NCBI RefSeq assembly: GCF_964204645.1
Contig: NC_134032.1
Location: 8,240,275-8,304,274 of the forward strand
Reading direction: 5' to 3'
From: Tubulanus polymorphus
Taxonomy: Eukaryota > Nemertea > Palaeonemertea > Tubulaniformes > Tubulanidae
Length of the DNA: 64,000 nt
Under the pieces are notes generated by a model, which was not told where the DNA came from, searched no databases, and saw only the letters and a list, made by a program, of their open reading frames with translations. Below are positions 1 to 64,000 of this stretch, in pieces. Both the position numbers and the translations under genes were made by a program. The stretch's first letter is position 1. The number at the start of each line of letters is the position of its first letter.

Positions 1-1299
1 TTCCAAATGCCTATGGTTTCCATGGAAACCAGCCGAAAAATGGTAAAATAATGAAAATATCGATGTTAGATCAAAAGTTATGATGTAGAAAGGGGATAGA
101 ATAACTAGTTATCAATAGTTTATGTTTGCCCTAAGTTTATCTAGGAATATCTTTTATTATATAGATTATTATTATTAGGTTTCCATGGTAACGGCAAGAA
201 AAAATGTGAAATATTGAGAAATATTGATATGATTTCAAATGAAATTATTTTTTCACTACATAATTTTTGAAATGAATAAACATGATTATCAAGGCCTGTC
301 AGTTAGGTCTATAGCCATAGGCTCCTATTGCAAATTGATTTAAATATACCAATTTTATATATTATTTGCTTAATGAATTTTAGTTAAGAAAAGCAGAAAA
401 TTAGGCTTGGCCTAGCTCAAAACACTGAAATTTGAAATATATTCATGATATCATAATAAAATCAATCAGAAACATAAACCATGCAATAGTAATAACTCTA
501 CTAATAATAACTAAATAATAATCCATTTGTTTTGTTTTGAGCTAAATTTCAACAATATTTTATATATATTTCAATTTTGCTGCTTTTGGAAAATCCCCTC
601 ATTGTCCCATCATGCGCCTCTATTTTTGCCCGTCACAAGCCTCAATTCATCCCATTAGACGCCTCCCTCTTTCAACAGCCGCTTTACCGACGGGAGCGTA
701 GTGGCGATCCGCGCGCAAAAAAAATACAATAATTACACAAATAAATACAATAATTCACCGCTAGACCGATGAATAATTGTTGAATATTGATCTCATCACG
801 AGCAGCGCGGCGCGTCGTCATTCAACAACAAGTACCGGCCGCCATTTTGTATCGCTCGCTTCAACGCAAAACTTAGACATCGACTTTTCCGGCAGCGATC
901 GCTCAGCCCCGACACGAAATAAAAGCATGCGTCTTCAGTATTTGAATTTTAAGATCCTAAACCTTCCGATTCCTGATGATTCGTCGCTTATTCCGGGTCC
1001 TAAGCTGACAAATTTTGCTCTTGAAAAAGGGTATATTTCGATTTCTATTTTCTTCGACTAAAATGCGGATTTATACACTAAACCAACCCCCAAGTGATAA
1101 AGATCGATCTTATTGGTTGATTCCAAAAGATTTTAGCTCATTTGCATTGATAGACAGGTTTTATGAATGATTTTACTACGCGATGTCAAACGCGTGGTAA
1201 AAACGCGCATCACACTTTTCCTGATCAATAATGGTCGTCACAATCGATAGTGGCGCCCCGCGCGGACATGAACATACCTAAATAAAGATAAATCATATT
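1..1299. other. Gene-free AT-rich stretch
   Basis: No exon was recognised. The first exon of FAF2 was looked for here and not found. A perfect 16-bp palindrome, ggtttccatggaaacc, sits at 15-30. The open frame at 777-1061 resembles nothing I know and has no coding signature. Confidence 0.5.
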
Positions 1300-2245
1300 C
1301 ATGGGTTTGGTGATGCACTGATGGGCTTGGATTTTATTTCCGGGTTGTTATTGATAATCTCGCGAGAATGGTGCTAAATATGACCTGCGAATAAATTCAA
1401 AATATCACAGAAATACCTTGCGCTTTTATATTGTTATATCAACAAGCGCATGTCGCAGCATTAAAACCCTCTGCGCACTCCACTTCGTTGCAACTGAGCC
1501 TGTTAAGGACTACAAGCAACTATACAGACAGATACAGGTACAGATATTGTTTATTAATCCGCTATAAAGTTCCGATAAACAATTGGTCGTTAAGGATCAT
1601 TATCAGATGGTCGTGACCCTTTACTATTTAAATCTACAAGGGACGAAACGCCAGGCCTCCACTGTGTTTAGATTTTCAGCCAGAAAGTTGGGACAGTCGC
1701 GTGACATTCTGATGACGTCATTGTGTTTAAAACTTCAATGTGAAAAGTTGACACATTCATAGACCGATATTCATTGTCAGATTATGATTCATTTGAAATT
1801 AATAACTTAAAAAGAATGAATTATGATCAAACATACAATTCAAAGACAAAAAAAATGCATTTGAATGTAAATTATTCTCAAATATTTTTCATATTGTTTT
1901 CATCTTAGATGCTTCAGGTTCGCATTCAGTCAAATATGAAGCGTTAAGTCACGTGACGGTCCCAACTTTCTGGCTGGCACGACTTGAAGGCATTTCGTCC
2001 CTTGTGATTTTATATAGTAAAGCGTGACGACCGTCTGATAATGATCCTTAATGACCAATTGTATATCGGAACTTTATAGAATAAACATAAAAATAATATA
2101 AATAATTTATACATAGGATAAATAAACAATATAAACACAAGGTATTTCCATGATATTTTGAATTTTTTTCGCAGTTCATATTTAGCTCCATTCTCGCGCG
2201 ATTATCAACAACCCGGAAATAAAATCCAAGCCCATCGCCAAACCC
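1300..2245. repeat. Long fold-back element
   Basis: The left arm (about 1300-1720) and right arm (about 1940-2245) are imperfect inverted copies, with roughly 200 bp of unique sequence between them. Matching blocks include gatgggcttggattttattt near 1320 against its complement near 2220, and caattggtcgttaaggatca near 1580 against its complement near 2050. The left arm has an extra block of about 100 bp (1445-1550) that the right arm lacks. No transposase is present, so this is a non-autonomous fold-back element or an inverted duplication. I could not define a target-site duplication. Confidence 0.8.
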
Positions 2246-2865
2246 CTGTGATCACCTCTTCAGCTCAGACCTCAGCACACCGGCGTAAAAATGTTTCCTG
2301 CTCTAACCCAAACCCCGGTGGAACTTCCTTCATTACTGTTGATTTCTTGGGCTGGCAGTTTCAGGTGTTCAAAATCAAGTGCCCTCTCCCCTTCGTAGCT
2401 AGTACAAGCAGAGGGCGTCCTCCCAGACGTATCCCTTGACAGTCTGCTTATTTACTTCACTCTAGCGTTTGATCAGGATCCCTACGACTCTTCGATCCCT
2501 TCAAAACTCTTTTAAAAGAGCTTGGAACTCCTTTATGAGCAAAATGCCCAAAACTCGGTCAGAACATGAATTTTGGGAAAACTTTGTTACACATAGACTA
2601 CGCCTTAATCGACACAATTGGGATGTGGATTCTTTTTACCAAATCAGTAACGAAATTAAAAACCGAGTTGAGGCAGTGTATTGGATAAAAATGAGCTTAC
2701 CGGTATAAAACCACTCAATGGTTTACCGAGATAAACAGTAGCGATCCGGAGGATTCTACAGAATTTTGGATAAAAGTGATGCAGGCACCTCTTCGATGTT
2801 TGTTGTTTTCTCCTTTAGAACTCATTGAAAATTCCTTGTATTCAGACATAGGACCCTGATTGGAG
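2246..2865. other. Unassigned stretch upstream of FAF2 exon
   Basis: Open frames at 2158-2439 and 2469-2708 show no recognisable domain. The string ggcagtttcag/gtgttc near 2355 looks like an exon end, but the peptide before it does not match the FAF2 N-terminus, so no exon is called. Confidence 0.4.
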
Positions 2866-3165
2866 ACTTGCAGTGCGTCTATACTGCAGTGCGGTGTATA
2901 AATCGGTGATGGATTTTGCTGGTACACCGCACTGCGGTGGATTGATGTAATTAGTAATTAGTTTTTATCTCTGTTGAAAGATGGCAGCACCTGTCAAACA
3001 CGGAAATATTAGTAACTAATGATACACCGCGCTGCGGTGTAGACACACTTAAGCGGTATGCCCGTTATTCAACATACTAGGGTGGAATTTCTCAAAATTT
3101 TCAAATTTTCTCCAGCACTATAAGGTATTACTAATCAGTCAGCACTGAAAGGATTGAGGGTTAGA
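2866..3165. mobile_element. piggyBac-like MITE, family A, worn copy
   Basis: This is a copy of the roughly 290-bp family seen intact at 46291-46586 and 29697-29985. It keeps the internal dyads around caccgcactgcggtg and the right end gcactgaaagg. The left TTAA and first terminal bases are lost. It lies just upstream of the first recognised FAF2 exon. Confidence 0.75.
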
Positions 3166-3297
3166 ACCCGAAATGCTATTTGTCTGATCAAATCATTTGA
3201 AATGCAAGAAGAATATTTATCTTTGACTGACTGAGATTGGATGCCCGGCCCTTTGCTGAAATAAGTCGTGAATGTTGTTTTTTTTTTTTCAATGTAG

Positions 3298-6200
3298 GAT
3301 CTTACTGGAATTGAAACGATGGAACGATGTCGCGAGATCCTAGAAACTCACAACTGGGATCTGGAGGTAGCCGTTCAGACTACGCTGAACGAACAGGATG
3401 GGGCGCCATCTGTATTCCATCAACAACACCAACAGGATGAGCGTCCGCCTCAAGTGAATAACAGCCCGTCTGATCAGAGGTAACGTTTCATTCAGCAGGG
3501 CAGGTGAGGGATGAGTGGCAACATGGAACTTCTCTCACCTAGAAGGCTGCCGGTTTTCTGGAAAACTTAAACTAGGCGGCCTGTCGAGGCACGTTTTCAC
3601 ACGACACTTAATTGACAACAAACATATGTAGCGCGTACATCGGCAGTGGGTTTGTCGGTCGGCCGCTTTAGTCAAAAATAAGATTGATTACAGAGAATCC
3701 TGGAAAAAAGTTTTCACTCACAACTTTTGAAGTCGGGTCGGGCGGGTTACGGCGAACAGACCATTATTTTGGATCGGCCTAAGCTAAAGTAGTTAGCCTC
3801 CTGATTCATTGAAATTACTGATCATATTTAGATGGGGTTACATAAATCGAAAGATTAAATGATTGAAATTTGAGGGGGAAAAAACGGGGAGAGGCCAGTG
3901 TTGTTGTATCATTCCGGTGATAGCTGTACGCATTTCCTACGCACTGGACAATGAGGTAGGCCTACATGCTTTATCGACCATCCCTCAGTTCATTTCCGAT
4001 GTATCAACTCAGTGCAGTCAACGAATAAAATTTATTCGACTAACACAATCTACAACTTGTGAATAAGGCAAATGTTTAAAGGAATTTTTACCAAATGTAT
4101 GACTCCAATATTGACATCAATTACTTGCATAAGCAGACGATCACGTTTACATATGAAGGCTACATATGGGCCGTATGAGCATTGTGCGTTTAATCAATAC
4201 AAACACACTACGTGACCTTCAGGTGTTCATTTCGCGTCCTCTATATTCATGCCGTAGAATATCGGTAAGATACATTCCAGGGAGACTTCGACGATTGAAT
4301 TTAAAGCAAAATAGAAAGACTTCTTATTCTTCTGTGAATGAGACCGTGGAATGGCCCCAAAACGCATCTCCGGCGATTGAATTCTCAAAAATTTTTCCAG
4401 ACCTCCTTTCAGAAATAAGCCTCGCCTCTGAAAAATTCCTTCCGACGGCTCTGCTTATAGACAGATTTTAATGGTATTTGGTGAAGGAATAAAACGTGAT
4501 TTTGGAATTGGGGCAACTTGTGTGTGCGAGTTACTGCAAGGTTGACTGTAAAGACAAATCTTTACTCGGGATCTATACGGCCTGATCCTGGGGTTTTACC
4601 CGTTAATTCAATTCTATCTTATCGATTTATTTTCGCAGAATATTCACCGTCGCTCACCGACGTCCTCGCGGAATTCTAGGATGGGGTTATTACATATTTC
4701 TGATGCCGTTCAGATTCGTGTATTCGACGTTCGTAGATTTGTTCCAATTCACACGTAAGTTTATGATGGCGGTTTAGCCAGTTTTTTTTTTCAAAAACAG
4801 AAAAAACTCTAGTTGATGTGGTTTCCTATCAAGTCTATTACTAAGCGTTACCGAGTGTTACTTTTTGGAGAATGAAAATTGTTAAGGACCTGATTTGCAC
4901 TTACTTGTTCACAAAAATGTCAAAAAGAGCTTAAAATTACAACTTTTTAACTCGAAAGCCATTGGAAATTTTTGTCACAGTATTCATTATCGTCAAAAAC
5001 CAAGTACACATCACTTCTGGGGCCATTTGCTAAATTGCTCCATTTGCTGTAAGTAGGTAATTGTTACAGTTTGGCAAATCATGATGAGCAGTTACGATGT
5101 CCATCATGGGCGCTATTCAATACAAGTGCTGAAACGTGCTTACTTTTGATTGAGCCTTACTGCTACGAAACGTGTTTGGTGATTAAAACGTTATCCATGA
5201 GTTCATCGTTTTTTATTTTTGTAGTTCGTCTTCTGCGGCCTGATCCTCGAAGAAGTAAGTTGGTTTTGTAGTAAGGGAGTCTATGATAATTAATTTTTAG
5301 TGACATTAATAAGATAATCAAATTTTTTATTTCCATTTTGTGCCCGAAGTTCCGTACAGGAATATTCATATAAGTACATAATTAAGGTAGTTAGGTCTGT
5401 TGAACTTTCTTTTCCATTTTACTTATACTTAGGTATACTCTTAACTACAGAATAACACTGTTGGATTCAATTTTTTTTTCATGATTGAATTTGTAATTTT
5501 GGCAAGTCCTGGACATAACAGGAATTTGAAGACATGTCACCATATTTGACTCATACATACATAAATCGCTTACACCCCCCCCCCCTCCTCTGTACACAAA
5601 TATATCAGTTGCTAATGTTTATTTGTTGGCCGATGGCTATATTTGAATCTTAAAATTGGTTTTAATGTACCCAGGTCTGCTGAAAACCTGTGTTTCTCAG
5701 ACAGTCTCAATAGGGTTCTCGCAGGTTTTTTGGAAAGTTTTGGAAAATGGAAATTTTTTCCGGGGCCTTGAGATCCTATTACAAATTACAGTTTTCTTTT
5801 TTCACTATGGCTATGGAATTATGGCAATTTTTGTTACAGACGTGACCGACCCTCTCGGAGATGTGGTGAAATTTATCAGCGCGTATAATTTGCAGTTCGG
5901 CTCAAATCACCCGGTATTCTACCAGGGCTCGTATAGCCAGGTGAGTTTAACACCCCCTAGTAGACGGATTCTTTGATACTGCCGAGCCCTGCCTTCTCTC
6001 TGGGGTCAGCACCCCTTCTTTCCCCTATGGGGGGGGTTTCTTCGACACTGCCATGCCCTTCATTCTATCTTCTAGGATCTACGCTCGCTAGTGGATGGAT
6101 TCATGAATACTTCTGAGCCCCTTGTTCTTTTCTTGTTTTTTGTACGCCTGATTCTTTGATACTGTACTGAGCCTTTTGTTCGATCTTTTGCGTAGGATTA

Positions 6201-9200
6201 TGTCTCCTTCTAGCGGATCACATGACGTTTAAAAGAAATATATTCTCGGCGCAAGTTTTTAGCCGAGGAAGCGCTTTAGAAATTATTATTAATTCGGGTA
6301 GTTTCTTTTTTGTCGGATCTGTTTTCAGGCTCTGAACGACGCGAAACGAGAGTTGAAGTTCCTGTTGGTTTATCTGCACGGCGACGACCACGAGGACACT
6401 GCCGGATTTTGTCGCGCGACTCTGTCCAACGACGACGTCGTCGAATTCATCAATACGAGCATGTTATTCTGGGCGTGTAATACAAACAGCCCGGAAGGGT
6501 ATCGAGGTTAGTTGAAATTCAAACTTGGAATGACAAAATTGGTCCGAGATAAGCAGAGACTGAGTTAATAATAGGAAGATACAATGCATGGGGAGTGATT
6601 TAATTTTTGTTAGCGTTAAGTAAAAGTCTTGAGTTGGCCGAGTAAGGCAGTGTTTACTGCAACGATAAGTTTAAAATCTTATAGAAAAAGATATGTACGT
6701 GGTTCCCACAATACTGGGAAATCGAGCAAAACTTTGCACTAAACTCCCAGCAGGCGCGAATCCAGGATTTTTTCCAGGAGGGGGTTCGTAAAGAATGTTG
6801 GATGTTAAACCGCCGACTAAAATCTCTGATAGGGGGCCTATACGGCATATTGTTTGGCCAAACGTACGATGATATAGTACCGATTATGTAGTACTGTTCG
6901 CCCGCTTCGTCTTGAGTACATTCCTTCAAGAAAACGATTAAAAAATATTTTTGGTAGCTGAGCAGGGGAGTCTCAGCCACTGAAGTCACAGCTCTGGATC
7001 CGTGCCTGCCCAGTTTGGAAATATTTGGGAGTTCGATAGATTTTCCAATAGGGAATATTTGGGAGTTCGATAGATTTTCCAATAGGGTGTGAAGTACTTA
7101 GGAAATTCAGGTGGCATTGCATAGTTCAATGTCAATTGCTTACCCGAATGGCTGCAGTTTTTTGTGAAAATCACTTCTATCAACCAACCACCTCTAAAAC
7201 GTGGACATCCCCGTGGTATGTATGTCAACTTTTACACAGTCCCCATTTCTATTTGGGATAATTGAAAATCACGCATAAAATACTTGGGGATTTTTAATAC
7301 GTGTACAGAACTGTGTAACGTTGTTAGACCGGTTTAAGCTCATTTCGGTATTCAGCACCATCCCTCTCTCCAGTCGGGGCTCTGAGAATATCCAAATTAC
7401 GACGTTCGATGCCACGTTTTCTGAATTCTTTTCTTTTTTTTCTTGTTCGGCACAGTATCGCAGGCATTGCGAGAGAACACATACCCATTCCTGGCGTTGA
7501 TCGTTTTGCGGCAAAACAAGATGACCGTGATCGCGCGAATCGAAGGACCTGTAGGTACGTATTAGTCTTAGACTGATCCAGGGTGGCGATCAGGGAATAG
7601 TCAGGGAATTTTCCTCTCTTCAAAATACGTAATTTTATAACAAAAACTTGCTAAAAGAAACAGAGAAATGTCAGGGAAATATCTTTGGATTAGATTGCGT
7701 CTACGTAAAATGAAAAAGTTTCTGTGTTTTATATATTTCACTGTGTTCATCGGGCGCGTTAGAAGCAATTTTTGATTGCTGCGGCTAAATACTGATTTTG
7801 GACATGTTCTAAATATTGCCGTGGCGAATTTACTTAATTTCTTCAAAAATGTGGTATTCAAAGTAGAAAAAATGTCATTCAGTAAATTATTGCCACAACT
7901 TTCGCCGCTGCAGTCGCTGCACTTCCAACGCCACTGTTCATTGATTGGAATCTTAGCAGATCAAGTCAGGAAAACAACTTACATGTCGGGGAATAGTCGG
8001 GGGAAAAGATCTAATGAAAGTGCCCACCCTGTGGTTGTAAGTTCTAGATTAGGCAGAGAAATATAATCTAAGTCTTAGCCTTGACTGCAACTGGCCCCAG
8101 GGATCCAGTTCCATAGTTGTGAATTGAAATTCAAGATTTTACATCTTTTGAAAATGAACTTATTCTCAGACGTAGATGAGCTCCCAATGAAATCTAGCTA
8201 AAAATACTGAAGTCTGCATCAGAATTAGGTCCTGTTAGTCCCTGTTGTCACATAGATTCGATCATTTGGTCCTAGATTCTCACTTTTCGCTCCTACTTCG
8301 AAAGCGTAATAGTATTTTTTCGGAATTCTTTTCCAGGACCAGAGGAGTTCGTCAACAAGCTAACTCGAGTTATGAATGACAACGAGGCTTCGCTGTTAAC
8401 AGCTCGAGCTGAGAGGTACGTAGGTCAGATCAAGCGTAGGTGGAGGTCGGTTATCAGACCTCCCCTGTTATTTATGCATGCTTCTAAAGACGTGTCCTGT
8501 TTATCGCACCGTACTGGGGGTTTTGAAGTTAGGAATTTGTGTTACATTAATGTGGAACTTTCGACGCCTGCGATGATTCCACTTATGGCAATTACTTAAG
8601 ACCCTCCAGGCTAGTAGTTCCTCAGTTTTCCTGGCTTCAATTTCATCTACATTTTGACAGTGGAATTAAATCAAATTAAATCACATAATCTGAAATTATA
8701 AAAATCGATAATTAAGGAAACTATACCAAATGCTGGGAGAAGAAAAGAACATTTTTTGAGGCTCATTTGATAAAATACACGTTTGTACTTGGATTCTTGA
8801 ATTTAACTTGTCAGATAGTGAAGACGCACTTATTTCGACCACGTAAAAACTGACTCTAGTCTGACTATGAAACGATACACTGGTTTCCCTAAAAACGATT
8901 TGTTTGGGAAAGACAGCTAGACATTATCATGACTATAAGTCTGTCTGTATTACAGCAGTGTCTGTGTGTTGCAGTTTCCTAGTCTAACCATTGGCGATTC
9001 TTCCGTTTCAGGGAGGAGCGAAGTTTTAACCAATCATTGAGGGAACAACAGGATGCCGCCTACTTAGAGTCGTTGAAGGCTGATCAGGAAAAGGTACGTT
9101 TGAAGTAACAACATAGGTAACGTTGAATAGGTCCAGCTCCAGTTCCGTGAAAGTTTCATCTCAGGCATTTTGTGTTAGCCGTTACTGGTTATTTCTTCAA

Positions 9201-10548
9201 TCGGGTGTGTGGCGACCTGATTTTCTGATGAAATATTTCTCTTTTGTTGCCAAGGAGCGAAAAAAGCGCGAAGAATTGGAGAAAGTCGAGCAAGAAGAGG
9301 AAGAAAGAAGAAACCAAGAACGGGAAGAACAGAGAAAAAAAGAGGTCAGTTTCGTTGTTTGGAGTTTTCCAAATCTTTGAACCCTTTGTTTCCTAGCACC
9401 TGTATTTTAGACTTGACTCGATTGACATGAGCCCAGAACATTGTGACTGGGATCTTTTGTACAAAACCAAAATTATAACTGTCTTGTTGAAAATGGCTCG
9501 GGGTTAGAAATATTTCCCCCATGTTTCACTTTTTGATAACTTCTAGGAACTCCGTTTGTTATAACCGAAATAGCTGAAATTCTCCTATTTGGGAAGAAAG
9601 TTTGCGATAACCGATAAATCACTATATCCAAGGCAGTTATAACGACGTTCCACTGTATCTAGAATTTATTTCGATCATTATTTCAGGAAATTGCTCGCAA
9701 GAAAGAGGAGTATAAGGACAAAATACCAGCCGAACCGGAGTCCGATAACCCTGATTTAGTGCACATCGTGCTGAAATTACCGAGTGGCAAACGCATCGAG
9801 CGCAAATTCCTGAAAACGCAATCTATAAAGGTATGAGTCAATTTTCAGTTCAGTTTTCTGAAAGCGAGGGTCTATGGAAAGACATGTGATGATGTCATAA
9901 GGGAATTCAATGAGGTAGCTACCTTTAGGGGGTTCTTAAGAGGTAATTCAGGGTGGCAACTTACTTAGCGGAAAATCGGGGAAAAGACGGGGAATTTTCT
10001 TTAAAAATGTTAGAGAATTTTGTTTAAAAAAAGCTAAAAGTCGGGGAAATTTGTTGAGATAGATAGGTAGGTTGTGCATAAAATCATACAGTTTCCATCT
10101 ACCGTATATCTTACGTATTTGAATTTGTTAATTAATTGATTGGATTCTTAGCAGATCAAGTCAGTGAAAACAACGTATATGTCGGGGAATAGTGAGGAAA
10201 ATGTTACGAATAAAAGTGGCCACCCTGTTATTTGATCATCTTATTTGGGAATCAATACTTACTAGCCACCGTCTTGTTTAGGAAGGGTGCTACGGGTGAT
10301 TTGGTCATAAGTTTTTACAAAAACAATGTCGCGAATGAGATATAATTTCATATTTTCAGTATTTATATTATTTCGTGTATTGTCACGACGATACGCCGGA
10401 CGACTTTCAAATCGTGACGAACTTTCCGCGTAAAGTGTTACCGTGCGCGCCGTCAGGCGACGACGACGCTGACCCCGAGCCGGAGACATTCCAACAAATC
10501 GGACTCGGCCGATCGGAAATGTTATTCGTACACGACAACGACGCATGA
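3298..10548 (+). CDS. FAF2: FAS-associated factor 2 (UBXD8), 5'-partial
   Basis: FAF2 is an ER and lipid-droplet membrane adaptor. It recruits p97/VCP to ubiquitinated substrates in ER-associated degradation and helps control lipid-droplet turnover. Exons: 3298-3479, 4639-4754, 5225-5254, 5840-5940, 6329-6506, 7456-7554, 8337-8415, 9012-9093, 9255-9344, 9687-9830 and 10360-10548; all have AG/GT borders and compatible phases, giving 429 residues and a TGA stop. Domain order: UBA (starts DLTGIETMERC, residues 1-40), membrane hairpin (GILGWGYYIFLMPFRF, about 71-95), thioredoxin-like UAS domain (HPVFYQGSYSQ, FLLVYLHGDDHEDT, MLFWACNTN), a charged coiled coil (about 260-325), and a C-terminal UBX domain (IVLKLPSGKRIERKF to MLFVHDND). 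The exon 6 donor was set at 7554 rather than 7550 because only that gives the frame EGPVGPEEF. Only the first exon, about 20 residues with the start codon, is missing; it may lie left of the window. Confidence 0.95.
7579..8031. mobile_element. CAGGGTGG-family MITE in FAF2 intron 6
   Basis: Terminal inverted repeats CAGGGTGG and CCACCCTG bound a segment of about 450 bp with repeated gtcggggaa/gtcagggaa motifs near both ends. Related copies are at 9949-10227, 42692-43020 and about 45119-45443. There is no coding capacity. The flanks show no clear target duplication. Confidence 0.8.
9546..9655. mobile_element. Worn pogo/Tc1-like MITE in FAF2 intron 9
   Basis: The left end reads ggaactccgtttgttataac and the right end gttataacgacgttccactg followed by TA. 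The ends are inverted copies of the terminal repeat shared with elements at 50818, 52929, 53617 and 56669. Confidence 0.6.
9949..10227. mobile_element. CAGGGTGG-family MITE in FAF2 intron 10
   Basis: Short copy (279 bp) with intact ends CAGGGTGGC and GGCCACCCTG and the internal gtcggggaa motifs of the family. Confidence 0.8.
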
Positions 10549-11685
10549 TTTCATCGACTTCATTTAATTTGCATCGATTGTTCGATTGATCGATCGACGA
10601 ACCGATGAGGACTCAGCGCGAGCAGCTTCTCCACCAGATGGCACGACTCGCGGTAGGACGTTCTTGTTCGAGGACACCAGATGGCGTTCGTAGACATTAG
10701 CAGACTTTCAGTCGGGGTTACATTCGTTCCACCTGATGGTGTGTCCGATGATCGAGGCGTTTTTACGAGCGTTCGTTTTTTGCGATCTCTTTCATTGACG
10801 ATTCGCACCGATATTGTGGATTAAAGCGAAAGTTCACAATAGATTACGATGGTTTAATTAATCGAATGGCGTAAACATGGCGACGTCGAAAGATTGTACC
10901 GTTCATTATCGACTAACAGGTGCCGCCATCTTGGAAATCGAATCGTCACATCGCTTCCTCCAGCGCGAGTTGGTCGATCGCAAGAATCAATCGGCAACGC
11001 ATCTTGGTAAAAACGCTGGTCGTGAAAAATCAGTGCTCGTAAATGCGTTTCTCCGCCTTAGGATATTAGGAATGGGACAACTCATCTGAATTTGATCAGC
11101 ATCGCCCTTTATGCACGACATTGTCGCCAGGGTGAACTTCGGTTATCGTAGTTAGTCGACTATTTGTGAACTAAGCAATACCGAATGTCAGTCGGAACTA
11201 TACTCCATTGCACAATCGCTGTAGATCAGACCTATTTCGAAGATGGCCGACATAGTGAAATGTGTCGCGAACTATAGTGTGTACGGTTATCAGTTCCGAC
11301 CACTAGTCGACTAGCTACGAAGGCAGGAAGCAGAAGTTCGCCGTGGTGCAAGCTCAACAACTGCCACACGTGGAATTCTCCACGACGGTCGCAGTAGCTT
11401 TACCGGGTCCTCATTATTGAAAATATTTTCAACGTCTTATCAGTGCGTGAGAGAGACGGATAGCGCTAGTTGAAAATCTGATTTTTGAAATCGAGAGAAA
11501 CCTTACTAGAAGAACTAGTGGAAGTGCCTTCGTGTGTTCTTTTCATCAAACTCCGAATGTGTGTAACACTCGCTAAAGATCCAGTTCGGCCGTTATGAGT
11601 TAGTTAACTCTTTTCAATGAGTCAATGCCGAGTCTTAACTCACCACTGTGGAACTGGATCCAGTTCTTCAACGATTTCAAGTTTA
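10549..11685. other. FAF2 3' flank
   Basis: Probably includes the FAF2 3' untranslated region. Open frames at 10560-10808 (-) and 10877-11089 (+) have no recognisable domain. A diverged inverted repeat brackets 11137-11345 (cgtagttagtcgacta on the left against tagtcgactagctacg on the right), likely a small fold-back element. A second pair, gatccagttc near 11580 and gaactggatc near 11651, flanks another short dyad. Confidence 0.5.
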
Positions 11686-12154
11686 TTAACCTATTAGCAC
11701 TCAGGAATTTTACGATGTAGCGTCAATCACTCCTCAGAAAATCCATGTTTATCGCGATACCGAATAGCTCATCTGCTGTTTATTTCCATGCTAACAAGTT
11801 CATGTTATTGTGTAATAAATAGTCGAGGATTTCATATGATATAAGATTTGATGAGGTGGGCCACCAAATCATGTCCTTTTGGCCCCCAAAATTCATCCAA
11901 ACTTACTTGGATTTGAAGTGAGCGCTCAGATCTGTCATGTTCTTACCCCAAATAGTCGAGAATTTCAAATAGGAAGATGTTGATTCTGTACAGTATTTTG
12001 AGGACTTTGGTATCTAGTTTATAATAAGCTATTGGGTTTCAAATCCCACTGTAACCGGTTTTGTGCAGCATACAAAAAAGTGTCAGGTCGAATTTGTGCG
12101 ACTTGAGGAGTAATAGGCAGGGCAGATACGCGTGGCTTGAGTGCTAATGGGTAA
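11686..12154. mobile_element. piggyBac-like MITE, family B
   Basis: About 470 bp bounded by TTAACCTATTAGCACTCA and its inverse TGAGTGCTAATGGGTAAA. The outer TTAA is the target preferred by piggyBac elements, and the first terminal bases are CC as expected for that superfamily. A second copy lies at 45445-45932 with high similarity throughout. No open frame of note. Confidence 0.85.
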
Positions 12155-12968
12155 ATACAGGTATGGATCTGCTGCCTGGAACCAGTCCTTCAGACATTCA
12201 CTTAAGTATATATTGTATTGCAAACCCTGGATGATTGCCTTTTGAAAGTGCGCTGGTTAGAATGTCAAATATATGTATTCCTTTTCAATTAGAAATGTCC
12301 TGAACTGAACTGGCGTGAAGTGAGGACAATTGATTTTCTTTTTGAAAGTGTGCTAATTAAATGTCTCTTATGTCTGGTGATTGTTTAGTTCATTTAAAAT
12401 CAATTTTACTTATGAAGTGTGGGCGATTAGAATTTGGATGAATACGGTGATAGATAGTAAATAGAATGTCTGTGTAGGGCATGCAGGCCGCAGATTGAAA
12501 TGTACGTAGTGAGAATTTCAACTTTTAAAGTTTTGTTGATTTTTCGAAGATTTTTGTCGAAGAGGGACTTTCATCGATCATTGAAGAACAATGAAAAAAT
12601 GAAATCGCAATTTTTACGAAGATTTAAATTATTCTAGATTTGAATATATTGTCCGAAATGCGGTAAACCTCGCCTGACTCGGATAAAATGGCAAAATAGA
12701 TCCGTGGTAAGCGAATACTGAGGTGAGGATCGGAAAATAGGTGTTAGTTCGAGTGAGGCAAGGTTTACCGCAAGTCGAAGTGTTATTTGAATAAGTAATT
12801 ATGGATATGTTGACTCAATGAAGTACCGTTTAGACCCCTTTATGCCGTCAACTCAAAATTGCTCTGGGTGATTTTCGCGGAAATATTTCAATTTCCTTTT
12901 AAGGGCGACCGAAATGTTTCATCAAATCTTAACTGGAAACTAAGATCCTGCGATAATGAAAAACCGTA
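12155..12968. other. Unassigned stretch
   Basis: No gene or clear repeat was recognised. Two weak inverted segments (gcggtaaacctcgcct near 12660 and gaggcaaggtttaccg near 12755) suggest a decayed small MITE of about 115 bp. Confidence 0.4.
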
Positions 12969-13168
12969 GTTAACCCCCGATATACCGCCCCCCTGATAGA
13001 CTGCCATCTCCTACCCCACTGAATCAACGTCAGGTTTTTCCCTAGACAATTGGTACGTTTTCTCTCGGATCTAATCAACATTAACCGCCGATATACGGCC
13101 GTACTCTCTACACAACCAAAATCATAGATCACCGTTATGTTGTGCGGGCGGTATATGGGGGTTGACTG
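12969..13168. mobile_element. TA-flanked MITE, CAACCCCCGATATACC family
   Basis: The left end ttaacccccgatataccgcc and right end ggcggtatatgggggttgac are inverted copies. TA precedes the left end and lies just beyond the right. A second member sits at 27205-27333. The ends resemble pogo/Tc1-type repeats; no transposase is present. Confidence 0.75.
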
Positions 13169-13784
13169 TGTAGTATGGCACTAGGTGGTGTGGAAAATTG
13201 GGGAAGGTGAGGCAGTGGTGGAATTGAACAGGCCGTGGCATCACCGATTTTATCGGCAGTTCGTTTTCCTAGAGGTGCGGACCTATTTCAATTGGTGCTG
13301 GAAGGTATACACGTTGCCTTGAAATGGCCAATACAGTTCAAGGCTTCCTATAATGGAGTCCAATGCCTGTCCTAAGTACATGAAGGCCTATTGGACGGGG
13401 GTACAAAAGGGCAAGCCTAGATTTCTGAAAATTCATTTTTCAAATGCGAGCCTTTTTTTTATTTCGGGTGGTTCGTCGTAACTCCCCTCCCCACGCCACG
13501 CGCCTGGAATGAGTCGGTCTATAGTGTGTCCTCGTGAATGTAAAGCGTGTGTACTAATTACGTTGATTTCAATTGTTTTGGAATTTCATTTAAACTCTAT
13601 ATCTGTGTAAATAAACTGTGTAAATTTCATACGCATTTGAACAAAAAAAAAACATCTACAAAAAAACTTTTAGAAAATGCGTTTCGTTTATTCATTCATA
13701 GGAGGCTAGAGATCCAGTTCCATAGTTGTTAAATTTTATTCTTAAAGAGTTAAAGACATTGAGAGCGGACTAATCTTAATTCAA

Positions 13785-14007
13785 TATCTAACTCTTAACG
13801 AGAGAAATCCCACAATAACGAAGCCAATATTGAAAAATTCTATATCAGAATGATTATATTTGAGGAGCGACGTTTTGGGTAAACGTCGCTCCTCAAATAT
13901 AATCATTCTGATATAGAATTTTTCAATCTTGGCTTCGTTATTGTGGGATTTCTCTCGTTATCATCATACACGGATATTGTGTATCTTCTCATCTTATCTA
14001 ACTCTTA
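13785..14007. mobile_element. Near-perfect 80-bp hairpin element with 13-bp flanking repeats
   Basis: Arms 13796-13875 and 13881-13960 are inverted copies with a single mismatch and a 5-nt loop (tgggt). A 34-nt tail (13961-13994) containing tacacggatattgtgta follows. The whole is bounded by the direct repeat tatctaactctta at 13785-13797 and 13995-14007, so the inserted unit is about 13798-13994. Its arm shares gtgggattt, then ttatc and gatatt, with the hairpin element at 46886-47029. Long, variable-length flanking repeats point to retrotransposition rather than cut-and-paste. Confidence 0.8.
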
Positions 14008-14389
14008 TTTATGGAACTGAGATTTTGTTATGGTGGCTGCCTTAGTCTGGATGCTGAGGAATCGTACGCATTCGTTCCGTAGTCTGAACATCGAATGTAG
14101 GTAAAATCCCCCAAGTTCAGTTTTCTATCAAACTTTAGTATAAAACCTAAATGAAAAGCGATACAGTACTTTTTACAATAATACACCTAGTATGAAATAA
14201 ACACGGCTTCATAATACATGTAGACCGAAATATAGATAAGATAACTGTACATTCGTGTGAGCTGATTAAATCATATTTTCATGGTCCACTCTGTGTACCG
14301 GTAAACGCTTTGATCAGGAATTTAATGGTTTCTGCGCTGGAGACACGAGGTTTCGTGCAAACAGTATTTACAATTTACATGAACGAATA

Positions 14390-15185
14390 TTTAAAGAAGT
14401 TTCTTCCAGAGGAAATTTATGTTACTGGGCAATTTTGACCGGGATTAACTCACAATTAAAACAAAATTTTCACCGCTGGGTGCTACATTTTCTTAATCTC
14501 ATAATGACATAATTACAGAATGAAGGGCCATGATAATTTTCGGAAATGGACAGTTAATTATGCCTAATTGACTCATGATACCTGTGTGAAATAAATCCTT
14601 AACGCATTCAAAGTAGTTATAGAAAATTGATGTTGTCCGCTTTCGTGTCTGACTATAAATGATTGATTCATTGTCGAGCCGATTTAGGTTATTCCAACGA
14701 GGAATTTCTTAACCACATCCACTTACTGCAAATATTGTCCGGATTAGACCAAAATCCCGATGAGCCGATCCGGATTAAGGCAGATTTGACTGTACCTCGC
14801 ACTATCATGTTTTTGGTAGCATCGTTCATATTTAGGGGCCTACGATTTTGCAAATGGCGACTTTTATAGAATTACCCAATCAACAAATTTCTCATTCTAT
14901 AAACATGTGGGCCAGTATGTTCTCTAGAGTATTTTGATTTTTTTAGTTTAACGTATGGTTTATTTCAAATTTCGACTATAGAGGAAATTAATGTTACCGC
15001 GCCATTTTCAACTGTGGTCGGGATTAACTATCACATTATATTTCACCGCTGGGAGCTACATTTTCTTAATCTCATAATGAGATGATTATAAAATGATGGG
15101 CCATGATAATTTCTGAAGATGGAGATACGCCTAATTTACGCATGATACCTCTGTGAAATAAATCTTTAACGCATACAACCACAAT
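14390..15185 (+). repeat. Diverged direct duplication next to the satellite
   Basis: About 240 bp at 14390-14630 is repeated at about 14960-15185. Shared blocks include gctacattttcttaatctca and gtgaaataaatc...taacgcat. A short TA-type element ends between the copies, near 14808 (ggcagatttgactgta). The second copy stops where the satellite begins. No gene is visible. Confidence 0.75.
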
Positions 15186-15204
15186 AAAAATTCAATTCAA
15201 TACA

Positions 15205-18200
15205 AAGTAAGCACATGGCCCACGTCCATAATGGGACCCATTCACTAAACCACCTCCACCCCACCTATATAGCGGGTCCTCGTCAATAAACCACACACCC
15301 TGCCTATATGGCCCCGCCCTACTAAACCTCCACGTACCCCGCTTACATAGCGAGGCCCCCTCACTAATACCACAACCACATCCACGCAGACTATACCAGG
15401 ACCTCTTTGTAATTAACCACAACCATATTCAAGCCCGTCTATACCGAAAACTCTTTAATCAACCATAACAACAACCACTTCCAAGCCCATATATACCGGG
15501 ACCCCTCTAGTTAACCATGACTACATCGAAGCCTGTCTATATCGGGACCTTTTTACTAGACCCAAAATCACAACCACATCCAAGCCAGTATATACCGGGA
15601 CCACTTTACTAAAACCACAACCTCGCACAACATCTATACCGGGAACTCTTCACTTAACCACCTCAACCCCACCTATAGGGTATCTCTTCACTAAAACCTC
15701 TTTACTAGAACCAAAACCACAACCACATCCAAGCCTGTCTGTACCGGTACCTCTTTACTTGAACCAAAACCACATCTGATCCTGTCTATACCGTGACCTC
15801 TTTACTAGCATCACAACGACATCCAAGTCTGTCTATACCGGGACCTCTTTACTAGAACCAAAACTACAACCACATCCAAGCCCATCTTTACCGGGACCTC
15901 TTTACTAGAACCAAAACCACAACCACATCCAAGCCCGTCTTTACCGGGACCTCTTTACTAGAACCAAAACCACAACCACATCCAATCCCGTCTTTACCGG
16001 GATCTCTTTACTAGAACCAAAACCACAACCACATCCAATCCCGTCTATACCGGGACCTCTCTACTAGAACCAAAACCACAACCACATCCAATCCCGTCTA
16101 TACCAGGACCTCTTTACTAGAACCAAAACTACAACCACATCCAAGCCCATCTTTACCGGGACCTCTTTACTAGAACCAAAACCACAACCAAATGCAAGCC
16201 CGTCTTTACCGGGACCTCTTTACTAGAACCAAATCTACAACCACATCCAAGCCCATCTTTACCGGGACCTCTCTACTAGAACCAAAACCACAACCACATC
16301 CACGACCGTTTATACCAGGACCTCATTACTAGAATCACAAGGACATCCAAGCCTGTCTATACCGGGACCTCTTCACTAAACCACCTGCACGTACCCCACC
16401 TTTAACGGTAACTCTTTGCTAAAACCACATGCACATCCAAGCCCATCTATACCGAGACCTCTTTACTATAACTGCAACCACATCCAAGCCCGTATATACC
16501 GGGACCCCTCTAGTTAACCACAACCACATCGAAGCCCATCTATACCGGGACCTCTTTACTAGACCCAAAACCACAACCACATCCAAGCCAGTATATACCA
16601 GGACCACTTTACTAAAACCACAACACAACGCCTTCTATACCGGGACGTCTTAATTTAACCATAACCACAACCACATCCAAGCCCGTCTATACCGGGACCT
16701 CTTTACTAGAACCAAAACCACAACCACATTCAAGCCAGTATATACCAGGACCATTTTACTAAAACGACAACACAACGCCCGTCTATACTGGGAATACTCT
16801 TCATTACCACCTCCACCCAACCTATAGGGTACCTCTTCACTGAAGCCTCTTTACTAGAACCACAACCAAATCCACGCCCGTCTTTACCGGGACCCCTCTA
16901 ATTAACCACAACCACATCGAAGCCCGTCTATAACGGGAACCCCATTAATCAAACCTCATACACAACCACTACCGCACTCGTTCATACCGGAACCTCTTTA
17001 ATAGAATCACAATGACATCCTAGCCCGTCTATACCAGGACCTCTTCACTAAACCACCTGCACGCACCCCGCTTATATAGCGGGACCTCATCAGTAATATG
17101 ACAACCACATTGACGCCCGTTCATACCGGGACCTTGTCACTAAACCACCACCTCGACCCCGCACCTATAACGGTTACTCTTTACTAAAACCACAACCACA
17201 TCCAAGTCTGTCTATACCGGGACCTCTTTACAAGAACCAAAACCACAACCACATCCGATCCTGTCTATACCTGGACCTCTCTACTAGAACCAAAACTACA
17301 ACCATATCCACGACCGTCTATACTGGGACCTCTTTACTAGAACCAAAACCACAACCACATCCGATCCTGTCTATACCAGGACCTCTCTACTAGAACCAAA
17401 ACTAAACCACATCCACGACCGTCTATACCGGGACCTCCTTACTAGAACCACAACCACATCCAAGCCCATCTATACCGGTACCTCTTTGATTAACCACAAC
17501 CACATCCAAGCCCGTATATGCCGGGACCTCTTTACTAGAACAGCAACCACATCCAAGCCGGTCTATACCGGGACCTCTTTACTAGAACCAAAACCACAAC
17601 CACATCCAAGCCCATCTATACCGGTACCTCTTTAATTAACCACAACCGCATCCAAGCCCGTATATGCCAGGACCTCTTTACTAGAACCAAAACCACAACC
17701 ACATCCAAGCCCGTATATACCGGGACCCCCCTAATTAACCACAACCACATCCAAGCCTGTCTATACCGGGAACCCCATTAATCAAACCTCATACACAACC
17801 ACAACCGCGCTCGTTTATACCAGAACCTCTTTACTAGAATCACAATGGCATCCAAGCCCGTCTTTACCAGGACCTCTTCACTTAACCACCTGCACGTACC
17901 CCGCTTATATAGCGGGACCTCATCAGTAATATGACAACCACATTAACGCCCGTCCATACCGGGATCTCGTCACTAAACCACCATCTCGACCCTGCGCCTA
18001 ACACGGTAACTCTTTACTAAAACCACAACCACATCCAAGCCCGTATATACCGGGACCTCTTTACTAGAACCAAAACCACAACCACATCCAAGCCCGTATA
18101 TACCGGGTCCACTTTTCTAAAACCATAACCATGCCCGCCTATACCGGGAACTCTTCACTTAACCGCCTCCATCCCACCTATAGGGTACCTCTTCCACTAA

Positions 18201-21200
18201 AGCATCTTTCCTAGAACCACAACCACATCCAAGCCCGTTTATACCGGGACCTCTTTACTAGAACCAAAACAACAACCACATCCGATCCTGTCTATACCGG
18301 GACTTCTCTACTAGAACCAAAACCACAACCACATCCAAGCTCATCTATACCGGGACCTCTTTACTAGAATCACAACGACATCCAAGTCCGTCTATACCGG
18401 GACCCCTTTACTAGAACCAAAACCACAACCACATCCAAGCCTGTCATTACCACGACCTCTTTACTAGAATCACAACGACATCCAAGTCTGTCTATACCGG
18501 GACCCCTTTACTAGAACCAAAACCACAACCACATCCAAGCCCGTCTTTACCACGACCTCTTTACTAGAACCAAAACAACAACCACATCCGATCCTGTCTA
18601 TACCGGGACTTCTCTACTAGAACCAAAACCACAACCACATCCAAGCTCATCTATACCGGGACCTCTTTACTAGAATCACAACGACATCCAAGTCCGTCTA
18701 TACCGGGACCCCTTTACTAGAACCAAAACCACAACCACATCCAAGCCCGTCTTTACCACGACCTCTTTACTAGAACCAAAACCACAACCACATCCAATCC
18801 TGTCTATACCGGGACCGCTCTACTAGAACCAAAACTACAACCACATCCACGACCGTCTATACCGGGACCTCTTTACTAGAACCAAAACCACAACCACATC
18901 CAAGCTCATCTATACCGGGACCTCTTTACTAGAATCACAACGACATCCAAGTCCCTCTATACCGGGACCCCTTTACTAGAACCAAAACCACAACCACATC
19001 CAAGCCCGTATATACCGCGTCCACTTTTCTAAAACCATAACCATGCCCGCCTATACCGGGTACTCTTCACTTAACCGCCTCCATCCCACCTATAGGGTAC
19101 CTCTTCCACTAAAGCATCTTACCTAGAACCACAACCACATCCAAGCCCGTTTATACCGGGACCTCTTTACTAGAACCAAAACAACAACCACATCCGATCC
19201 TGTCTATACCGGGACTTCTCTACTAGAACGAAAACCACAACCACATCCAAGCCCGTATATACCAGGACCTCTTTACTAGAACAGCAACCACACCCACATC
19301 CAAGCCCGTATATACCGGGAACTCTTCACTTAAAACCGCCTCCAGCCTCCACCCTACCTATACGGTACCTCTTCACTAAAGCCTCTTTCCTAGAACCACA
19401 ACCACATCCAAGCCCGTTTATACCGGGACCTCTTTACTAGAACCAAAACAACAACCACATCCGATCCTGTCTATACCGGGACTTTTCTACTAGAACGAAA
19501 ACCACAACCACATCCAAGCCCGTATATACCAGGACCTCTTTACTAGAACAGCAACCACACCCACATCCAAGCCCGTATATACCGGGAACTCTTCACTTAA
19601 AACCGCCTCCAGCCTCCACCCTACCTATACGGTACCTCTTCACTAAAGCCTCTTTCCTAGAACCACAACCACATCCAAGCCCGTTTATACCGGGACCTCT
19701 TTACTAATACCGCAACCACATCCAAGCCCGTCTATACCGGGACCTCCTTACTTGAACCAAAACCACAACAACATTCAAGCCAGTATATACCAGGACCACT
19801 TTACTAAAACCACAACACAACGCCCGTCTATACTGGGAACTCTTCACTTTACCACCTCCACCCCACCTATAGGGTACCTCTTCACTAAAGCCTCTTACTA
19901 GAACCACAACCACATCCAAGCCCATCTATACCGGTACCTCTTTAATTAACCACAACCACATCCAAGCCCGTATATGCCGGGACCTCTTTGCTAGAACAGC
20001 AACCACAACCACATCCAAGCCGGTCTATACCCGGACCTCTTTACTAGAACCAAAACCACAACCACATCCAAGCCCATCTATACCGGTACCTCTTTAATTA
20101 ACCACAACCATATCCAAGCGCGTATATGCCGCGACCACTTTACTAGAACCACAACCACATCCAAGCCCGTATATACCGGGATCCCTCTAATTAACCACAA
20201 CCACATCGAAGCCCGTCTATACCAGGAACCCCATTAATCAAACCTCATACACAACCACAACCGCGCTCGTTTATACCGAAACCTCTTTATAAGAATCACA
20301 ATGACATCCAAGCCCATCTATACCAGGACCTCTTCACTAAACCACCTGCACGTACCCCGCTTATATAGCGGGACCTCATCAGTAATATGACAACCACATT
20401 AACGCCTGTCCATACCGGGATCTCGTCACTAAACCACCATCTCGACCCTGCGCCTATAACGGTAACTCTTTACTAAAACCACAACCACATCCAAGCCCGT
20501 ATATACCGGGACCTCTTTACTAGAACCAAAACCACAACCACATCCAAGCCCGTATATACCGGGTCCACTTTTCTAAAACCATAACCATGCCCGCCTATAC
20601 CGGGAACTCTTCACTTAACCGCCTCCATCCCACCTATAGGGTACCTCTTCCACTAAAGCATCTTTCCTAGAACCACAACCACATCCAAGCCCGTTTATAC
20701 CGGGACCTCTTTACTAGAACCAAAACAACAACCACATCCGATCCTGTCTATACTGGGACTTCTCTACTAGAACCAAAACCACAACCACATCCAAGCTCAT
20801 CTATACCGGGACCTCTTTACTAGAATCACAACGACATCCAAGTCCGTCTATACCGGGACCCCTTTACTAGAACCAAAACCACAACCACATCCAAGCCCGT
20901 CTTTACCACGACCTCTTTACTAGAACCAAAACCACAACCACATCCGATCCTGTCTATACCGGGACCGCTCTACTAGAACCAAAACTACAACCACATCCAC
21001 GACCGTCTATACCGGGACCTCTTTACTAGAACAGCAACCACAACCACATCCGATCCTGTCTACACTGGGACCTCTTTACTAGAACCAAAACCACAACCAC
21101 ATCCACGACCGTCTATACCGGGACCTCTTTACTAGAACCAAAACCACAACCCCATCCAAGCCCGTTTATACCGGGACCTCTTTACTAGAACCAAAACCAC

Positions 21201-22655
21201 AACCACATCCGATCCTGTCTATACTGGGACCTCTTTACTAGAACCAAAACCACAACCACATTCGATCCTGTCTATACCGGGACCTCTCTACTATAACCAA
21301 AACTACAACCACATCCAAGCTTCTAAACCGTGACCTCTTTAAACCACCTGCACGTACCCCACCTATAACGGTAACTCTTTACTAAAACCATGTGCACATC
21401 CAAGCCCATCTATACCGAGACCTCTTTACTAGAACCGCAACCACATCCAAGCCCGTATATACCGGGACCCCTCTAGTTAATCACAACCACATCGAAGCCC
21501 GTCTATACCGGGACCTCTTTACTAGACCCAAAACCACAACCACATCCAAGCCAGTATATACCAGGACCACTTTACTAAAACCACAACATAACGCCTTCTA
21601 TACCGGGACGTCTTAAATTAACCATAACCACAACCACATCGAAGCCCGTCTATACCGGGACCTCTTTACTAGAACCAAAACCACAACCACATTCAAGCCA
21701 GTATATACCAGGACCACTTTACTAAAACGACAACACCACGCCCGTCTATACTGGGAACTCTTCACATTACCACCTCCACCCAACCTATAGGGTACCACTT
21801 CAGTAAAGCCTCTTTACTAGAACCACAACCACATCCAAGCCCGTCTATACCGGGACCTTTTTACTAGAACCACAACCACATCCAGGCTCGTCTATACCGG
21901 GACCTCTGTAATTAACCACAACCACATCCAAGCCCGCTTATACTGGGAACCCCTTTAATCAAACCTCATACACAACCACAACCGCGCTCGTTTATACTGG
22001 AACCTCTTTACTAGAATCGCAATGACATCCAAGCCCATCTATACCAGGACCTCTTCACTAAACCACCTGCAAGTACCCCGCTTATATAGCAGGACCTCAT
22101 CAGTAATATGACAACCACATTCACGCCCGTCCATACAGGGACCTCGTCACTAAACCGACCACCTCGACCCCGCACCTATAACGGTAACTCTTTACTAAAA
22201 CCACAACCACATCCAAGCCCGTATATACCGGGACCTCTTTACTTAGAACAGCAACCATTTACTAGAATCACAATTACATTCAAGCCCATCTATACCAGGA
22301 CCTCTTCACTAAACCATCTGCACGTACCCCCCTTATATAGCGGGACCTCATCAGTAATATGACAACCACATTCACGCCCGTCTATACCGGGACCTCTTTA
22401 ATCAACCATAACCACAACCACATCCTCCAAGCTCGTCTATACCGGCACCATTCTAATTAACCACATCCAAGCCCGTCTATACCGGGACCTCTTTAATTAA
22501 CCATAACCATAACCACTTCCAAGCCCGTATATACCGGGACCCCTCTAGTTATCCACAATCACATCGAAGCCCGTCTATACCGGGACCTCTTTACTAGACT
22601 CAAAACCACAACCATATCCAAGCCAGTATATACCGGGTCCACTTTACTAAAACGA
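15205..22655 (+). repeat. Degenerate 53-bp satellite array, about 7.4 kb
   Basis: Roughly 140 tandem monomers of nominal length 53 bp. A typical unit runs acctctttactagaacc, aaaaccacaaccacatcc, aagcccgtctataccggg. Shorter units (about 41-47 bp) lose the aaaacc block, and variant units read cccgcttatatagcggg or cacctatagggtacctc. The + strand is strongly A/C-rich and poor in G. Higher-order repeats are present: 18015-18215 recurs at 20472-20672, 16380-16800 recurs at 21340-21800, and a block near 19150-19380 is repeated at 19400-19630. The short open frames inside are by-products of the periodicity, not genes. Confidence 0.97.
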
Positions 22656-24030
22656 CAACTTACTGAATTTATTCATAATACTATACGCAGATGATACAGT
22701 TATTCTTGCTGTGGATGTGAAATCTCTTCAGCTACACTTAGATACCTTGTTTTAATATTGTGTCACTAATGGTCTCACTGTAAACTCAGAGAAAACTAAA
22801 GTACTAGTATTTGCGCGAAGTAAATCCCGGATAAAAACGATTTCGAAATTCATGTTTGGTGATCAAGAGTTAGAGGTAGTTGAAGATTATGTTTATCTCG
22901 GAGTAAAATTTAATTGGAATGGTAACTTTGCTAAGGCAAAAAAGTATCTTCATGATAAAGCTATGAGAGCTATGTTTTCGATCGTTCAAAAAGGCAGACG
23001 TTTGAAATTGCCCATAGATGTTATGTTTGAATCATATTTGATACGTGTGTTGCTCTAATAGCCATGTACGGGTGTGAGATCTGGGGATACGAAAATCTTG
23101 ATTTATTAGAAAATATTAATTGTTCTTCTGTGAAATCTTAATGAAAGTGACGAAATATTCTCACAATTTACAAGTTTTATCAGAGCTAGGACGTTATCCT
23201 TTCAATATAGATGTTAGACGCAGGATCATTCACTTTTGGGTTAAAACAGTATCTGGAAAGCAAACCAAACTTAATTCAATACTTTATAAAATATCTTTCA
23301 ATTTATTTTTAAGGGATAAATTTAAGAGCCTTGGTTATCATATATAAAGAAAACCTTTGATGAATGTGGTTTGTCCTGCATTTGGACGCAACAATTCATG
23401 ACAAACAGTAAATCTTTTTCAAAACGAATAAAACAGATACTCTGTGACCAGCACCTTCAAGAAACCGTATCTGCCATAAATACTAATCCGATATACACGA
23501 ACTTTAGGCAATATAAAAATGATATTAGGTAAGAGAAGTATATAATAGAACTTGATGATGACTTAGGAACTAGTTTATTTGAATTCAGGGTCGGGTCCTA
23601 TATTTTACCTGTGAACAATTTTTCAAACCTTCATTTAGACAGAGCCGATAGAATATGCCCCACTTGTAATACTTTAGGTGACGAATCCCATTTTCTGTTT
23701 GACTGTACCTTACTTAAGGAACCCCACAAAATCTATTTGAATTTGAATACCTTTAATACCCTTGATATTCTGAAAAACCCAACGGTCAAATTAGCTAAAT
23801 TAATTAAGACCGGCTTAGATGTATATAGATCCCTCCAATAGTATATATAGTATCGTAAATAGTTGATGTATATATATTTTGTAACGTTTTCATTCTCTAA
23901 ATTTTAATCACCTCAGTGTTGTTTTGTAAATATTTGTATATACATGTGTAATTGTTTTCCTCCATATACCATGGAAATGGTTAGGTGTAAATAAAATCAT
24001 AATCGTAATCGTAATCGTAATCGTAGTAAG
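22656..24030 (+). pseudogene. 5'-truncated, broken non-LTR retrotransposon (LINE)
   Basis: The stretch begins directly at the satellite edge, inside the reverse-transcriptase palm: ILYADDTVILAVD carries the catalytic YADD box. A stop codon falls at 22753, the frame then runs to 23058, and a frameshift precedes the conserved AMYGCEIWGYENL segment. Further on come LSELGRYPFNIDVRRR and a C-terminal zinc-binding motif, CPTCNTLGDESHFLFDC (CxxC, H, C). A 3' tail with aataaaatcat and four or more taatcg units ends near 24030. This fits CR1/L2/Jockey-type LINEs, which are commonly 5'-truncated. The copy is inactive: it lacks the endonuclease and most of the reverse transcriptase. Confidence 0.9.
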
Positions 24031-24106
24031 CTCTAGAGCTTGCGGTCGTTTACGTGCACAAACCCTCGTTGGAAACGCTGTAAAATTATGATGAAAGAAG
24101 AAGAAA

Positions 24107-24300
24107 AACAAAAAGCACACTAGGAGCAGGCATATTTCACTAGGAGCAGACATATTCCACTAGGAGCAGGCAATATTTCACTAGGAGCAAACGTAATCCA
24201 CTGGTATATTCCACTAGGAGCAGGCATATCTCACTAGGGGCAGACGTAATTTACAAGGTGCAGACATATTCCACTAGGAGCAGGTATATTTCACTATCGT
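24107..24300 (+). repeat. 20-bp minisatellite (cactaggagcaggcatattc), first site
   Basis: About nine imperfect units of roughly 20 bp built on ttccactaggagcagacata. The same unit forms a larger array at 29095-29500, 5 kb away. Confidence 0.9.
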
Positions 24301-24587
24301 AAATGTTCAGAATTGGGTGCTCTTCACATATTTTTTCAAACGATGAGTCGAACGATATTTTGTATTGGAAACAAAAATAATCATATCATATTGAAGTATT
24401 GAATCTGTTCACAATACAAATATGCTAAACGAACACAAATCATACTGAGCATTGCAACGTTTAGCTCTTCTAGTGAAAGTTGTCAATTGTATATTAATGT
24501 AGCGTTTCCTAATGTACGGAAGCGATAAAGGGCCTCGAATTGTCGCGTTCCAACTCGACAAGTCGCCATATTTATGTTGATATATCG

Positions 24588-24857
24588 CGATATATCGCGT
24601 CAAGTCGACATGAATATGTCGACATATCGTGACGTTTTCACGACAAATTTCGCTTTTTCGCCCATTTTCCACGGGACAAGCCGTCATTTGAAGACACGAC
24701 TAAATGTAAGATGAGGACGCCAGTGATATGACGACTGAGTTTCAAGTCGTCATGAATATGTCGACTTGTCGCGAGGAAAATGGTCGAGAAAGCGAAATAT
24801 GTCGTCAAAACGTCACGATATAGCGACATATTCATGTCGACTTGACGCGATATATCG
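24588..24857. repeat. Fold-back element with 83-bp arms
   Basis: Arms 24588-24670 and 24775-24857 are inverted copies with a few mismatches, starting cgatatatcgcgtcaagtcg. The arms and the sequence around them are filled with smaller dyads such as cgatatatcg and gtcgac/atgaatatgtcgac, so the whole 24540-24860 region can fold. No coding content. Confidence 0.85.
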
Positions 24858-24942
24858 GCGGCCTCAAATATATATGAGTCCTTTCCCACTGAGTCCTTTC
24901 ATCTACAGTTATATTGCCTTTTAGCAATATTAGAACTGAAGG

Positions 24943-25098
<156 letters not shown>

Positions 25099-25200
25099 GA
25101 ATTGACGAAAGAAGACGTTCGTGAAATCTATATAACTTGAAACATTGTTTCCATGATTAATTGAACTGTAATTGGGAGGATCGTCTGATTGGTCGACGCA

Positions 25201-26145
25201 ATGGCTGCAACTTCAGTTCCTCAGAACCGCACAAATCCGTCTAATCTTTTTACAGCCTTAATACTGTCTGCAACTACGCTAAATGGAACTTATCTTTGGT
25301 TTTACCTCGTATTCGCCAGTCTTTGTTTTATTCTCGGATTCAACGGTAATCTCCTAATCGTGATAGTGATGCTGCGACGTAAACTATGGCGACGTTCTTT
25401 CAGTCGTATGTTCGTTCAACTAGCCGTCTGCGACACTTTGGTTCTCATCTGTTACTTAGTGAAATATATCAACGTTATGTCTTATTCGTTCTTCGGAAGG
25501 AAATTATTAGTAAAACCATCAACGCGAATCCACTGTGCATGTTTTGAGTATTTTGTAGTAGTTAGTCTTTCGAGCAGTCCGTGGATGCTGGTCCTCGTAG
25601 CTGCCGAGCGAATGTGTGTGGTTTGTTTTCCGTTTAGGGGTCCTCGTTTCTGGAGCCCGAGTACCGCTTCTAAACTCTGTTTCTGCGTGCTATGCTTCCT
25701 AGCGCTGAGTTATAGTTATTTACTCGGGACTGTCGATGTTATCGACAACAGTTGCATCGCTAGAAATCTGCCCACATTCATTAAGCCATTGCTATCGTCT
25801 ATTCTCGTCTCTATAGGTCCGTTTGTATTGTTAGCTATCATGTCCGCAATAACTTCGTTCGCTTTACTCAGAAAAAAAGGTAAATCAGAAACAAACCGAG
25901 CATCGAAATACTCAAACCAGGTAACCGTGTTGGTTCTGTTTCTGTGCATGTTCTTTATGGTTATAACATTCCCCGCTGCTTTATTGAGTCCTTTTAGCTG
26001 GACAAATTTAAAATTGAGAAATATCTTCGCTGCCCTCTTCGATATTGTAATGATAAATTATTCGTTCAATCTCTACTTATATCTGATGACGGGAAAAGAA
26101 ATCAAAAGGGAATTGCGGAATTTGATCTTCAAAAACCCGTCTTGA
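25201..26145 (+). CDS. Class A (rhodopsin-like) G protein-coupled receptor, intronless
   Basis: Encodes a 314-residue plasma-membrane receptor with seven hydrophobic segments. The ATG at 25201 was chosen because the frame upstream opens only with a TTG. N-glycosylation sites NRT and NGT lie before TM1. Family marks: GFNGNLL in TM1 (Asn 1.50), LAVCD in TM2 (Asp 2.50), a Cys at the top of TM3 (HCACFEYF) with a partner before TM5 (DNSCIAR), AERMC in place of DRY after TM3, FMVITFP in TM6 in place of CWxP, and NYSFNLYLYLMTGKEIKREL for TM7 and helix 8, where NPxxY has become NLYLY. The tryptophan usual in TM4 is not seen. The pattern fits the divergent peptide-receptor-like GPCRs that are expanded in aquatic invertebrates. 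The ligand is unknown. Confidence 0.9.
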   Translation: MAATSVPQNRTNPSNLFTALILSATTLNGTYLWFYLVFASLCFILGFNGNLLIVIVMLRRKLWRRSFSRMFVQLAVCDTLVLICYLVKYINVMSYSFFGRKLLVKPSTRIHCACFEYFVVVSLSSSPWMLVLVAAERMCVVCFPFRGPRFWSPSTASKLCFCVLCFLALSYSYLLGTVDVIDNSCIARNLPTFIKPLLSSILVSIGPFVLLAIMSAITSFALLRKKGKSETNRASKYSNQVTVLVLFLCMFFMVITFPAALLSPFSWTNLKLRNIFAALFDIVMINYSFNLYLYLMTGKEIKRELRNLIFKNPS

Positions 26146-27165
26146 ACGGCGGCCTACATCTTAAAAATCTCAAAATTCATCATCTCTTCCAATTTGGGCT
26201 CAACCGGTGACAGGGCAGTCGTTAAAAAAAAAATCTGTGAATTCGACCGCCGATCACACAACTATATCCGTACTTCGATTTCCCCCTGTTTCGCTCTCGG
26301 CAGGTGTGGTGGGTCCGTAAGGGACACATTAATCAAAAAGTCAAACGAAATTTACGGACAATCCCTATTTTAAGATTAAAAAAAGAAATCGATAACCGTC
26401 GTAGAAGTAATACCCATATTAGTACCACGTCCTTTGATTGAATTATTTAGAAATCCGTATCCGCTAAATTAGAGACTATTAACTCTCCATCTTTCTTTCC
26501 TCGTATCTAAATCTATCAAATTAGTAAAATCCATATTTCTTTCCGCGTTTCTAATTCATCCAATTAATAAAAACTATCTTTCTTTCCTCGTTTCAGATTT
26601 TTTTCTGATTAGTAAGAATGAATCCATTCTAACTTTGATCATACGGCGCATTTAATTTAAGATATGCTGACGACTTCTTCGAAAAACTTCCACTCGTTCA
26701 TCGCCCTTGAACTCATATCGACTTTTTTTCATTTTTCCGATAGAACGAAAAATCGTCGTAAAACATGTACGTACACGAGGTTGTGTTTGGTCAGATCGAA
26801 TGGAGATGACCTCAAGATGAACACGACACACGAATTACGCACTTTCATTAGAAACGTAGTAAACTGCATCGATTGCTAATGCATATTCCGCTTCGTCGGA
26901 ACTGGGAAACCGGGTCCTGTGGGTGCCAGCATTTTCAAGAAATATCACGCGTCCCATTTAAAGATCAGTATTTTTGAAACGGTTAATCTGATATTTGGAC
27001 TAAATCAATCGAATTTGGAAAAGATGATCCAGGGAACATAACTTACATGCCATTAACAATGAGTGGGTCGAGAAGTGAATATGACCCCGTGAGTGATTGG
27101 CGCCGCCGTAAATGGGGCTTGCAATTAGAGGAACTCATTTCGAGTGTCCAAAAATAAAATGAAGA
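26146..27165. other. GPCR 3' flank, no gene seen
   Basis: Likely holds the GPCR 3' untranslated region. No further exon, tRNA or structured repeat was recognised; runs of taaaatccatatttctttcc-like sequence near 26480-26600 recur three times imperfectly. Confidence 0.4.
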
Positions 27166-27166
27166 A

Positions 27167-27735
27167 GAAGAAATGAAAGAACGATGCAACCCATGAAATA
27201 TATACAGTCAACCCCCGATCTACCGCTCTCCCACATACCGCCAAACCGCATACCGCCAGATTTCTCAATGCGCATCTCTGTACAAAAAGTATAACACCCC
27301 CGACCGCCATACTCTTTATATCGGGGTTGACAGTATGGGCTAAAACATAGACTTCAATTATTGCAGGAAGCTTCTCACTCAGCTCGTAGAAGATTTGCAC
27401 TACTCTTGTCATTGATGACTTGTCAGTTCAAGTCCACGTTGAGTCTGCGCGCTTAACATTGAATTGTCATATCAACCGCACTAGTACTCGTTTTATTTTC
27501 CTCGTTTTTTCTGACCACCGAATTTCTGATTTCGTTTCTTCCCGGCGTCGGATTTGCGTTTTTATTATGATTGACGAACATAATGAACAGGAAACATCCG
27601 AGAACAAAGGCAACCTATGAAATATACGAGCTAAAACATGGACTGCATTCAATCATTGGAAGATAAACTTTTCAGCTCGTAGAATAATTACGTCTCAACT
27701 ATTTGCACCATACTCTTGTCACTGAGAACTTGTCT
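27167..27735 (+). repeat. Direct duplication, one copy with and one without a MITE
   Basis: The segment from gcaacccatgaaatata through ctaaaacatagactt to actcttgtcattgatgacttgtc (27187-27422) recurs as 27610-27735. Only the first copy carries the 129-bp element at 27205-27333; the second reads straight through as gaaatatacgagctaaaac. Confidence 0.85.
27205..27333. mobile_element. TA-flanked MITE, CAGTCAACCCCCGAT family
   Basis: The ends cagtcaacccccgat and atcggggttgacag are inverted copies, flanked by TA on both sides. Internal ccgcataccgcc repeats match the relative at 12969-13168. No coding content. Confidence 0.85.
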
Positions 27736-28299
27736 AATCGAATCATCTCTGACAAAATCAGAAACACAAATAGGAATTGGGTCGCGCGATTAGAAAAATC
27801 CAAACGCAAGATAAGAATAAGTAGACAAGCGAAAAGCACACACCATAACACATAACATCACTCAAAACATCAACAGTTTTTTTCTCGAAAGTGGAACTTT
27901 CTCAAGGTGCCCATATACAAATGCCGGTGGGTCCTTGAAGCTTTTGCGCATACGATTTTTGAAAATAAGATCAAAGAGAACCAATTTTTACAACTTGTAG
28001 CATATTTAAAGCCAAATGCTGCTTTTTTCTCATACAATTTGATCAGGCAGCCTTTTGGAAGCATGTGCATATTTTGAACGAAAACGATTAACAAGTGTTA
28101 CCGATGAGTGGATCTTTCGAAACCAATGCTCAAAGTCTATTTCATTCGGCCCCTCCCCCAAATATGGTCCTAATTTCTGGTAGTATTTCAAAAAGTGTCA
28201 TTGCCCTGACATGTCTCTTAGTAGACTGTTCTGACGGATAAAATGCGTTTAAGTTCATCAAAAATCATCCTCAGTTGAAATTTCGGTCTACATGTGCAT

Positions 28300-28440
28300 A
28301 TGCATCCTCTCTCGGCAGGGATTCGAACCAGTGATAGCGTCACTGATACACTCTGCCACGGCATGAAACCGCACCATGGCAATCTCGATGCCATCAGGTT
28401 CGAATCCATGCCGGGCACGGATGGTTACATATGTACAGTC
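28300..28440. mobile_element. tRNA-derived SINE-like segment
   Basis: On the - strand, tggcagagtgtatcagtg resembles a polymerase III A box, followed about 35 nt later by the B box ggttcgaatccc near 28323. The + strand carries a second B box, ggttcgaatcc, near 28398. The two face opposite ways, which suggests two head-to-head SINE heads or an inverted duplication. Not a functional tRNA: no cloverleaf with a readable anticodon stem could be drawn. Confidence 0.55.
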
Positions 28441-28705
28441 GAAGTCTGTTCTATCCAATCGGTTCTATAATGCCATCGTTTATAATGCTGCGGCTCCTAC
28501 AACTCATAAAAGCGGATACATGTGCCTTTCTTTTCTAATGCAATATCAATTCGTCCGAACACTGGCATTACAAGGACTTAAGACTGAAAACGCAAAACCA
28601 CTAAAGAATTGATCGATTTTTCAAATAATTCACGATTTTATTTCTAAAATAATTCACGTTTGACTTTTCTTATAAATACAGTTTGAGACAATGTAAATAT
28701 ATCAC

Positions 28706-28730
28706 GAATGAATGAATGAATGAATGAACG
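28706..28730 (+). repeat. (GAAT)n microsatellite
   Basis: About five to six tandem gaat units ending in gaacgaac. Confidence 0.9.
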
Positions 28731-29094
28731 AACCATTCACTACAACCCACTTACTTAGAAAAGGACCAAAGTATTTCATCCAGTCTATCAGAAATCCAGA
28801 TTAAACATCATTATGCTAAAAACGTGTATGTAGGTGGACTGTAGAAAATATCCGGATTGGATCGAAATCCGGATTAAATTGATCTCGATTAAGCAGGTTT
28901 GACTGTACTCCAGTTATGAATACATTTTCAGGCTCTCGATGAGTTTAGACTTTTACCATTCTATATAGTATGCTCACTCTACAAGTTCATTGCAAGAACC
29001 TTAAGGTTTACAAAAGGGCGGCGATAATTTCAACCATGTCACATAACACGGTCTACATCTGCAGATATTTTCCACAAAGAGCGGGGATATTCCC

Positions 29095-29500
29095 TAAGAA
29101 GTAGATGTATTCCACTAGGAGCAGACGTATTTCACTAGTAAATGTATTTCACTCGGAGTAGACATATTCCACTAGGAGCAGACGCATTCCACTAGGAGCA
29201 GACGTATTTCACTCGGAGTAGACATTTTTCACTCGGAGTAGACATATTTCACTAGGAGCAGACATATTCCACTAGGAGCAGACGTATTTCACTAAGATTA
29301 GATGTATTTCACTAGCAGACATATTTCACTAGGAGTAGCCATATTCCACCATGGCCACGCACATTCCATTGAGATTAGACAAATTCGCGCCTGGCAACAT
29401 ACGTATTTCACTAGGAGTAGACGTAATTCGCAACGAGCAGGCATATTTCACTAGATGTATTCCACTAGGGTCAGGCATATTCAGACATTCCACTAGAAGC
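29095..29500 (+). repeat. 20-bp minisatellite (cactaggagcagacgtattt), second site
   Basis: About 18 imperfect units of the sequence seen at 24107-24300, with variants cactcggagtagacat and truncated units. Confidence 0.9.
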
Positions 29501-29696
29501 AGGCTCTCAAGCGGTCACATTTTGTTTCAACAAGCAGCTGGAGTTTGGAATGTGAATTTATAAACGCATCTTTCATCCTCATCGACGTGAGACACACGAT
29601 CAGTTAAACCACATTTAAACCGTATCTAAAAAATGAGATCAGTTAAAACAAATTCAAACTGTATCTGAAAATGAAATCAGTTAAACCACCTGTATC

Positions 29697-29985
29697 TTAA
29701 CCCTTTCACTGCGTCTACACCGCAGTGCGGTGTATAAATCAGTGATTGATTTTGCTAGTACACCGCACTGCGGTGTATTGATGTAATTAGTAATTATCTC
29801 TCTTGAAAAATGGCAGCACCTGTCAAACATAGTGAAATACTAGTAACTAACGATACACTGCGTCACGGTTTAGAAGCACTATAGTGGTATTCCCGTTATT
29901 CAACACACTAGGGTGGATTTAAAAAAAAAATTCCAATTATCTCCAGCACTATAGGGTATTAATTAGTCAACACTGAAAGGGTTAA
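29697..29985. mobile_element. piggyBac-like MITE, family A
   Basis: 289 bp bounded by TTAACCCTTTCACTGC and CACTGAAAGGGTTAA. The TTAA target duplication and CCC terminus fit piggyBac. The internal dyad caccgcactgcggtg is shared with the other family members. Confidence 0.9.
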
Positions 29986-30377
29986 AACGACATCAGTTAA
30001 TCTGAAACCGTTTTCAACAATTTTCTTGTCCTTTTATGACCTAGATTTATCGAAATGGTTATATTTTACTTGGACCCAGCCTTAGTGTCGGCTTGATTCG
30101 TTGAGTTAGAATTATTGGTTGTTTCCAGGATCCGTTATCGCAGTATGTTTAGGATCAATTTGAAAAGGCAACTTCGATACTATATATATTAGATACCTGT
30201 TTGATACCTAGTAAGAGGAAGGTATAAAATTTCAACCCATCGCTTAAGGTCGGTAGGTATCAACTTCAGTCCATAGAAATGAGAATAGTATTCTGGACCT
30301 AGCTCGATGACTAGTATGAAAATGATAATTCCACCGCTTTTTTCAAAATTCTCAAAACTATATTTCACGAGACTCAC

Positions 30378-33300
30378 CAGACTTTTTCTGTGATCTCCAT
30401 CTGGGCAGCCATCTGCATCTCCGCGGTCCATCACCAGCATCCAACCTCCGCCTTCATCTGCATCGAGGCGACTCAGCGTCGGAGTTCGACCGATATTTTT
30501 CGGCGACTGCGATAATTTATCCTGACGAACTTCGCGGAACGGACAGACTATGTATTTATACTGGGATGTTTCGAAATTGAAACACGTCTCGGAGAGTTTA
30601 TAAAAAAGACCATGCGGTCCGTGGATCTGAAAAAATGTTTTTGAAAATAAGAATGATAATCATCAATTAATCAATAATTTGTTCAAAGGATTCTTTTCAT
30701 GTGCCAATACAGCGGTATGTTTAGGAGTTCGTCACGAGGTTCAGACCCAGTGTCTTCCACATTATGGAGAACACCGAGGCCTTAGCCTTGCAATAGATGC
30801 TGCTCTTTTTAACAAGACAGATCATTAAACTCTGCAAACTTGTTCTCTCGGACCTATTCATGTTTTTCTTCAAAAAAAACTAACAGTGGGCATTTGACAA
30901 GGCTGCTTTATCCAAGATCATGCCTTACATTCTTTTGGACATCCGCCTTCATTTTGGATCCCCTTGCAACGTACTGCTCCGCTAGATAATCATCACTGGA
31001 GATTGAGGCCATTAACACTTCATTGTAAAAGAGGGTTTACAAAAGCAGGTACCAATCGGCAACAGAATGATACCTGCATTGGTACCATTTCTGTGAAAAC
31101 CTACATGTTCCATAAACGGTTGCCCTATGGTGTATTTATAGTATTCTTTTATACGATGGCCCCTTGCTGTTGGATTTGTCTCTGGGCTTCAAGCTCATTG
31201 CAAGAGGGATTATGAAAGCAGGTACTAATCGGCTATAGAATGATACCTGCATACCATTCATTCCAGTTCTGTGAAAACCTACATGTTCCATAAACGGTTG
31301 CCCTATGGCGTATTTTAAGTACTCTTGTTTCATGACGGCCCCTCGCTGTTGGATTTGTCTCTCGGCTTCTAGCGCTTTTAAATGAATATAGCAGGTTGAC
31401 TGACAGGGCGCGTGCATCACCACATACTTCAGTTTATCTGAAACAAAATTGTTTACAAAAGCATTGAAAATATCTTTTGAAAATTCTCATCTTCTAAACT
31501 CCAATGCAAGATCTATTAACCGCTGCATGCAATAGATTCATAATTTGCATCCCAGTGCAGTGTTCTTATGCTACTACTCAGCTTTAGACAATGAGTAAGC
31601 TGTATGTACTCATTGTGTGTGTGTGGTGTTTCGTGTATTATGTACGATGCATAAACCCACAGCAGTTCACGGTAAGGAGACAAACCGGCTGCAAATGCTG
31701 CTGCTTCCATCATTAAATTCAAGGCCTGATATTTTTCTGACAAATTTTGTCTGAGTTGAGAAGTCTAATGCACCGTCCAATTCGGACTGCCCTTAAGTTG
31801 GACAAATTTTCACTTTTCTTAAAAGATCCGACTTGAGCAGAGCCACAAGTCGGCCACAAGTTCTCAAGTCGGACAAGTTTTGGCCTAAAAACCAAGTTAA
31901 ACAAATTCTTCATGTACCGTCCGTTGATTGCCAAAATCGTATAGATATAAGTATTTCTATATTAGCGTTAACATACCTTCGTCGATTCTGATATTATCGG
32001 GAAGCGTGATATTGTTCCATTCGTCGCTGCCGTCGCAACAATCACAAATACCGTCGTTCACCCGCGACGACACGACCATCCCGTTTATACCGGCGATTTG
32101 AGTTGTACAATAAAACCTGTACAATGAGAAAACATTAAACTGTTGATGTCCTAGGGCAAACTACGTAGCATCTACTGATGGATCCTCACTTGCCTCAAGT
32201 GGAGGAATCCCCTAGTGCCACTACGGCAACACCAGAGGCGAATTTATCGAAACATACCTGATTCTGGTTACGGTACTTGACCAGTATAGGGTACTCAATT
32301 ATGAGTATCCTCTGTAGATGAATGAGTTGTTGATTTTGGTTGCAACAAATATGGCCGAACTGCAAATGAGTGACCGTCATTTTCCTTTTCTCCGGTATAA
32401 TACTCAATACAATACCCAAAATTAAGTACACCCTTGGATAGATGTGCTGAGTACCATACTCGAGTACATTTGTCAAAAAATGCGCAGTTGGAGTACTCAG
32501 AACTGCAGGCGTGGATCCAGACTATCGCACATGCAGCAAATGCAGTAGTCGCAGTTTTCAAATGCCATTGAAAAATTTATGTTTCGGGAAAAAAGTAAAT
32601 AAAAGGGCACACAATTTGTGCGCCATAGAAAATGATTGCTTTTCTGTACTAGGCCTAAAGCAAAATGTGAATGAAATTAATTGCCCGAAATCATAAAAGG
32701 CAATCTAAGGCATTTTTTTTTCCTCAAAGGGGCACTATTCTGAAAGAGACTCTATAGATTTAATCGAAAAAGGGCAAATTTCGCCAAAAATCTAAAAAGG
32801 GCATAAGCAAATTGAATGTGAAGGTAAATTTAGTGGCATGATACCAATGAATGGCACTCAAACTCAAACTCGCTCGCTGGGCATTAATACTGGCCCTTTT
32901 CAAAATTGGTGCCCTTTTTTCACTGTGCTGTAGTTACTGTATGGCCCTGGATCCGCGCCTGAACTGAGTACATTTCAATAAATTCGCCTTCGCACACATG
33001 GTGTCTCCTCACATGCCTCAAGTGCAGAAATCCTGTTTCGCCACAGAAGTCGATATCCCAGAGCACGAAAGAAGAATCCTCTATTGCCACAGTAATCGAC
33101 ATCATACTGCAAACTTGTGCACCTGGTGGATCCTCACTTGAACAAGTGGAGGAAGCCTTTATCATCACAGTAGTCTATGCCTCACTGCACACTAGCACAC
33201 CTGGTGGATCATCACTTGCCACAATGCGGTAAGTGGAGGAATCCTCCATCGCCATTGCCATTGATGTCATACTTCATCCTAGCACAGCGCTGGTGGATTC

Positions 33301-34469
33301 TCACTTGCCACAAATGGCGGATTCCTCAGTTGCCACAATAGTGAAGCTTAAACTACTGAGGCTAAATTTGAATCATTCCTGATTCAATTGTCGATTCAAT
33401 TTCACTCTAAGTTAATACAAGGACTCACCTAGAGTTTGCACAAGCAGATGTTCCTGGTTCATCGGAACCATCTTCACAATCGCAGTAATCATCATTGACA
33501 CGTGATATGTTCATTTTCTCCTAAAAAGAAAAACAATCAAGATTCCTTATTTGTGAAAATAAGTACATTTTAAATTGCTTAATTCTACCGTCAAAAACAA
33601 TTAATTTTTGATTACTTTAACTCAACAGTCAAAATCATTTGATGGTCAATTTCTACAATTACTTTTGACTCTACAGTCAAACATTCTATTTTTGATTGTT
33701 TTAACACTCAGTTCATAAATCAATATTCAAAAATCAGTTCATTTTCATTTGGGCCTACTTAAACTCAAGTCAAAACAAATTCATTTTCAATTGTTTTTAC
33801 TTTACAGAGAAAATCAGTATGTTTTCCATTACTCTAAGTCTACACAGAAAATCAGTCAATTTTCAATTGCTTGAATCTAAGAATGAAAAGAAAGATGTAA
33901 TATGCTTTCTTTGTCTTCAATTGAACCTGATCTCACAGCTAGCTTTGCTTAAAACTAATCTATATAAAACTTGACCCAGAAGATCTGAAGAAAACTTTCT
34001 AACCTACCCCTGAATTGAAACAAGTAAACCGGCCTTCACCGTCCGGTTGATATTTCGCGATGAGCTCTGGATTCATCCCTAACGGTTTAAACGACCGAAC
34101 AACTGCCACCGCGGTCGTTGCGACCGAATTCGATACGCGCCGACGAAAATCGAAGATTCGTCGTTCTTTCGCGGCGATGATCTTTTTCAGACTCTCCATT
34201 TCATTGATGACGAGGTTATTCTTTTTCACGACTCGCGCGAACGCCGGGAAGTTCGGTTTCAGCAATCTGCCGAGCGCGTCGATTTTCACGACGGGCCGAT
34301 GCGCCTCCACGTCGCGGTCGTCATTCGGAGCCGAATTTCGTCGTTTCGATGAAGACGTGAGCAGTTTTACGCTGAATATCTGAAATCCCAGATAGATGGC
34401 AATAGCGCATACGCACAAGAACACGAAGCGGAAAGTCGGACCCCGGCGCAGCACTCTCGGTAAAACCAT
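30378..34469 (-). CDS. Type II membrane protein with glucosidase II beta (PRKCSH)-like domains, 3'-incomplete
   Basis: Exons in coding order: 34469-34008, 33520-33429, 32116-31977, 31437-31247 and 30626-30378; phases agree and give 378 codons. A short basic N-terminus ([10 protein letters not shown]) precedes one membrane span ([15 protein letters not shown], about 15-29), then a basic stem. Two LDL-receptor-A-like modules follow: [20 protein letters not shown] and [15 protein letters not shown], the calcium-binding pair that opens glucosidase II beta. A helical charged stretch ([13 protein letters not shown]) leads into a mannose-receptor-homology-like part ([20 protein letters not shown] ... 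[11 protein letters not shown]). Soluble PRKCSH pairs with the alpha subunit in ER N-glycan trimming; this membrane-anchored relative may do something different. The 31247 donor was chosen over 31279 because only it keeps the frame. The final MRH cysteines and stop were not found; the frame runs through a strong donor after 30378. Confidence 0.8.
31019..31377 (-). repeat. Tandem duplication of part of an exon; downstream copy decayed
   Basis: The unit at 31196-31377 includes the 3' half of the fourth exon of the PRKCSH-like gene. It is copied at 31019-31195, which is downstream in gene direction. The copy keeps [15 protein letters not shown] but then has an in-frame stop and a 1-nt deletion. 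It also retains the donor region gcaggtatc. Confidence 0.85.
32506..32961. mobile_element. MITE with caggcgtggatccag ends
   Basis: 456 bp bounded by caggcgtggatccag and ctggatccgcgcctg, with a possible 5-bp target duplication aactg. It carries repeated aaaagggca motifs. It lies in an intron of the PRKCSH-like gene. Fragments with the same tggatccacgcctg end are visible near 53390, and a related ggatccaggg end near 48725. Confidence 0.75.
33000..33345 (+). repeat. Minisatellite, roughly 80-100-bp units
   Basis: About four imperfect units containing ggtggatcctcacttgcc, acaagtggaggaatcc and tattgccacagtagtcgat. Isolated units are at 32155-32230 and 61596-61680. Confidence 0.75.
33590..33870 (+). 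repeat. Degenerate AT-rich tandem repeat
   Basis: About five units of roughly 55-60 bp built on tcaattttcaattgcttta and actctacagtcaaaa, inside the first intron of the PRKCSH-like gene. Confidence 0.65.
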
Positions 34470-34917
34470 TTTTACGATAGAATTATCAATATTCCATTGA
34501 TGAGTTCATAGTTCCCCCTGTAGATAAATAAAACAAACTTCATTCACGAAAAAAAAATTCTGGATTTTCATATGATTTGACGGGAGGTAGGGTTTAGTCA
34601 GTAACCATAATACATAATAGGCCTAAGTCTCACAATCCAGAAGCTGAAAAGTTAGAATATAGAATTAAAATTCATTCTAACAACCGAATATTCGTTTTCC
34701 CCTTGAAATTTTAAATTTTTGGCTTTGCAATTGCATGACTCATCTGTGCTCTTCATTCGCAACTCATTTTCATTGCGATGTTTTACTTTGTAACCAGTGT
34801 AATTTTGAGATTAGCCTACCCATTATCATTAACCTAAGCTAACCGAAAAAAATGAGATGATTAAGAAACCCTAACTTTAAATGTATACTGTGGAAGTTGA
34901 GGCTCAAATCTGCTCGA
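34470..34917. other. Upstream flank of PRKCSH-like gene
   Basis: Should hold the promoter and 5' untranslated region of the - strand gene starting at 34469. No TATA box in a convincing position and no other feature was recognised. Confidence 0.35.
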
Positions 34918-35060
34918 CGATTCAATTCAATTCAATACTTTATTACAACTTAAAAGTTTTACAGTAAAACATACAAGTATATAATGCAATAAAGGAGAAA
35001 AAGGACAATTAATTTTACAGAGTAGAAAATTACAATTTAAAATAGACAGGATAACACATT
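34918..35060 (-). mobile_element. 3' end of a LINE or SINE
   Basis: On the - strand the segment ends gtaataaagtattgaat followed by repeated tgaat units, the kind of short tandem tail left by CR1/L2/RTE-type elements. No coding part is preserved. A matching attcaattcaatac piece sits at 15190, the left border of the satellite. Confidence 0.5.
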
Positions 35061-35135
35061 TTGCGGAACAAGCATGATTTAGAGGACACTCCGGGGCTCC
35101 ATCATGAGAAAACTGGAAGAAGCATATGTATACTA

Positions 35136-35188
35136 CCCGGGAGGTGGGAGTGAAAAACCAAGTTGAGGGTTCACTCCCACCTCCCGGG
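35136..35188. repeat. Perfect 18-bp hairpin
   Basis: cccgggaggtgggagtga (35136-35153) and its exact complement (35171-35188) flank a 17-nt loop. It is unusually GC-rich for its surroundings. Confidence 0.9.
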
Positions 35189-35829
35189 CATATCTAACAA
35201 AAAAGACGTCCCAAGCATATCAATTCATTCAGTAATTTATTGAGTAAAGCGTTTCTACTTTCTGTTAAATGGCAAATTTCGAGAAGGGTCATTAAATGGA
35301 TTAAAATGAAATAAATTAAATGTATTGATATATCGATACTTAACAAATAAAACGAAAGTAATATTTCAATTAAAATTCATTCATAATAAGAAATGTATTT
35401 CTAAAAAGTCATGTAGTTAACTGACGACAGAAAGTTATGGGGATTATATAAATTTCAAAGCATTAATTTAATTATTCAAATATCCTATAGGCCTACATAA
35501 ACAATTTGTGTCGTCCACTGATATTAGTGCGTTTCAATATGCTGTATATTCTTATTCAACTGTGAATTTTTTGGGGGTTTCTACTGCTTTCGCAGCAACT
35601 CTATTGTAATTCTGCTGATCATATTTTTCTTCGGGGTAAGGGTTGGTTGATCATATGTCATATTATTTTTTCGTGAGGTTAATTACCTAAGCGCAGGCCA
35701 ACTTTAATCAGTTTTATACTTTATCTAATGACAATGGCATAATTATAGTTGCCACAAGCAATAAGGCATACACAATTAAATCTAATCTGATCAGCCCTGC
35801 GGGTGCAATTATATACGTAGTCTACTGTC

Positions 35830-36740
35830 GTCAACCTGCCCTGTGAGGCTAGTTTAACTACTGCAGTTTGAGTTCTGCAGATCACCTGCCCTGAGAGGCC
35901 AGTTCAACTGCTGCAGTTTGACTTCAGATATCAACCTGCCCTGAGAGGCCAGTTCAACTGCTGCAGATTGACTTCAGATATCAACCTGCCCTGAGAGGCC
36001 AGTTCAACTGCTGCAGATTGACTTTCGATGTCAACCTGCCCTGAGAGGCCAGTTCAACTGCTGCAGTTTGACTTCAGATATCAACCTGCCCTGAGAGGCC
36101 AGTTCAGCTGCTGCAGATTGACTTCCGATATCAACCTGCCCTGAGAGGCCAGTTCAACTGCTGCAGTTTGACTTCAGATATCAACCTGCCCTGAGAGGCC
36201 AGTTCAACTGCTGCAGATTGACTTCCGATGTCAACCTGCCCTGAGAGGCCACTTTCATTCTGCAGAAATCAACCTGCCCTGAGAGGCCAGTTCAACTGCT
36301 GCAGATTGACTTCCGATGTCAACCTGCCCTGAGGCCAGTTTTGATTCTGCAGAAATCAACCTGCCCTGAGAGGCCAGTTTTGTTCTGCAGAAATCAACCT
36401 GCCCTGAGAGGCCAGTTCAACTGCTGCAGATTGATTTCCGATATCAACCTGCCCTGAGAGGCCAGTTTAACTGCTGCAGTTTTAGTTCTGATATCAACCT
36501 GCCCTGAGGCCAGTTTTGATTCTGCAGAAATCAACCTGCCCTGAGAGGCCAGTTCAACTGCTGCAGTTTGACTTCCGATATCAACCTGCCCTGAGAGGCC
36601 AGTTCAACTGCTGCAGTTTGACTTCCGATATCAACCTGCCCTGAGAGGCCAGTTTCACTCTGGAGATATCACCTGCCCTGAGAGGCTAGTTTAAACTGCT
36701 GCAGTTTGACTTCCGATATCAACCTACCCTGAGGGGCCAT
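35830..36740 (+). repeat. 50-bp tandem array with a PstI site in each unit
   Basis: About 19 units of tcaacctgccctgagaggcc, agttcaactgctgcag, then ttgacttc(a/c)gata. Several units are shortened to about 34 bp (ccctgaggccagttttgattctgcag). A single inverted pair, cctgccctgagaagccat and ggcctcttagggcagg at 37167-37203, carries the same core outside the array and may be its source element. Confidence 0.95.
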
Positions 36741-37219
36741 TTGTTGCAAGTGCATTCATATTTATTGATGCAAACAATGTATAGAAATACGTATGCAATT
36801 GTAACACAAGAAAGTGAAGTGCAAAGAAATTGGTCGAAGAAACATAGCACGTTAATTGTAAATTATAGATTACATAGATTAAATAAAAACAGCGCCGCTT
36901 GGAATCATATAATTTAATTGTTACAAAAACTTGTATCATCGTTATCATTAATTAGGCCTACCTAACATAGCAGCAAAATACTATTCCTGAGAATAATTGT
37001 GATTTTTCTTCTTCATTAAGTTATAGATGAAATTTTTGATGATGTTTTGATAAGAAATGTTCCCACAGAAAAAAGTTTTTTTCATTTCTTTATTTCTATG
37101 AAAAATATTAGTATTTTTTAATTTGTTTCTGAAAAATACCAATTCTAATTCTATTCAGGTCAGGTTCCTGCCCTGAGAAGCCATGTGGCCTCTTAGGGCA
37201 GGTTCTGGAAATTCTGCAG

Positions 37220-38018
37220 AATGACTCATAATATGCAAATTTCATATCTTAGCGATGACGCTCAAAAATGACAGTTCAAAATCCAAAAGTAGCTTATCTT
37301 GATTATTTCAATAACGCATCGGCAAACGTTTCATTACAAACCATCAGCGAGATATGCAAAGGTTTTTACCTCAATTTTTGTATTTTTCTAACGCGTTTTT
37401 CTAAACCCAGAAATGGAAGAAACGCAGAGACTCCACGCGACCTTCAAACCTCAAACTATTTCATATCTATTTGGATATATTTCGATATTATAATTAATAT
37501 ATTATATATTATAATATTATGATTAATAATATGGATTTTTATTGTTTTACTTTGGCAAAACGATTCAAATTGTTTGAAAAACTTCGATCATATCCTATTT
37601 CTCACAGGCTAGATGGCGCACTAGTACGGCGTAGAATTCATTATTTGACAGCTCCGAACATCGCTCCGAACGATTTTTCGAAGTCGAAGACTGATTTTAG
37701 ATAGGATTTTACCTAATTATTGGTAAGAACACAGCTTTTTTATCGCTCCCGTAAAAAAGGAATGACAGAATAAGTTAAATCCGAACTAAAGGCCCACGCA
37801 AAACCCAAGTAAACAAAAGAATATTACTTGGACTTCAAGCCTTTCAAGCCTTTAGTTTTTTGTCAAAGACGAAGTTGCAGTTCTATATTTTTCTTTCTGG
37901 AATTCTGGGCCGCCACCTGCCCACACACACTGGCACTGGTGGGGCACTACACAGCCCAAGTGATGACATTTCCCCTCCATCTGATGGGCATTGCCCACGC
38001 TAGGGCCCACAGACACAG
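37220..38018. other. Unassigned AT-rich stretch
   Basis: No exon or repeat was recognised with confidence. Open frames at 37268-37522 and 37828-38052 lack family motifs. Confidence 0.35.
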
Positions 38019-38026
38019 TGAAAAAC

Positions 38027-38177
38027 CACAGGGACTTACTTGTCACAATTGATAGTGAATGAAAAAAACCAATATCAATGACTAGGTCCACTATCCCTGT
38101 ATAATATTATACAGTTGCGGGATACTGGTACCCCCATCATTGGTCTCATCCATTATCAGTCGTGACAAGTCCCTGTG
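38027..38177. mobile_element. hAT-like MITE with 8-bp target duplication
   Basis: 151 bp with ends cacagggacttacttgtcac and gtgacaagtccctgtg, flanked on both sides by tgaaaaac (38019-38026 and 38178-38185). The 8-bp duplication and CAGGG-type end are typical of hAT elements. Confidence 0.9.
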
Positions 38178-38307
38178 TGAAAAACCTGTTGCAGTCGTGG
38201 GCCTATTCGATTCCTATGTCAGTGTCATCATAATCATTACCACACACTCACCACGGGTGCAGGGCTCTTTTGACCCTCTCTCAGTTTAGAGGTTTCCAAG
38301 TCTGAAT

Positions 38308-39408
38308 CACAGGGGGTCGTCACGATAGCTGGGGGTAAAAAATCAAAGATTTGACCCAGTATCCTACTGTCTGTCACACCTACTCTCCGTGCGACGTTTT
38401 GGTCCGTAATTTCGTTAATAATCGGTTTATCTACGTTTATTATGCATCAATTTGTTCAGTGAGGAATTTGCATTCAGAAATAAACAACAATTTTCACTTA
38501 AGTTGTTTTTGTTTTCATTTATGAGCGATAGTTTACTCAGCATACGCTCGCGTAATGCTGAAAAATCCGCTCCGTGGACGCTCGAAAACGTTACAGTGAC
38601 GTCATCACCTGCTCATTCATTTCAAAATACAGTAGGTGGCGCCATGTGACGGGCCATAAAAGCCGTTTTTCAGCATTACGCGAGCGTATGCTAGGTAAAC
38701 TATCGCTGATAGAAGAAAACACAAACAAATTTCTGCCAGTTCATGATTTATTTCTGAATGCAAATTCCTTACTGAACAAATTGATGCATAATATTTACAG
38801 ATCAACCGATTATTAACGAAATTACGGACCAAAACGTCGCACGAAAAGCATGTGTGACGGACAGTAGGTACCACCTATAAAAAAAGAAAAGGGAGCTAAC
38901 ATTTTGACATACTAGAATTGACCTTAGATTATCTGGATTATCAGCTCGCCAGTCGCGGGTATCGGAACGGATTATCAAATAAAGGCATTTTTCAATAAGG
39001 TCAGTTCATAAGCTTTCCAGCGATGTATGATATGTGATGATTTACGTCCGGGAACCGCGTCAACTCATCGTTTTTCGTCGGGAATCGACTACTCCGAGAC
39101 GTCCTAGTAATTCCGGCTTTGGCTATTTTGACTCGTTTTTTTTGGGTTTGAGTCCTGATTTCTCGGGTGTCGCTTATCCGATTTTGTCGCGGAAGGTCTC
39201 AAACGAAAAAGTAACCTCTTAGGAATGAAACGAAACCGATTTCGTGCGAATCGGTCGATGGGTTACGAAGTTATGAGCGATTGAAATGAGAAGGTCAATT
39301 CTAGTATGTCAAAATGTTAGCTCCCTTTTCTTTTTTTATAGGTGGTACCTAGGATACTGGGTCAAATCTTTGATTTTTGACCCCCAGCTATCGTGACGAG
39401 CCCCTGTG
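38308..39408. mobile_element. hAT-like non-autonomous element, interrupted
   Basis: The ends cacagggggtcgtcacgat and atcgtgacgagcccctgtg are inverted copies, flanked by the 8-bp duplication gtctgaat (38300-38307 and 39409-39416). The terminal inverted repeat is about 118 bp long. Its left copy is split in two (38308-38366 and 38865-38925) by another element; the right copy (39293-39408) is whole. Without the insert the element would be about 600 bp. No transposase. Confidence 0.92.
38367..38864. mobile_element. Palindromic TA-flanked element nested in the hAT-like element
   Basis: 498 bp; the left arm (38367-38577) and right arm (about 38650-38864) are inverted copies beginning ctgtctgtcacac and ctgtccgtcacac. 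TA lies on each side (38365-38366 and 38865-38866). The right terminal repeat of the host element reads atcctaggtacc, the uninterrupted site, so the TA was duplicated on insertion as in Tc1/mariner elements. Confidence 0.93.
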
Positions 39409-39707
39409 GTCTGAATACCGGAAGATGTACTGTTTGGGAACAATTGCCAGATACTAGACAAATAGGCCTATGGCTAGAGGGTTCCCTGATCTGAAAGTTT
39501 GCTCTGGTGACCATCCTATAGTCTTCCAGTCCTAAGCAGTGTAGATCTAACTAGAACAAGTTGTTGACGGCTGGGAGGCCGGAAAAATGGTCAGACCAAA
39601 CTGTCATAACCCGCAAGGTCTTCACATCAGCTATCCCTTAAGTTTCCCTCTCTCTGTGGCCTAGGCATCAGCCCTCTCTTTGAATCATTGATTTTCTTAT
39701 TCAGAAA

Positions 39708-42700
39708 ATGGAGTTCGTAGAATTTATCAAGACACCAAAAGTCGACAACGTTGTAATGCGTCGACCTTTCAAACCATCGGTGGAAGGAACTCTGTGTATC
39801 ACTGGACATCATCTATTCCTGTCGTCAAGACAAGACCACAAAGAGGAACTGTGGGTACGAGAAATTATTTTTGATAATTTCAATTTAATTATTTTGGTGG
39901 CCCATGGACTATCCGAATAACCGAATCCAACAGTGGGTGTCTCAGGTTATAGCCAAATCATTTTGGCCCATTGCATTCTTCTCGGTTATCCGCATTAGGC
40001 CTATGTCATCCAGAACCAGTGAGGGTGGGGGGGTTTTAACGAATATTTGGGCTCGAGTAGGCCTCAGAGATGCTAGTTTTCCGGAAATATCTGGAATTCC
40101 GGAAATTTAGGATCGCCGAAATTTGGTGAGAATTCCTGGCGGCGACCAGTAATGGCACGGACCGTTAAAGTGTTCGTTTGCTTGTACTCGTCGTCGCTTC
40201 TGTGTTATTTTATCTTGGTCTCTGTTTCCGAGGACGTTCTGCTACAATGTATATATGTGTGCTTGTTGTGGTATCTGTGCGTGCGTAGGCGGAGCGCCAC
40301 TGTTGTGACGCCATTTCCAATTAAAAGTCAATTATCTTTACGCGCCGTTGTACATCGTCCCGCTGACGGCCAACAATGTGAAGATGCACGTGGTAATAAT
40401 TAAGATGATATTTAATAAATATCATCTTAATTATTACCACGCGCATGCTATGTCCTGAGGCACGCAGCTTTGTAACTTTCTTTTTGCGGGACGGTCTGCA
40501 AAATGAGCACGCACGGAAAGATTTCAGTCGGGAGTCGGCCGATATAAAGGCAATGGACAGCGGTATAAAAAATAAATTTAACTGGCACTGGCTAGAGTGT
40601 AAGGACAGTAATGGGGACTACTTATCGAACTACATTCGTAAGATAGACTTAGCTGGCGTGGCGTACTGCGTCATTTGTAAAGACCAGGTCAAATACTTTA
40701 GTGGCGGGAAAAAAGATATTCTTCGTCACCCGGATAGCGCGCGGCATAAGAAGGCAGCGAGGGATGTGAAGCACAACGAATGCCTGCCATCGTATTTTCA
40801 GATGAAAGATGCCGATCATGATACTGCATCTCCGGCGATGCAGAAACGCAAAATTTTTTCTGGGGGAGGACCCCCAGATCCCCCCCGTACTAAATTCTGG
40901 AATTTTGGTACTTTGGCCCTAGCATCTCTGAGGCCTACTCATGTTGATGGCTTTGAGAATGTTTATCTAATGGTATGGTATTCAATATGGTATTTCCCTT
41001 TTTCCACACAATTTCCCTTTATCTACGCTGTGGCTTGAATTGATCTGAATTATAAAATTTGGAGCCAAATGTTGTTTATAGTGGGTTGCTCAAGTCATCC
41101 TTTTCTGTTGTGGGTGGCTCCGAGAGAATATCTGAATCATGGAACGTCAGAGAATCATTGTATTCATAGCCATCCCTTGCTCTATTAGTGGTTGGCTCCG
41201 GGTAGACTTTCCCTGCTGATATAGGCCTATTGTATCTGATACATTGTATACGTGTGTTTCTATTTTCTAGTTGTTACACAAGAACGTGGATTGCGTGGAG
41301 AAGCGCTTGCAGGGTTCGGTCGGCGTTCTCACTTTGAGGTGTAAAGATTTCACATTTTTGTCTCTGGATATTCCGTCAGTCGAGGACTGCCTGAATGTCG
41401 CCAGCAGCATCGAACAACTTTCCAATATTGGTATGTTGCATAACTCTGGGTATATTTAGGGGCGCTGACCAAGCTTCACTGTTGATTTTCACCCCATTTT
41501 GGACCCGCCAGGCGATTATTGCATTCACTATATCGGTAGCTAAAAACTAGCCTGATCAGAATCAAGATGGCCAACAGGCAGCCATTCTTACTCACTGAAA
41601 TCAGCACTTGAAAGAATATTGAAGCTTTGAAAGGAAATTTTGTAGACATTGTTTCTATCAATTATTTCAATGTTTTACGTGTATATGTATCCTCCTGTAG
41701 AACCAATTGTCGTCTGAAGAATTGGGGCCTGTGGCCGTTTTTGTGGCCAAAATATCATTTGTGGCCTGAAGCCTGTAGCTTCTGCATACCCCGTACATAT
41801 CTTGTAATCACATTTAATTGCAAAGTTGATTGATGAGTTTCAAACTCATTGATTACTGTATTTGTTCTCCTGGGGGCCTTGAATATCGAGCTTATTAGAT
41901 TGTCAAGCATTCCGCCATGCGAGCATTGTGTCCCTAGTTGAGTTGATATTGAAAATTTATTTCGTAGAGAACATCAACTTGTCGTATCCGTTTTTCCATC
42001 GAGCCGGTTTTGAGATTATCGAGGACGGCTGGCAAGCGTTCACCCCGGAATCAGAGTTCACACGTATCATCAGCTCGACAGACGAATGGAGAATCAGCCA
42101 CGTTAATAAAGACTTCGAGGTAGTGCTCTCCGGAAATCATGGCCGCCTTCGTATACCACCCTACGACGCTATGAAATTACCGCTAGACACTTTCAGAAAA
42201 GATGGCTGCCATCGTAAATCTCGCCATGACATCATCAAATTGCCATGGAAACTTCCAGAATAGATGGCTACGTACCTTCTTTAATACCCTTAACTATATC
42301 ATCATATAACCCCTAGGCCTATACATCTTCCAGAATAGATGGGTGCCATTTTAAATCCACCGGTGACATCATTAAATTACCCCTATGGACCCTACTTTAA
42401 AAGCTGGCCGCCTTAAATTTCATATTCCCCCTATGACACCATCAAATATTGTCAGCACAATTTATTCTGCAGTGTGTACAATGTGTCAATTTTGCTATAA
42501 GAAGTAAATGATTTGGAAATTCGAATACATATTTCAGGTTTGTCCATCGTACCCGCAGGCGGTCGTCGTGCCGAAATCAATCGATAACGAAACGTTGAAA
42601 AAAGTTGCTAATTTCCGACACATGGGACGATTCCCAGTACTCAGTTACTACCATAAAGATAATAAGGTAATGGTAAATAATACATATATTACAGGGTGGC

Positions 42701-45700
42701 TTCTTACCTTGAATTCAGGGGGAATAGTCTGGAAATCTCGCAAAACAGCTAAAATCAAGGAAATTCGTTGACATTGCATGATTGTGCGTAAAATTAAACA
42801 GTTTCAGTGCTTCTTAGTTTGATGTCCCTGTTTGCATCGCGCACGTGGTTGTATTATTGCTTACATGAGCGTCTTCAACAGCTGATACAACCGCACCTGT
42901 CAATCATCTTCAGTTTCTGTGTATATCTTACATATTTGACTGATCATATCAGGGAAATAACGTGCACGTCAAGGAATAATCAGAGGACGAAAAGCAAGTG
43001 AACTTAAAGTGGCCACCCTGTCTTATACAACTAACAACATTTAACTCTGAACTTAGAGACACCATCTCTTTATGGAAAATATTATCCATGTACATGCACC
43101 TGTAGACACTTCTACAATAGATGGCTGCCTTGATAAATCTATATCATATAGTTGATCCATAAACCTCCCAAGAAAAGATGGCATAAATAAGTTACCCTAT
43201 AACATATCAAATATGTAAAATAGCCTGAAAGACACTTCCATAAAAGGTGGCTCAGTGTCTTCAATAAGAGCCAGGTCCCGGGTCCCAGACCCATCTGTCG
43301 TTTTTTGAGGACCACCTGTTTTTCAAACCAGCTTTCGTTTCAGGGACTGTGACATATTATGGGACCCTCCTGTTTTTCGAAGGGACCTGGCTTGTTAATT
43401 TCTTACTAAAAACACTGTGGCTGCCTTCATAGATCCGCCAATGACATCATCAAATTGCTCTTAATTATTGAGACCCTTACGGAAAAGATTTGGGTCAAAC
43501 AGATTTTGGCCATCTTTTCTGAAATAGGCCTCCTGGGTTACAAAGGGTTTCGGCTGTAGTCGACCGCTAATGAGAGACTTTGTTACAGACGGTTATATTG
43601 AGGAGCAGTCAGCCATTGACCGGTCCCAACTCGAGACGTTGTCGCGACGACGAGAAACTGGTCAACGCCACTCTCGGCATCGGCAAACGAGGCGGTTACA
43701 TCATCGATACTCGAGCGCCATCTCTGGCTAAAGTAGCGCAAAATAAAGGTACGTAATTCGCATCGAATCCGGCTTCATGCCCTACGGTCATGAACCACAT
43801 CCATGAGTTAATAACCCTCTCGGTTCATCTACACCGCGGTGTATCGATGTATTAGATAATTAGTTTTTCTCTCTCACCTGTCAAACAGTGAAATATTAGT
43901 GGCTAACAGTACACCGCACCGCAGTGTAGCAGTACACCGCCCAGCAGTGTAACAGTACACCGCACCACAGTGTAGCCGAGTACAGTAGATGCTTTCTAAC
44001 ACTATGCCTTTTAATGTTCAATGCACTGGGTTGGAACTTTTCAAATTACCTCCATTACTTTAAGATATTAATTAGTCAGCACTGAAAGGCTTAATTAAAG
44101 AGTGACCCTAAGAGATGGATAATTTGAAAATGAAGTAATCTGTTTGATATGCAATTTTGATTTGCCGGTGTGGAACTATAGCCCATTTTAATAGACCTGA
44201 GTTTCATAGATTTTGAAGAAAGATAGTCCCTGGGAACATTTTAGAATTTGTCAGTTATAACCATGGTTTCTCGTTGTAACTATGGTGGTTGTCACCCAAA
44301 TTTAGGATTTACCCCTAGGGATAACTTAGATACTCAGTCTATGAAACCGGGTCCAGGTCTATTCAAATCAAACGGTTTATTCCTCGGTAATTGTTCTAAT
44401 AGTTGTGATTTAGCATTAACTTTTGAGTTGAAATCTCTTCATTTTCATTTGAGTCGTCTCAGAGTCAAATCTTGCCCAGAACTGCGTCCTGTGTATGAAA
44501 GTGACATGTGACTAAAATGTTGAAATTATTTTGAATATGCACTCGTTGCAGGTGGCGGTGTCGAACCGGAGGCGCATTATTCGCAGTGGCGCCGCCTACA
44601 TCAACCGATAGAACGGTTCAGCGTCCAACAGGAATCTCTCATCAAACTACTCGAAGGTGAGAATTTTGAGTCGTGAATTTTCATTCAAGATTGCCGCCGA
44701 AAAAATTGGGCAAACCTAGCTTTAATTAGCATAGTGATAGTTTGATTTGGGTCTTCAGAGTGATGAGGTGATAGCGAATGGGTATGTCAGGTGTGAAGGG
44801 AGGTAGGGGGGTCTGTGATGGGAGTGGTTTAGTTTCATAATCTACTATTTACCGTAACTATAACATTATCAAATTTCTCCGCAATAGACTCGATCAGAAG
44901 AAGGCTACCTTCCTAAATCCACCTTTAACGTCATTGATATGATCAACCAGGTCATTCATTACCTTGATAAAGTAATAATGAATACAGGGGTCAGTATTAT
45001 CAGACTTTCATTCAAGACTTGATGGGTACCCAAGTAATGGTCCTGATTTGTAAAAACTGCCGTTTCAATCCGGGGGTTATTTGAAAGACGTATCATATTT
45101 GTTATCATATTACATTTGCCTGGATATCGGGAAAAAGTTGGGGAATTTTCTTTTCTTTAAACAACTCAGGAGATAGTCGGGGAATTTCGTTAAAAGAAGC
45201 TAGAAATCAGGGAAGAGTCGCGGAAATTTGCCGCGAATAGTCCAAACAGTTTCCATCTATGTCTTGTGTTAATTGATTGGATTGTTAGCAGATCAAGTCG
45301 AAGAAAACGACGTACATCAGCTCATGTTTATTTCATGCCGATGTAAAGTGCATTGATAATTTGTAGGAGCGCACTAAGAAAATGAATTGTTATCGTCAAT
45401 TATTACATGTCAGGGAAGAGCAAGTCAAATAGTAGCCACTCTGGTTAATTCATTCAATTAGCACTCAGGAAGTTCACTAAGTAGTGTCGATTACTCCTCA
45501 GAAAATTCAAGGGAAAATCCATGTTTATCACGATTTCCGAATAGCTCATTTGCTGTTTATTTTCATGCATTACAGGCTAGTGTTATTTTGTCATAAATAG
45601 TCATGGCTTTCATATGATATATAAGATTTGATGAGGTGGGCCACCCAAATCGAGTCCTTTTGGCCCCCCGAAAATCATCCAAATTTACTCGCATTTTAAG

Positions 45701-48700
45701 TGAGCGCTCAGATCTGTCATGTTCATACGCCAAATACTCGAGAATTTCAAATAGGAAGGCGTTGATTTCTATACGGTATTTTAAGGGCTTGGGTGTCTAG
45801 TTTATCATAAGCTATTGGGTTCAAATCCCGCTATGACCGTTTTTGTGCAGCATACAATAAAAGTATCAGGGCGGGTGGCTTGAGGAGAAATAGGCAATGC
45901 GGATACAAGCGGCTTGAGTGCTAATGGGTTAAAATCTAAAAGATCGAACGCCAGATCCAGCCCTGAAATTTCGAATCATTCCGTTTCTATTTTGCAGCGT
46001 GTAGCGATACGAACTCGGGTATGGATAAGTGGTTATCGAAGTTAGAATCGTGCGGTTGGTTGAATCACGTTAAGGATATTCTGACGTGCGCGTGCGTCGT
46101 GTCTCAGTGCATCGATAAAGAGTCAGCGTCCGTACTCGTTCACGGCTCCGAGGGCACCGACACGACGTTGCAGGTGACATCGCTGGCCCAGGTGATTCTC
46201 GATCCGGATTGTCGCACGATCCGCGGGTATGTACGCCTTTATCCGCTTTATCCAGATTTTTGCGATCCACTTTTTGACTGAATAACCCAGTTAACCCTTT
46301 CAGTGCGTCTACACCGCAGCGCGGTGTATGAATCAGTGATAGATTTTGCTAGTACACTGCACTGCGGTGTATTGATGGAATTAGTAATTAGCAATTATCT
46401 CTCTTGAAAAATGGCAGAACCTGTCAAATATAGTAAAATACTAGTAACTAACGTTGCACCGCGCCGTGGTGTAGACGCACTATAGCGGTATTCCCATGGT
46501 TCAACACACTAGGGTGGCATTTTTAAAAATTTTCAAATTATCTCCAGCACTATAGAGTATTAATAAGTCAGCACTGAAAGGGTTAAGAACCTTACAAAAA
46601 GATGATAACTGCCAAAAATGATAACTGCCTAGTAGAATCCCCCTATGTTGTTATCAAACCTTTCAGACCCTTCTAGAAAAAATGGCTGCTTAAATAAATC
46701 CCCCTGTTCCCATAGATATTACCAGGAAAAGATGGCCGACACCATAGATCCCCCTATGACATCATCAATTTAGCCCTTACCCCTAATGTCTCTTCCAGGA
46801 AATTAGGGCATTGAATTTACCCTTCTCTGCTGTTCTAGAAAAGGTGACTTGACACAATAAATCGTATGACATCATCAAGTTACCCTAAATGTAAAATCCC
46901 ACGTTTGTTGAATGACTTAAAAATGTAGGTGGTTCCTACTTCAGTCTAATCTTTAGTAGACTGATGAAGGGTGATAGGAACCACCATTGTGGGATTTTAC
47001 ATTTATCGCAGATATTTTGATCCGCTGATTCATCAAATTACCCTTTTCGACCCTTCTAGAAAAGACGACTGCCGCTTATAATGCCCCCTATGACATCATC
47101 AAATTGTTGTCTAATTTATTTGGTTATCTTAAGCCGTCGATGAATTATCTAATCTTATCTTCAATATATTGTCTCTATCATAATGTGTTGTTTTCAGATT
47201 TGAAGCGTTGGTAGAACGCGAGTGGTTACAGGCCGGTCACATGTTCTCCGATCGTTGCGCGAAGTCGGCGTTTGCGGTCAGTCGCCGCCGCACCGAGGCC
47301 CCCGTATATCTACTATTCCTCGACTGTGTCTGGCAGGTGAGTAAAACGAACTGTTTCCGTATTTTTCGCGCAAATTACCAAATGCGTAGCGATTATCAAC
47401 AGAAAGCAATGTTGATGTGGTAGTCTGATATTTATCCCGGTATTCAAAGTTAGTGAGCAAAACTGATGGTTGATGATTTAACCATTTATTTCCTGATAGA
47501 ATTTTTCTCCAGTTCTTGTCCATAACCTTTCTTAGTTACGTACATCTATATTTTCAAATTACCGTATATCATTATTAGGTTATTTTGGTTTCCCTGATGA
47601 TGCTGAATTCTAGTGAAAACTTCGAAACTGCTTGAAAATAAATGGTTGAATCGTCAATTCAGAAAACGATGTTGATGCCGGACCTGGGTTTGGGAGGTTA
47701 CTTTGGGAGTGTCCGGGAGATATGTACGTGACGTTCGTTCTAGTTATATAGATTGTTACAATTGTTTTTTTTTTTAGCTATGGCAACAGTTTCCGTGTTC
47801 ATTCGAATTTAACGAACAATTCCTGACCACTCTCTTCCATCACAGCTACAGTTCACAATTCGGTGAGTTCAGCCCGAACAAATTTCCTGAGCAGACCGAT
47901 TTTAGCAGCAACCCATAAGGCCTTATACAGTTTTGAAGAATTTGGACACATTTACGTATCTTCATTTTTGATCAAAAGACAACAATAATCTTTGACCATG
48001 AAAATATTGTTTTAGGTACATTCCTGTGTAACAGCGAGGCAGAGCGAAAAAAACATAAATTACCGGAGAAAACGGTCTCTTTATGGTAAGTTAAGTTCTA
48101 TCCAACTCGGAGGTCCAGCTGCGGTCAATTCTTAGATTTTTAATACCGAATCTTAGGATGATCATTATGGATAAAGGTTCTGGGGCTGGTTCCGTAGTGA
48201 GGGCTTCGATTTCAGACCAGTCATAGACCAACTTCTGACAAACTAATACCATAACAATGTCTTCAGATTCCTTTTGGGCTTGGGTCTCGTCTATGGATCC
48301 AGCCCTTGATCAAAAACAATTTTTACCGATAAAAGCATAACGAAACATGCCGCGTTTTGGGAGGATATCAAAAAACAGAATCAGTTGGCCTATATCACGA
48401 ATATAAGGAAAAACTCTTATTTTCCCGTGCGTAGGTCGTTCGTCAACCGGCCGGAGGTCATGTCAGAATACATCAATTCGTTGTACGAGCCGAATCTGTC
48501 GGTGATCTGGCCGTCGGTGGCGCCGCAGAGCATCGGCGTGTGGACCGGACTGTACCAGTGCTGTCTGATCGACCCGAAGCACAACTTAGCCAAGTGGGCC
48601 GAGATCACTCGCATTAAAGAGCACGAGAAAGAGATGAAATCAAAAGTTGTCCGGCTACGAAGGTAAGAAAATAGCCATAATTTGAGTTGGATATACCCTG

Positions 48701-49581
48701 GTAATGTGTGTAAACCATTGGCGGATCCAGGGTCAGGTGCAACTTCAAAATAGGGTCAGGTGTAACTTCAAAATAGGGCGTATCAAGTAATTAAAACTGA
48801 AAAAGAATGCTCATCGGAAATAATTAACTCTTTTTTTGAAAATACTGAGAAAAGCTGATGAATTCAAACTTTTGAAGGTATCAGTTTGAAATACGTATTT
48901 CATTTTGTCGTAAAATCTGACATTTTTTGTAGGGGCGGTTTACACCCCATGCACCCTCTACCCCTGTAAAAACCATTTCATTCGCAAAGTGTATGAAAAT
49001 ACTTTGCATATGGTAATTAATGCAAATTCATGCAAAACCAAATTAAAAACTGTAGGAAGGGCTAGAGTTTGTGTAAAAGTTTCAGAAATAATTCTCTCAA
49101 ATATCTGAATGCCCCCTAGAAATCTTTCATTTCAAAATAACCAAATATTCTAAATTAGTAAATGATCTAATAATAGCCATATTTTCCATAATTCATGCGA
49201 CCCCAATCATGGCTCTCAATCCATTTAAGGCCTTCGCGACGCCTGTAGAAATTGTTCACCCATGATAATCTCTATTCCGTCACAAGATCTGGTGAAACTT
49301 TAGTTCTAGTAGCTACTAGTGGCTACTTCAAATTCGCTTTCTTAATGCAAAATGCCCCCAGTAATATGCGTTGACTGTGTTATAATTTCCCAACGCAGTT
49401 GATGCACAAATATTACATCATGAGCCATCGAAATCCTTGGATTCGTGCAACCTTATATCGAAAATAACTAGGGGAATTTTGATGTGCAAAATTTTTACTA
49501 GTCCTACTATTATCAAATTTCAGGACGTTGGCAGCGTTGCAAAGGGAGGCGACCAACTCGGCGTTGATTCCACAAAATTAA
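39708..49581 (+). CDS. MTMR9: Myotubularin-related protein 9, complete
   Basis: MTMR9 is a phosphoinositide-phosphatase homologue without activity. It binds and stimulates MTMR6 and MTMR8, which act on endosomal PI3P and PI(3,5)P2. Exons: 39708-39854, 41271-41430, 41968-42119, 42538-42666, 43589-43748, 44552-44656, 45998-46226, 47198-47336, 47778-47862, 48016-48085, 48435-48662 and 49524-49581. All junctions agree in phase, giving 553 residues (human MTMR9 is about 549). An N-terminal PH-GRAM domain ([20 protein letters not shown]) is followed by the myotubularin phosphatase fold ([25 protein letters not shown]). The active-site loop is HGSEGTDTT near residues 333-341 in place of CxxGxDR, so both the cysteine and the arginine are absent. 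A C-terminal coiled coil ([16 protein letters not shown]) ends [19 protein letters not shown], stop at 49579. The introns hold many MITEs. The neighbouring PRKCSH-like gene is divergent and ZC2HC1A convergent. Confidence 0.97.
40389..40441. repeat. Perfect palindrome, 26-bp arms, 1-nt centre
   Basis: cgtggtaataattaagatga begins an arm that is mirrored exactly around position 40415. It lies in MTMR9 intron 1, just upstream of the zinc-finger open frame at 40553. Confidence 0.92.
40553..41038 (+). mobile_element. BED/TTF-like zinc-finger frame, probable transposase fragment
   Basis: An open frame in MTMR9 intron 1 starting [15 protein letters not shown]. It has a CxxC...H...H zinc-binding pattern (YCVICKDQ ... 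[15 protein letters not shown]), then ECLPSYF, the layout found at the N-terminus of many hAT-type transposases and their domesticated relatives. After about residue 105 ([13 protein letters not shown]) it runs into a repeat-like sequence rich in gggggaggaccccc, so the frame is a fragment or a first exon. No DDE domain or hAT dimerisation region follows. Confidence 0.6.
42195..43520 (+). repeat. Dispersed 'aagatggctgcc...gacatcatcaaatta' units in MTMR9 introns
   Basis: Scattered imperfect units of about 70-90 bp read ttccagaaaagatggctgcc, taaatccccctatgacatc, atcaaattacccctat. Clusters are at 42195-42440, 43085-43215 and 43430-43520, and again at 44885-44945, 46655-46885 and 47030-47115. All follow the gene's own strand. 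Confidence 0.8.
42692..43020. mobile_element. CAGGGTGG-family MITE in MTMR9 intron 4
   Basis: 329 bp bounded by CAGGGTGGC and GGCCACCCTG, starting 25 bp after the exon 4 donor. The internal gaatagtctgg and acgtcaaggaataatcag blocks match the copies at 7579 and 9949. Confidence 0.85.
43811..44094. mobile_element. piggyBac-like MITE, family A, diverged copy
   Basis: The left end taaccctctcggttcatc and right end cactgaaaggcttaa are both mutated from the family ends. The internal caccgc dyad is expanded into three tandem copies (agtacaccgc...cagtgtag). Confidence 0.8.
44177..44353. repeat. Dispersed repeat with cctgagtttcatag / gtctatgaaaccggg ends
   Basis: The segment contains ccctagggataac, ggtggttgt and ggtttctcgttgtaac. 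It recurs in the opposite orientation at 58554-58730 in a ZC2HC1A intron. The ends are weakly inverted, as expected for a small MITE. Confidence 0.75.
45119..45443. mobile_element. CAGGGTGG-family MITE, worn copy
   Basis: Internal gtcggggaatttcg and the right end gtagccactctgg match the family; the left end is degraded to gcctggatatcggg. It directly abuts the family B piggyBac-like element that follows. Confidence 0.7.
45445..45932. mobile_element. piggyBac-like MITE, family B
   Basis: Second copy of the element at 11686-12154. It ends in attagcactcagg and ttgagtgctaatgggttaa and is alike through the middle (gatttgatgaggtgggccac). Confidence 0.85.
46291..46586. mobile_element. piggyBac-like MITE, family A, best-preserved copy
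   Basis: 296 bp bounded by TTAACCCTTTCAGTGC and GCACTGAAAGGGTTAA, a perfect 16-bp inverted repeat including the TTAA target. Internal dyads include caccgcagcgcggtg and cactgcactgcggtg. It lies in MTMR9 intron 7. Confidence 0.93.
46872..47043. mobile_element. Hairpin element with 14-bp flanking repeats, in MTMR9 intron 7
   Basis: The insert 46886-47029 starts taaatgtaaaatcccac and its inverse gtgggattttacattta ends at 47005. Inner arms ggtggttcctacttcagtc and gactgatgaagg...ggaaccacc pair imperfectly. A 24-nt tail follows. Flanks tcatcaagttaccc and tcatcaaattaccc (46872-46885, 47030-47043) are a direct repeat with one difference. The flanking dispersed unit reads continuously once the insert is left out. 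It is related to the hairpin at 13785-14007. Confidence 0.8.
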
Positions 49582-50817
49582 GATCAGCGGACCACCGCAA
49601 TACGAGGGGCAACTCGCACAAGACAAAACGTTACGATCAAATTCTGCCGCATTTCTACTTAGATAGGACTTACTTAAGCGGGGGAAGTCCGCACTTTCTC
49701 ATACATAATTGTAGTTGAAGTACGTACTTGTGTTGTGATAACTAACTGGCTGTTTGTCGTTATTAGTTAGCTCATTATTATATTGTCCCAGTTTTTACGT
49801 GATAGGTGAATGATCCCTTCGTAGATAAGTACGTACTTTTCGGGAGTGAGTGAGTGGTGTTTTTCGAATACCAATTCATTTGAACAAACAAACTTCATTG
49901 ATGGTTGTGAGTCTGAAATATTTCCTTGAATGAACGATACCTGGATTTCATACATGTATTATGTGTCAATTCGGCTCCGGTTTTGTTAACATAGGGGACG
50001 AAGGGTTTGGTACCTTAGGTTACAAATTGACTTCCTCCGCGATAAAAGAATTTGTACCAACTAGAAATCAAAGAATTTTAGACCTTTGCTTGTCTATAAA
50101 TTTTCTGCAACCGTGATTTTGTCCGTAGGGTTACTAGTAGATGAGTAAATTTGCACTCAATGGACCTGCGCTTGACAAATTATAGAACAGTAGACCCTGT
50201 TTAATCCATATTGTTCGGAAACATTGAAATCTACCTGGTTTACGAGAAGACTATGTCTTACTTCAGTTACTGTAAAGGTGGATGGTTATCCAGCTGAAAA
50301 CATGGATTAAGCTAGGGCTGGAAATTTTTAAAAGATTTGTCCACCGACCTCAAAATACATTTGAAAGAGATTACTGTTTCTGTTTTTGTATTGTTATTAG
50401 AATTTTATTGTAAATATTCTTAATTTAAGTTGAGGCCTAGCTTTACAGACCGGTCAAGACAACTTGGATCTAGACGTTCTACATCCAAGTTGTCTTCGTA
50501 GAATTGGTTGATGGGTCTAATATCTGAACCTGTCTGTGAATTGATTATTAGCAACTGAACCAAAATTTAACTTGATAAGGTTTTCCCGTATTTGGGGCCT
50601 CAGCGAGAAATATCTTTCTATCTTAAGAATTCCAAAGGGATATCGCAATGACTCTACAGTTGGTCCACTAGGTGGCAACAGTGTGTATTTGGACAACAAA
50701 TTTCTTCTTGAATTGAGTTGAAATCTATCCATAATTCTGTGAATGAAAATTGTGCTCCAGAGGTCATGTGTGTGACATCATAGCTTGTTTGCAAACCAGT
50801 GGTGCCGACTCGCAATA
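49582..50817. other. MTMR9 3' flank
   Basis: Probably part of the MTMR9 3' untranslated region. It contains a hairpin, aagacaacttggat near 50458 against atccaagttgtctt near 50486, inside a pair of acagaccggtc/gaacctgtctgt ends. It also contains a worn taatcc-type MITE near 50192-50320. No other gene seen. Confidence 0.45.
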
Positions 50818-50999
50818 CAGGGGAACCTCATTATACCAAACTCGGATATAACGATTATGAACCTAGATCTTTATTCCAAATAAGAAAATTTTTTCTAATT
50901 AACAATTTCAATTATTTAATGAATTTAAAGAAACTAGCAGTTGTTACAAACATATTTTCTGGTCCCCTGGAGTTCTTTGTAACGAGGTTCCACCGTCCA
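50818..50999. mobile_element. pogo/Tc1-like MITE
   Basis: The left end TA-caggggaacctcattatacc and right end ttgtaacgaggttccaccg are inverted copies of the family end caggggaacctcgttataac. Confidence 0.75.
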
Positions 51000-51165
51000 C
51001 AAAAAATAATCAGGGGATTCAAAAACTTCCGACGGTCCATCGCGTAAATCCCTTAATGTCATGTTTGCCGACCAATTTATATGGCGTAGTCAAGTTGGAA
51101 AACCACATGGCTGCAAGACCTCTATATCTGAACCCTTGAATCAATCATGAGTTTATCACGAGATA

Positions 51166-51321
51166 CAGTGAAATCTGCTTAATCCGGAGTTTGGTCTAAA
51201 CCGGACAATATTTGCAGTTCATTTGTTGTTCATTAATATACAAGAAAATGACGTTTAATCCGGATTTCGGGTAAACCGGATGAATATGTTGGTCCCAAAT
51301 GATCCGAATTAAGCGGATTAT
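51166..51321. mobile_element. TA-flanked MITE, taatccgga family
   Basis: The left end is TA-cagtgaaatctgcttaatcc; the right end is gaattaagcggattatac, its diverged inverse. Internal taaaccggat/taatccggat repeats. Related ends occur near 14738-14808 and 28844-28912, each finishing tttgactgta. Confidence 0.7.
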
Positions 51322-51339
51322 ACTTTAGGATTTGCCTTA

Positions 51340-52560
51340 TATTATTTCTCATGTGGTAGGCTTAAAATCTAGTTGAAAGTTAACTAAAAATTAACAGAAT
51401 TTTCCTTTCGATGCTCACACCGTTTAGTGGGATAGCAGCTGGTGGTCCTCATTGGGGGTTGATGATATATCCAGGAATGAAAGGTTGCCTCTCTTTAGTC
51501 TACCCTAACCTTTCCATTGTATTCAAGTCATTGAGGTAACTTTTCATACCTAGATACATCAAAAATCATCGTTGTGGTTCAGAGGGGTTGTTATTGTGTA
51601 ATTTAATATCTAGTCATTAGAAAATTATTATAAAAAATATGTTATTGTGAAATATGAAATAAATTCTTATCGATATCAAAACACATTCTCGGTTGTTGTT
51701 GTCCGTGTAAAGGATTTTGAAGTTTAATTGTATCCAATGAAAGGACGATTAATAGAGCAAGCGACAATGGTTCTTGTCTCAGGCTTGTACTCTGAAATTA
51801 CCATTACCTTTTGTATATGTAGTATCTAGGTCCAATAGCTAAATTTTGTCAAGACAACTTTCAGTTTCTGAATTTTGACCCCATTCTAGGAGGTCGCCTT
51901 CAAGGTCATGTCACTGAAACCCAGTTATAGCGCCTAGTTCTGTTGTTGGGTGGCGCACCATACTAAAATTGTACAGACGTTTCATTAAGATGGACCCACT
52001 AAGGAAGCTAACCACACGCACAGACCCGCAGGCATACACACAAACCAGGGTTGTATTTAGCAGGAGTTTGCCCCTCCCCAGAGATTTTGGTAAAGTGCCT
52101 TTTTTACAAATATTGCCTTTTTTGGGTTTCTCTGCCCCCTCAAATTAAAATGCTACGTTCAGCCCTGCATACTTCTATGAGAATAAGGGTGTCGGGGAAG
52201 CCTGAGAACAAAAAATTGATAACTCAAATCAATGATTTATTTACAATAATCTTTTATTCTTTCATTTGTTTGTAAAAACACAGAATCTCTAACAAAAATA
52301 ACTAGGTCACATATACATGCCATGAAAATAACTAGGTCATATGTAGTACATATGCTATCGGCGCGAAGGCACATGATCTGGCATGCACATGTTAATGACA
52401 TGTACTGATGATAAATACCGGTAGGTCATATCGAACACATACTCGGCGCATGAAATCTGAAATTGATTTACACGTACATCTGACATGTACATGTAGTTCT
52501 ATCAGCGCATGACATGCACATGTATGTGCACACATAAGGACGGAGACATGATAAATACAG
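51340..52560. other. Intergenic stretch with small repeats
   Basis: Contains a likely small MITE at 52045-52170 (ends cagggttgtatttagca and tgctacgttcagccctg) and a region at 52290-52560 rich in acatgtac/catgcacatgt motifs, similar to 59430-59830. No gene was recognised. Confidence 0.5.
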
Positions 52561-52928
52561 TATTTTCTCAGGTTTTTCTCGGACGTATTTTCCTTACAAC
52601 AATTTCAAGCAGAAAATCAAGCAGATATGAAAATCCTCAACTCGAAAGTTGATATGAAGCCTTATAGATTTTTAAAGAAAAGCCCTAGATTTACAAGGCG
52701 CATAGATTTTACAGGGCAGAATCCCAACCTCACACCCGTCGCTTCCCTAGACACCACCCTACTCCCCATACCCCACCACGAGTGCCACCATACCCCCTTT
52801 CTATTCTCTATACCAGTCGCTTTAGTAAACTGTCAGAGATTTGAATTTTGAAACTTCTCCCACAAATTCTACCCAAAAAGGTAATTCACGTCTGGAGCAT
52901 TTTCTATTTCGAGGGTTTGCATTAAATA

Positions 52929-53414
52929 CACTGGAACCATGTTACAATGAACTGCTAGGGACCTGAAAATCTGTTTGTTACAACCGGTTGTTGTATTCAG
53001 TGTGAAATCGAATAAATCGTCCCACTTAGGACATAATTTGTTTTCAGCTGTAATAGCTGATAAATTGTTACTGGTATATCTGTCTGTATAACGAGCAGGA
53101 GCTGATCCAGAGCTCATCTTGTATGAGCACCCGATGAAAAGGGCACAATAATTATTAAAAGAGGCACTATCTACGAGTAACGATGTCTGGTGGCCCTCCC
53201 CCGCGAACATTTAAAAAAATAAAACCCTGCAGATGCAATTTCCAAGAATTTGAGCTCGTTTGAAACATGAAAAATATATGAGTAGCCTTTGGACGTCCTC
53301 GGGTTGTACCGAAATTTTTGACGGGAATGATTTTCGGGGCCAAGTGAAAATCTGGAGGGTAGCACGTGCCCCCAGGTGCTACCTCCTGGATCCACGCCTG
53401 ACGAGGTTCCAGTG
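52929..53414. mobile_element. pogo/Tc1-like MITE with TA duplication
   Basis: 486 bp between TA dinucleotides, with ends cactggaaccatgttacaat and acgaggttccagtg. The middle holds fragments of other repeats (aaaagggcac; tcctggatccacgcctg). Confidence 0.8.
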
Positions 53415-53616
53415 TATCTATGACATTTTCAAAAATAGTGAAATTTTAACGCCGGTTACTCACCACTGGCATCAGAATTAAAATTCAAACATACAAATTT
53501 GTCATTATGACAAACGCAAAGAGATGCTTTCAAAGTAAAATCAGTCGAACCCGCTAAATTCGCAATTGTTTCAGACTGACAAAATCTATAAAATAGACCT
53601 CTATGAAGCCTTAACA

Positions 53617-54527
53617 CAGCGGAACCTCGTTATAACGAACTTGGCTTATAGCAGACTTCAATCAAATTATTGGTATACAACAAACAGATTCACCCCATGT
53701 CCACCAGCACCCCACACCTGCTTGCCGAAATAACACCTGGATCCTCCAGTTTCACCAAAAATTCAGATGCAAAATTTTGGTTTAATCACTATTGGTTGTT
53801 ACTTCATGTTTCAATCAGGGGCTGCAGTTGCTCAAAGGTTGGTAAGAGTTAACCAGTGGATAGTTGGCATAGTGACAATTAGAACGTCATTGTTACTATG
53901 GTATTTATCCATCAGTTATCTTCAAACAACTATTGAGCAACTGACCACGGGACAAAAATTTGACCTTAAGCGTGTTAAGCTTTTCATAAAACCGGACCCT
54001 GAAATTAATCAGGGTTTCCAGTGGTAAGGCCAGGATAAAAAGAAGTACGAAAAAGGACTTTTTCGGCAATTTTAGACCCAAAAAGAGGGACTTTTTCACT
54101 CGGAAAGAGGTACTTTCCAGTAAAATAAGGGCCCATAAGGGAGCATTTTGACAATGCCTTTGCCGAAATACTAGTCGTGTAGACCAGTCATACATTTCAG
54201 GGTAATTCCATAACACTTTCCTGTATATTCAATATTACTGACAATTTAATTACCAGGTCCGAGTAATAAAATACTTCAACGGTTGAATTCACACCAAAAT
54301 TGCGCGTGAAAATACATAAAAATTAGATTTGGAAGGACTTTTTTATCAAAAGGAAGGACTTAAGAGTCAAAAAGAAGAACAAAGATGATGTTTGTCCAAA
54401 CTTTTTCCAAAAGAAGGGACAAAGGACTTGGAAGGACTGCTGGAAACCCTGTTAATATAGTTTCATACTGGTTAAGTTCTAATGAACAGGTTTTCTGTAA
54501 GTTCGTTGTAATAACGAAGTTCCGCTG
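53617..54527. mobile_element. pogo/Tc1-like element carrying a nested insertion
   Basis: Ends cagcggaacctcgttataac and gttgtaataacgaagttccg are inverted copies; the right end is followed by TA. A second element occupies 54010-54451, so the original was about 470 bp. Open frames inside resemble no transposase. Confidence 0.8.
54010..54451. mobile_element. CAGGGTTTCCAG element nested in the pogo-like element
   Basis: Ends cagggtttccag and ctggaaaccctg are perfect inverses, flanked by the direct repeat ttaat (54005-54009, 54452-54456). The interior repeats aaaggactt and aagaagggac on both strands. Confidence 0.8.
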
Positions 54528-54657
54528 TATTTAGAAAAAAAAAAGTTCATAATTTTTCCGGCCGCCTTTTGAGCACAATACGGCGGGTATCGAAAATTCA
54601 TCGTGAATAGGGAGTTTACATAAAAATCGACGAAAGCGACAGTTTTCTCTCACGCCT

Positions 54658-57600
54658 CTAGACGTCGAGTACCATGCGTTTAACGCCGCATTCGCAGCAG
54701 AATTTGGCGTTCGTCACCGGGTAGCGCGTACCGCATTCGTGGCAGAATTTCGCCGCGCTGGCGATGCGCCCGTTCACTTTACTGTGGTAGTTGTTGTTCG
54801 TCGCGGCGGTAGAATGGTACTGGTCGTCGTGGTGACGGGTTCTGGCGCCTCGCCCACTGCTCGGAGGCGATGGTGTATAAGGACTTCCGGTTCTGAAAAT
54901 AAAAGTTGTTTAAGAAAATTACAATTTCGACGAAAACTCCAGATATTTTCAACATTTTAAGAATTTTTTCAATAGACTTTACTCCATAATCATAATTTAT
55001 CCAAATATTCATTTATGCAAAGTGTATGAAAATTCATACAGGTATCTAAATAAAAAATGTATTCATATGTATTTAAATAAACTACACGTGGCAGTGCACT
55101 ATTGCAGAGAGTCTAATGATGTATCCAGGATATCAAAATTCCTATGAGTGAGGAACGACATCATGAGTCTCATGATGTCGTCACGTTCAAATCCCTGTGA
55201 AGGAGGAACACGACAGCCTCGTGATGCCATCAGGTTAAAATTCCTGTGAGGTAGGAACGTGACAGTGTCTTAAAGTTAAAATTCCTGTGAGGCAGGCATG
55301 TGACAGTTTCATAAAGTTCAAATCCCTGTGAAGGAGGAATGTGACATGATGCCATCAGGTTTTAATCCCTGCCAATTCAATGCGTAATAGCGTCTAGCAA
55401 TGTCATGTTCTAATTCCTGCAGGGGAGGGTGTTCCAGTATCTAACAATCAAATAGTAAGGATAGGTGCATGGTATTATGACGAAAAATGTGTGTATGAAG
55501 TTAAAGCGAATAGTAGCAGGCTGTGGAAGGTGAGGAAAACGATAGGATAATAGAAGAAAGTGCGCGCAGCAGGGTCACTAAAGTGCTGAGACACAAAAAA
55601 AAACAGCAAATCATTTGTGAGAAATTTAGTACATAGGCTATGTATAACAACACGCAACACTCAGTGGAATGGTTAAAACTCACATAGAACTTCTATCACT
55701 GTTCAGCAGCAAGAAAAAAACATATCAAATCTACTAAAAATTCGAGTTAGACAGATGTGGATCTCACCGGGTGCTATGTGCATTTAACAGAGCATCGGGC
55801 AAAATCTGCAGCTCTTAGCAAGTTTACAGTTTCCAGCAAAAAAAGGTTATTCTGGCAATGGCAAGCACCAGAGAAAATATAGTTGTTTAAAGATGCTATT
55901 TAGGGCCATAACAGCGTCATATTTTCACAATTTTTGGACAAAATCATGCCCTTGGTTTGACAGAAGTTGTCTTTATATTAAAGGGTTCACTTTTGATTGT
56001 CTTACGGAGACCTGAAATAAGACCTCTCACGGATAGAGCCCTTGTTGAGGTCCATTTCATCAAAATTGGGTTTGGAAGTCATTCAGGGATCAGACTGATG
56101 AACTCAGGATTTTTTTCACACCCTTACAATTAGCTTTTCCCACAAGAAAATACCAGGACTTTTCAAATTTTTTTCACATTCCTTCACGAAAACACCAGCA
56201 GTTTTGAGTTACTTACCGATCATAAGCTGGACAGATAAAACTAAAATTTTCTTAAATTTGAACACAGCCAGTGCATAAATTCTGAGCTCCACAGTATTAC
56301 ACTTAAGCATAAAAAGATGAAAATACTAATGCAGTTATTTTCTTAAATTTTTCACATTTTGATGATTTTTTCAGTTTTTCGTACAATTCTTTAAGCAGAC
56401 ATTCATTTTCACAATCAATTCATTCATTTACATCAATCTGACCCCTGGTTTGGTTTGTGGAAGCAGCAGCAGCACAGTGGTAGCACGGGTTATAAGATCT
56501 CTAAGGCGCGCTTGAAAATTTAAAAAAAACTAGTTCGAAATCCTAATTTATACTCACAAGATAATCTAAAATCTGCGATTTCCACCTTTTCTATATTACG
56601 TAGAGGAACAATGATTTAAGCGACTGAAAAACCCACACCCTCCCCGACCCAAACACCCTATAGGCCTACAGTGGAACCTCGTTCATACGAATCTTGAGAG
56701 CAAACGTGAAATTGTCGTATTCAACGGGTTTCGTATTATCCAAATCTTGAATGATATATGTTAGCTGGGACATGCGGAACGGGTTTCGTCTTCAACAGAA
56801 TATCAACGAGGTTCAACTGTACATGGTACAGAGGGTAGGGGGGAACTGGGACACCGTTAAATTTGGAGAAAAAAATTCTTCTGATTTGAATTTTTTTTTT
56901 AAGGAGAACTTTTAACTACTACAGCCTATTTTAGACAAAATTTTGAAGTACTTTTTCAATATCAATTGAAACATGATATTGGTTAATTCTATTGATGAAA
57001 AATCAACTGGTTCCGCAGTTCTAATTTGAGTTGAAGAGTTATCTTAAAATGAGTTCAATTTCTATCACATGGATAAATCAAATTTTCGAACATAAACTCA
57101 GGGCTCAGTTTCATGAAGGATGAACTCCTAAACCAATTTAAGATAAACTTGAAATATTGACGAAACTCGATAATGAGATCAAACTTTTTTGTGAAACTGA
57201 ACCCTGCTGATCTTGAACTGTGAAACAAAGTGGACCCATTCGCTTTTCAAAATTAAGTCCCAACTTCAGAATCCCAGAAGCAATTCTACAGCCGCGTCAC
57301 ACAAGCATTTTTGGTCCGGGCCATATTGGTCAGCAAAAACTGTTCACACGGGGGCCAAACCAAACCAAATATGTCCAACCAAGCCCAAGCCAAACTTAAG
57401 CACGGGTCATATTATTGCCAGTGAATTGCAACTGGTTCCAGAAGTGACTCACTCCGCTTTGTTTATGCATTGTTTAGTACTGAGTGAGTGGTTTCCGTGT
57501 CTCATTAGGCACGGGTCAAATTTTACTCGGGCCTGATCCCTGCCAAATCAGCCATCAATCAATGGGGATTATAAAGCAAATGCATCATTTTCAATCACTT

Positions 57601-60600
57601 CGGCGATTTGGGTACAAAATGGTTAGATAGTGTTATATGTGACAGGTGCGTCGTACCTAGCTGGTGATAGATGAGGCAATGAATCGCTTGAATTATACCT
57701 ATTACTCCCCATTCCCGCACCGCTGCCACCATACATGTCCTTCTTGGCCGCTTCGTAGACCTGGGGATTGCGACCGGTTCTCATCGGTCGTCCATAGCTG
57801 TCCGTCTGTCGAGAGAATAGATACATCGACATGTCTTAAACCTTGGAAAATCGAAACGCTAAAATATTATCATTGATAGTCTCAATACACCGAAATGTTT
57901 TAGAAAATGAAGCTCATATTGTTATCCTTTCTGTGGATTTTAGGGTGCTAAAAGTCAATTAGAGTCTTAAAACATTGATAGTCTCAAAACATTGAAATAT
58001 TTTACTCGAATTAGAAAATAAAGCTTATATTGTTACCGCTTCTATGGATTTTAGAGCGTTGAGAGTCAATGAGAGTCTTAATACATAGTCTTAAAACGTT
58101 GATAATCTCAAAACATTGAAAGCCCTAAATCTTTGAGAGTTTTGTGGTTTAATACATTAAACATTGAACGTCTTGAAACATCACGAGTCTCTAAACATTA
58201 AGTCATAAAACATTGAGAGTGATAGTCTAAAAACATTACACGTCATAAAACATGAAGTCATAAAAGAATAGAGTCTTAAAGGCTGTCTATAAGGCTATAA
58301 AGTGGCTGTGAAGCAACAATTAAGCCATCAATTGAAAATTTGATGACAATATCCAAGGCCTCCAAGTTTTGCCTCTTTTTTTATGTAGCTTGCACTGGAT
58401 TTAACACTTACAGCCATCGTTCCGGTGCTTGTTGATTTTTTCATGTTTTTACTGCCATATCCACCTGGCCCGTACGCGCCACCGCCCGCGCCAAAACCTC
58501 CTGAAATGTTCAACAACCCTGATGTTATTCATGGTACTTTTAAAAACCTGGGCCCGGTTTCATAGACTGAGTATCGAAGTTATCCCTAGGGATAACTCCT
58601 AAATCTGGGTAACAACCACCATAGTAACAATGGAAACCATGGTTAAACTGACGAATTTCAAAATATTCCCAGGCATTATTTTTCTTCCACATCTATTAAA
58701 CCCAACCCAGATGTTTACAGTGATGTCAAAAAATTTAACTAAAAAGGTTAAGAAAATTAAAAATGAATGCTGCAGTAGGACTAGTGACTAGCATACTGAG
58801 AACTAGTAAAGTAAAATAAGCGCATGGGTGTCACCAGAGTTTTTTGATGGGGGTCGGATTTCCTAAGAACGCGACTCCATATGCGCACCAAGATGATCCT
58901 CCAGCAGACCCAGCTTGCAGACCCTACCCCAAAGAAATTTGAAACTTTGGTGTCGCAGAAACACATTTTCTAAGCTTTTACCATGGAATTATGACATACA
59001 TTGTCAGATGCATAGCAACTTGGAACTTCGATTTCAAAAAGGGTCGGTATTCGCATCTGCGCCTCCGCCCAGCTGGTGACGCCTATGGGTTCCCCTGTGT
59101 AGTTTACCTGCTGGTGAGGAAGTCTGTCCGTGTTTCTGACTAGAAGCTGATCTGACTGACCCAGCTGACCTTACTGCACTACCTACACACGCATAGAACG
59201 GCAGAAGAAATGAAATAACGAAGCAAAGCTGAGAAAATAACCACATAAAGAGCCGGTTTTATGAACCAGATTTAACTTCGATACTGTTTTATAATTCATG
59301 ACTACGTTCAAACCGGTTTATAAAACACCAAGCCTTAAGAGGTTATTAATTACTAGTATTATTGAAGCAGATAGCATCAATTGCTAAGTAATTGAATAAA
59401 TAGGAACTAAAAGAGTCTAAAAATATTTACACTGTACATGTATTGAGAACATTTACATGTTTTGATCAATATGTACGTATGCATATTACGGTACAGAACA
59501 GTTCAAGAAATCTTGGGCAATGAAATAGACCGCTCATTGAAGGGTTTGCGGCCAGGGTCTGTGTGTTGGCACGAGTTTCAGCCGGCCGCAATCATGCCCT
59601 GTCAAGTGAGGATGGTTCATTCACTGAGCATCATGCACGTACGCGTACAGAACAGTACAAGTGATAAACATGTAAATGTGAGAAATTTACATGTACAGGA
59701 ACCTGTGCATATACGGAACAACATATGCGTAAGTTACAGAATAACATGTAAAAAATAACATGTTAATGTACACTGTACAAGTTTATGTTCAGAATAATGT
59801 GTACATACTTGTACAGCACAGTACATGTTTAACTACAGTAATTTAATAAGTGAAGATTTAGTACTGACCAGTTCGTCCAGCAGGCGGAGGCCGAGAACCG
59901 TTTGGACTGGTGTCCTGTGTTTTTTTACTCGGTAACGGAGCTTTGTACTGAAAATGAAAATAGACGAAATTGCTGGTTGAAAAATTCGCTCCCTTCTCTC
60001 TATTTCTGCTCCCCTTTTGCATTGCCTCCGCTCTCTTGACCCCCTGTCGACGTGATTTACCTTTTTGCGCGCGTCGAATTTAGCCTTCTCGTTCGCGTTG
60101 ACGACCGGACGTTTGGATAATCGTTCGCTTTGTTCCTTGCAGAACGTGATGTGTCGCTCGGCAGCAGTTTCGTTAAACCGTCGATTACAATACATACACT
60201 GCACATAATCTGTGCATGAAAGAAAAATATAGAAATAAATAACCTCATAGGGAGATTAACAAGTGATGTAGTATGGGGATTTATTGAGGTGGCCTTCTTC
60301 TCTAAAATGGTTATAATCACCAAATCAACTAGATCATGGTGTATGGGGATGTATGGAGGTACCTGTATTCATATTTTCAGGAAATGCTTATCGGAATGAT
60401 TGGTTTCCAGGGGTACTAGGTTGATAAATTCTAAAAATCTCAGTCTTAGGGGGTACAATAATTTGAGGGTGTCATAGGGGATCTTTATGTGGAGCAAGGT
60501 GATTATGTCGGGAGGCAGATCTGGAAGGGCCGATAATGGTAATTGATGATGTCATATTGGGATTTATGGAGGCAGTCATCTTGTTTGGTTAGTATCTAAG

Positions 60601-61230
60601 GGAGTTATTTGATGATGTCATACGGGGAAATCTTTTCTAGAAGTAGTACTAATAGTAGTGAAAGTAATCAAATTTCTATTATCACGATGTTCAACTGGGC
60701 TTTCCATTTAATTGGTATTATTACCCCAGGTTATCTTACTCTAACCATGTATCAGTCATCTCTCCCTGAGGAGAAGTAACATCCGAGCAGCTACTAGACG
60801 CTCAGGAGTCTTCTATCAGGCCAGATACCCACTTACTCCTGGGTCAAGAGAGGCAATGAGGATAAGTGCCTTGCTGAAGGAGACTACGGTGGTTCGAACA
60901 CATGACCTGGATTCCCAGAGTCGAACGCTCAAACTACTAGCCCACACCGTTCTACATATCTATAGGGGTAAACTGATGATGATGTCAAAGGGGGATTTAT
61001 GGAGGTGCAGTCATCATGTTTTTAGGAAGTGTCTATAGGGCTAATTCGATTGTGGATTTATGATCGAAGAAGTGAGTAGTAATGAACTAACCTGGATTGA
61101 TGGATGGTTTAGGAGGGGGTGGAAGCGGAGCCCCGGTTTTTAAGGCGATGTCGACGCCCTTCGCCGACCTGATCGCGTTTATAAAATCTTCGTGTTTGGC
61201 CCGCCAGTTATTCTTGGAGGGCGCTTCACG
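54658..61230 (-). CDS. ZC2HC1A: Zinc finger C2HC domain-containing protein 1A, 5'-partial
   Basis: Exons in coding order: 61230-61092, 60209-60061, 59947-59869, 59182-59108 (acceptor could also be 59173), 58500-58412, 57805-57657 and 54892-54658. The phases agree throughout; the stop is TAG at 54658. The readable protein starts [20 protein letters not shown], then VDIALKTG and a proline run. The C2HC zinc finger follows ([20 protein letters not shown] then C: CxxC, H, C). The middle is low-complexity, rich in Ser, Gly and Pro. The C-terminus has paired CxxC motifs, [20 protein letters not shown], then GVKRMVLDV, closely matching vertebrate ZC2HC1A. The biochemical role of this family is poorly known. 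Missing are the start codon and the first C2HC finger, which should lie beyond 61230, in or past the right edge; I did not find them. It is convergent with MTMR9. Confidence 0.93.
55100..55430 (+). repeat. Degenerate tandem repeat with B-box-like core
   Basis: Five or so units of about 55-60 bp contain gttcaaatccctgtgaagga, ggaacgtgacag and catcaggtt. The gttcaaatccc core resembles a tRNA B box, so the array may derive from a SINE. It lies in the last ZC2HC1A intron. Confidence 0.65.
55440..56668. other. ZC2HC1A intron, no feature recognised
   Basis: AT-rich intronic sequence. No exon, RNA gene or clear repeat could be supported. Confidence 0.4.
56669..56819. mobile_element. pogo/Tc1-like MITE, 151 bp, TA duplication
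   Basis: Ends cagtggaacctcg and cgaggttcaactg with TA on both sides (56667-56668, 56820-56821). Short member of the family at 50818, 52929 and 53617. Confidence 0.85.
57102..57210. mobile_element. Small MITE with cagggctcagtttcatgaag ends
   Basis: The left end cagggctcagtttcatgaag and right end gtgaaactgaaccctg are inverted copies around about 75 bp of AT-rich sequence. Confidence 0.65.
57890..58290. repeat. Low-complexity intronic repeat
   Basis: Irregular repeats of gagtcttaaaacattg and atagtctcaaaacattgaaa, without a fixed period, within a ZC2HC1A intron. Confidence 0.6.
58554..58730. repeat. Dispersed repeat, inverted relative to 44177-44353
   Basis: Begins gggcccggtttcatagactg and contains tccctagggataact, gttaccatgg-like blocks and cccaggcattatttttctt. 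It matches the segment in MTMR9 intron 5 on the other strand. Confidence 0.75.
59430..59830. repeat. Region rich in acatgtac motifs
   Basis: Many copies of acatgt/gtacatgt in irregular spacing, with gtacagaacagtac and aataacatgt variants. The region at 52290-52560 has the same flavour. No gene. Confidence 0.55.
60265..61060 (-). repeat. Dispersed 'aagatggctgcc...gacatcatcaaatta' units in ZC2HC1A introns
   Basis: The units described for MTMR9 introns recur here on the - strand. + strand readings such as gatgatgtcatacgggg, gatttatggaggcagtcatc and aggaagtgtctatagggg occur at about 60265-60310, 60470-60625 and 60965-61050, and again at 63895-63985. Confidence 0.75.
60740..60965 (-). mobile_element. 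tRNA-derived SINE
   Basis: On the - strand a tRNA-like head reads tgtgggctagtagtttgagc (A box) and, about 40 nt on, gtgttcgaacc (B box), followed by ccgtagtctccttcagcaag and an AT-rich 3' part. This is the usual layout of aquatic-animal tRNA SINEs. It is not an intact tRNA gene. Confidence 0.7.
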
Positions 61231-61864
61231 CTGAAATATAAACCAGCCACCCCTCAAAAATGTGAAAGTAAAAAGAAAAAATCTACCGAAAATCCTTCAT
61301 TCCCGGATCCTTTCAAGGCTTGGTTTCACGAAAAAAGTAGTCAAATATTTATAAGAAATAAGATAACATCGGATACACGCTGAAAATACCGGGAAAGCTT
61401 GGTTATGACTGGTCATGATTGAATCCAAATATCGAGCCTCGAAAAATAAATTACACGATTCACTTTTCTACTCTCAGTGTTTAAGAATACCGGTAGTTTT
61501 CATCGATCACAGAAAAGATGATTCAATTTCAATTGAAAAATAGTCTATATTTCATCTTAAAGAGATTGAAGTGCAAAAACTGGAGTTACAACAACTAGCG
61601 ACATCAGGTGGACAGGCACTTGCAACAAGTGGAACCCTATATTGTCACAGAAGTTGATATCCTACTGCCATAATTACAGCAACATCGAAGGTTCCATTTA
61701 TTGCTCGAAATAGGAAATACTGAATGCGCGAAGTACGTGACCAAAACAGGTTGAACTTTTTTTCATGAAACCAAGGCCCTTGAAGGGTAAAAATGAGAAA
61801 AAATACTAATTCGATCGTAATACGAGGCATGCATGTTTCGGTCATCCAAGTTGGTGTGTGTCTA
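61231..61864. other. Upstream intron of ZC2HC1A, no exon found
   Basis: Presumed intron. Includes one isolated unit of the ggtggacaggcacttgc minisatellite at 61596-61680. No first C2HC finger could be read. Confidence 0.4.
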
Positions 61865-62279
61865 AAGCCTAGCGTACATCGACATTGCAATTGGAGACGA
61901 CTAGTTGCCGGGCAGTTTTCGGCGCATAAAAGTAACTGGCTAGATACCATCAGTTGCTTGAATTTTGTCGATGTGAGCGAGCTTACGACTGGTAAGCTAC
62001 GATCTATCTCCAGTTCGAACCAGTTGCCCATGTTCTACTTTTGAGCAACTACTCAGTTACTATCATATCCGTAGATGTCTATTCAATTATCAATTAAATT
62101 AAAATTCATTCAGATAGCACATCTCAGTTGCGGTCGATGTCCGCGCTGTGGATCTCAACGATCGCCACGCGCCACGCAGTTGCAACTGACTGGTTGTAAA
62201 TAGATTTTCGATCTGCGCGGGGTAATCGCTCAATAGCAAATAGTTGTCACCAGTTGCTTCGTCGATGTACGCTAGGCTT
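61865..62279. mobile_element. Fold-back element with aagcctagcgtacatcgac ends
   Basis: The 19-bp left end aagcctagcgtacatcgac and its exact inverse gtcgatgtacgctaggctt bound 415 bp. Inside are many cagttg/caactg motifs on both strands (for example cagttgcaactg near 62178). The flanking bases allow a TA or TAA target; I cannot decide which. Confidence 0.85.
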
Positions 62280-62847
62280 AAAACGGACCCGTCAAAGAAC
62301 ATATTTCACATCAGATTTAAACAAAATGACACCGGACTTAAATAAAGCCACGATGGAAAGATTTTTTCCATAAAAAGGCCAGATCCCCTGATAAAATCGT
62401 ATACATGCATCAAGTAGGGTCAGATCTAGACCAGGTCTACCCTCTCAACAATCGACGTTCCAAAAGATCAGTTTTACCTCTTTCTGAAATACATAAACCA
62501 TGTCAAAAGTACAGAATGCATTTCTTTTTAATCAAAATTTCCTTCAATTCTAATTTTTCACAATTTTTCTAAGTTCCTGCTTATATGAATTAGAATCACA
62601 GCACAAAATAGCTAAATAATTGTTAGGTCAATCAGTTGTTAGGTAAAAATCTTAGGTTTCATTTAATAAGACACCTCCAGAAAGCCAAATCCTCTTTAGA
62701 TGACGGCAGCTTTCTTCTCACACATTCTCGGGCGACTAGGAGTTTACTCATAGTTGTGGTTCTATCATCGTTGCTACTAGAGTATGCTCATAGCTGATCC
62801 TTCATGTTCACTTAGATATTTGCACTTGGGCGCATGGGAATGACGCT
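62280..62847. other. Unassigned AT-rich stretch
   Basis: No exon or structured element was recognised. Confidence 0.35.
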
Positions 62848-62849
62848 GT

Positions 62850-63690
62850 TCCTAATACGGGATATTGACAAATTCAAGTTCTTGAATTACTCGTTTGATG
62901 GCGCTAGTCAGAACCGGAAATTGGAACCTAAATCCGCCATGTTCTAGTTTATTTGCAATAAAAATCTCTCGCCTCAAGTTTTCAATCAGCGATATTTTAC
63001 GTACTATATATCGCCACGCATAATCCTTTAAATATGATATCTTACCGTTACGTTGGATATCATAAAACCTCACTGCAAAGGCTAGAAATCACTATAAATG
63101 TCCTAAAATTATCAAAAAACATTTTGCAACTGCTGACGATGCGGACTGATTGCCAGGTGTCACATGGTGGCAGCACTTGACAGCCCAATTTTGATTGTTA
63201 GTTCGAGTCCTGGTACTTTTCATATTTTTATTATGAATCTACGAGTTTAGTCCTTCTAAAATCAATTTTATTTCATAATATTATTTTATATTTATCAGTG
63301 TAGCCTGCAATAAATAAACCTTCAGAATCTTGAACTCAGCAACAAAACGATGACATCCGGCACCAGTCATTACTTCCGTTAGCTGCTTCGAGCGTCATCG
63401 CTAAATTTGTTATTTTTGGTAGTTTTTTACATTTCTAGTCATTTTTAGCGTTCGAAGTGAGGTTTTATCGAATTCAACACATTGTCAGGATATCATATTT
63501 AAAGGATTATGCGTGCCTATGTATAGTAAGTAAAATATTGCTTACTAAAAACTTGAAGCGAGATATTTTTATTGCAAATGAACTAGAACATGGCGGATTT
63601 AGGTTCCAATTTCCAGTTCTGACTAGCGCCATCAAATTCAATGTAGTTCAAGTAATTCAAGAACTTGAATTTGTCGATATCCCGTATTGG
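62850..63690. mobile_element. Fold-back element, arms about 245-265 bp
   Basis: The left arm (62850-63095) and right arm (about 63425-63690) are inverted copies. The outer ends read aatacgggatattgacaaat and atttgtcgatatcccgtatt. A spacer of about 330 bp separates them. Each arm keeps an open frame with the same peptide (EHGGFRFQFPVLTSAIK, then QELEFV), 73 codons on - and 81 on +. No known domain. Confidence 0.88.
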
Positions 63691-63693
63691 CTG

Positions 63694-64000
63694 GCATCGT
63701 AACAAACTCTGCTTTATCTCGTTCGTAAATATCGAGCTAAGGCTGACTATTTAACAGCTTCAGTGCCAGCTACGCGTACACCCATACTGGCAATTGGGAG
63801 CAGCTTTGTATTATTACTGTGGCAGCAAATGTGTTAAGCATGAAAATTTACCGGGTACTAACTTTCCGTGAAACCACTGCAGAAATATTCTGGTGACAAT
63901 TTGATGACGTCGTAGGGGGATTTATGAAATTGACAGCAATCATCTTTTCAAGGGGGTTTATAGGGGTAATTAGAATTATTCTGGTTGCACTTTGAGATGA
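63694..64000. other. Right edge, no gene seen
   Basis: Holds one unit of the dispersed gatgacgtcgtaggggg repeat at 63895-63985 and nothing else I can support. If ZC2HC1A continues to the right, this is intron. Confidence 0.4.

Follow-up and report, generated by a model that had tools for sequence, protein, structure and literature searches.

Penelope of Drosophila virilis has terminal repeats in inverted orientation together with a short additional tail, as does the insertion described here, the likeness being one of description and not of sequence. A fuller comparison is offered by Adineta vaga, in which Penelope elements likewise show inverted pLTRs with palindromes at the joint. There, an optional tail of 31 bp is found on one of the inverted pLTRs (34 nt in our case), target-site duplications (TSDs) measure 8-10 bp in the cases described (7-14 bp here), and copy number is low, in contrast to the hundreds of sites reported below (PMC3846280). 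For palindromes at inverted junctions, that 2013 study considers the best interpretation to be self-priming, a route that the relevant passages leave unproven (PMC3846280), whereas the joints analysed here favour two priming events. A second point of reference is the Poseidon element of Anolis carolinensis (PAc; Penelope/Poseidon clade), whose purified protein was shown in vitro to cleave both strands of the target and to extend them; reverse transcription starts at two internal sites, which form the boundaries of the tail (PMC11167929). The equivalent assignment of our tail rests on genomic ends, whereas that for PAc was shown in vitro. PAc also has a stem-loop, with a weakly supported counterpart here, and a hammerhead motif upstream of its start sites, where we find a hammerhead-like one (PMC11167929). 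No difference in start site between the strands was seen for PAc in vitro, whereas genomic insertions in our family pair one site with the other (PMC11167929). A pile-up of cDNA ends at the RNA 5' end, as seen here, found no mention in the portions of the PAc report consulted, which also describe the further steps of insertion in this 2024 in vitro system as yet to be validated (PMC11167929).

The locus under study lies in the window, by which we mean the whole stretch of 64,000 nucleotides that was analysed (contig C8:8240275-8304274). Two arms of 80 nt, at 13796-13875 and 13881-13960, are 99% complementary, with one mismatch, and are spaced by 5 nt; a perfect 13-bp repeat, TATCTAACTCTTA, brackets them at 13785-13797 and 13995-14007. 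The preliminary description, of a near-perfect 80-bp hairpin with a 5-nt loop, a 34-nt tail and 13-bp flanking repeats, was accurate in all of these respects. The first two bases of the left arm (TA, 13796-13797) double as the end of the left repeat, so that the inserted DNA is 13798-13994 (197 bp). Positions within the element are given on a ruler, the reference, which is one real copy (L027). On this ruler, the insertion consists of an inverted copy (13798-13875, minus strand) that runs from about 580 at its outer end, without the tail, to 501 at its inner end; a 5-nt filler, TGGGT (13876-13880), unlike either upstream continuation; and a sense copy (13881-13994, plus strand) that runs from 501 to an outer end at 614. 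The tail (13961-13994, plus strand) is found on one side alone and contains a small stem-loop (13966-13984, plus strand; 7 bp, 5-nt loop, -5.2 kcal/mol), although 13 of 200 shuffled sequences fold equally well (z -1.7). The 13-bp repeat fits a TSD, since flanking repeats specific to their locus are present at 25 of the 28 related inverted insertions.

The window also contains several repeat arrays. A 7-kb array of a diverged unit of about 53 bp (15696-22653) shows very strong strand asymmetry, with a GC skew of about -0.5 between 16 and 22 kb. Two separate arrays, at 24118-24296 and 29100-29454, seemingly have in common a 20-bp unit around CACTAGGAGC, and a minisatellite at 35831-36739 has higher-order periods of 50, 100 and 150 bp. 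An open frame of 318 aa (25189-26145) matches rhodopsin-type GPCRs (7tm_1, E 4.6e-11) and is shortly preceded by a 155-bp TA run (24944-25098).

The hairpin family has hundreds of sites in the genome (267.8 Mb in 77 contigs). With 40 of 822 candidates scored, the 223-bp hairpin query gave at least 92 matches; arm plus tail gave at least 63, again from 40 of 822. Genome-wide counts of 26-mers, made with up to two mismatches unless stated and with a reversed control that was 0 throughout, placed the tail (reference 580-605) at 415 sites, the arm (549-574) at 451, the junction of arm and tail at 289, and the sequence at 509-534 at 304. We examined 39 distinct loci, comprising the window, L009-L028 and L037-L056 minus two duplicates; L009-L028 were picked as the best matches to the hairpin or to its arm and tail, and L037-L056 solely by an exact arm 26-mer. 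Under the latter selection, 15 of 20 loci held inverted insertions. At 13 of the 39 (L018-L022, L025-L027, L043 and L052-L055) there was no simple inverted pair. With one further insertion from L029, the total came to 28 inverted insertions, measuring 158-266 bp except for one of 508. The structure of 23 was resolved by a joint script, which left out L023a, L023b, L039, L044 and L050. It is unlikely that the hairpin or its relatives are an assembly artefact, because many separate loci repeat the design with different joints and flanks.

To judge from its longer relatives, the window hairpin is an end fragment of an endonuclease-bearing Penelope-like element (PLE), since two copies continue upstream into GIY-YIG and reverse transcriptase (RT)-like ORFs. 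These copies, L027 and L020, have 1.6 kb in common at 90% identity, upstream of and through the arm, and in both the same arm and tail are contiguous with the endonuclease (EN) and RT-like ORFs on the same strand. The EN assignment derives from an L027 ORF that matches PF01541 (E 1.1e-5, 26 bits against a cut-off of 22.6). A PLE had been named as one candidate in the preliminary description, and this identification is borne out. The RVT_1 match (E 0.012), on a broken RT-like fragment, falls under the Pfam cut-off. The RVT_1 profile gave no match to another RT-like fragment; FVDD and YGLPKIHK in the RT-like ORFs are presumably RT motifs. Genome searches with the EN and RT pieces listed 150 places each, among 948 and 368 candidates, respectively. 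Downstream of 11 of the 150 listed EN places, on the same strand and within 2.5 kb, lies a 26-mer from the TATA region of the element, at 255-382 bp in 8 cases; none of the 150 has it upstream or on the opposite strand within that distance. Open frames of 817 aa and of 828-841 aa match both the RT and the EN queries and form sister groups about 80-82% and 68-77% identical, respectively, so the genome potentially contains intact relatives of the element. Many PLE frames of 817-841 aa are found genome-wide, some of them paired adjacent or inverted (e.g., within C5:7313561-7320576). The window copy itself lacks the TATA region and, having no promoter, should therefore be dead on arrival; it is an ordinary, short, probably dead insertion of a PLE.

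Directly upstream of the arm, many copies carry a motif at reference 474-504 that consists of CTGATGA, a 7-bp stem and GAAAC, with one extra U before the stem, and which resembles the hammerhead core. The window copy lacks it because both arms stop at reference 501. No Rfam family reached gathering level in the window, and searches with the Rfam hammerhead models were negative for 11 loci (E up to 1) and for 181 nt of L021 (E up to 10), for which reason the motif is termed no more than hammerhead-like here. Most PLE hammerheads are minimal and lack helix III (PMC6155905, PMC7761336), and by analogy a missing helix III may explain why Rfam missed the motif. In L021, the 148-nt pLTR stretch folded no more stably than shuffled sequences did (z 0.04). 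A retrozyme with a canonical type I hammerhead was considered and rejected, given the lack of an Rfam match and the position of the unit at the end of an EN-bearing element. Separately, tandem arrays of the hammerhead-like core with a period of about 25-26 bp (GCCTGATGATGGCTAACAGTTGTT..) occur in or beside PLE insertions at L022, L025 (e.g., 2593-2907) and L048 (e.g., 1094-1367); template slippage on the stem is our guess as to their origin.

The outer ends of the inverted insertions fall at two sites. In the 23 resolved copies, one end lies at reference 606-614 (site A; 614 in 19 of 23) and the other at 575-589 (site B), about 34 nt upstream of A, with the limit that all 23 are A/B by selection, because the script demands one end of each kind. 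The tail is the stretch from B to A and is one-sided in the resolved inverted copies. Overall, an end of the untailed arm near site B is seen in 24 of the 28 insertions, 23 by script and one, L023a, by eye and with a small deletion; at the remaining four (L023b, L039, L044 and L050) one outer end lies elsewhere than A or B. None of the 28 has A/A or B/B ends, and no facing pair within 1.5 kb occurs among the 100 exact tails listed (of 415). Locus-specific flanking repeats, scored at 7 or more with at most two mismatches, accompany 25 of the 28; they are 7-14 bp long, and 10-14 bp in 23 of the 25. The same criterion gave a repeat in 15 of 756 (2%) pairs of left and right flanks drawn from different loci. 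Flanking repeats were absent among the 28 at L023b, L044 and L050; L039 has a 14-bp TSD despite its displaced end. These results agree with the RNA route, by target-primed insertion, that had been suggested from the 13-bp repeat, in that TSD length is variable. The preliminary description had also considered that other copies might show no flanking duplication, and once tabulated this proved not to be the rule.

Of 46 inner ends, 14 lie at reference 465-470, 7 at 471-476 and only 1 upstream of 465; against a flat spread over 465-580, the concentration at 465-470 has a binomial p of 5e-8, for a stretch that was picked post hoc. A TATA box, TATAAATA, starts at reference 436, and the A of TCAGT, at which the long arms of L041, L049 and L056 terminate exactly, is position 467. 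The resulting distance of about 31 nt matches the usual spacing from a TATA box to a transcription start. We infer, from sequence, that the pile-up probably reflects cDNA running off the 5' end of an RNA that starts near 467, an inferred start that L013 overshoots by 16 nt. Counts of 26-mers drop in the same region, from 290 at reference 488-513 to 60 at 428-453, in the TATA region, even with three mismatches allowed for the latter, although faster divergence upstream of 467 may be part of the cause. Among 100 listed places of the 488-513 26-mer there are 17 opposed neighbour pairs within 5 kb, of which 16 are spaced by 51-85 nt; by arithmetic, two run-off ends without filler predict 68 nt. 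The seventeenth pair, 2385 nt apart with an RT match between (C8:2321421-2323806), may be an inverted insertion whose cDNA is much longer. If the hammerhead-like fold were a structural barrier, the enzyme should instead halt on its 3' side, which it meets first.

Joint gaps were computed after trimming to five matching columns, and their values depend on this rule. Across the resolved 23, they range from -2 to +336 nt: 2 are negative (1-2 nt shared), 5 are zero, 11 are 2-13 nt and 5 are 26 nt or more. In the two negative-gap copies, L009 and L014, the BLAST pieces before trimming have 6 and 8 nt in common. Ten of the 23 have the untailed arm extending further upstream and ten the tailed one; the arms of the remaining 3, which include the window copy, are equal within 5 nt. 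Five unequal copies are clean (L013, L038, L041, L049 and L056), with the untailed arm reaching 53-92 nt further upstream; the others listed by the script are L012 and L047 (inner deletion), L029b and L048 (complex loops) and L046 (10 nt only). In each of the five, each arm carries sequence missing from the other, so that, barring a later deletion of the centre, neither can have been made from the other by fold-back. Substitutions between the arms of one insertion amount to 32 of 1231 positions (2.6%, 18 insertions), against 3.0% between insertions, and 587 of 10,000 shuffles gave a value no higher than the observed 2.6%; partner arms thus hardly resemble each other more than arms from separate insertions do, which fits one template RNA or two alike. 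With gaps counted, arm divergence is 5.1% within and 5.3% between insertions, and 1857 of 5000 shuffles were as low. Variants present in more than one insertion occupied one arm only in 11 cases and both arms in 3, and several of them look like recurrent changes. Matches to miRNA models under gathering score occur at the palindromic joints of L023 (3075-3149) and L028 (3141-3207), which we read as a by-product of the hairpins; a mir-315 match at L019 (4870-4945, minus strand; 49.2 bits, E 4.5e-6) is likewise below its gathering score of 63 and would, given the range of this family, point to a protostome host.

Together, these observations make it probable that the palindromes arise by PLE insertion with two cDNAs, in which both cut strands prime, at A and B, and the products are joined head to head. 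The enzyme of the element would make a staggered cut in the target, leaving 3' overhangs of about 13 nt, and both overhangs would serve as primers for reverse transcription within the element RNA, at A for one strand and at B for the other. Each cDNA would then head for the RNA 5' end, often running off at the transcription start in the manner of strong-stop DNA, after which host repair would join the two cDNA ends head to head, in many cases adding a few bases of filler, and the TSD would result from gap filling. In the window copy, 13881-13994 would be the A-primed cDNA, 13798-13875 the B-primed one and TGGGT their joint; both cDNAs would have stopped at the same place, reference 501, which would account for an almost perfect palindrome. 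On this reading, the genomic palindromes would be the product of the two-strand activity seen in vitro for the Anolis PLE. The chances are about even that, beyond this, target-primed reverse transcription in PLE insertion is symmetric, with its start sites divided between the strands, and that palindromes are its normal product and not an accident. The portions of the literature searched held no statement of the two-cDNA reading for PLE palindromes, which may still be in print.

Considered alone, the window copy fits two cDNAs or a fold-back alike, because its arms end at the same place, and its near-perfect arms and 5-nt loop speak for the snap-back put forward in the preliminary description. 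Such an event, in which the 3' end of an A-primed cDNA turns back to prime a copy of that cDNA, the hairpin being resolved later, is also the self-priming favoured for palindromes at inverted junctions in PMC3846280, and in the 10 of 23 resolved copies whose untailed arm lies wholly within the tailed one, a fold-back that stopped at B would give the same result. A self-copy, however, should pass through the tail into the target strand, whereas the untailed arm halts near B in 24 of 28; the spacing of the arms, at 2-13 nt in 11 of 23 and 26 nt or more in 5, also speaks against it. An untailed arm that reaches 53-92 nt further upstream is not given by a single snap-back, which leads us to two cDNAs, and in general the regularities of the family (A with B, ends near one base, arms unequal in both directions) favour two priming events. 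We therefore regard the snap-back as probably wrong, a minor possibility for the family as a whole. Asymmetric deletions at the centre of a palindrome could, on the other hand, mimic unequal arms. Long palindromes are unstable, and if both cDNAs ran off the RNA 5' end to give a symmetric palindrome, later asymmetric replication deletions around its centre would leave unequal arms and altered loops; some copies (L028, L045 and L046) do retain both arms to about 465-475. A loss that spans the centre should often trim both arms, yet the 466-467 end is intact on one arm, with the other cut, in L038, L041, L048, L049 and L056, and trimmed joints share sequence in just 2 of 23 (1-2 nt; 6 and 8 nt untrimmed). 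This sequence of events appears improbable, slightly more so than the snap-back.

Twin priming of the LINE type, in which the second strand primes at an arbitrary internal position in the same RNA, would likewise produce TSDs and inverted segments. There, the inverted segment is located upstream and barely overlaps the other one, whereas here the two overlap widely in most copies and both start at preferred sites; the associated ORF, moreover, carries a GIY-YIG endonuclease, and we consider this origin very unlikely. The inverted repeats and the TSD would equally suit a MITE or foldback DNA transposon with long terminal inverted repeats, but the outer ends are unlike (A tailed, B untailed), TSD length is not fixed, the inner structure differs among copies and the sequence continues into an EN/RT-like element, which leaves such an element scarcely credible.

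Insertion by two cDNAs, one from each cut strand, thus remains our preferred reading, and it is the joint statistics of the whole family that form the interesting part and that make the question of mechanism testable. With hundreds of short insertions in one genome, statistics of their end points can separate fold-back from priming on two strands, and can also place the 5' end of the RNA. For the host, the consequence is a set of hairpin-forming, probably inert insertions.
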